Shown here one piece after another: positions 1-64,000 of a DNA stretch of 64,000 bases. Source of the DNA: Pseudomonas alkylphenolica (lineage in GTDB: Bacteria; Pseudomonadota; Gammaproteobacteria; Pseudomonadales; Pseudomonadaceae); the NCBI RefSeq assembly GCF_004025535.1, contig NZ_QJRG01000033.1, positions 558,001 through 622,000 of the forward strand, given 5' to 3'. The notes under the pieces were generated by a model. That model ran no database searches, was not told the origin of the DNA, and saw only the letters and a program-made list of their open reading frames with translations. Made by a program: the position numbers and the translations under genes. How positions within the stretch are numbered: position 1 is the stretch's first letter; each line of letters opens with the position of its first letter.

Positions 1-1211
1 TTCTCGAACACGTCGAGCATGCGCGAGATGGACTCGTCATAGGTCGCATGCAGACGGAACGGCCAACGCTGCTCGACCAGATGGCGGACCACCGGCTCCA
101 GCTCCGCCTCCATGGTTTGCGGCAGGTCCGGGCGCGGCTCGAGAAAGTCCTCGAAGTCGGCGGCAGAGAACACCAGCATCTCGCCCGCACCGTTGTGCCG
201 GAAGAAATTGCTGCCATCGCCTGGCTTGACCTTCTGGGTCCAGTTCTTGAAATCGGCGAGCTCTTCCTTGGGCTTCTGGGTGAACAGGTTGTAGGCGATG
301 CGCACCGTCAGCTGGCCGTTATCGGCAAGCTCCTGAATCACCTGGTAGTCGTCCGGGTAGTTCTGGTAGCCACCGCCGGCATCGATGGCGCTGGTCAGTC
401 CGAGGCGGTTGAGCTCGCGCATGAACTGGCGGGTCGAGTTGACCTGGTACTCCAGCGGCAGCTTCGGCCCCTTGGCCAGGGTGGCATAGAGGATCGTGGC
501 GTTGGGCCGGGCGATGAGCATGCCGGTCGGCTCGCCACGGCTGTTGCGCTGGATTTCGCCACCGGGCGGGTTGGGCGTGTCCTTGGTGTAGCCCACCGCC
601 TTGAGCGCCGCACGGTTGAGCAAGGCGCGGTCGTACAGGTGCAGCAGGAACACTGGAGTATCGGGCGCTGCCTGGTTGATTTCCTCCAGGGTCGGCATGC
701 GCTTTTCGGCGAACTGGAATTCATTCCAGCCACCCACCACCCGTACCCATTGCGGGCTCGGCGTGCGATCGGCCTGGTCCTTGAGCATGCGCAAGGCATC
801 GGCCAGCGATGGCACGCCTTCCCAGCGCAGCTCCAGGTTGTAGTTGAGACCACCGCGGATCAGGTGCAGGTGCGAGTCGTTCAGGCCCGGGATGACCGTG
901 CGCTGCTTGAGGTCGATCATCTGCGTGGCATCGCCACGATGCGTCATGGCCTCGGCATCGGTGCCCACGGCGAGAAACCGGCCATCCTTGATGGCCACTG
1001 CGCTGGCTGTTGGCTTGTCACGGTCGACCGTGTGCAGCTTGCCGTTGAACAGGATGAGATCGGCGGTCATGGGAGCTCCTTGCGTGGATGCGTGGGCGGA
1101 ACCGGCCGAGCCGGCAAACGGCAATGCGGACCAAAGCGCGCCAGCGGCGCCGAGCACGGTACTGGTGGCGAGGAACTGGCGACGACTCTTGTCGTTGGGG
1201 TCCTGGGTCAT
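1..1211 (-). CDS. Tat-exported amidohydrolase family protein (YtcJ-like), 3' end outside window
   Basis: Reading leftward from ATG 1211 gives about 403 codons with no stop before the window edge, so the C-terminus is missing. The N-terminus carries a twin-arginine signal (SRRQFL, residues 9-14) followed by an Ala/Gly-rich hydrophobic stretch, so export in folded form is likely. The mature part begins with the amidohydrolase-3 pattern: a short beta segment (ADLILFNGKLHTVD), then GLNDSHLH, which supplies metal-binding histidines. The family hydrolyses amide or related bonds; the substrate cannot be read from sequence. An in-frame ATG at 1223 exists, but GGAG lies 6 nt before ATG 1211, so I prefer 1211. 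It is the last gene of a leftward set with the ABM protein and ycaC. Confidence 0.85.
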   Translation of the reverse strand, partial: MTQDPNDKSRRQFLATSTVLGAAGALWSALPFAGSAGSAHASTQGAPMTADLILFNGKLHTVDRDKPTASAVAIKDGRFLAVGTDAEAMTHRGDATQMIDLKQRTVIPGLNDSHLHLIRGGLNYNLELRWEGVPSLADALRMLKDQADRTPSPQWVRVVGGWNEFQFAEKRMPTLEEINQAAPDTPVFLLHLYDRALLNRAALKAVGYTKDTPNPPGGEIQRNSRGEPTGMLIARPNATILYATLAKGPKLPLEYQVNSTRQFMRELNRLGLTSAIDAGGGYQNYPDDYQVIQELADNGQLTVRIAYNLFTQKPKEELADFKNWTQKVKPGDGSNFFRHNGAGEMLVFSAADFEDFLEPRPDLPQTMEAELEPVVRHLVEQRWPFRLHATYDESISRMLDVFE

Positions 1212-1288
1212 GGTGGTCTCCATGTGAAAACGGCATCGACCGGTTGAGGTTAGCAACGCTGTGTTGCACTTGCCGCTGCGTCGATGCT

Positions 1289-1855
1289 TCAGCGACGCAA
1301 CCAGCCGGCGCAGCGACGGCTCACCCAGGGCATGATGTAGAACACCACCGGCACAATGATGAACAGGTTGATGATCAGGTTGCTGGTCAACCCGTGCCCC
1401 AGCAGCGGGAAGCGCGCAAACAGCGGTGCCAGCAGCTGGGGCACAATCAAGGTCATCGGGCAGATCACCAGGTAGGTGAGCACCGCCTGCTTCCAGCGTG
1501 GCGGGGGTGGCGTGGTACTGCTGGGCGGGGTGAACCAGAATTCCGGGTCATTGTGAACCTGGGTCTGGTCGCCCTCTTCGAGCAACGGCAGCACCTCCTC
1601 GACCAGCGCCTGACGCTCGGCAGAATTGACCCAGGCGTGCAGCAGGTCAGCCTCGGCAAAGCGCACCACCGTGGTGAAATGGCGACCGCCGTCATCCGGG
1701 CGAATCACGTTCACGTCCAGATGGCCCGGTTGCTGGCGGGCGGTGGCCACTGCACGCCGCAGCCATGCCTCGTAGCGCGGCAAGGCATCGGCACGCGCCT
1801 TGTGCTGGATCACCAGGGTTACCACGTTGCGGTTGTCTGGGGTTGCAATGTTCAT
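1289..1855 (-). CDS. Antibiotic biosynthesis monooxygenase (ABM) domain protein with C-terminal membrane segments
   Basis: A 188-residue protein. Residues about 10-95 look like a ferredoxin-fold ABM domain (VTLVIQHKARADALPRYEAW, then a beta strand HLDVNVIRP and HFTTVVRFAE). A Pro-rich linker (PPSSTTPPPPRWK) leads to two hydrophobic helices (VLTYLVICPMTLIVPQLLAPL and a second near the C-terminus), so the ABM domain is tethered to the inner membrane. ABM domains include cofactor-free monooxygenases and other small-molecule enzymes; the reaction here is unknown. GAGG lies 8 nt before ATG 1855, better placed than for the upstream ATG 1861. It sits between ycaC and the amidohydrolase, all leftward. 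Confidence 0.8.
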   Translation of the reverse strand: MNIATPDNRNVVTLVIQHKARADALPRYEAWLRRAVATARQQPGHLDVNVIRPDDGGRHFTTVVRFAEADLLHAWVNSAERQALVEEVLPLLEEGDQTQVHNDPEFWFTPPSSTTPPPPRWKQAVLTYLVICPMTLIVPQLLAPLFARFPLLGHGLTSNLIINLFIIVPVVFYIMPWVSRRCAGWLRR

Positions 1856-1886
1856 CGGCATTGCCTCGGCATGAGCGGCTGGCCGG

Positions 1887-1909
1887 TGCCCACTGAGTGC
1901 CAGTGGGCA
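1887..1909. terminator. Hairpin between ycaC and the ABM gene
   Basis: TGCCCACTG, 5-nt loop, CAGTGGGCA is a perfect 9-bp stem. There is no strong T-run, so it may attenuate or stabilise the transcript rather than end it. Confidence 0.5.
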
Positions 1910-1933
1910 GGCCCTGGTCTGTAGCGTTCGGGC

Positions 1934-2563
1934 TTACTTGCCAGCCGTCAGCGCGTTGTAGCTGGTCATCAGGTTGCGGTAGTCCGGAATGTGGTTCGAG
2001 CACAGGGCGGCCAGGCCTTCGATGTCGTTGCGCCAGTCGCGGTGCAGCTCACAGGCCACGCCGAACCAGTTCATCAATTGCGCGCCGGCTGCGCTCATGC
2101 GGTTCCAGGCCGCATCACGGGTCATCGCATTGAAGGTGCCGGAGGCATCGGTGACCACAAACACCTCGAACTCTTCTTCAAGGGCCGACAGCGCCGGGAA
2201 CGCCACACACACCTCAGTCACGACACCGGCAATGATCAGTTGCTTCTTGCCCGTCGCCTTCACCGCCTTGACGAAGTCTTCGTTGTCCCAGGCATTGATC
2301 TGACCGGGGCGGGCAATGTAGGGGGCATCCGGGAACAGCGCTTTGAGCTCTGGCATCAGCGGGCCGTTGGGGCCTTGCTCGAAACTGGTGGTAAGAATGG
2401 TAGGCAAGTTGAAGAACTTGGCCAGGTCGGCCACGGCCAGCACATTGTTCTTGAACTTGTCCGGCTCGATGTCACGAACCAGCGACAGCAGGCCAGCCTG
2501 GTGGTCGACCAGCAGCACAGCGGCGTCATCTTTGTTCAGGCGGTTGTATTTGAACGAGGTCAT
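1934..2563 (-). CDS. ycaC: Isochorismatase-family cysteine hydrolase, YcaC type
   Basis: A 209-residue protein, the length of E. coli YcaC. It matches the family along its length: AAVLLVDHQAG with the catalytic Asp, a Lys-containing middle (KATGKKQLIIAG) and the nucleophile loop GVVTEVCVAFPALSAL with its Cys. Isochorismatase-like hydrolases act on small amides or esters; the YcaC substrate is not firmly known. I chose ATG 2563 over an upstream in-frame codon because TAGGAG precedes it closely and the family begins here. It is the first gene of the leftward group with the ABM protein and the amidohydrolase. Confidence 0.9.
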   Translation of the reverse strand: MTSFKYNRLNKDDAAVLLVDHQAGLLSLVRDIEPDKFKNNVLAVADLAKFFNLPTILTTSFEQGPNGPLMPELKALFPDAPYIARPGQINAWDNEDFVKAVKATGKKQLIIAGVVTEVCVAFPALSALEEEFEVFVVTDASGTFNAMTRDAAWNRMSAAGAQLMNWFGVACELHRDWRNDIEGLAALCSNHIPDYRNLMTSYNALTAGK

Positions 2564-2759
2564 GGTCGTGCTCCTAAAGGTGGGTGATTCAGTGTGTGTT
2601 AGGTGTTTCGCGTTGATGGACACACATTAAATTCATCACCTTTGGAGCGGTAGACGGTGAAATTTGGCTCTAGCGTTCTATTTTATGAACGATTGCTGAA
2701 TGCAGACTGGGTTAGGTCGGTGGACGCGCCAACCACCGCTCGCCACGAATCGAATAGGT

Positions 2760-2835
2760 GGCAGCTGTGCGCGGGTTCGCAGACCGGGCATAGGAACCGG
2801 CGCACCCAAAGGTGCCCCACGCACAGCCACCATTG
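2760..2835. repeat. 76-bp structured repeat, unit 1
   Basis: Aligns without gaps to 2877-2952. The ends are inverted (GCTGTGCG near the start, CGCACAGC near the end). Inside is a hairpin with stem CACC/GGTG and loop CAAA. The core GGCATAGGAACCGGCGCAC is identical or nearly so in both units. Confidence 0.85.
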
Positions 2836-2876
2836 CTCGACGATATAGCGAGGAAGTTAGCATCTGGAATTAAGGA

Positions 2877-2952
2877 GGCAGCTGTCCGTGGGTTAGCAGA
2901 CCAGGCATAGGAACCGGCGCACTCTAAAGTGCCCCACGCACAGACACCATTG
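2877..2952. repeat. 76-bp structured repeat, unit 2
   Basis: Second copy, 117 bp downstream of unit 1 (start to start). The internal hairpin stem is CACT/AGTG where unit 1 has CACC/GGTG, so a C-G pair is replaced by a T-A pair. This compensatory change suggests the folded form matters. Confidence 0.85.
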
Positions 2953-3269
2953 GCCAGCAACACAGATCGAGTCTGATAAGAGTTGTGCAGGGTAAGTGCG
3001 TACGGCGGCAAGTTCAATGGCGCAGTGGCATCGATGGTATTTATTCAGAAACTTCTGACACAAACTAGCACAAAGCACACAAACCGCCCTTGAAGAACAG
3101 AGCTATTTCCACCTAAAAATTCGAGACCATCTATATAGAAAGCACAACAAAAATTAAACTCGCAAAACACCAACGCGGTACCGACGAAATCGAGACAACC
3201 TGCTTGCCCCTGACAAGTCATCTCGGCTTTCGTCATCTCCCTACCACGCAGCCACCCGTTGGCTGGCAG

Positions 3270-3656
3270 CTATCCTCTGGAGCACGCTTGCGCGGCGTCC
3301 AGCAGCCGGCCTTTGTCGTACCAGGCGTCGCGCTGGTAGGCAGTGTACAGGCTATGGCCGTTTGCGCTGGATACCTCGACCAGGCCGTCGGTAGTGCCAG
3401 GGTTGGTCGAGCCGATGAACAGGTCGGTTTTACCGCCGTTTTCCACCGTGTACGTTGAGGTGTAGCTCTGCACTTCGTCCTTGACGCAATCAATGTAGGC
3501 TTTATCACTCTTTGAAGTAATACCGTCAACGTTATCGCCGCTGGTTCTTATATCAGGATTGTGCGCACAACCCGCCAGCAGCAACAAGGTGCACATGAAA
3601 TAAAATTTACTACGCTTTATAGACATCGGATGTTTGCCAAGTATCGTGCTTTTCAT
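3270..3656 (-). CDS. Small lipoprotein of unknown function
   Basis: 128 residues. The N-terminus is a lipoprotein signal peptide: basic residues (KRSK), hydrophobic run FMCTLLLLAGC and lipobox LAGC, with the lipidated Cys about 30 residues in. GGAG lies about 8 nt before ATG 3656. A shorter start at ATG 3626 would give a more compact signal peptide but lacks a ribosome-binding site. The mature part has two further Cys (YIDCVKDE and QACSRG) that could form a disulfide. I recognise no domain. It is isolated between the repeat region and a divergent methyltransferase gene. Confidence 0.75.
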   Translation of the reverse strand: MKSTILGKHPMSIKRSKFYFMCTLLLLAGCAHNPDIRTSGDNVDGITSKSDKAYIDCVKDEVQSYTSTYTVENGGKTDLFIGSTNPGTTDGLVEVSSANGHSLYTAYQRDAWYDKGRLLDAAQACSRG

Positions 3657-3852
3657 GGTAATAACTCCAAGCTCGAACTGTGGGGCGCATGAAAGTATAG
3701 CCAAAAGCTAACTAAGGCGATCGAATTTAATCTGCATAGACCCACCCGCTGCCAAGCCGGCAATTGGGGAATATCTAAGGAAATCACTCCTGCTGCCGAT
3801 AACCTGAAAACTGAGCGCTACGGCCTCTCCCCTTTCGGACAGCAGGTATCCC

Positions 3853-4632
3853 ATGAAAGTCTGCATCACCCATCGAGAGATCTTCTATCACCTGATCCAC
3901 GCCGTATTCCAGGCGTGTGACAAGCAACCTGTCATCGCTGAACTCGGTGTGCTGCGCGGTGAGAACGCGCTCAAGCTGTACGACGCCCTGGCGCCACAAC
4001 AGATGGTGTTGATCGATAGCTGGAGCCCGGTCGCGAACGAGCAGTACAGCCCGTTCGACTCGCTGCCGCCGTGGGTCGAGCCTGTGGACTCGTACGCTTA
4101 CTACTACGGTGGCTCGATGCACGATCCGGCCACCTGGGACCGCCTCTATCAGGAATGCCTGAGCAAGTTCCTCGACAAAGACAATGTCACCACGATCCGT
4201 GCCGATACCATCAGCGCCATTGAACAGATCAAACCGAAGACAGGTATCGACAAGTTCGACCTGGTGTACATCGATGCCAATCACCAGTACGAGTACATCC
4301 TGCGCGACTTGATGTATTACCAGGACCTGGTGGCCGACGATGGCTTCATGCTCCTCAACGACTGCTGCCACAGCCTGATGGGCACCAAGCAGAACCTTGG
4401 CGTTCTCGAAGCCCTGAGCAGCTTCCTCAAGCGCTCCGACTTCATTCCGCTGGCCATGACCAACACCGACTGGTCCGACGTGATCCTGGTGCGCAAGAAC
4501 TCGCCGATGGTGCAACTGGTGGACATGGCGCTGAGCAATTCCGATATTCCGTTCGTGGAAATTCCGTACCAGCTGATTTCTGCCGCCAAGGTGCGGTCCG
4601 GTCAGCAACGCATGAACCTCAGTTTTGCCTGA
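3853..4632 (+). CDS. Class I SAM-dependent methyltransferase (Methyltransf_24 type)
   Basis: 259 residues with a Rossmann methyltransferase pattern: motif I IAELGVLRGENA (residues 28-39), an acidic strand end VLIDSW (about 52-57) that would bind the SAM ribose, and FDLVYIDANHQYE (135-147). The sequence resembles macrocin-O-methyltransferase-like and glycan-cluster methyltransferases, but there is no sugar or secondary-metabolite gene nearby, so the substrate is unknown. It has its own terminator-like hairpin downstream and appears to be a single-gene unit. Confidence 0.8.
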   Translation: MKVCITHREIFYHLIHAVFQACDKQPVIAELGVLRGENALKLYDALAPQQMVLIDSWSPVANEQYSPFDSLPPWVEPVDSYAYYYGGSMHDPATWDRLYQECLSKFLDKDNVTTIRADTISAIEQIKPKTGIDKFDLVYIDANHQYEYILRDLMYYQDLVADDGFMLLNDCCHSLMGTKQNLGVLEALSSFLKRSDFIPLAMTNTDWSDVILVRKNSPMVQLVDMALSNSDIPFVEIPYQLISAAKVRSGQQRMNLSFA

Positions 4633-4649
4633 GCCGTTCCTGTCCTGAC

Positions 4650-4692
4650 GCCTGGCCCCGGGTGCTGTTCAGCGCCTGCGGCCAGGCCGGTT
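4650..4692 (+). terminator. Terminator-like hairpin after the methyltransferase gene
   Basis: GCCTGGCC (4650-4657) pairs perfectly with GGCCAGGC (4680-4687) across a 22-nt loop, followed by CGGTTT. The short T-run makes it a modest terminator. Confidence 0.45.
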
Positions 4693-4815
4693 TGCTCCTG
4701 TACCCTTGAGTCACGCCGGTAAAACCCGGACGTACTCTTCTCCCGCCTCCCCCCGTTCGCCCCACTATCCTTGCAAAGCCGCAGGACGCGGCCCCGTCTA
4801 GATCATGGAGCGTTC

Positions 4816-6309
4816 ATGTCACTCGCCCTTGTCCACAGCCGCGCTCAGGTGGGTGTGTCCGCACCTGCAGTCAGCGTTGAAGCCCATCTGGCCAACGGCC
4901 TGCCTGCATTGACACTGGTAGGCCTGCCTGAAGCCACGGTCAAGGAAAGCAAGGACCGGGTGCGTAGCGCGATCCTCAATTCAGGCCTGGAATTTCCCGC
5001 GCGGCGCATTACCCTCAACCTCGCCCCGGCCGACTTGCCCAAAGACGGCGGACGCTTTGACCTGGCGATTGCCTTGGGCATTCTGGCGGCCAATGCACAG
5101 TTCCCCCTTCAGTGGCTGGACGACGTTGAATGCCTGGGGGAATTGGCGCTGTCCGGGGCGATCCGGCCGGTGCAAGGTGTACTGCCGGCCGCCCTGGCAG
5201 CACGGGACGCTGGCCGGGCGCTGGTGGTGCCACGGGAAAACGCTGAAGAAGCGTGCCTGGCCACCGGGTTGGTGGTGTTCGCCGTCGGCCACCTGCTGGA
5301 GTTGATCGGCCACTTCAACGGCCAGGCGCCGATCACGCCCTATGCCGCCAATGGCCTGTTGCTGCAAATCCGGCCTTACCCCGATCTGAATGAGGTGCAA
5401 GGTCAGGTAGCGGCCAAACGCGCCCTGCTGGTGGCAGCGGCGGGGGCTCACAACCTGCTGTTCAGTGGACCGCCCGGTACCGGCAAGACCCTGCTCGCCA
5501 GCCGCCTTCCCGGCCTGTTGCCACCGCTGGATGAACGCGAAGCACTTGAGGTGGCGGCGATTCAGTCGGTGGCCAGCCACGTGCCGCTGAGCAGTTGGCC
5601 GCAACGACCGTTCAGGCACCCGCACCACTCGGCGTCAGGGGCGGCCCTGGTGGGGGGTGGCAGCCGCCCGCAACCCGGCGAGATCACCCTCGCCCATCAC
5701 GGCGTGCTGTTTCTTGATGAATTGCCGGAATTTGAGCGAAGGGTGCTGGAAGTACTGCGCGAGCCGCTGGAGTCCGGGGAAATTGTCATCGCTCGGGCCA
5801 AGGACAAAATCCGCTTCCCGGCGCGCTTTCAACTGGTCGCGGCCATGAATCCCTGCCCCTGTGGATATCTTGGCGACCCCACAGGCCGCTGTCGCTGTGG
5901 GAGCGATCAGATCCAGCGTTACCGCAACAAGCTCTCCGGGCCGCTGCTCGACCGAATCGACTTGCATTTGACCGTTGCCCGCGAAGCCACGGCCTTGGCG
6001 CCTGTGGGTAACAATGGCCAAAGCAGCGCCACGGTCGCCGCGCAGGTAGCCGACGCACGGGCTGTTCAACAACAACGCCAAGGCTGCGCCAACGCCTTTC
6101 TCGACCTGCCAGGCCTGCGCCAGCATTGCGAGTTATCCACAGCCGACCAGCATTGGCTGGAAAGTGCCTGCGAACGCCTCACCCTGTCGTTGCGTGCGGC
6201 ACACCGACTGCTAAAGGTTGCCCGCACGCTGGCAGACCTCGAACAGGCTTCGCACATTCGCCGCGAGCACCTGGCGGAGGCACTGCAGTATCGACCGACA
6301 ACCCACTGA
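4816..6309 (+). CDS. comM: YifB/ComM family Mg-chelatase-like AAA+ ATPase
   Basis: 497 residues, the usual length. Residues 1-190 form the ChlI-like N-terminal domain (MSLALVHSRAQVG start, LVGLPEATVKESKDRVRSAI). The AAA+ core has Walker A GPPGTGKT (218-225) and Walker B LFLDELPEF (299-307), followed by the Cys-rich segment NPCPCGYLGDPTGRCRCG typical of this family and a C-terminal Mg-chelatase domain. ComM is a hexameric helicase that promotes branch migration when transformed DNA is integrated. ATG 4816 matches the conserved family start; an upstream in-frame codon at 4771 would add unrelated residues. Confidence 0.95.
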   Translation: MSLALVHSRAQVGVSAPAVSVEAHLANGLPALTLVGLPEATVKESKDRVRSAILNSGLEFPARRITLNLAPADLPKDGGRFDLAIALGILAANAQFPLQWLDDVECLGELALSGAIRPVQGVLPAALAARDAGRALVVPRENAEEACLATGLVVFAVGHLLELIGHFNGQAPITPYAANGLLLQIRPYPDLNEVQGQVAAKRALLVAAAGAHNLLFSGPPGTGKTLLASRLPGLLPPLDEREALEVAAIQSVASHVPLSSWPQRPFRHPHHSASGAALVGGGSRPQPGEITLAHHGVLFLDELPEFERRVLEVLREPLESGEIVIARAKDKIRFPARFQLVAAMNPCPCGYLGDPTGRCRCGSDQIQRYRNKLSGPLLDRIDLHLTVAREATALAPVGNNGQSSATVAAQVADARAVQQQRQGCANAFLDLPGLRQHCELSTADQHWLESACERLTLSLRAAHRLLKVARTLADLEQASHIRREHLAEALQYRPTTH

Positions 6310-6321
6310 GACCTGCCAGAC

Positions 6322-6362
6322 AATTATTTCAACGCTGTAATTATTTCAACATTGAAATAATT
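6322..6362. promoter_or_regulatory. AT-rich operator-like array: one half-site plus a perfect palindrome
   Basis: AATTATTTCAA occurs at 6322-6332 and again at 6339-6349 (17-bp period). The second copy is followed after 2 bp by its exact inverse, TTGAAATAATT, at 6352-6362. The array lies between comM and the membrane-bound regulator gene, upstream of that gene's promoter. Autoregulatory binding is inferred. A role in ending comM transcription is possible, but the stem is AT-only. Confidence 0.6.
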
Positions 6363-6416
6363 AAACGCCTATAGCTTATTAATTCATCACTGTGAATACA
6401 AGCGCGCCCTGTCGAC

Positions 6417-6444
6417 TTGCGTCGTTAATTATGATCCCTATAAT
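6417..6444 (+). promoter_or_regulatory. Sigma-70-like promoter for the ToxR-like gene
   Basis: TTGCGT, 16-bp spacer, then a perfect TATAAT at 6439-6444. Transcription would start near 6451, leaving a leader of about 20-27 nt. Confidence 0.6.
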
Positions 6445-6477
6445 GGCCCGCACTTTTCACAACGCGCGATGTGTTTC

Positions 6478-7266
6478 ATGAGCTACTATTTTCGATTAAA
6501 AAATAGCGCCCTTGTGGAGTTTGATCCTGATCGCTACACGCTATTAATCAACACATTACAAAACCCGCCAGAGGAAATAACCCTGGCCCGCGCAGATGCG
6601 CGGATTCTCGAGCTGCTACTGCTTGAACCCGGGGCCATTTGCTCGCGCGAGGCCATCATGGCGTTCGCCTGGGATGATCGCGTCGTCTCGGCAGGCAGCC
6701 TCAACCAGTCCATCTTCATGCTCAGGAACATCCTCGGCGACAGCAAGGATCACGACCTGCTGATCACCGTTCCGCGACGCGGCTACCGCTTCAACAGCGA
6801 TCAGCTGGTGTCTCCCGCCAGCAACATAGAGCAACCTGCCGGGCAATCGATCGTCGAACCTCCCTCCATTACCCGCGTTCACCTCGCACCGGCAATTGAG
6901 AAACAACGCCTGGGTATCGCGATCAGGCTTGGCTATCTGGCAGTGTCGGTATTTGCACTGTTTACCCTGTGGCAACTGTACACCGGGTACGAACTGCCGC
7001 ATGACCTGCAAGTTGCAGAGATCAAACAAGGCGCATTATCAATTACCGCTGTCGGCAAAAGCAAACAAGAAGTAGATGCACTCAAAGCCGATGTTTTAAG
7101 TTCAGGTATTGTCACAGATCACTTGCGCGGCGAAGTGTTTATCAGCCGTACCGGTTCACGCACCAATCTTTCCTGCGTCCAGAAAACCGGAGATGCCTAC
7201 AACCTGGAGTTTTCCTTTCGCGAAGAGCGGCTTATCAGCATGTTTGAAAAGTGTTTAGGGAGTTGA
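6478..7266 (+). CDS. ToxR/CadC-like winged-helix transmembrane transcription regulator
   Basis: 262 residues. Residues about 10-106 form an OmpR/ToxR winged helix: ARILELLLLEPGAICSREAI, the recognition-helix region SLNQSIFMLRNILGD and the wing TVPRRGYRF. There is no receiver domain. One membrane helix (about 148-168, LGYLAVSVFALFTLWQLY) separates the DNA-binding domain from a periplasmic domain of about 94 residues with two Cys (C233, C259), the number and placement seen in ToxR-type redox or bile sensors. ATG 6469 is an alternative start three codons upstream; neither has a clear ribosome-binding site. Its stop overlaps the next gene. Targets are unknown. Confidence 0.8.
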   Translation: MSYYFRLKNSALVEFDPDRYTLLINTLQNPPEEITLARADARILELLLLEPGAICSREAIMAFAWDDRVVSAGSLNQSIFMLRNILGDSKDHDLLITVPRRGYRFNSDQLVSPASNIEQPAGQSIVEPPSITRVHLAPAIEKQRLGIAIRLGYLAVSVFALFTLWQLYTGYELPHDLQVAEIKQGALSITAVGKSKQEVDALKADVLSSGIVTDHLRGEVFISRTGSRTNLSCVQKTGDAYNLEFSFREERLISMFEKCLGS

Positions 7267-7745
7267 TGATGAACAATCATCGCGCGGCATGGCGACATGC
7301 GCTGATTATCACGGTGATCTTCTCGGCCTGCCTGGCTGCGTTATTCATGACCCGCTCCGTGCCCTACGAAAACAGCCAGCCTTATCGCTCCGAAGGGCAT
7401 CACTTCATGGGTGGCGATACGCTGGACTTCAAGGAACGGCTGACGATCAGTGAACCCAGCGCGGTCATCAGCATGCTTGAACGCCTGGGCGACAAAGAAC
7501 GCCATACCGCCGTGGGCGCCTCACTGGTAGAAGCCTCGCGCTGGCGAATAAAGATCAAGGTCGAGGATATCCAGGCCAGCAGCGAGGAACAGCTGTTCGA
7601 CGTCAGTCGCCATTCGGAGCTGCTGTTTTCCCGCCAGTATTTCCGACTGGGTTCCATTTTGAACCTGGCGGTCATCCCCACCCACGGTGACGCGCTGTGC
7701 TACTACATCCTTGAGCTGGACCGCCTGCGCTGCATGAACGACTGA
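7266..7745 (+). CDS. Small membrane-anchored periplasmic protein, possible ToxS-like partner
   Basis: 159 residues. The start codon overlaps the stop of the regulator gene (TGATG), and AGGGAG lies just upstream, so the two are translationally coupled; ATG 7269 is equally possible. A short basic N-terminus is followed by one membrane helix (residues about 12-28, ALIITVIFSACLAALFM) and a periplasmic domain with Cys at 145 and 156 near the end. Size, topology and gene order match ToxS, TcpH and other accessory proteins that stabilise ToxR-type regulators, but I see no sequence match to them, so the assignment rests on context. Confidence 0.7.
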   Translation: MMNNHRAAWRHALIITVIFSACLAALFMTRSVPYENSQPYRSEGHHFMGGDTLDFKERLTISEPSAVISMLERLGDKERHTAVGASLVEASRWRIKIKVEDIQASSEEQLFDVSRHSELLFSRQYFRLGSILNLAVIPTHGDALCYYILELDRLRCMND

Positions 7746-7859
7746 TGATCTGCAGCACCCGCGGGCCACAAATGACAATTTTTGATTCCTGTTTTCTTCA
7801 CCAACGGCCCAGATTGGGGAGAGGCCAGTCACCTCGATGTGACGTCAACAGGAATCAAC

Positions 7860-8543
7860 ATGCCGCTCAAACAACTCTCTGTCTTTTTGCTCTCGCTGAC
7901 TTTGTTTGGCTGCTCGATGGCCCCCAGCATCGACACCGAACTAACCACCACAGAACAAGCCAGCAGCCCATTGCAGGTCATCGAACACGATGACAAAACA
8001 GTCGCCTGGAAACGCTCCACGGCGCCGTTCTCTGCAGAACATGAAAAGGTTGTGTTCATCAACTTGCCGAAAACCTTCGCACTCGAGGGCGACGATCCTC
8101 GATTTGCCAAGTTTGCCGGTGATGCAGACAAACTGCGTCAACACTTCCGTCGTCAGCTGGAACAACAACTGACCGGCGCCGGTTACCGCCTGGTAGACAA
8201 ACCTGCGCCAAAGGCACTCTCGCTCAATGTGTCGATTGCCAATATCGAACGCGCACCGCGTGATCCCAATGTCACCGAATACATCCCTATCGGCATGCTG
8301 GTTGGCCTCTCCCTGCATGCCACCGGGGTGCGCGATGAAACCCTGTATCTGTTCTTCCAGAGTGAAGTCAGCGACAGCGTGACAGGCGAGATGCTTGGCC
8401 GGGCCCTGGACCGCATCAGCGGCAGGAACATCGACCAGTCCGCGGCCCCGGTCGTGGAAGACATCTATCCCGCGCTCGACAGCGCTGCGCAACAGATCCG
8501 GGAACGTCTGGACCGCGAGTTCCAGCCGAAGAAACCGGCCTGA
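7860..8543 (+). CDS. DUF3313-type outer-membrane lipoprotein
   Basis: 227 residues. The lipoprotein signal peptide is MPLKQLSVFLLSLTLFGC with the lipidated Cys at 18. The body resembles DUF3313 lipoproteins: YRLVDKPAPKALSLNVSIANIE, then a small-residue segment IGMLVGLSLHATG and the C-terminal pattern VEDIYPALDSAAQQIRERLD. AGGAA precedes ATG 7860. Family function is unknown; members sit in the outer membrane. It lies 114 bp after the ToxS-like gene in the same direction and just before an outer-membrane barrel gene, so all four could be one envelope-related unit. Confidence 0.75.
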   Translation: MPLKQLSVFLLSLTLFGCSMAPSIDTELTTTEQASSPLQVIEHDDKTVAWKRSTAPFSAEHEKVVFINLPKTFALEGDDPRFAKFAGDADKLRQHFRRQLEQQLTGAGYRLVDKPAPKALSLNVSIANIERAPRDPNVTEYIPIGMLVGLSLHATGVRDETLYLFFQSEVSDSVTGEMLGRALDRISGRNIDQSAAPVVEDIYPALDSAAQQIRERLDREFQPKKPA

Positions 8544-8585
8544 TCCGGCCATCCTCCCCCACCACTCAAGTACATTGGACGACTG

Positions 8586-9086
8586 ATGAAATTCGCAAAA
8601 CCGCTTGTAGCTGCCCTGTTTATGTTCAGCACTTTCAACGCCCTGGCCGATGACCGTGGCCTTTACGTCGGCGGCGGTCTTACCCGGGTTGAAATCGATG
8701 AGCACCAGATCAGCGACGACGACAATGCCTATAAAGCCTTCGTCGGCTACCGCCTGAACCCTTACCTGGCGTTTGAAGGCGCCTGGGTCGACCTGGGCCA
8801 GTTCGATGGCGACCACGGTAACTTCGAGGGCCACTCGGTTCAGGCCGCCGCTCACCTCGGCATGCCGATCGGGCAACGTATACGCCTGTTCGGCAGCCTG
8901 GGCGTACATGCCTGGGATGCAGACCACGATATCGCTGGCGACAGTAATGACCTGGACATGACCTACGGTCTGGGTGTCGAGGTGGACGTGCTGCGCAACC
9001 TTGGCGTGCGCCTGGAGCAGGAAGTGCTGAAGGTCGGCGACATCGATCTGGACCAGACCAGCGCCAGCGTTTACTTCATGTTCTGA
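8586..9086 (+). CDS. Small outer-membrane beta-barrel protein (OmpA-like/opacity family)
   Basis: 166 residues with a Sec signal peptide ending NALA (cleavage after about residue 22). The mature 144 residues show alternating amphipathic strands rich in Gly and aromatics (GLYVGGGLTRVEI, KAFVGYRLNPYLAFEGAWVDLG, RIRLFGSLGVHAWD) and end in the outer-membrane signature SVYFMF with a terminal Phe. This is the size of an eight-stranded barrel. There is no peptidoglycan-binding domain. It is followed by a terminator hairpin and is the last gene of the cluster that starts with the ToxR-like regulator. Confidence 0.85.
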   Translation: MKFAKPLVAALFMFSTFNALADDRGLYVGGGLTRVEIDEHQISDDDNAYKAFVGYRLNPYLAFEGAWVDLGQFDGDHGNFEGHSVQAAAHLGMPIGQRIRLFGSLGVHAWDADHDIAGDSNDLDMTYGLGVEVDVLRNLGVRLEQEVLKVGDIDLDQTSASVYFMF

Positions 9087-9093
9087 TGACATT

Positions 9094-9124
9094 GCGGCTC
9101 CTGCCTCCACAGCGAGCCGCTTTC
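9094..9124 (+). terminator. Terminator after the barrel gene
   Basis: GCGGCTC (9094-9100) pairs with GAGCCGC (9114-9120) and is followed by TTTCC. Confidence 0.55.
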
Positions 9125-9217
9125 CCCGCTTCACCCCATGCGTCTCGTCGGGCACGCCAGTAGTAATTGCAGCCAACCTGCTCTTTACTAGCAGCAGCCC
9201 ATTGCGCCGAGACCCGC

Positions 9218-10648
9218 ATGTTCGCATTCCTCCAGCATTACCCCTTGCTGATCGGCATTGTCCTGATCGCACTCGATGTGCTGCTCTGGCACCTGATCCC
9301 GGTCGAGCGGCGCGCCTGGCGTATCGGCCTTCGGGTTGGCATGTTCCTGCTGTTCACCTGGGTGCTGATCAGTGCCGGCGTCAGCCCGTTGCAGCCGGCG
9401 CCCTGGCCCGAGGATGTGTCACGCAACCTGCTGGCAACGGTGCTGGGCATCGCCTGGTGGTTGTTCGCCGCACGTGCGGTGACTGTCGTGACGGGTGTAT
9501 TCCTGGTGGCACGCAGCAGCCATACTGGGCGGCTGCTGCAGGATGTACTGGGGGCGGTGATTTTCCTGGTCGCCATCGTCGCCGCGGCCGCCTATGTGCT
9601 GAGCCTGCCGGTCAAGGGCCTGCTGGCCACTTCGGGTGTCATGGCGATTGTCATCGGCCTGGCGCTGCAGAGCACCCTCAGCGATGTGTTTTCCGGGATT
9701 GTGCTCAACACCACACGCCCCTATCAGATTGGCGACTCGATCAGTATCGATGGCACCGAAGGCAAGGTCATCGACATCGACTGGCGCGCCACCCGCCTGC
9801 TGACCGGCAGCGGCAGCCTGGCAGTGATCCCCAACTCGGTGGCGGCCAAAGCCAAGTTGCTCAATTTCAGCCAGCCCAACGATGTGCACGGCGTATCGAT
9901 CAGCGTAGTGGTGCCTGCCAAGGTGCGACCGCGCCGTGTCATCGATGCCCTGGAGAAAACCCTGCAGGGCACCCGCAGCCTGTTGAGCAGCCCCGCGCCG
10001 AAGGTGACGATCAAGAGTACCAGCCTGGAATCGGTCGAATACGAGGCCAGTGGCTTCGTGGCCAGCATGGGCCAGAAAGGCGAAGTACGTAATCACATGT
10101 TCGACCTCGCCCACCGCCACCTCGAGGCCAGCGGTGTGATCTGGAACGCCGACACCCAGCCCGCTCAGCCCTGGAACCGCCAACGCGCCCTGCTCGAAGA
10201 CGTTCGGATCTTCCGTTCACTGAGCAGTGACGAGAAGGACAGCCTTAGTCAGCGTATGACCTCGGTGGAGTACCTGGCTGACCAGGTGATTCTCGGCGTA
10301 GGCGACAACTCGGACTTCCTCTTGGTAATCGGCACGGGGGTCGTCTCTGCGGCCATTCGCGACGGCGACAAGCTGATCGAGGCCGGGCGCATGGGGCCCG
10401 GTGAAGTGCTGGGCGTCGAGGGCTTGCTCGATGGCGACAACTCCAGCGCCGAGTTCCGCAGCCTGACCAGCTGTTTGCTGTTTCGCATCAACAAGGAAGA
10501 AGTGCGCAGCTGCCTGGAGGAACGCCAGGAGATAAAAACCGCACTGACCAAACTGCAGCGCACCCGCCAGCAATCCAGCCAGTCACTGCTGGAACAGAAA
10601 CCGGCAGCCATCAAGAAAGGCGGCTTTCTCAGCTGGCTGCACAAGTAA
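9218..10648 (+). CDS. MscS-family mechanosensitive channel with C-terminal cyclic-nucleotide-binding-like domain
   Basis: 476 residues. The N-terminal 160 residues hold about four membrane helices. The pore helix and beta domain follow (VMAIVIGLALQSTLSDVFSGIVLN, then RPYQIGDSISIDGTEGKVIDIDWRATRL and VIPNSVAAKAKL), clear MscS signatures. Residues about 335-460 look like a cNMP-binding fold (VEYLADQVILGVGD, GPGEVLGVEGLLDGDNSS), placing it with the bCNG subgroup of MscS channels. The Arg that normally contacts the cyclic phosphate is not evident (NSSAEFRS where families have PRxA), so ligand binding is uncertain. ATG 9218 starts directly at the first membrane helix; 9167 is an upstream alternative. 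Confidence 0.85.
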   Translation: MFAFLQHYPLLIGIVLIALDVLLWHLIPVERRAWRIGLRVGMFLLFTWVLISAGVSPLQPAPWPEDVSRNLLATVLGIAWWLFAARAVTVVTGVFLVARSSHTGRLLQDVLGAVIFLVAIVAAAAYVLSLPVKGLLATSGVMAIVIGLALQSTLSDVFSGIVLNTTRPYQIGDSISIDGTEGKVIDIDWRATRLLTGSGSLAVIPNSVAAKAKLLNFSQPNDVHGVSISVVVPAKVRPRRVIDALEKTLQGTRSLLSSPAPKVTIKSTSLESVEYEASGFVASMGQKGEVRNHMFDLAHRHLEASGVIWNADTQPAQPWNRQRALLEDVRIFRSLSSDEKDSLSQRMTSVEYLADQVILGVGDNSDFLLVIGTGVVSAAIRDGDKLIEAGRMGPGEVLGVEGLLDGDNSSAEFRSLTSCLLFRINKEEVRSCLEERQEIKTALTKLQRTRQQSSQSLLEQKPAAIKKGGFLSWLHK

Positions 10649-10664
10649 CGATTACAACTGTCGG

Positions 10665-11951
10665 CTACAACACCACGCGCAAGCATTGCCCGGCGTGATA
10701 CAGCGAGAACCCGGTTTCGTAGAAGCCGGTGCGCAGCGCCGGTGCCGAGACCGGTTTCATGGCCGAAAACGGAATCGGCAGTGCATCGGGGTTGTCCTCC
10801 AGCAGGAACTGGGCAAAGGCTTTGCCGATCACTGTGCCGGTGGTGTTGCCACGGCCGTTGTAGCCGGTCACGGCCACCAGCCCCGGTGCCGGTTCGAACA
10901 GTCGCATCAGGTGGTCCGGGGTGAAGTCGATGCAGCCGGTCCAGTGCATTTCCCATTCGATCTTTCCCAGCTGCGGAAAGTAGTGGTTCTGGATACGGTC
11001 GGCCCAACTGCGAATAAACCAGGCCGGTTTGTTGTCGACACGCCCCAGGCTGCCAAGCAGCAGACGGCCCTGATCGTCACGGCGAATGCTACTGAGCACC
11101 GTACGCGTATCCCAGGAGCCCTGGCCGTGCTTGAGCACATTGTCGGCGGCAGCGCCTTGCAGAGGCACCGATGCGACCTGGTAGTAGTAACCACGGAAAA
11201 AGTGCTTCTGCAGCGTGGTCCAGTCGCCTTCGGTGTAGGCGCCGGTGGAGATCACGACCTTCTCGGCACTCACCGAACCGTTGCCGGTTTTTACCCGCCA
11301 GCCACGCCCTTCACGCTCCAGCCCCTCGACAGCTGACTGCTGAAAGATCTGCCCGCCCAGGCGCGTGACCGCTGCGGCCAGGCCCTGGGTGTAGGCCATG
11401 GGGTTGATGGTGCCCGCGCGGTGATCGAGCAGCGCGGCGGAAATCTGGTCAGTACCGCAATACTCTTCACAACGTGCCCCGGTGAGCAGCTCGACGTCGG
11501 CACCGCGACGGCGCCACTGTTCATGACGTGCTTCAAGGTCGGCCACACCCGTGGTGTTGTGGGCCATGTGCAAGGTACCGCTGTTGTTGGCCTGGCAATC
11601 GATGCCCAGACGCTTGATGGTGGCGAACACTTCAGCCGGTGCTTCACCCAGCACCTTGTTCAGGCGGCTGCCTTGCTGTTGTCCCAGCGTGGCTTCGACG
11701 TCGTCGGGGCGAATCCATGTACCGGCGTTGACCAGGCCAACATTACGCCCGGAACCGCCGTGACCGATTTTCCAGGCCTCCAGCAGGATGACCGACTTGC
11801 CCTGCTCCAGCAGGTGGATGGCCGCCGACAGCCCGGTGATGCCGCCCCCGATGACACACACATCGGCCTTTTGCTCACCGGCCAGAACCTGGGCGGCGAC
11901 GGTCGGTTGGCTGACGTGTTCCCACAAGCATTGTTGACGCAGTTCGGACAT
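10665..11951 (-). CDS. amaA: FAD-dependent L-pipecolate oxidase
   Basis: 428 residues of the DAO family. The FAD-binding dinucleotide fold is near the N-terminus (VCVIGGGITGLSAAIHLLEQG, then GHGGSGRNVGLVN) and the C-terminal FAD site is GYNGRGNTTGTVIGKAFAQ. It directly follows amaB in the same direction, which is the amaB-amaA arrangement known from P. putida, where AmaA oxidises L-pipecolate to piperideine-6-carboxylate in lysine catabolism. I infer the function mainly from that partner. GGAG lies 6 nt before ATG 11951. The two genes are separated by a REP element, so mRNA may be processed between them. Confidence 0.85.
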   Translation of the reverse strand: MSELRQQCLWEHVSQPTVAAQVLAGEQKADVCVIGGGITGLSAAIHLLEQGKSVILLEAWKIGHGGSGRNVGLVNAGTWIRPDDVEATLGQQQGSRLNKVLGEAPAEVFATIKRLGIDCQANNSGTLHMAHNTTGVADLEARHEQWRRRGADVELLTGARCEEYCGTDQISAALLDHRAGTINPMAYTQGLAAAVTRLGGQIFQQSAVEGLEREGRGWRVKTGNGSVSAEKVVISTGAYTEGDWTTLQKHFFRGYYYQVASVPLQGAAADNVLKHGQGSWDTRTVLSSIRRDDQGRLLLGSLGRVDNKPAWFIRSWADRIQNHYFPQLGKIEWEMHWTGCIDFTPDHLMRLFEPAPGLVAVTGYNGRGNTTGTVIGKAFAQFLLEDNPDALPIPFSAMKPVSAPALRTGFYETGFSLYHAGQCLRVVL

Positions 11952-11980
11952 GACCGGCTCCAGCTATTTATTCTTGTTTG

Positions 11981-12042
11981 GGGCTGCTTTGCAGCCCATT
12001 CGCGGGCAATGGAGATCCTGTGGGAGCGGGCTTGCCTGCGAA
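11981..12042. repeat. REP element between amaB and amaA
   Basis: A perfect hairpin GGGCTGC-TTT-GCAGCCC (11981-11997) is followed by the REP stem TTCGCGGGCAA with TTGCCTGCGAA and the segment TGTGGGAGCGGGCTTGCC, the P. putida-type REP pattern. Confidence 0.8.
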
Positions 12043-12079
12043 CCGGGGACTATGCCCCCGGCCATGCTGCATCAAACCA

Positions 12080-13570
12080 TCAGTCGAACACGATACCCTG
12101 TGCCAGCGGCAGCTCACGCGAGTAGTTCACTGTGTTGGTCTGCCGACGCATGTAGGCTTTCCAGGAGTCAGAACCCGACTCGCGGCCACCACCGGTCTCT
12201 TTCTCGCCACCGAACGCGCCACCGATTTCCGCACCGCTGGTGCCGATGTTGACGTTGGCGATGCCGCAGTCGCTGCCCGACGCACTCTGGAAGCGCTCGG
12301 CTTCACGCAGGTCGGTGGTGAAAATGCACGAGGACAGGCCTTGCGGTACGTCGTTGTTCAGGCGCAGGGCCTCTTCGAAGTCGTCGTAGGCCAGCACGTA
12401 GAGGATCGGTGCGAAGGTTTCGTAACGCACGACAGCGCTCTGGGCCGGCATTTCGGCAATGGCAGGCGACACGTAGTAGGCGTTCGGGTACTGGTCGGCC
12501 AGCTGACGCTCACCACCGAATACCTGACCGCCTTCGTCGCGGGCTTTGGCCAGCGCGCCTTGCATGGCGTCGAACGACTGCTTGTCGATCAACGGACCGA
12601 CCAGGTTGTCCTTGCGAGGATCGCCGATACGCACCTTGGCGTAAGCAGCCTTGACCCGTGCTACCACCTCATCCTTGATCGAGCGGTGGACGATCAGGCG
12701 GCGCAGCGTAGTGCAACGCTGACCGGCGGTGCCGACGGCGCTGAACAGGATGCCGCGTACGGCCAGGTCCAGGTCGGCGCTTGGCGCGAGGATCATGGCG
12801 TTGTTGCCACCCAGCTCGAGAATGCTGCGGCCAAAACGAGCGGCCACCCGCGGGCCGACTTCGCGTCCCATGCGGGTGCTGCCGGTGGCGCTGACCAGCG
12901 GCACACGCGGGTCATCCACCAAGGCTTCACCGGCGTCACGATCGCCGATGATCAGCTGGCTCAGGCCTTCAGGCGCATCGCCAAAGGCTTTCAGGGCTTT
13001 CTCGAACAGCGCCTGGCACGCCAGGGCGGTGAGTGGCGTTTTCTCGGATGGCTTCCAGACCACGGCATTGCCGCACACCAGCGCCAGCGAGGTGTTCCAG
13101 GCCCAGACCGCGACCGGGAAGTTGAAAGCGCTGATGACCCCGACCACACCCAGCGGGTGCCAGGTTTCACGCATGTGGTGGCCTGGGCGCTCGGAAGCGA
13201 TGGTCAGGCCGTACAGCTGGCGCGACAGGCCCACGGCGAAGTCGCAGATATCGATCATTTCCTGCACTTCACCCAGGCCTTCCTGGGTGATCTTGCCGGC
13301 CTCGATGGACACCAGTTCGCCGAGGTCGGCCTTGTATTCACGCAGCACTTCGCCAAACAGACGAATCAGCTCACCGCGACGTGGCGCTGGCACGTTGCGC
13401 CAGGCCTGGAAAGCCTGCTCGGCCTTATCGATCTTGGCCACGACCTGGGCTTTGCTTTCCAGGTGCACCGAGGCGATCGCGCTGCCATCGATAGGGGTGT
13501 GAACGGGATGGTTGCCGTGGGTGTAGGCACTGGCCGGGACACCAAGGCGGTCAAGCAGTCCATCAACCAT
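12080..13570 (-). CDS. amaB: Piperideine-6-carboxylate (2-aminoadipate semialdehyde) dehydrogenase
   Basis: 496 residues, aldehyde dehydrogenase family 7 (antiquitin-like). The N-terminus MVDGLLDRLGVPASAYTHG matches what I recall of P. putida AmaB. The catalytic region has FNFPVAVWAWNTSLA, ILELGGNNAMI (general-base Glu) and GTAGQRCTTLRRLIVH (nucleophile Cys). The enzyme oxidises the open form of P6C to 2-aminoadipate with NAD(P)+. ATG 13570 has a GGAG ribosome-binding site about 9 nt upstream; farther upstream codons are in non-family sequence. It is divergent from a LysR gene and upstream of amaA. Confidence 0.93.
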   Translation of the reverse strand: MVDGLLDRLGVPASAYTHGNHPVHTPIDGSAIASVHLESKAQVVAKIDKAEQAFQAWRNVPAPRRGELIRLFGEVLREYKADLGELVSIEAGKITQEGLGEVQEMIDICDFAVGLSRQLYGLTIASERPGHHMRETWHPLGVVGVISAFNFPVAVWAWNTSLALVCGNAVVWKPSEKTPLTALACQALFEKALKAFGDAPEGLSQLIIGDRDAGEALVDDPRVPLVSATGSTRMGREVGPRVAARFGRSILELGGNNAMILAPSADLDLAVRGILFSAVGTAGQRCTTLRRLIVHRSIKDEVVARVKAAYAKVRIGDPRKDNLVGPLIDKQSFDAMQGALAKARDEGGQVFGGERQLADQYPNAYYVSPAIAEMPAQSAVVRYETFAPILYVLAYDDFEEALRLNNDVPQGLSSCIFTTDLREAERFQSASGSDCGIANVNIGTSGAEIGGAFGGEKETGGGRESGSDSWKAYMRRQTNTVNYSRELPLAQGIVFD

Positions 13571-13603
13571 TTTCTTCTCCTGCATGCGATGAGTGGTTGA
13601 ATT

Positions 13604-13634
13604 AGTGATCCGGATCAGTATTAATCCGATCACT
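13604..13634. promoter_or_regulatory. Imperfect dyad in the amaB/LysR intergenic region
   Basis: AGTGATC-C-GGAT (13604-13615) faces ATCCGATCACT (13624-13634), matching except for one extra base. It lies between the divergent starts at 13570 and 13706, where a LysR regulator would bind. Confidence 0.45.
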
Positions 13635-13705
13635 CTGGCGCAACAAACGACCTTTATTCTGCATATCATTCCGCCAGGTAATGATCTACCCACTCAGAGA
13701 CCACT

Positions 13706-14596
13706 ATGTCCAAACGCCTGGTGCCATCGATGGCCGCCCTGCAGTGTTTCGAGGCAGCCGCCCGTCACCTGAGTTTCACCCGCGCCGCCGAAGAACTGCA
13801 CCTGACCCAGAGCGCGGTGAGCAAACAGGTCGCGCAACTGGAGGAAATGCTCCGTCATCACCTGTTCCTGCGCATTCGCCGGCGCCTGCAGCTGACACCC
13901 GCCGGCGCGCTTTACCTGGCCGAGGTCAACAAGATCCTCACCCAGGTCGACATGTCCAGCCGCTACATCCTTTCCTACGGCGAGCAGACCGAAGTATTGA
14001 AGGTAGCCACTCAGCCGAGTTTTGGCGTGCGCTGGTTGATCCCGCACCTCAAGGGCTTCGGCAAGCGCTACCCCAATATCCACTTGGACATCCGCAACGA
14101 GATGGAGCCCTTTGCCTTGCTGCAAGGCAGCGCCGACGTGGTGTTTTTTTACGGCCAGGGCACCTGGCCCGGTGCAACCTGCGTGGAGCTGTTCGGTGAA
14201 GAGGTAGTGCCGGTCTGCGCCCCCGAACTGCTGCAAGACCGTACCTTGAAAGACGCCAGTGAACTGTCCGAGCTGGTGCTGCTGCAAAGCACCTCGCGCC
14301 CGGAAGCCTGGCATGAGTGGTTCCTTGAACAGGGCCTGCATTCGGCTCACAGCTATCACGGCCCGCGCTTCGACACCTTCTATATGAGCCTGAGCGCCGC
14401 CCAGTCGGGCTGCGGCGTGGCCCTAGTGCCGCGCTATCTGGTGGCCCAGGAGCTGGCTGAAGGCAAGCTGGTGGTGCCGTGGCAGCACAGCATGCGCAGC
14501 TCCGGTGCGCACTTTCTGGCCTTTGCCGAGCACGCCGCAGAAGTGCCCAAGGTACGCGCGCTGGTCGACTGGATCACTGACGAGCTTGCACGCTGA
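13706..14596 (+). CDS. LysR-family regulator (GcvA-like), likely controlling lysine catabolism
   Basis: 296 residues. N-terminal helix-turn-helix: ALQCFEAAARHLSFTRAAEELHLTQSAVSKQVAQLEE, followed by the LysR effector domain (FGVRWLIPHLKGFGKRYPNIHLDI, then SGCGVALVPRYLVAQELA). The MAALQCFEAAARHLSFTRAA start is typical of the GcvA subgroup. It is divergent from amaB with 135 bp between the starts and is followed by hglS in the same direction, so lysine-derived intermediates are plausible effectors. That link is inferred from position only. Confidence 0.9.
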   Translation: MSKRLVPSMAALQCFEAAARHLSFTRAAEELHLTQSAVSKQVAQLEEMLRHHLFLRIRRRLQLTPAGALYLAEVNKILTQVDMSSRYILSYGEQTEVLKVATQPSFGVRWLIPHLKGFGKRYPNIHLDIRNEMEPFALLQGSADVVFFYGQGTWPGATCVELFGEEVVPVCAPELLQDRTLKDASELSELVLLQSTSRPEAWHEWFLEQGLHSAHSYHGPRFDTFYMSLSAAQSGCGVALVPRYLVAQELAEGKLVVPWQHSMRSSGAHFLAFAEHAAEVPKVRALVDWITDELAR

Positions 14597-14698
14597 CGTC
14601 GCGAATTCATGGAATGACTGATCGACTTTTTTTCGCTTGCGGGAGTACTGCATTCCTCGCTTTCATGTAGGGGTGCCCACTTCACCAGGAAGCTTTCG

Positions 14699-16096
14699 AT
14701 GCCCGCTCAAGATTTCGTCAGCCCGGACAGCATTCGCGCGCAGTTCTCCGCCGCCATGTCGCTCATGTACAAGCAGGAAGTGCCGCTGTACGGCACGCTG
14801 CTGTCGCTGGTGAGCGAAATCAACCAGCAGGTCATGGCCGGGCAACCCGAAGTCGCCCAGGCGCTGCGCTGGACCGGTGAGATCGAGCGCCTCGACCAGG
14901 AACGCCACGGCGCCATTCGCGTCGGCACTGCCGAAGAGCTGGCCACCATTGCCCGGCTGTTCACGGTCATGGGCATGGAGGCGGTGGGCTATTACGACCT
15001 GAGCTCGGCGGGTGTACCGGTGCACTCCACTGCCTTCCGCGCCGTTCACGAACAATCGCTGCACATCAGCCCGTTCCGGGTATTCACCTCGCTGTTGCGC
15101 CTGGAGCTGATCGACAACCCGGCCTTGCGCGAGCTGTCACGGCAGATCCTCGCCAAGCGGCAGATCTTCACCCCGCGCGCGCTGGAACTGATCCAGCAGT
15201 TCGAGCGTGAGGGCGGCCTGAACGCCGACGATGCCAACACCTTCGTTGCCGAGGCCCTGCACACTTTCCGCTGGCACCACGACGCTACAGTGACGGCCGA
15301 GCAGTATCAGCAATTGCATGACCAGCACCGCCTGATCGCCGATGTAGTGGCGTTCAAGGGTCCACACATCAACCACCTGACCCCGCGCACCCTGGACATC
15401 GATGCGATCCAGGTGGGCATGCCGGCCAAGGGTATTCCGCCAAAAGCCGTGATCGAAGGCCCGCCGCCGCGTCGCTGCCCCATCCTGCTGCGTCAGACCA
15501 GCTTCAAGGCATTACAGGAAAAGGTCGCGTTCAGTGACCAGCACGGCGCTGCGGGTGGTAGTCATACGGCGCGCTTCGGCGAGATTGAACAGCGTGGTGC
15601 AGCGCTGACGCCCAAGGGGCGCCAGCTCTATGACCAACTGCTGGATGCCGCCCGCGAGGCGCTGGGCGGAGTGCCGGCAGATGCCAATGCCGAGCGCTAC
15701 ATGGCGCTGCTCAAAGACAGCTTCCAGGTGTTTCCGGATGATCTTGCACAGATGCGCGAGCAAGAACTGGCCTACTTCCGCTACTTCCCGACCGAACGTG
15801 GCCTGGCATCCCGCAGCGATACCGGGCGGCCAACCTCACTGCAGGGCCTGATCGACGCCGGTCATGTGCATTTCGAGGCACTGGTGTATGAGGACTTTCT
15901 ACCAGTCAGCGCGGCGGGGATTTTCCAGTCCAACCTCGGTGATGAGGCGCAGAGCAACTATGGCAGCAATGCCAACCGTGATGCCTTTGAACAGGCATTG
16001 GGCAAGTCGGTGCAGGATGAGCTGGCGCTGTATGCGCAGAGCCAGCAGCGTTCGTTGCAGGCGTGTGCTAAGGCGCTGGATCTGACGGGGCTGTAA
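14699..16096 (+). CDS. hglS: 2-oxoadipate dioxygenase/decarboxylase (DUF1338, hydroxyglutarate synthase)
   Basis: 465 residues, a DUF1338 protein. HglS of P. putida converts 2-oxoadipate to 2-hydroxyglutarate with Fe(II) and O2, closing the lysine route that AmaA and AmaB open. As I recall them, the metal ligands of the described enzyme are two His and one Glu with a substrate-binding Arg. Here I count H70 and R74 in ERHGAIRV, H226 in GPHINHLTPR and E295 in ARFGEIEQRG, consistent with an active enzyme. AGGA precedes ATG 14699. Its 3' end overlaps the convergent LysR gene by 29 bp. Confidence 0.92.
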   Translation: MPAQDFVSPDSIRAQFSAAMSLMYKQEVPLYGTLLSLVSEINQQVMAGQPEVAQALRWTGEIERLDQERHGAIRVGTAEELATIARLFTVMGMEAVGYYDLSSAGVPVHSTAFRAVHEQSLHISPFRVFTSLLRLELIDNPALRELSRQILAKRQIFTPRALELIQQFEREGGLNADDANTFVAEALHTFRWHHDATVTAEQYQQLHDQHRLIADVVAFKGPHINHLTPRTLDIDAIQVGMPAKGIPPKAVIEGPPPRRCPILLRQTSFKALQEKVAFSDQHGAAGGSHTARFGEIEQRGAALTPKGRQLYDQLLDAAREALGGVPADANAERYMALLKDSFQVFPDDLAQMREQELAYFRYFPTERGLASRSDTGRPTSLQGLIDAGHVHFEALVYEDFLPVSAAGIFQSNLGDEAQSNYGSNANRDAFEQALGKSVQDELALYAQSQQRSLQACAKALDLTGL

Positions 16097-17036
16097 CACG
16101 CCGGGGCTGCGCGGCAGCCCCCAGTATTTCTACTTTGGGCAGGTCCATCGCGTCGGCCTCGCCCTGCAGAAAATCACTCAGCCGGCGCAAGCGTTCACCG
16201 CCGGGCCGGGTTTTCGGCCACACCAGGTAATAGTCCAGACCGCTGGCTACCGCAACCGGCCACGGCAGGCTCAAACGCCCCTGGGCCACATCTTCAGCCA
16301 CCATCAGCAGGTCGCCCATCGACACGCCGTAACCCCGCGCAGCCGCGATCATCCCCAGCTCCAGCGTGTCGAACACCTGGCCGCCCCTGAGCGACACCTT
16401 GTCGGTCAGGCCCATGCGCGCCAGCCAGCTGCGCCAGTCGCGTTTGTCCGGTGTCGGGTGCAGCAGCTCGATCCCGGCCAGGCGCTTGGCGTCCCAAGGC
16501 CCTTCATCAAGCAGCTCGGGCGCGCCAACCGGGATCAGTAGTTCGGAAAACAGCCGCGACACTTCCCAGTCCGGCGGAAAGTGCCCATCGCCAAGCAATA
16601 CCGCGCAATCAAAAGGCTCATGGTTGAAATCGACATGGTCGACATCCATCCAGGCACTGGTCAGCTGCACCTCATTGCCTGGCTGCAGGTGACGAAAACG
16701 GCTGAGCCGCGCCAGCAGCCAGCGCATGGTCAGGGTCGAGGGGGCTTTCATCCGCAGGATGTCATCCTCGCTGCGCAGCGTATTGCAGGCGCGCTCCAGT
16801 GCCGCAAAGCCTTCACGCACGCCCGGCAGCAACAGCCGGGCGGCTTCGCTCAGTTGCAGGCTGCGGCCGTTGCGCACGAACAAACGGCAGGCGAAATGCT
16901 CTTCCAGGGTGCGGATATGGCGGCTGACAGCACTCTGGGTAATCGATAACTCATCCCCGGCGCGCGTGAAGGAACTGTGCCGTGCGGCAGCCTCAAAGGC
17001 ACGCAATGCATACAACGGCGGCAAACGACGGGACAT
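16068..17036 (-). CDS. LysR-family regulator (GcvA-like)
   Basis: 322 residues. N-terminal helix-turn-helix ALRAFEAAARHSSFTRAGDELSITQSAVSRHIRTLEE followed by a periplasmic-binding-protein-like effector domain (ILRMKAPSTLTMRWLLARL, then YGVSMGDLLMVAEDVAQGRL). It is convergent with hglS, overlapping it by 29 bp, and divergent from the MATE gene (158 bp between starts). It could regulate either neighbour; the divergent arrangement favours the MATE pump. Target and effector are unknown. Confidence 0.9.
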   Translation of the reverse strand: MSRRLPPLYALRAFEAAARHSSFTRAGDELSITQSAVSRHIRTLEEHFACRLFVRNGRSLQLSEAARLLLPGVREGFAALERACNTLRSEDDILRMKAPSTLTMRWLLARLSRFRHLQPGNEVQLTSAWMDVDHVDFNHEPFDCAVLLGDGHFPPDWEVSRLFSELLIPVGAPELLDEGPWDAKRLAGIELLHPTPDKRDWRSWLARMGLTDKVSLRGGQVFDTLELGMIAAARGYGVSMGDLLMVAEDVAQGRLSLPWPVAVASGLDYYLVWPKTRPGGERLRRLSDFLQGEADAMDLPKVEILGAAAQPRRVTAPSDPAP

Positions 17037-17193
17037 GGACGAATCCTCCAGGCGGACTCAAGCGCAAACCACCGCATCATACTGGCATGAGTTTTAATCA
17101 TGCCACTGATCGTTTTTATCCTTTTGCGAATAACCGCATAAAGGATGAGAATTTCACGCTTTCCTCAAAGCAGTGCCAGAAAAGGACGATCCA

Positions 17194-18585
17194 ATGCAGG
17201 CCGCACCCACTCATGAACTCAAGGCTCTGTTGCGCCTGGCCGGTCCTCTGATCGCCTCGCAACTGGCACACATGCTGATGGTGCTGACCGACACCCTGAT
17301 GATGGCCCGTATCAGCCCTCAAGCCCTGGCCGGTGGCGGCCTGGGGGCGGCGAGCTATTCCTTCGTGTCGATTTTCTGCCTGGGGGTGATTGCTGCGGTC
17401 GGCACGCTGGTGGCCATTCGCAAGGGCGCTGGCGACACCGTCGGCGCCACGCGCCTGACCCAGGCCGGGCTGTGGCTGGCCTGGGTCATGGCCCTGGTGG
17501 CGGCGCTGGCGCTGTGGAACCTGGAGCCGGTGCTGTTACTGCTTGGCCAAAGCCCTGAAAACGTTACGGCGGCAGCCCAGTTCCTGCTGTTGCTGCCCTT
17601 CGCCCTGCCCGGTTACCTGAGCTTCATGGCCCTGCGCGGGTTTACCAGTGCCATCGGCCGTTCAACCCCGGTGATGGTTATCAGCCTGGTCGGCACCGTG
17701 GCCAACTTCCTGCTCAACTATGCGCTGATCGAAGGCATGTTCGGCCTGCCGAAACTGGGCCTGGTCGGTATCGGCCTGGTCACCGCCGTGGTCGCCAACT
17801 GCATGGCGGTGGCCATGGCCCTGTACATTCGCTGGCACCCGGCGTATGCGCCCTACCCGATCCGCAAGGGCCTGAGCCGGCCGTCGTGGCCAGCCCTGCG
17901 CGAGCTCTGGCGCCTGGGCCTGCCGATTGGCGGGACCTACACCGTGGAAGTCGGCCTGTTCGCCTTCGCCGCCCTGTGCATGGGCGTACTCGGCAGCACT
18001 GAACTGGCAGCGCACCAGATCGCCCTGCAGATTGTTTCCACCGCATTCATGATCCCCGCCGGGCTGTCCTACGCGGTGACCATGCGTGTCGGGCTCTATT
18101 ACGGCGCGGGCAACCTGCTGGGTGCGCGGCATGCCGGGCGGGTCGGGATCGGCTTCGGCGCAGCGATGATGCTGATGTTCGCGATTCTGTTCTGGCTGTT
18201 GCCAGACCCGCTGGTAGGGCTGTTCCTCGATCACGGTGACCCGGCCTTTGCCGACATCATCCAGCTGGCCGTGAGCCTGTTGATGGTTGCGGCCTGGTTC
18301 GAGCTGTTCGACGGCGTGCAAACCATTGCCATGGGCTCGATCCGCGGCCTCAAGGATGCCAAGACCACGTTCCTGGTGGGCCTGTTCTGCTATTGGGTGA
18401 TCGGCGCACCGGCCGCCTGGTTGCTGGCATTCACCCTGGGCCTGGGCGCGGTAGGCGTGTGGTGGGGCCTGGCGTTGGGCCTGGCCTGTGCGGCGGTGAG
18501 CCTGACGCTGGCGTTCGAATGGCGGATGAAGCGGATGCTGGAGCGGGCCAACGGTGCGAAGAAGGCCACAGCGACAATGGCCTGA
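17194..18585 (+). CDS. MATE family multidrug/cation antiporter (NorM-like)
   Basis: 463 residues with about 12 hydrophobic segments. MATE signatures are visible: LLRLAGPLIASQLAHMLMVLTDTLMMARIS near the start and ELAAHQIALQIVSTAFMIPAGLSYAVTMRVG in the second half. Such proteins export cationic drugs or metabolites in exchange for Na+ or H+. A GTG at 17173 is in frame, but AAGGA sits 7 nt before ATG 17194, so I prefer the latter. The substrate cannot be predicted. Confidence 0.9.
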   Translation: MQAAPTHELKALLRLAGPLIASQLAHMLMVLTDTLMMARISPQALAGGGLGAASYSFVSIFCLGVIAAVGTLVAIRKGAGDTVGATRLTQAGLWLAWVMALVAALALWNLEPVLLLLGQSPENVTAAAQFLLLLPFALPGYLSFMALRGFTSAIGRSTPVMVISLVGTVANFLLNYALIEGMFGLPKLGLVGIGLVTAVVANCMAVAMALYIRWHPAYAPYPIRKGLSRPSWPALRELWRLGLPIGGTYTVEVGLFAFAALCMGVLGSTELAAHQIALQIVSTAFMIPAGLSYAVTMRVGLYYGAGNLLGARHAGRVGIGFGAAMMLMFAILFWLLPDPLVGLFLDHGDPAFADIIQLAVSLLMVAAWFELFDGVQTIAMGSIRGLKDAKTTFLVGLFCYWVIGAPAAWLLAFTLGLGAVGVWWGLALGLACAAVSLTLAFEWRMKRMLERANGAKKATATMA

Positions 18586-18595
18586 GCAATGTGTA

Positions 18596-18615
18596 GGCGC
18601 GGTTTTGTCCGCGCC
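18596..18615. terminator. Hairpin between convergent MATE and EAL genes
   Basis: GGCGCGG, 6-nt T-rich loop, CCGCGCC is a perfect 7-bp stem, preceded by TGTA as in REP-related sequences. It may act in both directions. Confidence 0.5.
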
Positions 18616-18623
18616 CGCATGCC

Positions 18624-20288
18624 TTACATCGCTACCGACTGCGGCGCCGATCCGGTCAGCAAAAATGCCATCAGCTCATCAATCGGCAACGGCCGACTGA
18701 TCAGAAAGCCCTGCACCTGATCACAGTTGAAACTGCGCAACAGATCCATCTGCTCCAGCGACTCGACGCCTTCGGCGACCACCTCAAGGTTGAGGTTGTG
18801 CGCCAGGTTGATCATGGCATGCACCAGTTTGCGGTTTTCTTCACGCTGCTCCATGCCGCCGACAAAGCTGCGATCCACTTTGAGCAAGGTGATCGGCAAG
18901 CTGTTGAGATGGACGAACGATGAAAAGCCGGTGCCAAAATCGTCGAGGGAAAAACGCACGCCCAGGCGCCCGAGGGCGTCCATGGTCTGCTGAACCAGGT
19001 CGTTGCGACGCATCACCGCGGTTTCCGTGAGCTCAAATTCCAGCCAGCGGGCATCGACTCCGTGCTCGATGATCAGCCGGCTCAGGGTGGCAAGCAGCTG
19101 GCTGTCCTGAAACTGGCGAAACGACAGGTTCACCGCCATGTGCAACGGTGCCAAGCCCCGCTCGCGAAGTGCCTGCATGTCACGCAGTGCGCGCGAAATC
19201 ACCCAGTAGCCCAACGGCACGATCAGCCCGCTCTGCTCGGCCAGGGGCACGAACTCGCTGGGCGGCAACAAGCCTCGCTCGGCGTGGCGCCAGCGCACCA
19301 GCGCCTCCAGGCCGACGATGCGCCCATCGGACATGTTCAACCGCGGCTGGTAATGCAGTTCCAGTTCGTCGCGGCGCAGGGCCCGGCGCAATTCGCTTTC
19401 CAGGTCGGCCAGGCTGCGTGCGTTGCGGTTGATCCGCTCGTTGAAGATGTGAAAGGTACAGCCCTGGGTGCCCTTGGCCTGTTGCATGGCGATGTGCGCA
19501 TGCCACATCAACGGGTCTGCCCCGCCTTGGGCGCGGGCATGGGCAATACCCAGGCTGCAGCCGATCAGCAGGCTCTCGCCGTCGACCCAGTAGGGTTCGG
19601 CCAGGGCTTCGGTAATGCGCTCGGCCATCCACTCGGCACGCTGCGGCTCGCGGCGGGTGTCGATCAGCAAGGCAAATTCATCGCTGCCCAGGCGGGCAAC
19701 CTGGTCGCCGGCTTCCAGCTGGCTTTTCAGCCGCCCGACCACCTGCAGGATCAGGCGGTCGCCAGCCTGATGGCCGAGGGCGTCGTTGGCATGACGAAAA
19801 TTGTCCAGGTCCAGGTGCCCAAGGGCCACACCCCGGCCCTCGTTGTCGGCCAGGCGTGCTGCCAGCAGGGTCTGAAAGCCCTGGCGGTTGGCAATGCCGG
19901 TCAACGGGTCCTGTTCGGCCAGGCGCTGCAGGGTGGCTTCCAGCACGCCGCGCTCACGCACATGGCGCAGGCTACGGCGCAAGGTATCGACATTCAGATG
20001 GTCACGTACCAGCCAGTCGCTGACACCCGGTGGCGGCACCTGGGGCTCGTGCTCAAGCAGTAGCACCATCGGCAGAATGCACCGCCCGGGCGCGGGCTGC
20101 AGCGCAGGCGTCGACAACACCAATGCGTTGCGGTCATTGGCAAACAGGCTGTCGACAGCTTCCCAGTGTGGCGCGGTCAACAGCACCACACTGCCCGCCA
20201 GCGGTGCCAGACAATCGCGCAATGCTGCGGCCCATTCAGGCTCATCGGCCAGCAACAGCAAACGCAAGGGTTCGACAGGCGTAAACAA
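18624..20288 (-). CDS. GGDEF-EAL protein, predicted c-di-GMP phosphodiesterase
   Basis: 554 residues. Residues 1-110 resemble a response-regulator receiver fold lacking an obvious phosphoacceptor. The GGDEF domain carries GSDEF at 201-205 in place of GGDEF, so cyclase activity is doubtful. The EAL domain looks intact: EAL (328-330), NLSFRQ, ELTET, LDDFGTGFSSF, KVDRSFV and AEGVE. The protein should therefore degrade c-di-GMP. P. aeruginosa has a GGDEF-EAL protein next to rep in the same place (PA5295, called ProE as I recall). The start is TTG 20288, chosen because AAGGAG lies 5-6 nt upstream and no later start fits. Confidence 0.9.
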   Translation of the reverse strand: MFTPVEPLRLLLLADEPEWAAALRDCLAPLAGSVVLLTAPHWEAVDSLFANDRNALVLSTPALQPAPGRCILPMVLLLEHEPQVPPPGVSDWLVRDHLNVDTLRRSLRHVRERGVLEATLQRLAEQDPLTGIANRQGFQTLLAARLADNEGRGVALGHLDLDNFRHANDALGHQAGDRLILQVVGRLKSQLEAGDQVARLGSDEFALLIDTRREPQRAEWMAERITEALAEPYWVDGESLLIGCSLGIAHARAQGGADPLMWHAHIAMQQAKGTQGCTFHIFNERINRNARSLADLESELRRALRRDELELHYQPRLNMSDGRIVGLEALVRWRHAERGLLPPSEFVPLAEQSGLIVPLGYWVISRALRDMQALRERGLAPLHMAVNLSFRQFQDSQLLATLSRLIIEHGVDARWLEFELTETAVMRRNDLVQQTMDALGRLGVRFSLDDFGTGFSSFVHLNSLPITLLKVDRSFVGGMEQREENRKLVHAMINLAHNLNLEVVAEGVESLEQMDLLRSFNCDQVQGFLISRPLPIDELMAFLLTGSAPQSVAM

Positions 20289-20357
20289 GCTGGCTCCTTA
20301 GTACGTGGACACACGTCAAATGAGAGTGGGCAGCGGAGAGGTTCATCCTAAACCAGG

Positions 20358-20374
20358 GTGAAAATGATTTTCAC
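20358..20374. promoter_or_regulatory. 17-bp palindrome in the EAL/rep intergenic region
   Basis: GTGAAAATGATTTTCAC is a perfect palindrome with one central base. It matches the 19-bp Fur consensus at 12 positions by my count. It lies 70 bp upstream of the EAL gene start and about 180 bp upstream of rep. Confidence 0.45.
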
Positions 20375-20554
20375 TTAAAGTCATGCCATTCCATTTGCCG
20401 ACATCCCGCAGTTTTCGCCACGCATCCTGCGGGAAAGTAACAAAACCGGCAAATTTAGATCGCGTGGTACGTCACACCGTCAGACGGTCGCGGCAGAAAT
20501 TGTTCACCCCTGCTAAAATGCGCGGCTATTTTCTGGCGACCCCCGGTTTCTGTC

Positions 20555-22564
20555 ATGTCCCGACTCAACCCCCGGCAACAAGAAGCCGTGAACTACGTCG
20601 GCGGCCCTCTTTTGGTGCTCGCCGGTGCAGGTTCCGGCAAAACCAGCGTTATCACCCGTAAAATCGCACATCTGGTGCAGAACTGCGGCATTCGTGCGCA
20701 GTACATCGTGGCCATGACCTTTACCAACAAGGCCGCACGGGAGATGAAAGAGCGGGTCGGCACCCTGCTGCGCAAAGGCGAGGGGCGCGGCCTGACCGTG
20801 TCGACCTTCCATAACCTGGGCCTGAACATCATCCGCAAGGAGCATGAGCGACTGGGCTACAAGCCTGGGTTCTCGATCTTTGACGAGACCGACGTCAAAG
20901 CCCTGATGACCGACATCATGCAGAAAGAATACTCGGGCGACGACGGTGTCGACGAGATCAAGAACATGATCGGCGCCTGGAAGAACGACCTGGTGCTGCC
21001 GCCGGAGGCGCTGGAAAAGGCGCGCAACCCCAAGGAACAAACCGCCGCGATCGTCTACTCGCATTATCAGCGCACGCTCAAGGCGTTCAATGCGGTGGAC
21101 TTCGACGACCTGATTCTGCAGCCGGTCAAGCTGTTCGAGGAACACGCGGACATCCTCGAAAAATGGCAGAACCGCGTACGCTACCTGCTGGTGGACGAAT
21201 ACCAGGACACCAACGCCAGCCAGTACCTGCTGGTGAAGATGCTGATCGGCACGCGCAACCAGTTCACCGTGGTGGGCGACGACGACCAGTCGATCTATGC
21301 CTGGCGGGGCGCACGTCCGGAAAACCTGATGCTGCTCAAGGACGACTACCCGTCGTTGAAAGTGGTGATGCTGGAGCAGAACTACCGCTCCACCAGCCGC
21401 ATCCTGCGTTGTGCCAACGTACTGATCGCCAATAACCCGCACGCGTTCGAGAAACAGTTGTGGAGCGAGATGGGCCACGGCGACGAGATCCGCGTGATCC
21501 GCTGCAAGAACGAGGATGCCGAGTGCGAGCGGGTGGCCATGGAGATCCTCAGCCTGCACCTGCGCACCGACCGCCCGTACAGCGACTTCGCGATCCTCTA
21601 CCGTGGCAACTACCAGGCCAAGCTGATGGAGCTCAAGCTGCAGCACCATCAGGTGCCGTACCGCATGAACGGCGGCAACAGCTTCTTCGGCCGCCAGGAA
21701 GTAAAGGACCTGATGGCCTACTTCCGCCTGCTGGTGAACCCGGATGACGACAACGCCTACCTGCGGGTAATCAACGTGCCACGCCGGGAAATCGGCTCCA
21801 CCACCCTGGAGAAGCTGGGCAACTACGCCACCGAGCGCAAGGTCTCGATGTACGCGGCCAGCGAGGAAATGGGCCTTCGCGAGCACCTCGACAGCCGCTT
21901 CACCGACCGCCTGGAGCGCTTCAAGCGCTGGATGGACAAGGTCCGCGAGCAGGTGGCCACCGAAGACCCGATCGCCGCGCTGCGCAGCATGATCATGGAC
22001 ATCGACTACGAGACCTGGATCCGCACCAACAGCTCCAGCGACAAGGCTGCGGATTTTCGCATGAGCAACGTCTGGTTCCTGATCGACGCGTTGAAAAACA
22101 CGCTGGAAAAGGACGAAGACGGCGACATGACCATCGAGGACGCCATCGGCAAGCTGGTGTTGCGCGACATGCTCGAGCGCCAGCAGGAAGAAGAGGACGG
22201 TGCCGAAGGCGTGCAGATGATGACCCTGCACGCCTCCAAGGGCCTGGAATTCCCGTATGTGTTCATCATCGGCATGGAAGAAGAGATTCTTCCACACCGT
22301 TCCAGCATCGAGGCCGACACCATCGAGGAAGAACGGCGTCTTGCCTATGTAGGCATCACCCGTGCACGCCAGACCCTGGCGTTCACTTACGCCGCAAAGC
22401 GCAAGCAGTACGGCGAGATCATCGATTGTGCGCCGAGCCGCTTCCTCGACGAACTGCCCGACGATGACCTGGCCTGGGAAGGCCTGGACGACGCGCCAAC
22501 CGAAGTGAAGGCCGCTCGCGGCAATAATGCACTGGCCGATATCCGCGCCATGCTTAAACGTTAG
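20555..22564 (+). CDS. rep: ATP-dependent DNA helicase Rep
   Basis: 669 residues, typical for Rep. It is an SF1A 3'-5' helicase with Walker A AGAGSGKT (23-30), motif Ia TFTNKAAREMKERV, Walker B VDEYQDTN, motif III GDDDQSIYAWRGA, motif IV QNYRS and motif V/VI TLHASKGLEFPYVFIIGMEE and VGITRARQTL. Rep clears protein roadblocks ahead of the replisome. ATG 20555 matches the conserved MSRLNPRQQEAV start. The next gene, xpt, follows 63 bp later in the same direction. Confidence 0.97.
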   Translation: MSRLNPRQQEAVNYVGGPLLVLAGAGSGKTSVITRKIAHLVQNCGIRAQYIVAMTFTNKAAREMKERVGTLLRKGEGRGLTVSTFHNLGLNIIRKEHERLGYKPGFSIFDETDVKALMTDIMQKEYSGDDGVDEIKNMIGAWKNDLVLPPEALEKARNPKEQTAAIVYSHYQRTLKAFNAVDFDDLILQPVKLFEEHADILEKWQNRVRYLLVDEYQDTNASQYLLVKMLIGTRNQFTVVGDDDQSIYAWRGARPENLMLLKDDYPSLKVVMLEQNYRSTSRILRCANVLIANNPHAFEKQLWSEMGHGDEIRVIRCKNEDAECERVAMEILSLHLRTDRPYSDFAILYRGNYQAKLMELKLQHHQVPYRMNGGNSFFGRQEVKDLMAYFRLLVNPDDDNAYLRVINVPRREIGSTTLEKLGNYATERKVSMYAASEEMGLREHLDSRFTDRLERFKRWMDKVREQVATEDPIAALRSMIMDIDYETWIRTNSSSDKAADFRMSNVWFLIDALKNTLEKDEDGDMTIEDAIGKLVLRDMLERQQEEEDGAEGVQMMTLHASKGLEFPYVFIIGMEEEILPHRSSIEADTIEEERRLAYVGITRARQTLAFTYAAKRKQYGEIIDCAPSRFLDELPDDDLAWEGLDDAPTEVKAARGNNALADIRAMLKR

Positions 22565-23200
<636 letters not shown>

Positions 23201-23207
23201 GCCGCAT

Positions 23208-23256
23208 CGCCAGCAAGCCGGCGCCTACAGCCCATGTAGGCGCCGGCTTGCTGGCG
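23208..23256. terminator. Perfect 22-bp hairpin between convergent xpt and CoA hydrolase genes
   Basis: Arms 23208-23229 and 23235-23256 are exact inverted repeats around a 5-nt loop (GCCCA). The arms contain the GCAAGCCGGCGCCTACA motif common as REP-like sequence in Pseudomonas. It can serve as a bidirectional terminator and mRNA 3' end. Confidence 0.75.
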
Positions 23257-23264
23257 GTTGACTC

Positions 23265-25130
23265 TCAAGCGACCATCGTAGCCTGCAAGCCTGCCAGCAA
23301 CAGCCGCTGATACAGCTCTTCTTTGAATCCCTGCGGCTGCGCCAGGCCCATGCGCGCCAACTGCTGTGGGTAAGCCTCGGGCGCCGGTGCGTCCAGCGTC
23401 GCCTTGCCCAGTTCCAGCACCTCGCTTAGCTTGAATTTGCTCTTGAGCCAGTTCAACGCCCGCAACAAATCACGCTCCTCGGCGGTAAAGTCACTGCCCA
23501 GTGGATACTCCGGAAACAACCGTGCATGCCGGCTGCGCAGGCTTTGCAAGCGCTGGGGAGTGTTCTCGCTAAAGCGTGGTTCAAGCACAAACCCGCCCGG
23601 CAGCTTGTCGGCTTGCTGGGCACGCTCGATCAGTTCGGGCTGAAAGCGTGAATCGCTGATCGCCAGCAGGCGCCGAATGCACTCGGCATCGGTCTGCCCC
23701 CGCAAGTCGGCAATGCCGTACTCGGTGACCACCACATCACGCAAGTGTCGGGGAATGGTGCAGTGAGCGTAGTTCCACACCAGGTTGGAGCTGACTTCAC
23801 CGCCCGACTCGCGCCAGCTGCGCAGCAGCAAAATCGAACGCGCGCCCTCCAGTGCATGGCCCTGGGCAACAAAGTTGTATTGCCCGCCTACACCACTGAG
23901 CACCCGCCCGTCTTCCAGCTGATCGGCAACACCGGCGCCCATCAGGGTCATGGTGAACACCGTGTTGATAAAGCGCGCATCGACACGCTGCCGGCGCTTG
24001 AGCGATTCCTCGCCGTACAGTTCGTTGATGTAACTGATCGCGCGCATGTCTATGCATTGTCGGGTTGCCAGCGGCATGTCGCGCAAGCGCTGGTAAAACG
24101 CCTGCGGGCCCAGGAAGAAGCCACCATGCACCAACACACCGCCCTCGACCGGACGCCGGATAATGCCGGCTTCGAGCAGCGCCAACAGACCGTTGACGAA
24201 CATTTCGCTGCAGCCATACAGCCCGTCGACGAAGGGATCGATGCCGCCTTCACGGGCAATCAGCTGCTCCCATGGCTGCAGATCCATGTCGGCCAGCAAC
24301 GCCTGGTACGCCTCGCTTTCAGTTTCTCGGGCCAGTAGCGCAGCGGTCAGGGCATCGCCCATGGCGCCAATGCCGATCTGCAAGGTGCCGCCATCGCGCA
24401 CCAATGTGCTGGCGTGCAGGCCAATGAAGTGGTCCTGGGTGGTAACCGGCATGTTTGGCGTCGAGAACAGGCGCCGCTGCTCTGCGCTATCAATCAACAG
24501 GTCGAATGCGTGCCGGGGCAATTCGGACGTGCCCGGCATGTAGGGCAATTCGGCGTGCACCTGGCCCAACAGCAGGATGGTTTCGCCGGCTGCGCGCCGC
24601 CGCTCGATCATCGGCAGCAGGTCGAGGGTGATGTCCGGGTTGCAACTGAGGCTCAACTGATCCGGGTGCTGCGGATCTTCAGCCAGCAACTGCGCCACCA
24701 GGTTCAGGCCTTTGGCGTTGATGTCCCGCGCAGCGTGGCTGTAGTTGCTGCTGACGTAGTCTTGCTGGGCCATGGCACTGTGCAACAGACTGCCCGGCTG
24801 CATGAAGAACTGCTGCACACGGATGTTGGCCGGCAAGCGATCCTGGCGCAGGTCGCTGAGGTACTGGAGCTCTTCGTAATCGGCAAACACGCGCTCGATA
24901 AACGGCGCCAGGAAGCGCCGCTGCAAGCCACTGCCAAGTTCCGGCCGGCCGAGGCTGAGCGCGGTGTAGATCGTCAGTTGCCGCTCCGGTAACGCCCTGA
25001 CCCGCTCGTACAGCGCATTGACGAAGGCATTGGGCTTGCCCAGCCCCAGCGGCAGACCCAGGTGGATATGCGCCGGTAAGCGTGCCAGCACTTCATCTAC
25101 GGCCTTCTCGATCGAGCAATGCTGCGTCAT
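23265..25130 (-). CDS. Acetyl-CoA hydrolase/transferase family protein
   Basis: 621 residues, longer than the usual 430-500 residue acetate or 4-hydroxybutyrate CoA-transferases. N-terminal domain: PAHIHLGLPLGLGKPNAFVNAL. C-terminal AcetylCoA_hyd domain: GGIDPFVDGLYGCSEMFVNGLLALLEAG, LSGVGGQYNFVAQGHALEGARSILL and RDVVVTEYGIADLRGQTD. The last is the CoA-transferase signature in which the preceding region supplies the glutamyl-CoA intermediate. It likely transfers or hydrolyses a short-chain acyl-CoA; the substrate is not evident. GGAG lies 6 nt upstream of ATG 25130. It is leftward, after cytochrome c5, with a terminator between them. Confidence 0.85.
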   Translation of the reverse strand: MTQHCSIEKAVDEVLARLPAHIHLGLPLGLGKPNAFVNALYERVRALPERQLTIYTALSLGRPELGSGLQRRFLAPFIERVFADYEELQYLSDLRQDRLPANIRVQQFFMQPGSLLHSAMAQQDYVSSNYSHAARDINAKGLNLVAQLLAEDPQHPDQLSLSCNPDITLDLLPMIERRRAAGETILLLGQVHAELPYMPGTSELPRHAFDLLIDSAEQRRLFSTPNMPVTTQDHFIGLHASTLVRDGGTLQIGIGAMGDALTAALLARETESEAYQALLADMDLQPWEQLIAREGGIDPFVDGLYGCSEMFVNGLLALLEAGIIRRPVEGGVLVHGGFFLGPQAFYQRLRDMPLATRQCIDMRAISYINELYGEESLKRRQRVDARFINTVFTMTLMGAGVADQLEDGRVLSGVGGQYNFVAQGHALEGARSILLLRSWRESGGEVSSNLVWNYAHCTIPRHLRDVVVTEYGIADLRGQTDAECIRRLLAISDSRFQPELIERAQQADKLPGGFVLEPRFSENTPQRLQSLRSRHARLFPEYPLGSDFTAEERDLLRALNWLKSKFKLSEVLELGKATLDAPAPEAYPQQLARMGLAQPQGFKEELYQRLLLAGLQATMVA

Positions 25131-25195
25131 GGGCGTCTCCTGGTCATCCTTGCAGGTTCGACCGAGCTTGCTCCGGGTTTGCTCCCCTGGCCAGC

Positions 25196-25230
25196 GCCAA
25201 AAACGACAAAGCCCGCACAAGGCGGGCTTT
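25196..25230 (-). terminator. Rho-independent terminator after cytochrome c5
   Basis: On the minus strand, a 9-bp stem AAAGCCCGC/GCGGGCTTT (25208-25230) with a 5-nt loop is followed by GTCGTTTTTGG. Confidence 0.75.
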
Positions 25231-25247
25231 GCTGGAAGCGGGCAGGC

Positions 25248-25670
25248 TTACAGGCCGGACATTTTCTTGATGGCGCCCTTGAGGTCGTCATCCGAGCAGT
25301 CGGCACAGGTGCCTTTCGGTGGCATGGCGTTGATGCCGGTGATGGCTTTGGCCAGGATACCGTCCAGACCACCCTGGTGGTCGGCACGTTCTTTCCAGGC
25401 GGCAGCGTCGCCGATTTTTGGTGCGCCGAGCAAACCGCTGCCGTGGCAGGCGTTACAGTGCTTGGCGATGATTTCGTCCGGGGTCTTGGCGCCACCGCCA
25501 CCTGCGGAGGCTGCGACTTCCATGCCCTTGCATTCCTGACCTTGAACACACACCTGACCCACCGGCTCCAGCCGCTTGGCGATGTCGTCGTTGGTTGCAG
25601 CTTGTGCGTTGACTGCCCAAAGGGCCAATACGGCTGCTGGTACGGCCAGCATTTTCTTGATTAGATTCAC
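25248..25670 (-). CDS. cycB: Cytochrome c5 family protein (GTG start)
   Basis: 140 residues with a Sec signal peptide (NLIKKMLAVPAAVLALWAVNAQA). The single haem site is KHCNACHGSG and the Met ligand is probably in GINAMPPKGTCADC, the arrangement of cytochrome c5, which also has a second Cys pair near the C-terminus. A further Cys pair (QVCVQGQEC) lies before the haem domain. The protein carries electrons in the periplasm. The start is GTG 25670 with GAGG 8 nt upstream. It sits between pauR and the CoA hydrolase gene, as in P. aeruginosa (PA5300). Confidence 0.88.
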   Translation of the reverse strand: MNLIKKMLAVPAAVLALWAVNAQAATNDDIAKRLEPVGQVCVQGQECKGMEVAASAGGGGAKTPDEIIAKHCNACHGSGLLGAPKIGDAAAWKERADHQGGLDGILAKAITGINAMPPKGTCADCSDDDLKGAIKKMSGL

Positions 25671-25811
25671 GCGTACACCCTCATGGTGGCTAGTCACGCC
25701 TGCGGCCACGGTTTCGCAGGCGGCGCAAGTATAACGGGAACCCTGTCGTACCGAAACAACCCTAGTGTCTAAAGGGTCTTAGCCGCGACAATCCGCCGCG
25801 CGCCAGATTCT

Positions 25812-26360
25812 TCAGAAGTTTGCCGGGGTTGCCGCGCTGATCAGCCGAGCCGGCTCATCGTACGGATTGCGGAAACGGTGCGGCTTGGTACTTTCAAAAT
25901 AGTAGCTGTCGCCCGCTTCGAGGATAAAAGTTTCGAGACCTACCACCAGTTCCAGGCGACCTTCGAGGAGGATGCCGGTCTCTTCACCATCATGGGTGAG
26001 CATCTCTTCGCCGGTATCGGCGCCGGGTGGATACACCTCGTTGAGAAAGGCAATGGCCCGGCTCGGGTGCGCCTTGCCCACCAGCTTCATGGTCACCGCA
26101 CCGTCGGAGATATCGATCAGTTCGTTGGCCTTGTAGACGATCTGCGTGGGGTTTTCCGGTTGCAGCTCTTCGGAAAAGAACTCGACCATGGACATCGGAA
26201 TTCCGCCCAGCACTTTACGCAGCGAGCTGATTGAAGGGCTGACGCTGTTCTTCTCGATCATCGAGATAGTGCTATTGGTGACGCCCGCACGTTTGGCGAG
26301 TTCACGCTGGGACAGGCCCTTGAGCTTGCGTATGGCTTGCAGTCGTTCACCGACGTCCAA
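25812..26360 (-). CDS. pauR: XRE-cupin regulator PauR
   Basis: 182 residues. N-terminal Cro/C1 helix-turn-helix (LSQRELAKRAGVTNSTISMIEKNSVSPSISSLRKVLGG) and a C-terminal cupin (GEEMLTHDGEETGILLEGRLELVVGLETFILEAGDSYYFESTKPHRFRN). This is the PuuR/PauR architecture. Its counterpart between dadX and cytochrome c5 in P. aeruginosa (PA5301) is the repressor of polyamine catabolism genes. The kauB and puuA-type genes in this window are natural candidates for its regulon. Confidence 0.9.
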   Translation of the reverse strand: MDVGERLQAIRKLKGLSQRELAKRAGVTNSTISMIEKNSVSPSISSLRKVLGGIPMSMVEFFSEELQPENPTQIVYKANELIDISDGAVTMKLVGKAHPSRAIAFLNEVYPPGADTGEEMLTHDGEETGILLEGRLELVVGLETFILEAGDSYYFESTKPHRFRNPYDEPARLISAATPANF

Positions 26361-26469
26361 TGCTGGAGCCCTCCTAAAACGAACGAGTGGGGTCGAAATT
26401 GAACGTTATCATCGCAACAGCGTTCAGTATTTACAACACTTCGACCCGCAGCCTGTCCGCTTTAGCGCC

Positions 26470-27543
26470 TCAATCGCCGCTGTAGTCCAGCGGAACGCGT
26501 TTGAGGTTGCAGAAAATCTGGTACGGGATCATTCCCGCCTGCATTGCCACATCGCTCGCCAGCACCTGTTTGCCCCACAGTTCGACCGGGCTGCCAACGC
26601 CTGCCTCGGGCACATCGGTAAGGTCGATGCAGAGCATGTCCATCGATACCCGACCGATGATCTGGCTGCGTTTTCCGGCCACCATCACTGGCGTTCCGGT
26701 CGGTGCCTGGCGCGGGTAACCGTCGGCATAACCCATGGCAACCACACCGACCCGCGTCGGACGCGGGCTGATGAACTTGGCGCCATAGCCTACCGGCTCT
26801 CCACTCGGCAACTCACGCACGCTGATTACCCGCGATTGCAAGGTCATCACCGGCTGCAGGCGCGCCGCTTCTGCTTGCGGCACCTCAAACGGGGTGGCGC
26901 CGTACAGCATGATGCCGGGGCGCACCCAGTCACTGGGTACCTGCGGCCAGCCCAGCACAGCAGGCGAGTTGCGCAGGCTGACCTCAGCGCTAAGGCCCTG
27001 GCGGGCAGCCTGGAACACCGCGACTTGCTCGTTGCTGGCGCTGCTGTCGAGTTCGTCGGCACGGGCGAAGTGGCTCATGAGCACAATTTTCGACACCTTG
27101 CCGGTGGCCAACAGGCGCTGGTAGGCGTTCTGGTAATCCTTGGGATGCAGGCCGACCCGATGCATGCCCGAGTCGAGTTTGAGCCAGACGTTGATCGGCT
27201 TGGCCATCGCGGTCTGTTCGATTGCTTCCAGTTGCCACAGCGAATGCACCACACACCACAGGTCGTGCTCGACGATCAGCGCCAGTTCGCTGGCCTCGAA
27301 AAAGCCTTCGAGCAGCAACACCGGGGCCTTGATCCCGGCCGCGCGCAACTCCAGGGCTTCCTCGATGCAGGCCACGGCAAAACCATCGGCCTGTTGTTCG
27401 AGCGCCAGTGCGCAACGTACGGCGCCATGACCATAGGCATCCGCCTTGATCACCGCGAGGGCCTTGGCACCGGACAATTCGCGGGCCAGTTGATAGTTGT
27501 GACGCAGTGCTTGCAGATCGATGAGGGCACGGGCAGGACGCAT
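26470..27543 (-). CDS. dadX: Catabolic alanine racemase DadX
   Basis: 357 residues. The PLP lysine is K33 ([12 protein letters not shown]), the catalytic Tyr lies in [28 protein letters not shown], and [11 protein letters not shown] and GRVSMDM are family motifs. It interconverts L- and D-alanine so that DadA can oxidise the D-form. ATG 27543 matches the family start [13 protein letters not shown]; in-frame sequence upstream is non-homologous and overlaps a terminator. It is the third gene of the leftward dadA-rid-dadX set. Confidence 0.95.
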
Positions 27544-27573
27544 GACGGCAGCCTTCTGGGCAGTCTGGTTAGA

Positions 27574-27628
27574 ATAAAAAACCCGGCGCCCGAATGCGGC
27601 ATGTAGGCCGCAAGCGGCACCGGGTGAG
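27574..27628 (-). terminator. Rho-independent terminator between the Rid gene and dadX
   Basis: On the minus strand, CACCCGGTGCC pairs with GGGCGCCGGG around an inner stem GCCGCTTGCGGC, followed by TTTTTTATTC. It lies between two genes of the same direction, so dadX may depend on readthrough or its own promoter. Confidence 0.7.
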
Positions 27629-27638
27629 GGATTGCGGG

Positions 27639-27992
27639 TTACGGCAGCGCAGCCACCACCGACAGTTCGACGAGGATTTCCGGCTCGCACAGCTTGGCCT
27701 CGACGGTGGCACGGGCCGGTGCGACGCCCTTGGGCAGCCACTGGTCCCAGACACTGTTCATGCCCTGGAAGTGCGCATCGATGTCCTTGAGGTAGATGGT
27801 CACCGAGAGCAAACGGCTCTTGTCGGTGCCCGCCAGGTCCAATAGACGCTCGATGTTGGCCAGCGTTTCGCGGGTTTGCTGCTCAATGCCGGCATTCATG
27901 TCGTCGCCCACCTGGCCCGCCAGGTAAACGGTGCCATTGTGGGTAACGATCTGGCTCATGCGCTCATTGGTGAGCTGGCGCTGGACTGACAT
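27639..27992 (-). CDS. Rid family (RidA-like) protein of the dad operon
   Basis: 117 residues, a single YjgF/YER057c/UK114 domain: [37 protein letters not shown], with the arginine that binds the substrate carboxylate in [25 protein letters not shown]. Its start lies 29 bp inside dadA, so they are co-translated. DadA produces an imino acid from D-alanine and Rid proteins hydrolyse such imines, so removal of the DadA product is the likely role. A second, canonical ridA is at 59523. Confidence 0.92.
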
Positions 27993-29265
27993 GTTTTGCA
28001 GGCTCCTGGTGTTTTCCGTAACGAGAGATATCGAGACCTTCGGCGCTGATCTGCGGCTTTTTGCGCGCGATCAGATCGGCCAGCAAACGCCCCGAACCGC
28101 ATGCCATGGTCCAGCCCAAAGTACCGTGACCGGTATTGAGGAACAGGTTGCGGAATGGCGTTGCCCCTACGATCGGCGTGCCGTCCGGGGTGGTCGGACG
28201 CAGGCCGGTCCAGAAACTGGCCTGGCTCAGGTCACCGCCGCGAGGATAAAGATCGTTGACGATCATCTCCAGCGTTTCGCGTCGACGCGGATTGAGCGAC
28301 AGGTCAAAACCGGCGATTTCAGCCATGCCGCCAACCCGGATACGGTTGTCGAAACGGGTAATCGCGACCTTGTAGGTCTCGTCCAGAATGGTCGAGGTCG
28401 GGGCCATGGCCGGGTCGGTGATCGGCACGGTCAGCGAGTAACCTTTGAGCGGATAGACCGGAGCCTTGATGCCCAGCGGTTTGAGCAGCTGTGGCGAATA
28501 GCTGCCCAGGGCCAGCACGTAACGGTCGGCGGTTTCCAGCTTGCCGTCGATCCATACGCCGTTGATGCGGTCACCGGCGTAGTCCAGGCGCTGAATGTCC
28601 TGACCGAAGCGGAACTCGACACCGAGTTTGATCGCCATCTCCGCCAGGCGTGTCGTGAACATCTGGCAGTCACCGGTCTGGTCGTTGGGCAGACGCAGGG
28701 CGCCGGCGAGGATGTCGGTGACGTTGGCCAGGGCCGGTTCGACGCGGGCAATGCCTTCACGGTCGAGCACTTCGTACGGCACACCGGACTGTTCCAGTAC
28801 CGCGATGTCCTTGGCGGCACTGTCCAGTTGCGCCTGGGTGCGGAACAGCTGGGTGGTCCCCAGGGTCCGGCCTTCGTAGGCGATACCGGTTTCGGCGCGC
28901 AGTTCGTCGAGGCAGTCACGGCTGTACTCGGACAGACGGACCATGCGCTCCTTGTTCACCGCATAACGGTTCGCGGTGCAGTTGCGCAGCATTTGCGCCA
29001 TCCACAGGTACTGGTCGATGTCGGCGGTGGCTTTGATGGCCAACGGCGCGTGGCGCTCGAGCAGCCACTTGATGGCCTTGAGCGGCACACCAGGGGCAGC
29101 CCAGGGCGAAGCGTAACCCGGCGAGACCTGGCCGGCGTTGGCAAAACTGGTTTCCATGGCAACGGCCGGTTGGCGGTCGACCACGACGACTTCAAAACCC
29201 TGCCGTGCCAGATAGTAGGCACTGGCGGTTCCGATCACACCGCTACCAAGTACCAGAACTCGCAT
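27964..29265 (-). CDS. dadA: D-amino acid dehydrogenase small subunit DadA
   Basis: 433 residues. The FAD-binding fold is at the very start ([30 protein letters not shown]) and the family motifs [20 protein letters not shown] and [23 protein letters not shown] are present. It oxidises D-alanine and other D-amino acids and passes electrons to the respiratory chain at the inner membrane. It heads the leftward dadA-rid-dadX set and is divergent from the lrp/dadR gene. Length is normal. Confidence 0.96.
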
Positions 29266-29325
29266 GTTGATTACCCTCGACGCAGCGTACCGCTGACATT
29301 TGTTGTTAATGGCATAGATGCGCGC

Positions 29326-29360
29326 AGTATAGGAATGTATGACCAGTGCATTTCACTATA
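29326..29360 (-). promoter_or_regulatory. dadA promoter and probable DadR/Lrp site
   Basis: The minus strand has a good -10 (TATACT, 29331-29326) and only a weak -35, as expected for an activated promoter. An imperfect dyad, TATAG-G-AATG at 29328-29337 facing CATT-TCA-CTATA at 29349-29360, overlaps it and fits a dimeric Lrp-type protein. Confidence 0.45.
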
Positions 29361-29421
29361 TAAAAGCCTATATTTGGCGACAATTCTCGGCAAAGCAGGC
29401 TTTTACGGAGGGGCATCCACT

Positions 29422-29910
29422 ATGAGAACCCAGCATCAAAGCAAACGCGAACTGGACAAGATCGACCGCAATATCCTGCGGATCCTGCAGGCAGATGGGC
29501 GTATCTCGTTTACCGAGCTGGGCGAGAAAGTCGGGTTGTCGACCACGCCCTGCACCGAGCGGGTGCGGCGCCTGGAGCGCGAGGGCATCATCATGGGCTA
29601 CAACGCCCGGCTCAACCCGCAGCACCTCAAGGGCAGCCTGCTGGTGTTCGTCGAGATCAGCCTGGACTACAAGTCGGGGGACACCTTCGAGGAGTTTCGC
29701 CGCGCGGTGCTGAAGCTGCCCCACGTATTGGAATGCCACCTGGTGTCGGGCGATTTCGACTATCTGGTGAAGGCGCGGATTTCGGAGATGGCCTCCTACC
29801 GCAAGCTGCTGGGCGACATCCTGCTCAAGCTGCCGCACGTGCGTGAATCGAAGAGTTACATCGTTATGGAAGAGGTCAAGGAAAGCCTTAACCTGCCGAT
29901 TCCGGACTGA
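29422..29910 (+). CDS. lrp: Lrp/AsnC family regulator (DadR/Lrp)
   Basis: 162 residues. Helix-turn-helix: LDKIDRNILRILQADGRISFTELGEKVGLSTTPCTERVRRLEREGII; C-terminal RAM effector domain: ECHLVSGDFDYLVKARISEM. GGAGG lies 9 nt before ATG 29422. It is divergent from dadA with 156 bp between the starts; the corresponding P. aeruginosa gene (DadR, PA5308) activates dadAX in response to L-alanine. Upstream in-frame sequence extending to 27931 lies antisense to dadA and is not part of the gene. Confidence 0.95.
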   Translation: MRTQHQSKRELDKIDRNILRILQADGRISFTELGEKVGLSTTPCTERVRRLEREGIIMGYNARLNPQHLKGSLLVFVEISLDYKSGDTFEEFRRAVLKLPHVLECHLVSGDFDYLVKARISEMASYRKLLGDILLKLPHVRESKSYIVMEEVKESLNLPIPD

Positions 29911-29913
29911 GCT

Positions 29914-30267
29914 TCAGACCAGCACCTGGCGGGAGCTGGCGATGTACGCGTGCACCAGCTTCTCGGCCTGCGGGTCGATCATCTCGGCCGGGCCGCGACC
30001 ATTGGGGCATGGCAGGCGCGGCGTGGTGCCGAACAACCGGCAGATCAGCGGCCGCTCCTCGTACACGGTGCAACCATTGGGGCCCAGGTGCACGCAGTTG
30101 AGCTCGGCCAGGGCCGCCTCTTGCTCGGCCGCGCTCTTGCGCGGCAGGCGCGCCATCTCTTGCGACGAGGTGGTCACCGGCCCGCAGCAATCGTGACAGC
30201 CGGGCACGCATTCGAAGGACGGGATCTGCTCACGCAGGAAGCGGATCTTGTGCTGGTTGCAACTCAT
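29914..30267 (-). CDS. YkgJ family Cys-cluster (putative Fe-S or zinc) protein
   Basis: 117 residues from ATG 30267. It shows the YkgJ/CxxxCxxC pattern: CVPGCHDCCGPV, a later Cys in ELNCVHLGPNGCTVYEERPLICRLFGTTPRLPCPNG, eight or more Cys in all that could hold a metal centre. Family function is unknown; some members are annotated as Fe-S oxidoreductases. An alternative ATG at 30309 has a GTGGGG-like site upstream and would add 14 residues. It is convergent with lrp (3 bp apart) and divergent from the PuuB-like oxidase. Confidence 0.8.
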   Translation of the reverse strand: MSCNQHKIRFLREQIPSFECVPGCHDCCGPVTTSSQEMARLPRKSAAEQEAALAELNCVHLGPNGCTVYEERPLICRLFGTTPRLPCPNGRGPAEMIDPQAEKLVHAYIASSRQVLV

Positions 30268-30379
30268 GGCGGCCTTGGCTGAAACAGGGAAAGACCAATT
30301 TTGCCTCATGGTTGCCCCACCGTGAAAGCACGGCTTATCCTGCGTCAATTTTTCCAAACACCCGAATCAGGATGACCCC

Positions 30380-31684
30380 ATGACCGCCGGTGCCCCGCTG
30401 CCTGCTTCGCACACTGCCTCCTACTACGCCGCCAGCAGTGCTCCGCAGCCGGACTACGCACCCTTGGCTGGCGAGCAGCAGTGCGACGTCTGCGTGGTGG
30501 GTGGCGGCTACTCCGGGCTGAACACCGCCATCGAGCTGGCCGAGCGCGGCCTCAGCGTGGTGCTGCTGGAGGCCCGGCGCATCGGCTGGGGCGCCAGCGG
30601 CCGTAATGGCGGCCAGTTGATTCGCGGGGTCGGTCATGGTCTGGAGCAGTTCCGTCCACAGCTGGGTGAGAGCGGTGTGCGGGCGCTGAAACTGATGGGG
30701 CTCGAGGCGGTAGAGATCGTCCGCGAGCGCATCGAACGTCATGCCATCGAATGCGACCTGACCTGGGGTTACTGCGACCTGGCCAACAAACCGCGGGACT
30801 ACCAGGGCTTCATCGAAGATGCCGAAGAACTGCAGAGCCTGGGCTACCGCCACGAATTACGCCTGGTAGAGCCGGGGCAGATGCACACGGTGATTGGCTC
30901 GCAGCGTTACCTCGGCGGCATGATTGACATGGGCTCGGGCCACTTGCACCCGTTGAACCTGGCCATCGGGGAAGCGGCAGTGGCGGCGCGGCTGGGGGTA
31001 AGGCTGTATGAACAGTCGCCGGTCACCCGCATCGACTACGGTCCGCAAGTTCGGGTCCACACTGCCCAAGGCTCGGTACGCGCCAACACTTTGGTGCTCG
31101 CCTGCAATGCCTACCTGAACAACCTGAACCCGCAGCTGGGTGGCAAGATCCTGCCCGCCGGCAGCTACATCATCGCCACCGAGCCATTGAGCGAAACCCA
31201 GGCCCGGCAGCTGCTACCGCAGAACATGGCGGTGTGCGACCAACGCGTGACGGTCGACTACTTCCGCCTGTCGGCCGACCGCCGGTTGCTGTTCGGTGGT
31301 GCCTGCCACTACTCCGGCCGGGATCCGCAGGACATCGCCGGTTACATGCGGCCGAAGATGCTCAAAGTATTCCCGCAACTGGCAGATACGCGCATCGACT
31401 ATCAGTGGGGCGGCATGATCGGCATCGGCGCCAACCGCCTGCCACAGATCGGCCGCCTGCGCGAACAACCCAACGTGTATTACGCCCAGGCCTACGCTGG
31501 TCACGGCCTGAACGCCACGCACCTGGCCGGCCGCCTGCTGGGCGAGGCGATCAGCGGCGAACAGGCTGGACGCTTCGACCTGTTCGCCCAGGTCCCACAC
31601 ATGACCTTCCCTGGCGGCAAACACCTGCGCTCGCCGCTGCTGGCCCTGGGCATGCTCTGGCATCGCCTCAAGGAACTGCTCTAG
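30380..31684 (+). CDS. Gamma-glutamylputrescine oxidoreductase-like FAD enzyme (PuuB/PauB type)
   Basis: 434 residues of the DAO family. Dinucleotide fold VCVVGGGYSGLNTAIELAERGLSVVLLEA, then GWGASGRNGGQLIRGVG; C-terminal motifs WGGMIGIGANRLPQIGRL and QAYAGHGLNATHLAGRLLGEAI. In P. aeruginosa the syntenic gene PA5309 is one of the PauB paralogues that oxidise gamma-glutamyl-polyamines. kauB, which would take the resulting aldehyde, lies about 5 kb downstream. Assignment to the pathway rests on family and synteny. Its stop codon overlaps that of the convergent DUF1127 gene in a shared CTAG. Confidence 0.85.
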   Translation: MTAGAPLPASHTASYYAASSAPQPDYAPLAGEQQCDVCVVGGGYSGLNTAIELAERGLSVVLLEARRIGWGASGRNGGQLIRGVGHGLEQFRPQLGESGVRALKLMGLEAVEIVRERIERHAIECDLTWGYCDLANKPRDYQGFIEDAEELQSLGYRHELRLVEPGQMHTVIGSQRYLGGMIDMGSGHLHPLNLAIGEAAVAARLGVRLYEQSPVTRIDYGPQVRVHTAQGSVRANTLVLACNAYLNNLNPQLGGKILPAGSYIIATEPLSETQARQLLPQNMAVCDQRVTVDYFRLSADRRLLFGGACHYSGRDPQDIAGYMRPKMLKVFPQLADTRIDYQWGGMIGIGANRLPQIGRLREQPNVYYAQAYAGHGLNATHLAGRLLGEAISGEQAGRFDLFAQVPHMTFPGGKHLRSPLLALGMLWHRLKELL

Positions 31685-31911
31685 GAACGCCAGAAAGGCT
31701 TGAGCCCCTCTTCACGGGCCTGCGCCGGCGTCAGGCCGATATCGCGCAGCTGCTCGGGCGTCAGCTCCAGCAGGGCGCGGCGGCTGTGCCAACGGTGCGC
31801 CATCAGCCCCCAGCGGCCCAGCCCGGCCGGCACATCAACCAGCTGAACACGCCGTTCCCGGCTCAGTTCTTCCGCGTGCAATTTAAGGCGCACATCGCTC
31901 ATACCGCTCAT
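31681..31911 (-). CDS. DUF1127 small protein
   Basis: 76 residues. The C-terminal half carries the DUF1127 pattern with conserved RRALLELTPEQLRDIGLTPAQAREEG. It is basic and Arg-rich. Small DUF1127 proteins affect RNA turnover and phosphate or carbon metabolism in some alphaproteobacteria; a role here is not established. GGAGG lies 9 nt before ATG 31911. It is divergent from the MocR regulator gene, which makes it a possible target of that regulator. Confidence 0.85.
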   Translation of the reverse strand: MSGMSDVRLKLHAEELSRERRVQLVDVPAGLGRWGLMAHRWHSRRALLELTPEQLRDIGLTPAQAREEGLKPFWRS

Positions 31912-31990
31912 TGCCTGATTCCTCCGGGGTGGGCTAACCGTAGGAAAAGCATGCGCGAATGAGAGAAACCATTACAGATTCAAAAGCGGT

Positions 31991-32043
31991 GTATTATTTC
32001 CATACAGAATTGCTGATTTTCTGACTGAATGCGGTATTTTTTC
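31991..32043. promoter_or_regulatory. Direct repeats upstream of the MocR gene
   Basis: GTATTATTTC (31991-32000) and GTATTTTTTC (32034-32043) match at 9 of 10 positions and are 43 bp apart, close to four helical turns. MocR proteins often bind direct repeats near their own promoter. Confidence 0.4.
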
Positions 32044-32089
32044 AGCATCTGTACTGGTTTGCTACTGAAAGTCTGCGCTGGAGTATGCC

Positions 32090-33520
32090 ATGAGCCTTTA
32101 CGTCAACCTTGCCGAGTTGCTGGGAGCCCGCATCGAGCAGGGCCTGTACCGACCGGGCGACCGTTTGCCCTCGGTGCGCGCCCTGAGCGTGGAGCACGGG
32201 GTGAGCCTGAGCACCGTGCAACAGGCCTATCGCCTGCTCGAAGACAATGGCCTAGCCGCACCGCGCCCGAAGTCCGGCTACTTCGTGCCCATCGATCGCA
32301 GCCTCCCCGCCCTGCCCGCCATCAGCCGGCCAGCGCAGCGCCCGGTTGAAATCTCGCAGTGGGAGCAGGTCATCGAGCTGGTGCGCAGCGTGCCGAACAA
32401 GGACGTCGTGCAACTGGGCCGCGGTATGCCGGATGTCGACAGCCCGACACTCAAGCCGCTGTTGCGCAGCCTGGCGCAATTGAGCCGGCGCCAGGACATG
32501 CCGGGGCTCTATTACGACACCATTTCCGGCACCCTGGCGCTGCGCGAACAAATCGCCCGGCTGATGCTCGACTCCGGCTGCAGTATCGATCCGGCCGACC
32601 TGGTGGTGACCACCGGTTGCCACGAAGCACTGTCTGCGAGCATCCGCGCGGTCTGCCAGCCCGGTGATATCGTCGCGGTCGACTCGCCGAGCTTTCATGG
32701 CGCCATGCAAACCCTCAAGGGGCTGGGCATGAAGGCCCTGGAGATCCCCACCGACCCGCTCACCGGTATCAGCCTGGAAGCCCTCGAGCTGGCGCTGGAA
32801 CAGTGGCCGATCAAACTCATCCAGATCACCCCGAGCTGCAACAACCCCCTTGGCTATATCATGCCCGAGGCGCGCAAGAGGGCCCTGCTGACCCTGGCCC
32901 AGCGCTTCGACGTGGCCATCCTCGAGGATGATGTGTACGGCGACCTGGCCTACACCTACCCTCGCCCGCGCACCATCAAGTCGTTCGACGAAGACGGCCG
33001 CGTGCTGCTCTGCAGTTCGTTCTCCAAGACCCTCGCCCCTGGCCTGCGCATCGGCTGGGTCGCGCCGGGGCGCTACCTGGAGCGGGTGCTGCACATGAAG
33101 TACATCAGCACCGGCTGCACCGCCACCCAGCCGCAACTGGCGATTGCCGACTTCATCGAGGGCGGCCACTACCAGCCGCACTTGCGGCGCATGCGGAGCC
33201 AGTACCAGCGTAGCCGCGATCAGATGAGCGACTGGGTGACCCGCTACTTCCCGCCAGGCACCCGCGCCAGCCGCCCCCAGGGTGGCTTCATGCTGTGGGT
33301 GGAATTGCCGGAAAGTTTCGACACCCTCCGCCTGAACCGGGCTTTACTTGGGCAGGGTGTGCAAATCGCCGTGGGCAGCATTTTTTCCGCCTCGGGCAAG
33401 TACCGTAACTGCTTGCGGATGAATTTTGCCGCGCGCCCGACACAGGAAATCGAAGCCGCCGTGCGCAAGGTGGGTGAAACCGCCATTCGTCTACTGGCCG
33501 AGGCCGCCAGTGACGCGTAA
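32090..33520 (+). CDS. MocR-type regulator: GntR helix-turn-helix fused to PLP aminotransferase fold
   Basis: 476 residues. N-terminal winged helix (GLYRPGDRLPSVRALSVEHGVSLSTVQQAYRLLEDNGL) joined to a fold-type I aminotransferase domain with SCNNPLGYIMP, a DDVYGDLAY substrate/PLP-binding segment and the PLP lysine in SSFSKTLAPGLRIGWVAPG. Such proteins sense an amino acid or vitamin B6 species through PLP. The ligand is unknown; the amine-catabolism neighbourhood is suggestive only. It is divergent from DUF1127 and about 60 bp upstream of the PLD-like lipoprotein gene. Confidence 0.92.
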   Translation: MSLYVNLAELLGARIEQGLYRPGDRLPSVRALSVEHGVSLSTVQQAYRLLEDNGLAAPRPKSGYFVPIDRSLPALPAISRPAQRPVEISQWEQVIELVRSVPNKDVVQLGRGMPDVDSPTLKPLLRSLAQLSRRQDMPGLYYDTISGTLALREQIARLMLDSGCSIDPADLVVTTGCHEALSASIRAVCQPGDIVAVDSPSFHGAMQTLKGLGMKALEIPTDPLTGISLEALELALEQWPIKLIQITPSCNNPLGYIMPEARKRALLTLAQRFDVAILEDDVYGDLAYTYPRPRTIKSFDEDGRVLLCSSFSKTLAPGLRIGWVAPGRYLERVLHMKYISTGCTATQPQLAIADFIEGGHYQPHLRRMRSQYQRSRDQMSDWVTRYFPPGTRASRPQGGFMLWVELPESFDTLRLNRALLGQGVQIAVGSIFSASGKYRNCLRMNFAARPTQEIEAAVRKVGETAIRLLAEAASDA

Positions 33521-33579
33521 CGTGCCGCCGCCGCTTGTGGTCGATGCCCTTCCACCTCTGTCGTAAAGGACCCTGCACC

Positions 33580-35133
33580 TTGAGAAACCCGTGCACGCTG
33601 CCCCTGCTACTGTCGCTGCTGTTCGTGCTCAGCGGCTGCGCCAGTATCAGCCAGCCCCGGGAAGTCACCCAGGCCTTGCCTGCCGGCGACTCGGCCTTTG
33701 GCCGCTCGGTGCAACGCCAGGCCGCCAGTTACGAGGGGCGCTCCGGCTTTCGCTTGCTGCCCAACAGCAATGAAGCGTTTCGCGCCCGCGCCGAGCTTAT
33801 CCGCAATGCCCAGTCGAGCATCGACCTGCAGTACTACATCGTCCATGACGGTTTGAGCACCCGCGCACTGGTTCATGAACTGTTGCAGGCGGCTGACCGC
33901 GGCGTGCGCATCCGCATCCTGCTCGATGACACCAACAGCGATGATCTTGAAGACAAGATGGGCGCGCTCAACGCGCACCCCAACATCCACATCCGCGTGT
34001 TCAACCCGCTGCAGCTTGGCCGCAGCACCGGGGTAACCCGGGCGGTCGGCCGCTTGTTCAACCTCAGGCTGCAACACCGACGCATGCACAACAAGTTGTG
34101 GCTGGTGGACAACAGTATGGCCATCGTCGGCGGCCGCAACCTGGGTGACGAATACTTTGATGCCAAGCCCAACCTGAACTTCACCGACATCGACCTCCTC
34201 GGTGTCGGCCCGGTCGCCGAACAGCTGGGCCACAGCTTTGACCAGTACTGGAACAGTGCTTTGAGCCAGCCGATCGAAGACTTCCTCTGGCGCAAGCCCG
34301 ATGCCGACGACCTGCAGGCCAGCCGCCAGCGCCTGGAGGCGTCACTGGCCGAGGCGCGGATCAAGCACAAGGACCTCTATGATCGCCTGATGGCGTACCA
34401 GACCAACCCACGCCTGGGCGTCTGGCGCAACGAGCTGATCTGGGCGCACAACCAGGCCGTCTGGGATGCGCCCAGCAAGGTCCTGGCCCGTGACGAACCC
34501 GACCCGCAACTGCTGCTGACCCGCCAGCTGCTCCCGGACCTGAATGCGGTGCAGCACGAACTGATCCTGATATCGGCGTATTTCGTCCCCGGCGAGACCG
34601 GATTGCTCTACCTGACCAGCCAGGCCGATGCCGGTGTCTCGGTCAAGTTGCTGACCAACTCGCTGGAAGCCACCGATGTACCCGCCGTCCATGGTGGCTA
34701 TGCGCCCTACCGCAAGGCCCTGCTGGAGCATGGCGTACAGCTTTACGAGCTGCGCCGTCAGCCGGGCGCGCCGCGCCCCCGGACGCTGAGCCTGCACGGC
34801 AGCTCGGATTCCAGCCTGCACAGCAAGGCGATCATCCTCGACCGACGCAAGACGTTTATCGGCTCGTTCAACTTCGACCCGCGTTCGGTGCTGTGGAATA
34901 CCGAAGTGGGCGTGCTGGTGGACAGCCCGGAGCTGGCCGAGTACACCCGTTACCTGGCCGCCCAGGGCATGGCCCCGGCGTTGAGCTATCAGCCCCAGCT
35001 GAGCGACGGCAAGCTGGTGTGGATCACCGAGGACAACCACCGCCTGCATACCCTCACCACCGAGCCAGGCGGCCTCTGGCGCCGCTTCAATGCCTGGATC
35101 AGCAAGGCCGTTGGCCTGGAGCGGATGCTCTAG
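33580..35133 (+). CDS. Phospholipase D-like lipoprotein (ClsC/YmdC type), TTG start
   Basis: 517 residues. Two HKD motifs are intact: HNKLWLVDNSMAIVGGRN and HSKAIILDRRKTFIGSFNFDP. This resembles ClsC-type cardiolipin synthases rather than the membrane-spanning ClsA. The N-terminus is a lipoprotein signal peptide (TLPLLLSLLFVLSGC). I prefer TTG 33580, with AAAGGA about 9-10 nt upstream, because it starts directly at the signal peptide; ATG 33544 would add 12 residues. The likely reaction is transfer or hydrolysis of phosphatidyl groups at the membrane surface. The stop overlaps the convergent MFS gene. Confidence 0.82.
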   Translation: MRNPCTLPLLLSLLFVLSGCASISQPREVTQALPAGDSAFGRSVQRQAASYEGRSGFRLLPNSNEAFRARAELIRNAQSSIDLQYYIVHDGLSTRALVHELLQAADRGVRIRILLDDTNSDDLEDKMGALNAHPNIHIRVFNPLQLGRSTGVTRAVGRLFNLRLQHRRMHNKLWLVDNSMAIVGGRNLGDEYFDAKPNLNFTDIDLLGVGPVAEQLGHSFDQYWNSALSQPIEDFLWRKPDADDLQASRQRLEASLAEARIKHKDLYDRLMAYQTNPRLGVWRNELIWAHNQAVWDAPSKVLARDEPDPQLLLTRQLLPDLNAVQHELILISAYFVPGETGLLYLTSQADAGVSVKLLTNSLEATDVPAVHGGYAPYRKALLEHGVQLYELRRQPGAPRPRTLSLHGSSDSSLHSKAIILDRRKTFIGSFNFDPRSVLWNTEVGVLVDSPELAEYTRYLAAQGMAPALSYQPQLSDGKLVWITEDNHRLHTLTTEPGGLWRRFNAWISKAVGLERML

Positions 35134-36269
35134 GCCGCAGCGGGCTCGAAGGCATTGGGCCGTCGTGCCAGCAGCACCAGCCCGGCTGCGCCGGCCGCCA
35201 TCAGCAACGGCAAGGCATGCCCGCTGATCCATTGGCTGCCAGCCCCCGCCACCAGCGGCCCGATCAGGCAGCCAATGCCCCAGAGCTGAGCGACATGGGC
35301 GTTGGCGCGCACCAGCGCGTCGTCCCGGTAGCGTTCACCGATCAGTACCAGCGACAAGGTGAACAACCCACCGGCACTGGCCCCGAACAACACCCACAAC
35401 GGCCAGATTGTCCAGTTTTGCAGCATCAGAGGAATCGCCAGGCTCGACACCAGCAAAGTCAGTGCACAAGCGGTAAACAGCGTGCGCCGTGACATGCGGT
35501 CGGCCAATGCACCGATAGGCAGCTGCAACAACGCATCCCCCACCACCACGGTGCTGACCATGAACAAGGCGATCTCGGTGGTGAATCCTTGCTGCAGGCA
35601 ATACACCGGCAGCAAGGTCAGAATCATCGCCTCGAAGGCGGCGAACAGGGCAATTGCCCAGGCAATGACCGGCAAGCGCCGGCAAAAGCCGATCAGGTCG
35701 AACAGGGTAACGCTGCACGATTCTGCACTGGGCGCGCCGTCACGTCCCAGCAGCACCAGCGGTGCCAGCAACAGCAAGCCCGCCCCCACCCAGAAGCCGA
35801 AGTCATCCTCCGAACCCAGTACACCCAGCAGCAACGGGCCCGCCAGCTGGCTCAAGGCATAACTGCTGCCATACAACGCCACCAGCCGACCCCGCCATTG
35901 CTCGACCACCAACTGGTTGATCCAGCTTTCGCCGAGGATGAACACAATGGTCAGGATCATGCCGATCAGCAGGCGCAACACCAGCCACAGCGGGTAACTG
36001 GGCAACAACGCCAGCAGCCCGATGGACAGTGCGCCGGCCCACAGGCACAGGCGCATCAGCCCCGGCGTGCCGAAGCGGGCGGCAAGCCGACTGGACAGGC
36101 TGGCCCCGAGCAATACGCCGATGGCCGGCATCGCTGCCATTACGCCAATGGCGAAGCTGCCGTAGCCCCAGCTTTCCAGGCGCAGGGACACCAGCGGCAT
36201 GCTCACACCCAGCGCCAGGCCGACACTGAGCACCGCGGTCAATACGGCGAAATAGGTACCCCAACGCAT
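35130..36269 (-). CDS. MFS transporter (YcaD-like)
   Basis: 379 residues with about 12 hydrophobic helices. MFS pattern: VGLALGVSMPLVSLRLESWGYGSFAIGVMAAMPAIGVLLG, then LSSRLAARFGTPGLM as the loop 2-3 motif, and a second-half equivalent LPIGALADRMSRRTLF. The substrate is unknown. GGGAGG precedes ATG 36269 by about 6 nt; the in-frame upstream codon at 36302 is less likely. It ends in a 4-bp overlap with the PLD gene and is followed upstream by the kauB terminator. Confidence 0.88.
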   Translation of the reverse strand: MRWGTYFAVLTAVLSVGLALGVSMPLVSLRLESWGYGSFAIGVMAAMPAIGVLLGASLSSRLAARFGTPGLMRLCLWAGALSIGLLALLPSYPLWLVLRLLIGMILTIVFILGESWINQLVVEQWRGRLVALYGSSYALSQLAGPLLLGVLGSEDDFGFWVGAGLLLLAPLVLLGRDGAPSAESCSVTLFDLIGFCRRLPVIAWAIALFAAFEAMILTLLPVYCLQQGFTTEIALFMVSTVVVGDALLQLPIGALADRMSRRTLFTACALTLLVSSLAIPLMLQNWTIWPLWVLFGASAGGLFTLSLVLIGERYRDDALVRANAHVAQLWGIGCLIGPLVAGAGSQWISGHALPLLMAAGAAGLVLLARRPNAFEPAAA

Positions 36270-36306
36270 TGCAGCCTCCCAGGCTGATGTGACTCGGCAC
36301 AAACGA

Positions 36307-36343
36307 CACAGCCGGACCTTGCGTCGAGCAAGGTCCGGCTGTG
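36307..36343 (-). terminator. Terminator after kauB
   Basis: Perfect 16-bp stem (36307-36322 with 36328-36343) and 5-nt loop; on the minus strand the stem is followed by TCGTTTGT. Confidence 0.75.
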
Positions 36344-36363
36344 AATGGATCGCGCGGTTGCGG

Positions 36364-37857
<1,494 letters not shown>

Positions 37858-37978
37858 ACGAAACTCCTCCTCTTGTTAAGGTGCAGTGCCGTACGAGGGG
37901 TCAGGGCACTGTCAAAAATTCTGGCTGGGCGAGCTACGCGCACAGGCACCTGCCACCCTAAACCACAGGGGACCCAAT

Positions 37979-38018
37979 TATCAATATATTTGACATAATC
38001 AGGCCAAAAGCCTACTGA
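37979..38018. promoter_or_regulatory. kauB/cupin divergent control region
   Basis: The dyad TATCAATATATTTGACA (37979-37995, TCAA/TTGA arms) includes a perfect -35 TTGACA at 37990-37995 for the cupin gene, with a poor -10 17 bp later. A repressor binding the dyad would block both directions. PauR is a candidate by context only. Confidence 0.4.
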
Positions 38019-38052
38019 TGTTCATTTTATTAAACAAACAAGAGAAAACGCC

Positions 38053-38412
38053 ATGCGCATTGATCAGATAATCGACTTCGCCCAGGTGCTGACCGAAGCT
38101 GAACGCTACCGCCCTGCCGCGGAAAAGATCCTCAAGGGTGAGCCGGATCAGGCCGTATACAACCATTATTCCAGCCCTTGCGGGCAGTTTGCCGCCGGCG
38201 TCTGGGAAGGCGAAATCGGCCAATGGACCGTCAATTACACTGAACACGAGTACTGCGAAATCGTCCTGGGCGTTTCTGTGCTACGTGATGCCGAGGGTGG
38301 CGCGAAAACCCTGCGCGCTGGCGACCGCTTCGTGATCCCGGCGGGCTTCAAGGGCTCCTGGGAAGTGCTGGAGCCATGCCGCAAGATCTATGTGATGTTC
38401 GAACAGAAATAA
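38053..38412 (+). CDS. Cupin-domain protein (DUF861-like)
   Basis: 119 residues, one small RmlC-like cupin: GQFAAGVWEGEIGQWTVNYTEHEYCEIVLGVSVL, then LRAGDRFVIPAGFKGSWEVLEPCRKIYVMFEQ. This short type accompanies KauB/PuuC genes in many pseudomonads; its reaction or binding role is unknown. It is divergent from kauB (195 bp between the starts), suggesting shared control. Its stop codon abuts a 25-bp inverted REP pair. Confidence 0.85.
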   Translation: MRIDQIIDFAQVLTEAERYRPAAEKILKGEPDQAVYNHYSSPCGQFAAGVWEGEIGQWTVNYTEHEYCEIVLGVSVLRDAEGGAKTLRAGDRFVIPAGFKGSWEVLEPCRKIYVMFEQK

Positions 38413-38485
38413 CTGTAGGAGCGGATTCATCCGCGATTCTTCTGGGCCGCGGTGAGCCCTATCGCGGATGAATCCGCTCCTACAG
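38413..38485. repeat. Inverted REP pair (BIME-like)
   Basis: Perfect 25-bp arms (38413-38437 and 38461-38485) around a 23-nt loop. Each arm contains TGTAGGAGCGGATTCATCCG, a variant of the Pseudomonas REP core. It lies directly behind the cupin stop codon. Confidence 0.85.
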
Positions 38486-38502
38486 GGGTTTTCACCCCGA
38501 AT

Positions 38503-38540
38503 AAAAAAGGGCCCGTATCGTGAGATACGGGCCCTTTTTT
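38503..38540. terminator. Bidirectional terminator between cupin and rpmG
   Basis: A-run of six, GGGCCCGTATC, GTGA loop, GATACGGGCCC, T-run of six: a 17-bp stem usable on both strands. Confidence 0.95.
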
Positions 38541-38555
38541 CGTCAGCCGGATCAA

Positions 38556-38711
38556 TTACTTGATCTTGGCTTCCTTGTAGATCACGTGCTTGCGAACAAC
38601 CGGATCGAATTTTTTGATTTCGATTTTGTCCGGAGTGGTGCGCTTGTTCTTGTCGGTGGTGTAGAAGTGGCCGGTATTAGCGGTCGACACCAGACGGATC
38701 AATTCACGCAT
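38556..38711 (-). CDS. rpmG: 50S ribosomal protein L33
   Basis: 51 residues, [20 protein letters not shown]... ending [11 protein letters not shown], the standard bacterial L33. It lacks the zinc-binding Cys pairs, so it is the C-minus form. It is the second gene of the leftward rpmB-rpmG operon, 11 bp after rpmB, and is followed by a strong bidirectional terminator. Confidence 0.97.
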
Positions 38712-38722
38712 GATTCTCTCCC

Positions 38723-38959
38723 TTAGACCTTAGCGCCGTTACGGCGAATGTCGACCAGAACGGCATCGATGCCGCGCTTGTCGATGATGCGCATGCCTTT
38801 GGCAGATACGCGCAGACGCACGAAACGCTTCTCGGACTCGACCCAGAAGCGATGATGCTGCAGGTTCGGCAGGAAACGACGACGGGTTTTGTTGTTTGCG
38901 TGGGAAATGTTATTCCCGGTTACCGGACCCTTACCGGTAACTTGACAGACTCTCGACAT
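38723..38959 (-). CDS. rpmB: 50S ribosomal protein L28
   Basis: 78 residues, normal length. [34 protein letters not shown] with the conserved [28 protein letters not shown]. It is translated first in the rpmB-rpmG operon, after a leader of about 140 nt that contains two hairpins. Confidence 0.98.
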
Positions 38960-39321
38960 GCCTCAGCCCTCTAAAACCACATGCCCAACCCGGCATGGGT
39001 TGGCCGCTTAATCTCTCAGTCTTTGGCGCTAGGCGCCGTGTTTCTTCAGGGTCTTATCGACTCAATCAGCAGATGCGACAAGCCGAGCCCCTAGAAAAGA
39101 GCGCTGCTTTATACCAGAAAGACCAAAGCACAACAACAGAAGATGCACTTTGAATTGCTGAGCGACACGCCGGAGCAGCATAACGACTGGCTCGGCACAC
39201 TGTCGACCGCTCGTCGCACGAATGGCAAAAAAGGAGATGGCCATTTCCGGCCCGGCGCACTAGGGTAAGACTTTTCCAGACTGCACTGGCAGATGGGCCA
39301 TCGATCAGCCAAGGATTCCTC
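38960..39321. other. Gene-free stretch: rpmB leader and promoter, then dipeptide-binding gene upstream region
   Basis: Contains the rpmB leader with hairpins GCCCAACCC/GGGTTGGC (38982-39003) and GGCGC-TAG-GCGCC (near 39026-39038), the rpmB promoter at 39108-39136, and about 180 bp before the divergent binding-protein gene. Short frames on the minus strand here have no ribosome-binding site or known homologue that I recognise. Confidence 0.6.
39108..39136 (-). promoter_or_regulatory. Sigma-70 promoter of rpmBG
   Basis: On the minus strand TTGTTG, 17-bp spacer, TATAAA. Transcription would begin near 39100. Confidence 0.7.
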
Positions 39322-40911
39322 ATGCGTGCCGCCGCTCTACCCCTGTTGTTCGCCACCTTGCTCGGCCCTGCCTTCGCGCAGGCGGCCGCGTTGAGTGTCT
39401 GCACTGAAGCCAGCCCCGAAGGCTTCGATGTGGTTCAGTACAACTCGCTGACCACCACCAATGCCTCGGCCGACGTGCTGATGAACCGCCTGGTCGAGTT
39501 CGATGCCGCCAACGGCAAGGTAGTGCCCAGCCTGGCCGAGAGCTGGACGGTTTCGCCTGATGGCCTGGTCTATGAATTCAAGCTGCGCCCCGAGGTAAAG
39601 TTCCACAGCACCGGCTACTTCAAACCGTCTCGCACGATGAACGCCGATGACGTACTGTTCAGCTTCCAGCGGATGCTTTACCCCGCCCATTCCTGGCACA
39701 AGATCGCCCAGAGTGGCTACCCGCACGCCCAGTCGCTGCAGCTGCCGAGCCTGATCAAGCAGATCGAGGCGCCCGAGCCGCTCACCGTACGTTTTACCCT
39801 CGATCACCCGGACGCCACCTTCCTGGCGACCCTGAGCATGGGCTTTGCCTCGATCTACTCCGCCGAGTACGCCGACCAGTTGCTCAAGGCGGGCACACCG
39901 GAAAAACTCAACAGTCAGCCGATCGGCACCGGGCCTTTCGTCTTCAACCGCTTCCAGAAGGACGCCGTGATCCGTTACCGGGCCAACCCGGACTACTTTG
40001 ACGGCAAGCCGAGCGTCGACCCGCTGATCTTCGCCATCACCCCGGACGCCAACGTGCGCCTGCAGAAACTCAAGCGCAATGAGTGCCAGATCGCGCTGTC
40101 ACCCAAGCCGCTGGATATTGCCGCCGCCAGCGAGGACCCGGCGCTGAAGGTGGAAAAAACCGAAGCCTTCATGACTGCGTTCGTCGCGATCAACAGCCAG
40201 CATGCCCCGCTGGACAGGCCTGAAGTCCGCCAGGCCATCAACCTGGCGTTCGACAAGGCCAGCTACCTCAAAGCCGTGTTCGAGGACACCGCGGTGGCCG
40301 CCAACGGCCCCTACCCGCCCAACACCTGGAGCTTTGCCAAAGACCTGCCGGGCTACGCCAGTGACCCGGACAAAGCTCGTGCGCTGCTGGCCAAGGCGGG
40401 CCTCGCGGATGGCTTCAGCACCACCATCTGGACCCGCCCCCAAGGCAGCTTGCTCAACCCCAATCCGAGCCTGGGCGCGCAGCTGCTGCAGGCGGACCTG
40501 GCCAAGGTCGGAATCAAGGCCGAGATCCGCGTGATTGAGTGGGGCGAGCTGATTCGGCGCGCCAAGGCGGGCGAGCATGACTTGCTGTTCATGGGCTGGG
40601 CAGGCGACAACGGCGATCCGGACAACTTCCTCAGCCCGCAGTTTTCCTGTGCGGCAGTGAAGTCCGGTACCAACTTTGCGCGCTATTGCGACCAGCGCCT
40701 GGACCAACTGATCAGCGCCGGCAAAACCACCACCGATCAGAGCGTGCGCAGCCGCCTGTACCAGCAGGCCCAGGCGTTGATCCAGCAGCAGGCGCTGTGG
40801 CTGCCGCTGGCGCACCCGACGGCCGCTGCACTGGTGCGCAAGACGGTAGACGGCTATCAGGTCAGCCCGTTTGGTCGTCAGGACTTCGCCAAGGTCAACT
40901 CGACGCGCTGA
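39322..40911 (+). CDS. ABC transporter periplasmic substrate-binding protein (DppA/SBP family 5)
   Basis: 529 residues with a Sec signal peptide ([23 protein letters not shown]). SBP_bac_5 pattern: [66 protein letters not shown] and [27 protein letters not shown]. It should deliver di- or oligopeptides to a Dpp-type permease; no permease gene is adjacent, so it is an orphan binding protein, as are several DppA paralogues in Pseudomonas. Its 3' end overlaps convergent radC by 17 bp. Confidence 0.92.
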
Positions 40912-41581
40912 ACCAGCCGTGCTCGACCATCGACAGGGGCTCGCCATCGCCAACGATGAGGTGGTCGAGCACCCTGACATCAACCAGCCCTAACGCCGTC
41001 TTCAGGCGCTGTGTCAGCACCAGGTCGGCGTGACTGGGCTCGCTCACGCCCGACGGATGGTTGTGGCAAAGGATCAAGGCCGCCGCGTTGTTGGCCAGGG
41101 CGCGCTTGATGACCTCCCTCGGGTAGACACTGGCGCTGTCAATCGAGCCGCGAAACAGCACTTCGAAACCCAATGGACGGTGCTTGGTATCCAGAAACAG
41201 GCAGCCGAATACTTCGCTCCGTTCGTGACGCAGCTTGGCCTTCAGGTAGCGACGCACCGCACTCGGGCTTTGCAGTGCCGAGTCGCGTTGCATGGTTTGC
41301 TCAAGGTGCCGCCGGCCGATCTCCATCACCGCCTGTAGCTGGGTGTATTTCGCCGGCCCCAGCCCGATTTCCAGCTGAAACGTGGCTTGATCGGCCTCCA
41401 GCAAGTGACGTAGGCCGCCAAATTTCTTCAACAAATGCCGGGCCAGGTCAACGGCGCTCATGCCCGCAACACCCGTGCGCAGAAACACCGCAAGCAACTC
41501 GGCGTCCGACAGGCTGCCCGCCCCTCGCTCCAAAAGTTTCTCCCGTGGCCGCTCCGCCACTGGCCATTCCCGAATACTCAT
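40895..41581 (-). CDS. radC: RadC family JAB/MPN domain protein
   Basis: 228 residues. N-terminal helix-hairpin region ([30 protein letters not shown]) and a C-terminal JAB1/MPN domain with metal motif [14 protein letters not shown], plus upstream Glu in [19 protein letters not shown]. Despite the name, a DNA repair role is unproven. ATG 41581 has GGAGGTGAG directly upstream. It is divergent from coaBC, the usual bacterial arrangement. Confidence 0.95.
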
Positions 41582-41713
41582 CCTCACCTCCCTGTCCATC
41601 GGTACTGCTCCTGAGTTTCAGCCCTGTGCTACATTAGCCGCACTTTTTTACGCGACGATTCGGCCTGGGGAGGCGTCGTCGCCGCGTGCAATCACTGAGC
41701 AAAAGGCAAGCCT

Positions 41714-42922
41714 ATGCAGCGGCTGTATCGTAAGCGCATCGTTCTCGGCGTCGGCGGCGGCATCGCCGCCTACAAGAGTGCCGAACTGGTTCGCCGACTC
41801 CTGGAACACGGTGCGCAGGTGCGTGTCGTCATGACCCGCGGCGGTGCTGAATTCATCACCCCGCTGACCCTGCAGGCACTGTCCGGTCATCCGGTGCACA
41901 TGGACCTATTGGACCCTGCTGCCGAAGCGGCGATGGGCCATATCGAACTGGCCAAATGGGCCGATCTGGTATTGATCGCTCCTGCCACCGCCGACCTGTT
42001 GGCACGCATGGCCCAGGGTGTTGCCGACGACCTGTTGACCACCCTGGTGCTGGCCACCGACGCCACCGTGGCCGTCGCCCCCGCGATGAACCAGGCAATG
42101 TGGCGGGATCCTGCAACCCAGGCCAACCTCGACCTGCTGCAAAGCCGCAACATCAAGGTCTTCGGTCCGGCATCCGGCAGCCAGGCCTGTGGCGATGTCG
42201 GCCTCGGCCGCATGCTTGAGGCCACCGATCTGGCCTGGTGCGCCGCCGAAAGCTTCACGCGTGAATCGCTGACCGGCAAACACGTCGTGATCACCGCCGG
42301 CCCCACCCAGGAAAACATCGACCCGGTTCGCTATATCACCAACCACAGCTCCGGGAAAATGGGCTTTGCACTGGCTGAAGCCGCTGTGGAAGCGGGCGCC
42401 AAGGTCACCCTGATCAGCGGCCCGGTGCACCTGCCAACGCCTGATCGGGTCAACCGTATCGACGTGGTAAGCGCCCGCGACATGCTCGCCGCCTGTGAAG
42501 CCGCGATGCCCTGCGACATTTTCATCGCCTCGGCAGCGGTTGCAGACTACCGCCCTGAGGTGGTCGCGCCACAGAAACTCAAGAAAGACCCTACGACAGG
42601 TGACGGCCTGCTGCTGCAGATGGTCCGTAACCCGGACATTCTCGCCAGCATCGCCACGCGCCCTGACCGCCCGTTCAGCGTCGGCTTTGCCGCCGAGACC
42701 GAACACCTGCTCGACTACGCTGCGCGCAAGCTCAAGGACAAGAACCTCGACCTGATTGTCGCCAACGATGTGGCCAACCCCAGCATCGGCTTCAACAGCG
42801 AGGAAAACGCCTGCAGCGTGATCGATCGCCAGCTTCACGAAACACTCTTCGCACAGACCAGCAAGGGCAAGATCGCCCGCCAGCTGGTCGCCTTCATCGC
42901 TGAACGTCTCAACCAGGTTTAA
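41714..42922 (+). CDS. coaBC: Bifunctional phosphopantothenoylcysteine decarboxylase / phosphopantothenate-cysteine ligase
   Basis: 402 residues (Dfp). The FMN-dependent CoaC half has VGGGIAAYKSAELVRRL, the PAMNxxMW-type motif APAMNQAMWRDPA and the active Cys in SQACGDVGLGRM. The CoaB half starts at about residue 190 with HVVITAGPTQENIDPVRYITNHSSGKMGFALAEAA. It makes 4'-phosphopantetheine from phosphopantothenate, cysteine and CTP. AAAGG precedes ATG 41714. It is followed by dut 6 bp later, so they are co-transcribed. Confidence 0.97.
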   Translation: MQRLYRKRIVLGVGGGIAAYKSAELVRRLLEHGAQVRVVMTRGGAEFITPLTLQALSGHPVHMDLLDPAAEAAMGHIELAKWADLVLIAPATADLLARMAQGVADDLLTTLVLATDATVAVAPAMNQAMWRDPATQANLDLLQSRNIKVFGPASGSQACGDVGLGRMLEATDLAWCAAESFTRESLTGKHVVITAGPTQENIDPVRYITNHSSGKMGFALAEAAVEAGAKVTLISGPVHLPTPDRVNRIDVVSARDMLAACEAAMPCDIFIASAAVADYRPEVVAPQKLKKDPTTGDGLLLQMVRNPDILASIATRPDRPFSVGFAAETEHLLDYAARKLKDKNLDLIVANDVANPSIGFNSEENACSVIDRQLHETLFAQTSKGKIARQLVAFIAERLNQV

Positions 42923-42928
42923 TTCTGC

Positions 42929-43384
42929 ATGCACGCTCTACAAGCCAAGATTCTCGATCCACGCATCGGCAGCGAATTCCCGCTGCCACAGTACGCCACA
43001 CCGGGTTCGGCCGGTCTCGACCTGCGCGCCATGCTCAAGGAAGACACCGTACTGGAACCAGGCCAGACCCTGCTGATTCCTACCGGTCTTTCCGTGTACA
43101 TCGGCGACCCGGGCCTGGCGGCGCTGATCCTTCCGCGTTCGGGCCTGGGCCACAAGCACGGTATCGTTCTGGGTAACCTGGTCGGCCTGATCGACTCCGA
43201 TTACCAGGGCGAACTGATGGTCTCCTGCTGGAACCGCGGCCAGACGCCGTTCACCATCACCATCGGCGAGCGCATCGCGCAACTGGTGCTGGTCCCTGTC
43301 GTACAGGCGCATTTCGACGTTGTCGAAGCCTTCGACGAGAGCCAGCGTGGCGCTGGCGGCTTTGGTCATTCCGGCACCAATTGA
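42929..43384 (+). CDS. dut: dUTP diphosphatase
   Basis: 151 residues, the usual trimeric dUTPase. Motifs: [46 protein letters not shown] and the C-terminal [10 protein letters not shown] arm that closes over the active site. It hydrolyses dUTP to dUMP. It lies between coaBC and algC in the same direction. Confidence 0.97.
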
Positions 43385-43496
43385 TCCCCCGACTGCCTGC
43401 TGTGCGCCAAGGATGGCGAACTCTCTGGCGAAAAGACCGTCAAAGCGTTCAGTTTGAGCCTGCCCTGCACGCCCTCGAAAATGGAGCTCCCCAGAG

Positions 43497-45832
<2,336 letters not shown>

Positions 45833-45837
45833 GACAC

Positions 45838-45867
45838 AAAAAAGGCGACCCGAAGGTCGCCTTTTTT
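45838..45867. terminator. Bidirectional terminator between argB and pyrE
   Basis: A-run of six, GGCGACC, CGAA loop, GGTCGCC, T-run of six. Confidence 0.95.
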
Positions 45868-45874
45868 ATTGGCT

Positions 45875-46516
45875 TCAGATCCCGTACTGGGCCCGATACG
45901 CCTCGACGGCCGGCAAATGCTGCTTGAGCGCCGGGTCGTCGGCGAGGAACTCCAGCACCTGGGTCAGCGAAACGATGCTGACCACAGGAATGCCGAAATC
46001 GCGCTCCACTTCCTGGATCGCCGACAGCTCACCGTTGCCACGCTCCTGACGGTTCAGCGCGATCAGTACGCCAGCGGCCTTGGCCTGCTGACCCTGGATG
46101 ATCTGCATGACTTCGCGGATCGCGGTGCCCGCGGTGATCACGTCGTCGATGATCAGCACATCGCCGGTCAACGGTGCGCCAACCAGGCTGCCACCTTCGC
46201 CGTGGGCCTTGGCTTCCTTGCGGTTGAAGCACCAGGGCAGGTCGAGGTCATGGTGCTCGGCCAGGGCCACTGCAGTGGCCGCCGCCAGGGGGATACCCTT
46301 GTAGGCTGGGCCAAACAGCACGTCGAACGGAATCTTGCTGTCGACAATTGCCGCGGCATAGAAACGCCCGAGCTGAGCCAGGGCCGAACCACTGTTGAAC
46401 AGGCCGGCATTGAAGAAATACGGGCTGGTGCGCCCGGATTTGAGGGTGAATTCACCGAAGCGCAGAACCCCGCGGTCGATGGCAAAACGAATGAAGTCGC
46501 GCTGATACGGCTGCAT
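45875..46516 (-). CDS. pyrE: Orotate phosphoribosyltransferase
   Basis: 213 residues. The PRPP-binding signature is [36 protein letters not shown] and [18 protein letters not shown] are family motifs. It forms OMP from orotate and PRPP in pyrimidine synthesis. It is divergent from crc (80 bp between starts), the usual Pseudomonas arrangement. Confidence 0.97.
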
Positions 46517-46596
46517 GAAGAGTCCCGGATACCACGGATTTAGCTAAATGAGTACAGCTCGGGTATCATACACGCACGAGATTTTTGGGGCCATTT

Positions 46597-47376
46597 ATGC
46601 GGATCATCAGTGTGAACGTAAATGGCATTCAGGCTGCAGTCGAGCGTGGTTTGCTCAGCTGGCTGCAAGCCCAGAATGCCGACGTCATCTGCCTACAGGA
46701 TACCCGCGCCTCGGCCTTTGAACTCGACGACCCAGCTTTCCAGCTTGATGGCTACTTCCTTTATGCCTGCGACGCAGAAGTTCCCGCCCAAGGCGGCGTG
46801 GCGCTTTATTCGCGGTTGCAGCCCAAGGCAGTCATCAGCGGCCTGGGCTTCGAGACAGCCGACCGCTACGGACGTTACCTGCAGGCCGATTTCGACAAGG
46901 TCAGCATTGCAACATTGCTGCTGCCTTCGGGAATGAACGGCGACGAAGACTTGAACCAGAAATTCAAGTTGATGGACGACTTCGCCAAGTACCTGGACAA
47001 ACAGCGCCGCAAGCGCCGCGAGTACATCTATTGCGGCTCGTTGTACGTGGCGCAGCAGAAGCTCGACGTCAAGAACTGGCGCGATGGCCAGCAGTCGCCG
47101 GGCTTCCTCGCACCGGAACGTGCGTGGATGGACACCGTCGTCGGTGACATGGGGTATGTCGACGCCCTGCGTGAAGTCAGCCGTGAAGGCGACCAGTACA
47201 GCTGGTGGCCGGACAACGAACAGGCCGAGATGCTCAACCTGGGCTGGCGTTTCGACTACCAGCTGCTGACCCCGGGCCTGCGTCGCTTCGTGCGTAGCGC
47301 GCGCCTGCCGCGTCAGCCACGCTTCTCCCAGCACGCGCCACTGATCGTGGACTACGACTGGACGCTGACGATCTGA
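46597..47376 (+). CDS. crc: Catabolite repression control protein Crc
   Basis: 259 residues, exactly the Pseudomonas Crc length, with the MRIISVNVNGIQAAVERGLLSWLQAQNADVICLQDTRASA start. The fold is exonuclease III-like (EEP), but Crc has no nuclease activity; it binds Hfq on A-rich mRNA leaders to block translation of catabolic genes when preferred carbon sources are present. Many catabolic genes in this window (ama, dad, kau/puu types) are the kind it controls. ATG 46597 has only a weak GGGG ribosome-binding site. Confidence 0.97.
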   Translation: MRIISVNVNGIQAAVERGLLSWLQAQNADVICLQDTRASAFELDDPAFQLDGYFLYACDAEVPAQGGVALYSRLQPKAVISGLGFETADRYGRYLQADFDKVSIATLLLPSGMNGDEDLNQKFKLMDDFAKYLDKQRRKRREYIYCGSLYVAQQKLDVKNWRDGQQSPGFLAPERAWMDTVVGDMGYVDALREVSREGDQYSWWPDNEQAEMLNLGWRFDYQLLTPGLRRFVRSARLPRQPRFSQHAPLIVDYDWTLTI

Positions 47377-47389
47377 TTCGCTCAGCTAC

Positions 47390-47418
47390 AAAAAAACCGA
47401 CGTGATGTCGGTTTTTTT
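47390..47418 (+). terminator. Terminator after crc
   Basis: A-run of seven, CCGAC, GTGAT loop, GTCGG, T-run of seven. Confidence 0.93.
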
Positions 47419-47529
47419 GTGTCTGGCGTTTCAGCGGGGTGGGGAAAGTTTGATCGAGGCCAGGCCTACGATTAGCCACGTCCAGGCATGAAAAAGGCTC
47501 GCCTTTTACTTGAAACGTTCAACTGATCA

Positions 47530-47898
47530 TTATTTGATCGGCCGCCAGGTCAGCGGGTAGCGATAGGGCTGGCCTTCGTTGGCCTTGACCCCGGCGATGA
47601 TGGTCAGCACCAGCACCGCCACCATGAGCCCGGCGAACAGCACCAGGCCGATCAGCACGAACATCAGCGCAAAGCAGATGATCGAGGCGAGGAACACGGT
47701 GATCTGAAAGTTCAGCGCTTCCTTGCCCTGGGCATCGATGAAGGGATCGAGGTCTTTTTTCCAGATCCACACCACCAGCGGCCCCAGCAGGTTGCCAAGC
47801 GGGAACAGCAACCCCGCCAGGGCCGCCAGGTGACAGAACATGGCCCACTGCCGAATCTCGGCATTGGGGGTTGGCAACGGTAACGGCTGCTGGTCCAT
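47530..47898 (-). CDS. DUF4870 membrane protein
   Basis: 122 residues. DUF4870 pattern: QWAMFCHLAALAGLLFPLGNLLGPLVVWIWKKDLDPFIDAQGKEALNFQITVFL followed by a second hydrophobic hairpin and GVKANEGQPYRYPLTWRPIK. Three to four membrane segments are predicted. Function is unknown. It follows rph by 24 bp in the same direction, so is probably co-transcribed. Confidence 0.88.
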   Translation of the reverse strand: MDQQPLPLPTPNAEIRQWAMFCHLAALAGLLFPLGNLLGPLVVWIWKKDLDPFIDAQGKEALNFQITVFLASIICFALMFVLIGLVLFAGLMVAVLVLTIIAGVKANEGQPYRYPLTWRPIK

Positions 47899-47922
47899 GC
47901 TCTGCTCCTTGCCTTGTCGAAA

Positions 47923-48645
47923 TCAGTCAGCCAGCGAGGCTTGCTGCAGCTCGAACAGGTCGACCATGCCCTTCTGCGCCAAGGCCAGCATGGCATTGAG
48001 CTCTTCAGGCTGGAACGGCGCGCCTTCGGCAGTGCCCTGAACTTCGATGAAACCACCCTGGCTGGTCATGACCACGTTCAGGTCGGTCTCGGCAGCCGAG
48101 TCTTCCAGGTAGTCGAGGTCAAGCACCGCTTCGCCTTGGTACATGCCGACCGAAACGGCGGCAATCATGTGCTTGAGCGGGTCACCGCCCTTCAGGCCGC
48201 CACGCTTCTTGACTACGCGCAGGGCATCAACCAGGGCAACCATGGCACCGGTGATCGACGCGGTACGGGTACCGCCATCGGCCTGGATCACGTCGCAGTC
48301 GACGTACAGGGTGATGTCGCCAAGCTTGCTCATATCCAGTGCGGCGCGCAGCGAGCGGCCGATCAGGCGCTGGATTTCCAGAGTGCGACCACCCTGCTTG
48401 CCACGGGCGGCTTCGCGCTGGTTACGCTCGCCGGTGGAGCGTGGCAGCATGCCGTACTCGGCAGTCAGCCAGCCTTGGCCCTGACCTTTGAGGAACCGCG
48501 GTACACCGTTCTCGACACTGACGGTGCAGACGACTTTGGTGTCACCGAATTCGACCAGTACTGATCCCTCGGCGTGTTTGGTGTAGTTGCGGGTGATGCG
48601 GATCGAGCGGAGCTGATCGGCAGCGCGACCACTTGGACGTTTCAT
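47923..48645 (-). CDS. rph: Ribonuclease PH
   Basis: 240 residues. PH domain: [84 protein letters not shown]. It trims tRNA 3' ends using phosphate. Full length and intact, unlike the truncated gene of E. coli K-12. It is divergent from yicC. Confidence 0.97.
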
Positions 48646-48680
48646 TTGGGATACCTGTACTGGGTTTGAATCTGCCCAGC

Positions 48681-48709
48681 ATTATAGAGCGCGCCGGGGC
48701 TTGAGGACA
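48681..48709 (-). promoter_or_regulatory. Promoter of rph
   Basis: The minus strand has a perfect TATAAT (48686-48681) with a weak -35 TGTCCT 17 bp upstream. Confidence 0.5.
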
Positions 48710-48799
48710 CGTCTATTGTCGCAGCCCCCGGAACAGGCGGCACAGAGGCGTTGGTCGGGATTTTCCGGACGCCGTCCGGGTGTTTGTAACATCAGTGGA

Positions 48800-48829
48800 T
48801 TGGGAGCCAGCGCCGCACTGCGCTACAAT
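48800..48829 (+). promoter_or_regulatory. Promoter of yicC-gmk
   Basis: TTGGGA, 18-bp spacer, TACAAT at 48824-48829, about 50 bp before the yicC start. Confidence 0.5.
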
Positions 48830-48886
48830 CTTGCGCCTTTGCAGCCGCTTGGCTTTTCCTTGATCCTTTTTTGCGAGGTACTTCCC

Positions 48887-50384
<1,498 letters not shown>

Positions 50385-50405
50385 GCAGTCGCCATCTCCA
50401 GCCGC

Positions 50406-51956
50406 TTAACGGCGGCTGGATACCGTCGCGTGGCGTTGCAGGGTCATGCCCAGGAAGAACGCCGGCGCCCGCAAGCGCGACAGCAGCATCAGCCCCAACC
50501 CCAGCAATGTGATGATCATTGCGATCACGAACACCAGGCCCAGCCCACCCACGTGCGAGCCGCTGCCGAATGACGGTGAAGCGCTGTCGATGGCTGTCTG
50601 CACGAAAATCACCGAGAGAATGCCGCCGCCCAGCAGCGGGCAGACGCCACGCATCAGGAAATGACGCAGGCTGTCGGTCAGGCTGTGGCGGAAGTACCAG
50701 ACACAGGCAAATGCGGTCAGCGAGTAATAGAAGCAGATCATCATGCCCAGGGCAGTGATGGTGTCGGCCAGTACGTTCTCGCTGAGGGTGCGCATGGTGA
50801 CGTAAAACACGGCGGCTGCCACACCGGCGCAAATCGTCGCGTAACGCGGGGTCTTCGAGCGCGGGCAGATGTTGGCAAAGCGCTCTGGCACTGCACCGTA
50901 GTACCCCATGGCCAGCAGCGTGCGCGCTGGCGACACGAAGGTGGACTGCAAGGACGCTGCGGTACTGGCCAGCACTGCGATCGACATCAGGATCGCCAGC
51001 GGCCCCATCACCGGTCCTGCCAGGTGGGCAAAGACGTTTTCCTGGATACGCGGATTGTTCAGGCCCAGGCCGATGTCGCCAATGCCGGCAAATTGCAGGG
51101 TGGCGATCGCCGTCACCAGGTACAGGCCAAGAATCAGCAGCACGGTCAGGGTCGCCGCACGGCCAGGGGTATCACCGCTGCCTACCGACTCTTCGCTGAT
51201 GCTCAGGCATACGTCCCAGCCCCAGAAAATGAAGATCGACAGCGACAGGCCGGCGGTAAAGGCTGAAAACGACTCAACGCCAAAGGGGTTGAACCAGTCC
51301 AGGTCGAACTCCAGTGGCGGCGTCTCGGCCGAACCACCGAAGGCTGCCATGGCAAAGCCCACCAGCACCAGCACCTGCAATGCCACCAGGCCGTACTGCA
51401 CGGTCATGGTGGTGGCGATGCCGCGACAGCAAATCCACACCGCCATGGCGATGAACACGCAGCAGGTGACAACGTTGATCAACAGGTTATCGGCCAGCGC
51501 CGCCACCTCGTGACTGCCAAGTATCTGCCCGATGAACAGGTAGAAAAAGTCCACCGCCACACCGGCGAGGTTGGACAACACGATGGTGGTGGCTGTCACC
51601 AGCCCCCAGCCGCCGATCCAGCCGATCATCGGGCCAAACGCCCGCGCCGACCAGGTAAAGGAGGTGCCGCTGTCCGGTTCCGCCGCGTTCAGCTCACGGT
51701 AACCCAGCGCGACCAGCAGCATCGGCAGGAAACCCACGATGAACACTGCCGGCAGATGGGCGCCGACTTCGCGTACGGTGGGGCCAAGCGCGCCAGTGAG
51801 GGTATAGACCGGGGCAATGGTGGAGATGCCCAGCACGATGCTCGCCAGCAGTCCGAGCCGGCCCTTGGCCAGCCCTTTGGATGCTCCCGATGCACCAGTT
51901 GCCTGGGCGCGAGCCTGTCCCGAACCCGGGGAAAGGCCTGCTTCGTATTCGCTCAT
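50406..51956 (-). CDS. APC family amino acid/polyamine permease
   Basis: 516 residues with about 12 membrane helices. APC signature: LGLLASIVLGISTIAPVYTLTGALG, then GTSFTWSARAFGPMIGWIGGWGLV and FIFWGWDVCLSISEESVGSGDTPGRAA. It is the last gene of the leftward cluster with puuD, an aldehyde dehydrogenase and puuA, 112 bp after puuD. Uptake of putrescine or another amine, as by PuuP, is a reasonable guess from this context; the sequence does not fix the substrate. Confidence 0.88.
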   Translation of the reverse strand: MSEYEAGLSPGSGQARAQATGASGASKGLAKGRLGLLASIVLGISTIAPVYTLTGALGPTVREVGAHLPAVFIVGFLPMLLVALGYRELNAAEPDSGTSFTWSARAFGPMIGWIGGWGLVTATTIVLSNLAGVAVDFFYLFIGQILGSHEVAALADNLLINVVTCCVFIAMAVWICCRGIATTMTVQYGLVALQVLVLVGFAMAAFGGSAETPPLEFDLDWFNPFGVESFSAFTAGLSLSIFIFWGWDVCLSISEESVGSGDTPGRAATLTVLLILGLYLVTAIATLQFAGIGDIGLGLNNPRIQENVFAHLAGPVMGPLAILMSIAVLASTAASLQSTFVSPARTLLAMGYYGAVPERFANICPRSKTPRYATICAGVAAAVFYVTMRTLSENVLADTITALGMMICFYYSLTAFACVWYFRHSLTDSLRHFLMRGVCPLLGGGILSVIFVQTAIDSASPSFGSGSHVGGLGLVFVIAMIITLLGLGLMLLSRLRAPAFFLGMTLQRHATVSSRR

Positions 51957-52068
51957 GAGTAGTTGTCGCCGCTTTTACTATTGTTTTTCAGGACGCCCCG
52001 CAGCGCGCCCACTTGCACTCAATGAATCCTGTTGCCTGTTACGTCTGCTCCGGGTCAGCCGGATGACT

Positions 52069-52848
52069 TCATAGGCCGCTCTCCTGCTGACGCACGCCCC
52101 TGGCACGGGCCAGGCAGGCTTCACGGAACGCCTGGAACAAACGCAGTGAAACCGGGTTGTCCGCCAGGCGGTACTCGGGGTGCCACTGCACACCGACTAC
52201 AAAGCCCGGCGCCGTCTTCAACGACACCGCCTCGATCAGGCCATCCGGCGCCAGTGCCTCGGCACGCAGGCTGTCGGCCAGGCGATCGATGCCCTGACCG
52301 TGCAGCGAATTGACCATGAAGCTCGGTTCCAGGCCAAGCCGCTCGAACAGCCCGCCGGGCTGTACCGTAACGCTATGGCGGGGGCCGTACTGCACTTCCA
52401 CCGGGGCATCCTGCGGCTCACGGTGATCAAGGAACCCCGGCAGCTCATGCACCCGCTGGTGCAGCGTGCCGCCCAAGGCAACGTTCAACTCCTGAAAGCC
52501 GCGGCAAATGCAGAACACCGGCACGCCGGTGGCAATGGCGGCCTGCAACAAAGGCAGGGTCAACCGGTCACGAAACACGTCGTGCTTCGTGCCTTCGGCA
52601 CTGGGGGCGCCATTGTAATGATGCGGCTCGATATTTGAAGGCGAACCGGTAAAAAGAATGCCATCGAGGCGCTCTAGCACGCGCTGCGGGTCGACCGGCT
52701 CGTCACGCGCCGGAAGGATCAGCGGAATGCCGGCAACGCCCGCCGCTTCGACATACTTGTCGCCCACGGTGTGCGACGAGTTGTGCCCCAACTGCTGGCG
52801 GCACGCCGAGACGCCAATCAAAGGCGGCAGATCATTGGTAGTTTGCAT
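52069..52848 (-). CDS. puuD: Gamma-glutamyl-gamma-aminobutyrate hydrolase (PuuD-like)
   Basis: 259 residues, class I glutamine amidotransferase-like (peptidase C26). Nucleophile Cys in PVFCICRGFQELNVALGG; His-Glu in GVQWHPEYR. PuuD releases GABA and glutamate from gamma-Glu-GABA, the last step of the gamma-glutamylated putrescine route. GGAGGG lies about 8 nt before ATG 52848. It is 14 bp downstream of the aldehyde dehydrogenase gene in the same direction. Confidence 0.9.
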   Translation of the reverse strand: MQTTNDLPPLIGVSACRQQLGHNSSHTVGDKYVEAAGVAGIPLILPARDEPVDPQRVLERLDGILFTGSPSNIEPHHYNGAPSAEGTKHDVFRDRLTLPLLQAAIATGVPVFCICRGFQELNVALGGTLHQRVHELPGFLDHREPQDAPVEVQYGPRHSVTVQPGGLFERLGLEPSFMVNSLHGQGIDRLADSLRAEALAPDGLIEAVSLKTAPGFVVGVQWHPEYRLADNPVSLRLFQAFREACLARARGVRQQESGL

Positions 52849-52862
52849 GGGTTCACCCTCCC

Positions 52863-54356
52863 TTACAGCTTGATCCAGGTCGCCTTGAGTTCGGTGTACT
52901 TGTCAAAAGCATGCAGCGATTTGTCACGACCGTTGCCCGACTGCTTGAACCCGCCAAATGGCGCGGTCATGTCGCCGCCGTCGTACTGGTTGATCCAGAC
53001 GCTGCCGGCACGCAGGGCGCGCGCCGTGTTGTGGGCACGGGAAATGTCGCTGGTCCAGACCGCCGCGGCCAGACCGAAGGGCGAGTCGTTGGCAATGGCC
53101 ACTGCCTCTTCAGCGCTGTCGAAGGTGATCACCGACAGCACCGGCCCAAAGATTTCTTCACGCGCAATGCGCATGGCGTTGGTCACGCCATCGAAAATCG
53201 CCGGCTGCACATACACGCCGCAGGTGTCTTCCAGTACGCGCTCACCACCGGTCAGCAGCGTCGCACCATCGGCCTTGCCGGCGGCAACGTAGCCCAGCAC
53301 GGTGTCGAGCTGGGTGCTGTCCACCAAGGCGCCAACGCGGGTTTGCGGGTCCAGCGCGTGGCCAGGTTTCCAGGCTTTGAGGGCCTCTACTACCATCGGT
53401 AGGAATCGCTCCTTGATGCTGCGCTCGACCAGCAGACGCGAACCGGCAATGCACACTTCGCCCTGGTTGAAGGCGATAGCCGCGGCGGCCGCATCGGCCG
53501 CCGCCTGCAGGTCCGGGGCGTCGGCAAAAACGATGTTCGGGCTCTTGCCACCGGCCTCCAGCCAGACACGCTTCATGTTCGACTCACCGGCATAGACCAT
53601 CAATTGCTTGGCAATGCGGGTTGAACCGGTGAACACCAGGGTATCGACATCCATGTGCAGGGCCAGGGCCTTGCCAACGGTGTGACCGTAACCCGGCAGT
53701 ACGTTCAGGACGCCAGCCGGAATCCCGGCTTCAATGGCGAGCTGGGCGATGCGGATCGCGGTCAGTGGTGATTTTTCGGACGGCTTGAGGATTACCGAGT
53801 TACCGGTAGCCAGGGCCGGGCCGAGTTTCCAGCAGGCCATCATCAGTGGAAAGTTCCACGGAACAATGGCCGCGACCACGCCAACCGGCGAGCGGGTGAC
53901 CAAACCCAGCTGGTCGGACGGGGTCGCAGCAACTTCGTCATAAATCTTGTCGATGGCTTCGGCGTGCCAGCGAATGGCATTGGCCGCCGCCGGGATATCG
54001 ATGCTCAGCGAGTCGGCAATGGGCTTGCCCATGTCCAGCGTTTCCAGCAGCGCCAGCTCCTGGGCATTGGCCAGCAGCAGGTCGGCGAAGGCGATCAGTA
54101 CACGCTTGCGCTCGGCCGGCGCTTGCGCCGCCCAGACACCACTGTCAAAGCTGCGCCGGGCTGCAGCCACGGCACGCTCGGCGTCGGCGTCGTCGCAACT
54201 GGCGATCTGCGCCAGTGCACGGCCATCGACCGGGCTTGAACAGTCGAACGTTGCACCAGAGACACTGGCGCAGTACTGCCCGTCGACAAAGGCGCGGCCT
54301 TCGATCGTCAGGGTCTGGAACAGCTGTTCCCAGTGTTCACGTGGTGCAATTGTCAT
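52863..54356 (-). CDS. Aldehyde dehydrogenase, PuuC/KauB paralogue
   Basis: 497 residues, collinear without gaps with kauB (36364-37857) and about 80% identical by hand count, with residues 191-240 fully identical. E267 and C302 are conserved. Context between puuA and puuD fits oxidation of gamma-glutamyl-gamma-aminobutyraldehyde. It starts 18 bp after the puuA stop. In the P. putida KT2440 version of this cluster I do not recall an aldehyde dehydrogenase, so it may be a later copy of kauB. Confidence 0.92.
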   Translation of the reverse strand: MTIAPREHWEQLFQTLTIEGRAFVDGQYCASVSGATFDCSSPVDGRALAQIASCDDADAERAVAAARRSFDSGVWAAQAPAERKRVLIAFADLLLANAQELALLETLDMGKPIADSLSIDIPAAANAIRWHAEAIDKIYDEVAATPSDQLGLVTRSPVGVVAAIVPWNFPLMMACWKLGPALATGNSVILKPSEKSPLTAIRIAQLAIEAGIPAGVLNVLPGYGHTVGKALALHMDVDTLVFTGSTRIAKQLMVYAGESNMKRVWLEAGGKSPNIVFADAPDLQAAADAAAAAIAFNQGEVCIAGSRLLVERSIKERFLPMVVEALKAWKPGHALDPQTRVGALVDSTQLDTVLGYVAAGKADGATLLTGGERVLEDTCGVYVQPAIFDGVTNAMRIAREEIFGPVLSVITFDSAEEAVAIANDSPFGLAAAVWTSDISRAHNTARALRAGSVWINQYDGGDMTAPFGGFKQSGNGRDKSLHAFDKYTELKATWIKL

Positions 54357-54374
54357 TGTTATATACTCCGGGCA

Positions 54375-55757
54375 TCACACGGTATGCAGGTACCAGTTGT
54401 ATTCGAGGTCGGAAATCGACACCTCGAACTCGGCCATTTCGCTTTCCTTGCAGGCAACAAAAATGTCGATGTAGTCCGGGCTGATGTACTTGTTCAGCAC
54501 TTCGCTGTCATCGAGTTCACGCAGCGCATCGCGCAGGTTGTTTGGCAGGCTCTGTTCCAGTTGCTCATAGGAGTTGCCTTCAATGGGCGCTCCTGGCTCG
54601 ATCTGGTTGGTCAGGCCGTGATGGATGCCGGCGAGGATCGCCGCCATCATCAGGTACGGGTTGGCATCGGCACCGGCAACCCGGTGCTCGATACGCACGG
54701 CATCGCTGCTGCCGGTCGGCACGCGCACGGCTACCGTACGGTTGTCCAGGCCCCAGCTTGGCGCGTTCGGGACGTAGAACTGGGCACCGAAGCGGCGATA
54801 CGAGTTGATGTTCGGGCAGAGGAACGCCATCGATGCCGGCATGGTTTCCAGTACGCCGCCGATGGCGTGACGCAGCGTCTCGCTCTGCTCGGGGTCATCA
54901 CTGGTAAAGATGTTCTTGCCGGTTTTTTTGTCGAGCAACGAAATATGCACGTGCAGGCCGTTACCCGCCTGGCCCGGATAGGGCTTGGCCATGAAGGTGG
55001 AATCCATCTCATGGTCGTAGGCAATGTTCTTGATCAGACGCTTGAGCAGCACCGCGTAGTCGCAGGCCTTGATCGCATCGGCGACGTGGTGCAGGTTGAC
55101 TTCGAACTGCGCCGGGGCGCTTTCCTTGACGATGGCGTCGGCCGGGATGCCTTGCTCTTTTGCGGCTTCGAGCATGTCCTGCAGGCAGTCGACGTACTCG
55201 TCCAGGTCATCGATCAGGTACACCTGGGTCGACTGCGGACGCTTGCCGGAAATTGGTGAACGCGGCGGCTGTGGGCGGCCGTTGAGGTTGTCCTGATCGA
55301 TCAGGTAGAACTCGAGCTCGAAGGCCGCGCAGATATCCAGGCCCAGCGCGTCGAATTTCTCCACGACACTGCGCAGCACTTCACGCGGATCGGCGAAGAA
55401 CGGCGCACCATCCAGTTCGTGCATGGTCATCAGCAACTGGGCGGTGGGGCGTTTCTGCCACGGCTCGTAGCTCAGGGTGCCGGGAATCGGGAAGCAGATG
55501 CGGTCGGCATCGCCGATGTCCAGGCCCAGGCCGGTGCTTTCAACGGTCGAACCGTTGATGTCCAGGGCGAAGAGGGAGGCCGGCAGGTTGATGCCTTTTT
55601 CGTAGACCTTGACCAGGCTCGCCCGTTCGATGCGCTTGCCACGCACCACGCCGTTCATGTCTGCAATCAGCAGATCGACAAATTGCACCTCGGGGTAGGC
55701 CTTGAGAAATTCACCCATCTCGTCGAGAGGGATGGCGCGCGGGGAGACCGACGTCAT
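54375..55757 (-). CDS. puuA: Glutamine synthetase family gamma-glutamylputrescine synthetase (PuuA-like)
   Basis: 460 residues, the usual GlnA-like length. N-terminal beta-grasp: VQFVDLLIADMNGVVRGKRI. Catalytic motifs: AAFELEFYLID, GNGLHVHISL, RRFGAQFYVPNAPSWGLDNRTVAVRVP and RIEHRVAGADANPYL. This subgroup ligates glutamate to putrescine or other amines with ATP. It is the first gene of the leftward puuA-ALDH-puuD-permease set and is divergent from a LysR gene. Exact amine preference is unknown. Confidence 0.88.
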   Translation of the reverse strand: MTSVSPRAIPLDEMGEFLKAYPEVQFVDLLIADMNGVVRGKRIERASLVKVYEKGINLPASLFALDINGSTVESTGLGLDIGDADRICFPIPGTLSYEPWQKRPTAQLLMTMHELDGAPFFADPREVLRSVVEKFDALGLDICAAFELEFYLIDQDNLNGRPQPPRSPISGKRPQSTQVYLIDDLDEYVDCLQDMLEAAKEQGIPADAIVKESAPAQFEVNLHHVADAIKACDYAVLLKRLIKNIAYDHEMDSTFMAKPYPGQAGNGLHVHISLLDKKTGKNIFTSDDPEQSETLRHAIGGVLETMPASMAFLCPNINSYRRFGAQFYVPNAPSWGLDNRTVAVRVPTGSSDAVRIEHRVAGADANPYLMMAAILAGIHHGLTNQIEPGAPIEGNSYEQLEQSLPNNLRDALRELDDSEVLNKYISPDYIDIFVACKESEMAEFEVSISDLEYNWYLHTV

Positions 55758-55873
55758 GGCTTGGCACCTTTGATTTTTTATCGTACGACTATGGAGGAGG
55801 CACTGCGGCGCTGCGAAGAGCGGCGATGGCTACGTTTGTTCTTTTAAGTAGTCCCATCGTGGGGAACTGCAGA

Positions 55874-55914
55874 ACGTTGTCATATAGGACTTTCGTTCCA
55901 CATTTTGACAACGT
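55874..55914. promoter_or_regulatory. Widely spaced 9-bp inverted repeat in the puuA/LysR control region
   Basis: ACGTTGTCA (55874-55882) and TGACAACGT (55906-55914) are exact inverse copies 23 bp apart. They lie between the two divergent genes and just upstream of the LysR promoter. Confidence 0.55.
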
Positions 55915-55920
55915 CGCGAG

Positions 55921-55949
55921 TTGATTCACGACTGCTGCCTCACTATAGA
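55921..55949 (+). promoter_or_regulatory. Sigma-70-like promoter of the LysR gene
   Basis: TTGATT, 17-bp spacer, TATAGA; the gene starts at 56001. Confidence 0.55.
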
Positions 55950-56000
55950 ATGGCCCCAGCGCAACAGACATTGGCATTTAGGCAAGTAAAGAGTGCACCC

Positions 56001-56879
56001 ATGCAATATCAGATCAGTCACGCCGACCTCTCCCTCGTACTCGCCCTGGTACGCGGACGCTCGCTGGCCAAGGCCGCCGAGCTGCTGAAAGTGGATGTTT
56101 CGACGGTGTTTCGCTCGATTCGGCGCATGGAAGCCGCCCTTGGTACCGCGTTATTCGTAAAAAGCCGCAAAGGCTACATTCCGACAGGCACCGCCCAGGC
56201 CCTGGCCGAGCAGGCCGAACGTGCCGAACAGGCGCTCGATGCCGCCCGGGTGGCACTCGAGCACGGCGAACAGGTGGTCAGCGGCACGGTGCGCCTGACT
56301 TGCACCGACGCCGTGCTGCACAGCCTGTTGCTGCCGGCACTGGCCGAGTTCATGCCGGCCTACCCGGCCCTGTCGCTCGAACTGGCCACTTCCAACACCT
56401 TCGCCAACCTCAGCCGTCGCGACGCCGACCTCGCCTTGCGCCTGACCAACTCGCCGCCTGAGCATCTCGTGGGCCGCTGCCTGGGTTCGGCCTCCTATGT
56501 GGTCTGCGGCCGCGAGGAGTACCGAACCAAGCTCAAGGAGGCACCGGCCAGCCTGCCCTGGATTGCACCGGACGACACCATGCAGGACCACTCCACGGTG
56601 GTCTGGCGCAGCGAACACCTGCCAGGCGTGATGCCACGCTACCGCTGCAGCAGCATTTCCTCCATTGCCCAACTGGTGACTGCAGGCCTTGGCGTAGCCG
56701 CCTTGCCCGACTACATGGCGCATACGCTGCCGGACGTAGAGGCCTTGAGCGACCCGCTGCCCGGCTGCGACACCGAGCTGTGGCTGCTGACGCGCCCGGA
56801 TTGCCGCGCCTTGCGTTCGGTGCAGACCCTGTTTGACGAGCTGACCCCGCGCCTGCGCGATGCCCTCGGTCGCCAGTGA
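56001..56879 (+). CDS. LysR-family regulator adjacent to the puuA cluster
   Basis: 292 residues. The helix-turn-helix is unusual in beginning ISHADLSLVLALVRGRSLAKAAELLKVDVSTVFRSIRRMEAALGTALF, followed by a LysR effector domain with VSGTVRLTCTDAVLHSLLLPALAEF and GLGVAALPDYMAHTL. ATG 56001 has AAAGAG upstream; a longer in-frame version from 55905 would run across the promoter. Divergent from puuA, it is the likely regulator of that cluster, with an amine-related effector inferred. Confidence 0.88.
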   Translation: MQYQISHADLSLVLALVRGRSLAKAAELLKVDVSTVFRSIRRMEAALGTALFVKSRKGYIPTGTAQALAEQAERAEQALDAARVALEHGEQVVSGTVRLTCTDAVLHSLLLPALAEFMPAYPALSLELATSNTFANLSRRDADLALRLTNSPPEHLVGRCLGSASYVVCGREEYRTKLKEAPASLPWIAPDDTMQDHSTVVWRSEHLPGVMPRYRCSSISSIAQLVTAGLGVAALPDYMAHTLPDVEALSDPLPGCDTELWLLTRPDCRALRSVQTLFDELTPRLRDALGRQ

Positions 56880-56887
56880 AACCGTTA

Positions 56888-56923
56888 CTGGCATTCCGAC
56901 AACTGCACAAACAGTTGTGCCAG
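56888..56923 (+). terminator. Hairpin after the LysR gene
   Basis: ACAACTG/CAGTTGT (56899-56918) with a 6-nt loop, extended by CTGGC/GCCAG. There is no T-run, so termination strength is uncertain. Confidence 0.45.
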
Positions 56924-57063
56924 AGCCCCGGAAGTGGTTATCGTCAGCGGTATCACGGGCTCGAATTGAAATCAGCGCTTCCCTAAAGGCTGGTGATTTT
57001 TTAAACTATTGAGTCCGCTCGCCCATTCGGGCTGAACACCGCATTTGCTACTTGAGGAAGACC

Positions 57064-57330
57064 ATGGCCCGCGTAACCGTTGAAGACTGCCTAGAACACG
57101 TGGATAACCGTTTTGAGCTGGTCATGCTCTCTACCAAGCGTGCCCGTCAGCTGGCCACCGGCGGCAAAGAGCCAAAAGTGGCATGGGAAAACGACAAGCC
57201 TACCGTCGTTGCCCTGCGTGAAATCGCTGAAGGCATCTGCACCCCTGAATTCATCGCTGCCGAATCCATTGTCGAAGTCGAGCCTGCCTTTGCATTCGGT
57301 AGCGAGGAAGAGGCCAACGAGGCCGTCTAA
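57064..57330 (+). CDS. rpoZ: RNA polymerase omega subunit
   Basis: 88 residues. [34 protein letters not shown], then [15 protein letters not shown], the standard omega sequence. It helps assemble RNA polymerase and forms part of a ppGpp site with beta-prime. spoT follows 60 bp downstream, the conserved arrangement. Confidence 0.97.
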
Positions 57331-57390
57331 GCCTATGCCTGGTCGACGCAGTACGGCGCAGGTCCCCTTTCCTCGGCAGGAGGTAATCCT

Positions 57391-59499
57391 GTGCCGAGCA
57401 TAGACGCCCTCGCCGATCGCCTGTCGACCTACCTCGGCGCTGACCAGGTCAACCTGGTGCGCCGAGCGTACTTCTACGCCGAACAAGCCCACGACGGCCA
57501 ACGCCGTCGCAGCGGCGAAGCCTACGTCACGCATCCGCTGGCGGTGGCGAGCATCCTTGCCGACATGCACATGGACCATCAGAGCCTGATGGCCGCCATG
57601 CTCCATGACGTGATCGAAGATACCGGCATCGCCAAAGAAGCCCTCTGCTCGCAATTTGGCGAAACCGTCGCCGAACTGGTCGACGGGGTCAGCAAGCTGA
57701 CCCAGATGAACTTCGAAACCAAGGCCGAAGCCCAGGCGGAAAACTTCCAGAAAATGGCCATGGCCATGGCCCGGGACATCCGCGTGATCCTGGTCAAGCT
57801 GGCCGACCGTCTGCACAACATGCGCACCCTCGAGGTGCTGTCCGGCGAAAAACGTCGGCGCATCGCCAAGGAAACCCTGGAAATCTACGCCCCCATTGCC
57901 AATCGCCTGGGGATGCACAGTGTTCGCGTGGAATTCGAAGACCTGGGTTTCAAGGCCATGCACCCGATGCGCTCGGCACGCATCTACCAGGCCGTCAAAC
58001 GCGCCCGCGGCAACCGCAAGGAAATCGTCAACAAGATCGAAGAGTCGCTGGCCCACTGCCTGGCCGTGGACGGTATCGAAGGCGAAGTCAGCGGCCGCCA
58101 GAAGCACCTCTATGGCATCTACAAGAAGATGCGCGGCAAACGCCGGGCCTTCAACGAAATCATGGATGTCTACGCGTTCCGCATCATCGTCGACAAGGTA
58201 GACACCTGCTACCGCGTGCTCGGCGCCGTGCACAACCTGTACAAGCCGCTGCCTGGCCGCTTCAAGGATTACATCGCGATCCCCAAGGCCAACGGCTACC
58301 AGTCGCTGCACACCACTTTGTTCGGTATGCACGGTGTGCCCATCGAGATCCAGATTCGCACCCGCGAAATGGAAGAAATGGCCAACAACGGCATCGCCGC
58401 GCATTGGCTGTACAAATCCAGTGACGACGAGCAGCCCAAAGGCACCCATGCCCGTGCCCGCCAATGGGTCAAAGGCGTGCTGGAAATGCAGCAGCGTGCC
58501 GGCAACTCGCTGGAATTCATTGAAAGCGTGAAGATCGACCTGTTCCCGGACGAGGTCTACGTGTTCACGCCCAAGGGCCGCATCATGGAGCTGCCCAAAG
58601 GCTCCACCGCGGTCGACTTTGCCTATGCAGTGCACACCGACGTTGGCAACAGCTGCATTGCCTGCCGGATCAATCGCCGCCTGGCCCCGCTGTCCGAACC
58701 CCTGCAAAGTGGTTCGACGGTCGAGATCGTCAGCGCGCCAGGTGCCCGGCCGAATCCGGCCTGGCTCAATTTCGTGGTCACCGGCAAGGCCCGCACGCAC
58801 ATCCGCCATGCGCTCAAGCTGCAACGCCGCTCCGAGTCCATCAGCCTGGGCGAACGCCTGCTGAACAAGGTCCTCAACGGCTTCGACAGTGCACTCGACC
58901 GGATTCCCCAGGAACGCATTCAGGCCATGCTCAGCGAGTACCGCCTGGAGCAGATCGAGGACATGCTCGAAGACATCGGCCTGGGCAACCGTATGGCCTA
59001 TGTCGTCGCCCGCCGCTTGCTGTCCAGCGAAGGCGAACAACTGCCCACACCGGAAGGCCCGCTGGCGATTCGCGGTACCGAAGGCCTGGTGCTCAGCTAT
59101 GCCAAATGCTGTACGCCGATCCCGGGCGACCCGATTGTCGGCCACCTGTCGGCCGGTAAAGGCATGGTCGTGCACCTGGAAAACTGCCGCAACATCAGTG
59201 AAATCCGCCACAACCCGGAAAAATGCGTGCAGCTGTCCTGGGCCAAGGATGTCACCGGCGAATTCAACGTCGAACTGCGCGTCGAGCTGGAACACCAACG
59301 CGGCCTGATCGCCTTGCTGGCCAGCAGCGTCAATGCCGCCGACGGCAACATCGAGAAAATCAGCATGGACGAGCGCGATGGTCGCATCAGCGTGGTCCAA
59401 CTGGTGGTCAGCGTGCACGATCGTGTGCACCTGGCCCGCGTGATCAAGAAACTGCGTGCACTGACAGGCGTGATCCGCATCACCCGCATGCGCACGTAG
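57391..59499 (+). CDS. spoT: Bifunctional (p)ppGpp synthetase/hydrolase SpoT (GTG start)
   Basis: 702 residues. The HD hydrolase domain has H48 ([11 protein letters not shown]) and H72-D73 (MLHDVIEDT). The synthetase domain has [23 protein letters not shown] and [19 protein letters not shown] ([31 protein letters not shown]), a zinc-finger-like region with Cys ([11 protein letters not shown]) and a C-terminal ACT domain follow. The start is GTG 57391, fixed by a strong AGGAGGT 7 nt upstream. Confidence 0.96.
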
Positions 59500-59522
59500 C
59501 CCTAAAACAGCAAGGAGTCATC

Positions 59523-59903
59523 ATGTCCAAGACCGTCATCACCAGTGACAAGGCCCCAGCCGCCATCGGTACCTACTCCCAGGCGATCAAGGCCGGTAAC
59601 ACGGTGTACATGTCCGGCCAGATCCCGCTGGACCCGAAAACCATGGAACTGGTTGAAGGCTTCGAAGCCCAGACCGTTCAGGTGTTCGAAAACCTCAAGG
59701 CCGTTGCTGAAGCTGCCGGCGGTTCGTTCAAAGACATCGTCAAACTGAACATCTTCCTGACCGACCTGAGCCACTTCGCCAAGGTCAACGAGATCATGGG
59801 CAAGTACTTCGAGCAGCCGTACCCAGCGCGCGCCGCTATCGGTGTAGCCGCCCTGCCACGTGGTTCGCAAGTTGAAATGGACGCGATCCTGGTCCTCGAG
59901 TAA
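59523..59903 (+). CDS. ridA: RidA family reactive imine deaminase
   Basis: 126 residues, the canonical YjgF/Rid[33 protein letters not shown] and the Arg-containing [24 protein letters not shown]. It hydrolyses 2-aminoacrylate and similar imines, protecting PLP enzymes. It follows spoT by 23 bp, as in most pseudomonads, and is more canonical than the dad-linked copy at 27639. Confidence 0.96.
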
Positions 59904-59960
59904 TACCCCGCGCGGCGAGCCGACCGGCTCGCCCTGCTTTGCCCCGGAAAGGACCCCGCC

Positions 59961-60695
59961 ATGCGCCACGCGCTCGCCCTGACCCTGGCTGCCGCACTGC
60001 TGAGCGGATGCGCCAGCCACAAACCTGAAGACTACAACGGCATCTGGATCAACCAGAAAGCCATCGATACCGCCGCCAAAGGCGTCAGCCTGCGCCAGGC
60101 CCTGCAGGACAACGGCCCCAATTTCGAATGGAAGGTCAACGTCGCTGCCGGACAGGCCAGCTTCGACAACGGTTTCGAAATCGCCGAAGGACAGCTCAAG
60201 CCCGGTGAAAAGCAATACCAGGTGGACTTCGGTGACAACCACGACGAAATACTGACCCTGGATGGCGACGAACTGGTGCAGAACACCAGTGAGTGGGCAC
60301 CGCAACAGAAGTTCGAGAAGGCCCGCACACCTGCGCCGATGGGTGCACGCACCGGCACCACGTTTGAGCAGGCGCTCTACAGTGCGTATCTGGGCGGAGA
60401 GTGGAAAATCATCGAAGGCCCGGGCCAGGGCGGCCAGGTGCATTTCCGTGACAACGGCAGCGTTGACGGCCTGCCCAACCTGGACCGCTATGCGCTGTGC
60501 CTGGCAGGTGACTGCGCCGACATGAGCGGCGGCAACGACAGCCTCTGGCTGGAGCGCAACAAGCAAGGTGCGCCGTGGATATTCAAGCGCGACGGTGACC
60601 AGCTGGAAATCCTGCGCGCCACCAACAGCGCGCAACCGGATGAAAAGCCGCAGCTGCAGCCTGGCGCTCGCCAGTGGTTGCTCGAGCGCGACTGA
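59961..60695 (+). CDS. Lipoprotein of unknown function
   Basis: 244 residues. Lipoprotein signal MRHALALTLAAALLSGC with the lipidated Cys at 17. GGA-rich ribosome-binding site before ATG 59961. The body has no domain I recognise; it includes YNGIWINQKAID and a C-terminal region with Cys pair CLAGDC. A homologue sits after ridA in other pseudomonads, so it is likely a conserved genus-level lipoprotein. Confidence 0.8.
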   Translation: MRHALALTLAAALLSGCASHKPEDYNGIWINQKAIDTAAKGVSLRQALQDNGPNFEWKVNVAAGQASFDNGFEIAEGQLKPGEKQYQVDFGDNHDEILTLDGDELVQNTSEWAPQQKFEKARTPAPMGARTGTTFEQALYSAYLGGEWKIIEGPGQGGQVHFRDNGSVDGLPNLDRYALCLAGDCADMSGGNDSLWLERNKQGAPWIFKRDGDQLEILRATNSAQPDEKPQLQPGARQWLLERD

Positions 60696-60707
60696 TCCGC
60701 TGCGGTA

Positions 60708-61565
60708 TCAGGTACGCCCCTCCAGGATTGCCGCATAGCCTTCCTGGTAGCTCGGGAACTGTGGCGCCCAGCCCAGTGCCCGCGCCCGGGCGTTGCTGCA
60801 GCGCTTGCTACCGGTACGACGCACCCGTTCCTGCTCCGACCACTCTGTGACGCCCATGTGCTGACGCAACCAGGCTACTACTTCGGCCAACGGCGCCGGC
60901 GCGTCGTCCACACCGATGTAACAGTCCTCCAACGCCTGGCCCTGGTCATCGGCCTTGATCAGAAAGGCGAGCAGGCCGGCAGCGTCCTCGGCATGGATCC
61001 GATTGGCATACAGCGGTGGCTCTTCGGTAACCCGGTAGCCCTGACGGACCTGTTCAATGGTCGACACGCGCCCTGGGCCGTAAATACCCGTCAGCCGTAC
61101 GATGGTTGTTGGCAAATCACTGGCCAAGGCTAGCTTTTCAGCATCAAGCATCACCCTACCCCGATAATTTTCCGGTTTAGCTTCCGACGCTTCATCAATC
61201 CATTCACCATCTTGCTGGGCATAGACACCACTGCTGGATACGAACAGCAAGCGCCGCGGCTTCTGACCACGCTCGACCAACCAGCTAAGGACATGTCTTA
61301 GGCCCTCGACGTAGGCTGCCTTATAGCCCGCCTCGTCACGTTGGCTGGCCGCCGAGCAGTAGACTACGTAGTCCGGTGTATCGACTGGCCAGGTGACTGG
61401 GCACTGCGCTTCAAGCAGGTCTGCAGCCACGGGCGTCACCCCGGCAGGCAATTTGTCGACGCTGCGTCGCAAACCGCTCACCTGCCAGTTGCAGGCCAGC
61501 ATTTGCTTGGCAAGGCGACTACCGACATCACCACATCCGACGATCAAAACAGAAGGCGCAGACAT
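60708..61565 (-). CDS. NAD(P)-binding epimerase/SDR family protein (YeeZ-like)
   Basis: 285 residues. Rossmann start VLIVGCGDVGSRLAKQML; active-site-like SSSGVYAQQDGEWIDEAS, and IVRLTGIYGPGRVS. The usual YxxxK is not obvious, though K occurs in RVMLDAEKLALA, where atypical SDRs keep only part of the motif. Substrate unknown. GGAG lies about 7 nt before ATG 61565. It is divergent from exbB. Confidence 0.88.
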   Translation of the reverse strand: MSAPSVLIVGCGDVGSRLAKQMLACNWQVSGLRRSVDKLPAGVTPVAADLLEAQCPVTWPVDTPDYVVYCSAASQRDEAGYKAAYVEGLRHVLSWLVERGQKPRRLLFVSSSGVYAQQDGEWIDEASEAKPENYRGRVMLDAEKLALASDLPTTIVRLTGIYGPGRVSTIEQVRQGYRVTEEPPLYANRIHAEDAAGLLAFLIKADDQGQALEDCYIGVDDAPAPLAEVVAWLRQHMGVTEWSEQERVRRTGSKRCSNARARALGWAPQFPSYQEGYAAILEGRT

Positions 61566-61636
61566 CCCGAAACTCCGCAAATCAAAGACCCAGCCTATCC
61601 AAATAAATCGATAGGCGGCTAGCTATGATGGAAAAA

Positions 61637-61653
61637 AAGTAACTTTATTACTT
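61637..61653. promoter_or_regulatory. AT-rich dyad upstream of exbB
   Basis: AAGTAA, CTTTA, TTACTT: perfect 6-bp arms about 110 bp upstream of exbB. It is not a recognisable Fur box. Confidence 0.35.
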
Positions 61654-61761
61654 CTGCTAACAAGAATTACTTGCAATAATGGCTGCCGAATTTTTGTTCT
61701 CGGCCTGTATCGAGGCCTGGAAGGACAACCCCCTCTTTCTTCTTCATCAGGTCCGGCCAGC

Positions 61762-62739
61762 ATGACACGTATCCAACCTTCCGCTTCGCCAACCACGCCG
61801 CGCGCATGGCGCGCCATTGCCGCGCTGATGTTCAGCCTGGTGCTGGCCCCGGCTGCGATGGCTGATGAGCCGACAGCGCCCGTCGCCGCCCCTGCTGCTG
61901 CCGTTGCCCCTGCGGCACCGGGCACCGAAGCTGCCGCTACCCCGGCTGACCCGGCTGCCATCCCGGCGCCTGCAGTAGAAGGCCAGGTACCAGATACCGG
62001 TGAAGAAGGCCTGGTTGAAGAAACCAGCCTGGGCATGGCCCACGACCTGTCGCCATGGGGCATGTACAAAAACGCCGACATCGTGGTCAAGATCGTCATG
62101 ATCGGCCTGGCGATCGCCTCGATCATCACCTGGACCATCTGGATCGCCAAGGGCTTCGAGCTGCTGGGTGCCAAACGCCGCCTGCGTGGCGAAATCGCCG
62201 CACTGAAAAAGGCCACCACCCTCAAGGAAGCCAGCGATGGCGCCAGCAAGGAAGGCACCCTGGCCCACCTGCTGGTTCACGACGCCCTGGACGAAATGCG
62301 CCTGTCCACCAATGCCCGCGAAAAAGAAGGCATCAAGGAGCGTGTCAGCTTCCGCCTCGAGCGCCTGGTAGCGGCCAGCGGTCGTAACATGAGCAGCGGC
62401 ACCGGCGTGCTGGCCACCATCGGTTCCACCGCGCCCTTCGTCGGTCTGTTCGGTACCGTATGGGGCATCATGAACAGCTTCATCGGCATCGCCAAAACCC
62501 AGACCACCAACCTCGCCGTCGTAGCCCCAGGCATCGCCGAGGCCCTGCTGGCTACCGCTCTGGGCCTGGTTGCAGCGATTCCGGCCGTAGTCATCTACAA
62601 CGTTTTCGCCCGCTCCATCGCCGGTTACAAGGCTCAGGTGTCCGACGCCTCGGCCGAAGTCCTGCTGCTGGTCAGCCGTGACCTGGACCACCAGCCAGGT
62701 GACCGCGCCACTGCACCTCACATGGTGAAAGTGGGGTAA
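61762..62739 (+). CDS. exbB: TonB-system energiser ExbB with long N-terminal extension
   Basis: 325 residues, the long Pseudomonas form. A signal-like segment (about residues 14-35) and an Ala/Pro-rich extension (residues 36-75) precede three membrane helices: VKIVMIGLAIASIITWTIWIA, TGVLATIGSTAPFVGLFGTVWGIMNSF and GIAEALLATALGLVAAIPAVVIYNVFA. It forms the pentameric proton channel with ExbD that powers TonB. exbD starts 3 bp after its stop. Confidence 0.95.
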   Translation: MTRIQPSASPTTPRAWRAIAALMFSLVLAPAAMADEPTAPVAAPAAAVAPAAPGTEAAATPADPAAIPAPAVEGQVPDTGEEGLVEETSLGMAHDLSPWGMYKNADIVVKIVMIGLAIASIITWTIWIAKGFELLGAKRRLRGEIAALKKATTLKEASDGASKEGTLAHLLVHDALDEMRLSTNAREKEGIKERVSFRLERLVAASGRNMSSGTGVLATIGSTAPFVGLFGTVWGIMNSFIGIAKTQTTNLAVVAPGIAEALLATALGLVAAIPAVVIYNVFARSIAGYKAQVSDASAEVLLLVSRDLDHQPGDRATAPHMVKVG

Positions 62740-62742
62740 TCC

Positions 62743-63168
62743 ATGGGCCTGCATCTTAACGAAGGTGGCGACGACCTCGCCGAGAACCACGAAATCAACG
62801 TCACGCCGTTCATCGACGTGATGTTGGTCCTGCTGATTATCTTCATGGTGGCAGCCCCTCTGGCAACCGTCGATATCAAAGTCGACCTGCCGGCATCGAC
62901 TGCCAAACCGGCACCGAGGCCGGAAAAGCCGATCTTCCTCAGCGTCAAGGCCGACCAGAACGTTTACGTCGGCGATGATCAGGTTCAACGCGACCAGCTC
63001 GGTGCCGTGCTCGACGCCAAGACCAAGGGCGACAAGGACACCACGATCTTCTTCCAGGCCGATAAAGGCGTGGATTACGGCGATCTGATGGAAGTGATGA
63101 ACACGCTGCGCGCGGCCGGTTACCTGAAAGTCGGTCTGGTCGGGCTTGAGACGGCAGCCAAGAAATGA
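62743..63168 (+). CDS. exbD: TonB-system protein ExbD
   Basis: 141 residues. The single membrane helix has the essential Asp in NVTPFIDVMLVLLIIFMVAAPL; the periplasmic domain follows (VDLPASTAKPAPRPEKPIFLSVKADQNVYVGD). It is translationally coupled to tonB by a 4-bp overlap. Confidence 0.96.
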   Translation: MGLHLNEGGDDLAENHEINVTPFIDVMLVLLIIFMVAAPLATVDIKVDLPASTAKPAPRPEKPIFLSVKADQNVYVGDDQVQRDQLGAVLDAKTKGDKDTTIFFQADKGVDYGDLMEVMNTLRAAGYLKVGLVGLETAAKK

Positions 63169-63902
63169 TCAAGACGCGGCATAAGCTGGCGCGTTACAGC
63201 GGTAGTCTGGCGATTGTGCTGGGTATCCATGCCATCGCCGTCCTGTTGACGCTCAATTGGTCGGTGCCCCAGGCGATCGAATTGCCGCCTGCGGCGATGA
63301 TGATCCAGATGGCGCCGATACCGGAACCGGCACCTCCACCGCCGCCCAAGGTGGTGACCCCACCACAGCCGCCAGCACCGGTCGAAGAACCGCCGCTGCC
63401 GAAACTGGTCGAGGCCCCGAAGCCGAAAATCGCCATTGCCAAACCGGTAAAGCCAAAGGCCAAACCGCAGCCGCCCAAGCCAGAGAAAAAGCCTGAGCCG
63501 CCGCAGGAAAAGCCTGCTGACGAAGATGTGGTCGATACACCGCCTAGTAATGCGCCTGCGCAGAAATCTGCGGCACCGGCCCCAAGCATTGCCAGTAACA
63601 GCAACGCCCTGCCGACCTGGCAGAGCGACCTGTTGCGCCACCTGGCCAAGTACAAGCGCTACCCGGAAAACGCCCGGCGCATGCGTATGGAAGGCATTAA
63701 CCGGCTGCGTTTCGTGGTTGATGGTGAAGGCAAGATTCTGTCGTACGCATTGGCTGGAGGTTCGGGTAGTGCAGCACTGGATCGGGCGACCCTGGAGATG
63801 ATCCGTCGCGCCCAACCGGTACCACCACCGCCCAAGGAATTGCTTAACAACGGCAGCATCGAAGTGATCGCACCATTCGTCTACTCGCTGGACAAGCGCT
63901 GA
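63165..63902 (+). CDS. tonB: TonB energy-transducing protein
   Basis: 245 residues. N-terminal membrane anchor (YSGSLAIVLGIHAIAVLLTLNW), a Pro-rich periplasm-spanning region (EPAPPPPPKVVTPPQPPAPVEEPPLPK, then PKAKPQPPKPEKKPEPP) and a C-terminal TonB domain (YPENARRMRMEGINRLRFVVDGEG, ATLEMIRRAQPVPPPP). It transfers energy to outer-membrane receptors for siderophores and other ligands. Confidence 0.95.
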   Translation: MIKTRHKLARYSGSLAIVLGIHAIAVLLTLNWSVPQAIELPPAAMMIQMAPIPEPAPPPPPKVVTPPQPPAPVEEPPLPKLVEAPKPKIAIAKPVKPKAKPQPPKPEKKPEPPQEKPADEDVVDTPPSNAPAQKSAAPAPSIASNSNALPTWQSDLLRHLAKYKRYPENARRMRMEGINRLRFVVDGEGKILSYALAGGSGSAALDRATLEMIRRAQPVPPPPKELLNNGSIEVIAPFVYSLDKR

Positions 63903-63982
63903 CGCTTTGTTTCTGTCACAAACAAGCAACTCTGATAACGTGCGTCTATCGATTGCAGCCGCTATGCTGGGGCCGCAACTTC

Positions 63983-64000
63983 ATGGACGCACGTTATGAC
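63983..64000 (+). CDS. Possible start of a further gene, cut by the window edge
   Basis: ATG 63983 opens a frame (MDARYD) that runs off the end. No ribosome-binding site is evident and 6 codons are too few to identify anything. Confidence 0.2.

What the first reader, a model, noticed from the sequence alone, without database searches (positions are those of the whole stretch)
6478..7745. ToxR/ToxS-like envelope sensor pair with paired periplasmic cysteines
The first gene encodes an OmpR-type winged helix, one membrane helix and a small periplasmic domain with two Cys (C233, C259). The second, coupled through a TGATG overlap, encodes a single-pass periplasmic protein also with two Cys near its end (C145, C156). 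This is the layout of ToxR-ToxS and similar pairs, yet the second protein shows no sequence resemblance to ToxS that I can see. Both may form disulfides and sense redox or bile-like signals. Such a pair is not a standard part of the Pseudomonas core in this position.
Basis: partly seen in the sequence, partly recalled or inferred. Interest (0 to 1): 0.62.

Follow-up and report, generated by a model that had tools for sequence, protein, structure and literature searches.

The report
ToxR-type sensor pair guarding membrane genes
Two overlapping Pseudomonas genes encode a membrane-anchored gene switch and its cysteine-paired periplasmic partner, apparently a relative of the cholera bacterium's ToxR/ToxS sensor, and they are inherited together with two outer-membrane genes that they probably control.

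Summary
R (6478-7266) is a winged-helix regulator with one membrane helix and a small periplasmic domain; S (7266-7745) overlaps it by one base and is a single-pass periplasmic protein. The two periplasmic cysteines of each are the only invariant periplasmic residues in 17 diverse R and 17 diverse S. S occurs in 27 of 398 sampled Pseudomonas genomes, each time with R. Best reading: a co-component sensor (VtrA/VtrC, ToxR/ToxS kind), a kind already glimpsed in Pseudomonas by Kinch et al. 2022. R's DNA-binding domain is nearest ToxR and its periplasmic model weakly matches VtrA; S's fold stayed unresolved, so membership is likely, not proven.

New: R/S sits in a block with a DUF3313 lipoprotein and a small OmpA-like barrel. 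The barrel occurs in 26 of 398 genomes, all R/S carriers, in at least three chromosomal contexts; two relatives lack the whole block at the same site. A site found once in this genome precedes the lipoprotein-barrel genes in 9 of 9 close carriers, and a matching one the barrel in 14 of 17 distant ones. I infer that R/S senses an envelope condition and controls these genes; signal, disulfides and regulation are untested.

The parts
6478..7266 (+). R: ToxR/VtrA-like membrane-anchored winged-helix regulator, 262 aa (winged helix about 1-106, membrane helix about 147-170, periplasmic domain about 171-262 with C233 and C259)
   Evidence: PF00486; nearest solved sequence V. cholerae ToxR; model element order and weak VtrA match; invariant Cys
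7266..7745 (+). S: single-pass periplasmic partner, 159 aa, with C145-x-Y-x8-C156
   Evidence: no Pfam match and no PDB sequence match (only a ribosomal chain at E 1.4; none)
7860..8543 (+). DUF3313 lipoprotein (227 aa), part of the linked block
   Evidence: PF11769 E 1.6e-25; a homologue near R/S in 25 of 26 barrel-positive genomes including the window, in the distant branch only at 23-35% identity over 84-214 residues
8586..9086 (+). small OmpA-like outer-membrane barrel (166 aa), part of the linked block
   Evidence: PF13505/PF01389; 26 of 398 genomes at E 1e-20 or better, all R/S carriers
7770..7793 (+). conserved operator-like site AAATGACAATTTTTGATTCCTGTT, 90 bp before the lipoprotein start
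   Evidence: single match in own genome at up to 2 mismatches
6342..6359 (.). palindrome TATTTCAACATTGAAATA upstream of R, possible operator of R or of another regulator
   Evidence: core TTTCAAnnTTGAAA exact in 9 of 10 close-branch sequences (window included), one mismatch in L012; one site in own genome
6438..6446 (+). region with TATAAT (-10-like), present in 10 of 10 close-branch sequences; no full promoter passed the consensus scan

Best explanation
R and S are a co-component signalling pair of the VtrA/VtrC-ToxR/ToxS kind. Shown: anatomy, invariant periplasmic cysteine pairs, constant pairing, and linkage to a DUF3313 lipoprotein and an OmpA-like barrel. Inferred: R and S form a heterodimer in the periplasm, each held by its own disulfide; an envelope signal (a lipid-like or other hydrophobic compound, or the thiol state) changes or stabilises the pair; R, still in the inner membrane, binds the AAATnnCAATnnnTGA site and controls the lipoprotein-barrel genes, remodelling the outer membrane much as ToxR controls OmpU.
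For: Winged helix nearest to V. cholerae ToxR: phmmer E 1.1e-7, Z 14.5, rmsd 2.0 over 104 residues. R's periplasmic model is b-b-a-b-b-b-a, the VtrA/ToxR order given in PMC9214523 section 9, and VtrA 5kew_A is found at E 0.15, probability 0.94. R aligns with E. coli YqeI, a co-component regulator, at 24% over 221 positions, E 2e-10. Every S found had an R; each of 5 R loci had an overlapping S-like gene. Barrel in 26 of 398 genomes, all among the 27 with S, none of the 371 without (Fisher p 6e-40, not corrected for kinship); in the 25 carriers fetched besides the own genome it lies in the same stretch in 25 of 25. At least three chromosomal contexts; en bloc absence at the site in G007 and G009, the two looked at. 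Shared site before the lipoprotein (9 of 9 close, up to 2 of 15 fixed letters off) or the barrel (14 of 17 distant, up to 3 off).
Against: Both structure models are poor (mean pLDDT 56.4 for R and 46.9 for S). S's fold is unresolved (best Z 4.5) and no comparison links it to YqeJ (hhalign probability 0.1 and 0.3%), PDB chains or Pfam. The VtrA match is only E 0.15. The site was noticed before it was tested, the loci are related, and no binding is shown; L069, L071 and L072 lack a good site before the barrel, and the loose form also occurs elsewhere in the distant loci (90 hits at up to 3 mismatches in 26 stretches, both strands, which include the sites before the lipoprotein or barrel). G055 has R/S without the barrel, and G137, G351, G008 and G015 carry further cassettes next to other genes, so the barrel is not the only possible output. 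The own genome has 5 DUF3313 genes, so that link is less specific.
Confidence: 0.68

Rival explanations
1. The barrel and lipoprotein are the input, not only the output: they report outer-membrane state to S, which passes it to R, so the four genes form an outer-membrane-to-DNA relay.
For: The four genes come and go together, and the barrel is better conserved between the branches (56-59% identity) than S (29-37%), which fits a fixed structural partner.
Against: The conserved site before lipoprotein or barrel fits a target better; G055 and the extra cassettes do without the barrel. No contact evidence.
Confidence: 0.15
2. R/S regulates remote genes; linkage to the barrel reflects shared ancestry in a few clades and neutral co-inheritance.
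For: Barrel-positive carriers fall into two branches, and kinship was not corrected for.
Against: At least three contexts, a changed order (lipoprotein before R in the distant branch, after S in the close one) and absence of the block at an otherwise kept site speak against passive co-inheritance; the strict site occurs once in the genome.
Confidence: 0.14
3. S is only a chaperone or protease shield for R and senses nothing; the cysteines are structural. This can be true together with control of the barrel genes.
For: [quoted passage not shown]
Against: Does not by itself explain the fast divergence of S; not separable from the best explanation with these data.
Confidence: 0.25

Closest known systems
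VtrA/VtrC co-component superfamily (Kinch et al. 2022, PMC9214523), including its unnamed Pseudomonas cluster
   Same: Winged helix, membrane helix and small periplasmic domain, followed by an overlapping single-pass periplasmic gene; Cys near the regulator's C-terminus; fast divergence.
   Different: Lipocalin fold of S not shown here. S's two Cys sit 11 residues apart at the C-terminus, while the paper places the FidL-type disulfide between N- and C-terminal strands. A linked barrel and lipoprotein is not mentioned in the sections I read (7, 8, 9, 12). I could not tell whether this S is in that Pseudomonas cluster.
ToxR/ToxS of Vibrio cholerae
   Same: Closest solved DNA-binding domain; two periplasmic Cys in the regulator; known control of an outer-membrane protein, OmpU (passages of PMC10624426).
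   Different: ToxR's C236-C293 pair links helix 1 and the C-terminal tail, whereas C233 is on a strand and C259 on the last helix of the weak R model; S shows no sequence similarity to PDB chains; bile not implicated.
YqeI/YqeJ of E. coli K-12
   Same: Same gene layout with overlap; R and YqeI align at 24% over 221 positions, from the winged helix into the start of the periplasmic domain.
   Different: S and YqeJ not linked by hhalign; YqeJ has no Cys at the C145 position (own reading).

Membership tests
VtrA/VtrC-like co-component systems | Regulator with N-terminal OmpR-type winged helix, one membrane helix, small C-terminal periplasmic domain | tested here: met
VtrA/VtrC-like co-component systems | Periplasmic domain with VtrA/ToxR-like b2-a-b3-a fold | tested here: inconclusive
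   Element order matches and Foldseek finds VtrA at E 0.15, probability 0.94, but pLDDT there is about 44-68 per block; the VIA-align rows shown are all winged helices
VtrA/VtrC-like co-component systems | Downstream, usually overlapping gene for a single-pass periplasmic protein | tested here: met
VtrA/VtrC-like co-component systems | Partner with lipocalin-like eight-stranded barrel | tested here: inconclusive
   Model pLDDT 46.9, six-strand meander only, no fold match
VtrA/VtrC-like co-component systems | Obligate heterodimer of the two periplasmic domains | not testable with these tools
   No complex prediction on hand; only constant pairing shown
VtrA/VtrC-like co-component systems | Conserved cysteine pair in the regulator's periplasmic domain, one near the C-terminus (all but VtrA) | tested here: met
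   definition; disulfide itself not tested
FidL_like (PF15941) | Match to the family model | tested here: inconclusive
   No match for S, but the genome search rang nowhere, controls included
ToxS | Sequence similarity of the partner to ToxS | tested here: inconclusive
   No relevant PDB chain matched by sequence or profile; absence of a match does not exclude a shared fold

The most novel reading that the evidence does not exclude
R, S, the lipoprotein and the barrel are one self-contained, transferable outer-membrane sensing-and-remodelling cassette: an inner-membrane co-component sensor with its own dedicated outer-membrane barrel and lipoprotein, the barrel perhaps also supplying the signal; further Pseudomonas cassettes plug the same sensor type into other surface equipment (adhesin, LPMO, injection apparatus).
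Probability: 0.3. Interest if true: 0.62.

Novelty: new member of a known kind. Interest (0 to 1): 0.44.

Why it matters
Co-component sensors are described mainly from enteric pathogens, where their ligands and targets are tied to virulence. A non-core Pseudomonas version with a dedicated, co-inherited outer-membrane gene pair would give a tractable system for finding what such sensors respond to outside the gut, and would suggest that controlling the outer membrane is a general role of this sensor type rather than a Vibrio speciality.

Tried and rejected
Fold of S: AlphaFold with 7 close sequences gave pLDDT 46.9; Foldseek and VIA-align gave nothing above noise. VtrC and ToxS chains did not appear among the rows listed; I draw nothing from that. 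The Foldseek rows do contain vertebrate lipocalins at E 0.48-1.0 and probability 0.28 or less, which I do not count.

Link of S to FidL/YqeJ: PF15941 rang nowhere; hhalign against YqeJ 0.1% and 0.3%; A3 and A5 against PDB sequences, nothing. A4 (R periplasmic part) against PDB sequences gave only unrelated hits at E 0.43 or worse, and against YqeI 0.5%.

Wider spread: the S profile found only the own genome among 369 genomes of the class sample, but FidL_like rang nowhere in a sample drawn the same way, so that sample may hold few carriers of such systems. No match in the plasmid collection. The S profile found the same 27 of 398 genus genomes as the single sequence, plus extra cassettes in G137 and G351.

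A full sigma-70 promoter around R and S: none passed the scan; only TATAAT before R is conserved.

Papers: no description of this block turned up in the held library by searches, which match words only. PMC9214523: outline with abstract, sections 7, 8, 9, 12 and passages; PMC10624426 and PMC10269533: passages only; all other papers: search listing only.

Full report
What is there. R (6478-7266) and S (7266-7745) are real, in the stated place, and overlap by one base in TGATGATG if S starts at its first ATG. R has a response-regulator-type winged helix (PF00486, E 5.9e-12), one hydrophobic stretch and a periplasmic domain of about 90 residues. S has one N-terminal hydrophobic stretch and a periplasmic domain of about 130 residues without Pfam match. 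The window lies in a genome of 6.17 Mb; the nearest named locus found is P. alkylphenolica PSB00016, S 97% identical, so the host is a Pseudomonas.

Conservation. The search for related loci gave 6 named Pseudomonas loci; the genome search gave S in 27 of 398 genomes of the genus, nine at 70% identity or more (own included) and 18 at 20-37%. In all 34 loci so gathered (L009-L042, some being the same place fetched twice) BLAST found an R homologue; in L042 that hit belonged to a neighbouring cassette, and the locus's own R was seen in the wider stretch. In diverse sets of 17, only C145 and C156 are invariant in S, and C233 and C259 are the only invariant periplasmic residues in R. The 30 distinct S sequences all have C-x-[YF]-x8-C. 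A profile of the R periplasmic domain, run on 38 relatives, hit five places in four genomes. Three are known pairs; the other two, in G008 and G015, each have an overlapping downstream gene with a C-x-Y-x8-C ending that the S search had missed. So no R was seen without an S-like gene, within five loci.

Family. Among PDB sequences R's DNA-binding domain is nearest to V. cholerae ToxR (E 1.1e-7), and so is its model. The R model is weak (mean pLDDT 56.4), but its periplasmic part reads b176-182, b188-190, a196-207, b218-225, b228-234, b240-246, a249-260, the order that PMC9214523 section 9 gives for VtrA and ToxR. In Foldseek, VtrA from its complex with VtrC stands at rank 42, behind winged helices, with E 0.15 and probability 0.94. 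R also aligns with E. coli YqeI beyond the winged helix (E 2e-10 for this single comparison), though the periplasmic profile alone does not. S could not be placed: pLDDT 46.9, a membrane helix and six strands, no fold or sequence match. PMC9214523 section 7 reports a Pseudomonas cluster of VtrC-like proteins near FidL, one in P. fluorescens C1 overlapping a VtrA-like gene, and no candidate in P. aeruginosa PAO1. The pair here is therefore a probable member of a described kind, but I could not compare it with that cluster. The S cysteine pair, 11 residues apart at the C-terminus, differs from the FidL disulfide that the paper describes.

The block. Downstream lie a DUF3313 lipoprotein (7860-8543) and a small OmpA-like barrel (8586-9086). 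The barrel was found at E 1e-20 or better in 26 of 398 genomes; these are the 27 S-positive genomes minus G055, and none of the 371 others. In the 25 carriers fetched besides the own genome, barrel and R/S lie in the same stretch in 25 of 25, and a DUF3313-like tblastn hit in 24 of 25 (not L074); in the distant branch these hits are 23-35% identical over 84-214 residues, and the one whose protein I checked is a clear DUF3313. In 8 of the 25, plus the window, the order is R-S-lipoprotein-barrel with the mscS-like gene next; yifB stands upstream in the window and in 5 of those 8, is missing from the stretch in L051 and L053, and L052 has too little upstream sequence. In the 17 distant ones the order is lipoprotein (16 of 17), R, S, then barrel, with other genes in between in many. 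In L046 these include an AraC-type regulator and an EAL protein with a CSS-motif match below cut-off. Outer flanks fall into at least three contexts. Eight relatives in a sample of 21 have an mscS-like match; in the two closest, G007 and G009, yifB and this gene stand near each other with none of the four genes between them; the other six were not looked at. Fisher's p of 6e-40 for co-occurrence ignores kinship; the contexts, reordering and empty sites are the better argument. DUF3313 alone is less telling, as the own genome has five.

Regulatory sites. Between S and the lipoprotein gene, AAATGACAATTTTTGATTCCTGTT (7770-7793) is almost unchanged in 9 of 9 close-branch loci. The joint pattern AAATnnCAATnnnTGAnTnnTnTT (15 fixed letters) is met with up to 2 mismatches in those 9, and with up to 3 within 330 bp before the barrel match in 14 of 17 distant loci; L069, L071 and L072 miss it, and in L065 and L074 it lies about 250 rather than 95-135 bp upstream. 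None of 300 letter-permuted patterns did as well in either branch. A pattern taken from the close branch alone averaged 7.9 mismatches of 24 in the distant upstream regions against 10.8 for 500 shuffles, none as good. Cautions: the pattern was noticed before testing, the loci are related, the shuffles do not keep dinucleotides, and at up to 3 mismatches the pattern has 90 hits in the 26 stretches on both strands, some of them in other gaps of the distant loci. Upstream of R in the distant branch the close pattern averages 10.6 mismatches, like the shuffles. In the own genome a slightly stricter form (16 fixed letters) has one match at up to 2 mismatches, this one, and none for the reversed control. 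A palindrome with core TTTCAAnnTTGAAA stands before R in the close branch, exact in 9 of 10 and with one mismatch in L012; its 18-bp form occurs once in the genome. It may be R's own operator or another regulator's.

Mechanism. Most likely R/S works like ToxR/ToxS: a disulfide-held periplasmic pair reads an envelope condition and R, from the membrane, controls outer-membrane genes, here the lipoprotein and barrel. ToxR's control of OmpU is stated in PMC10624426 (passages). Shown are anatomy, pairing, linkage and site conservation. Heterodimer, disulfides, ligand, binding and direction of regulation are inferred.

Other cassettes. G137 and G351 carry two tandem R/S cassettes each besides the barrel-linked one: in G137 beside an LPMO_10/GbpA-like gene, in G351 beside genes that read like a contractile injection apparatus (own reading). 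G055 has R/S between a CSS-EAL gene and the start of a very large gene that reads like a repeat adhesin (the adhesin label is recalled). The sensor type thus seems to be reused beside different surface equipment.

Verdict. A sound observation with a largely right interpretation; the kind is known, a Pseudomonas branch was glimpsed in print, and the linked outer-membrane block with its conserved site appears undescribed in the library searched.

Noticed in passing
L044 (G137:C52:27000-36000), 2825-5861 and 1103-2590: Two tandem R/S-like cassettes beside an LPMO_10/GbpA-like secreted protein gene; one S-like protein begins with what reads like a signal peptide.
   Followed up: partly
L147 (G351:C29:455000-468000), 5146-8243: Two tandem R/S-like cassettes beside genes that read like a contractile injection apparatus (tail-sheath- and tube-like, AAA protein); labels are my reading, no family search was run on them.
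   Followed up: no
L045 (G055:C77), 2289-3863 and 6940-9423: The R/S pair with the least similar S (20% identity) lies between a CSS-motif EAL phosphodiesterase gene and the start of a very large adhesin-like gene; this genome lacks the barrel.
   Followed up: partly
L046 2522-5806: Between S and the barrel stand an AraC-type regulator, an EAL protein with a CSS-motif match below cut-off, and a short open frame resembling a truncated barrel copy; suggests a c-di-GMP link.
   Followed up: partly
window 7782-7793 and 7847-7858: The site's TTGATTCCTGTT is complementary to AACAGGAATCAA just before the lipoprotein start, which could pair with the ribosome-binding site in RNA; the second arm is less conserved.
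   Followed up: no
window 6322-6359: Direct repeat AATTATTTCAAC (6322-6333, 6339-6350) running into the palindrome upstream of R.
   Followed up: no
L150 (G008) 3959-5358 and L151 (G015) 4421-5296: Further divergent R/S-like cassettes, one beside flagellar motor-type genes, the other beside oxidoreductase-type genes (labels from reading only).
   Followed up: partly
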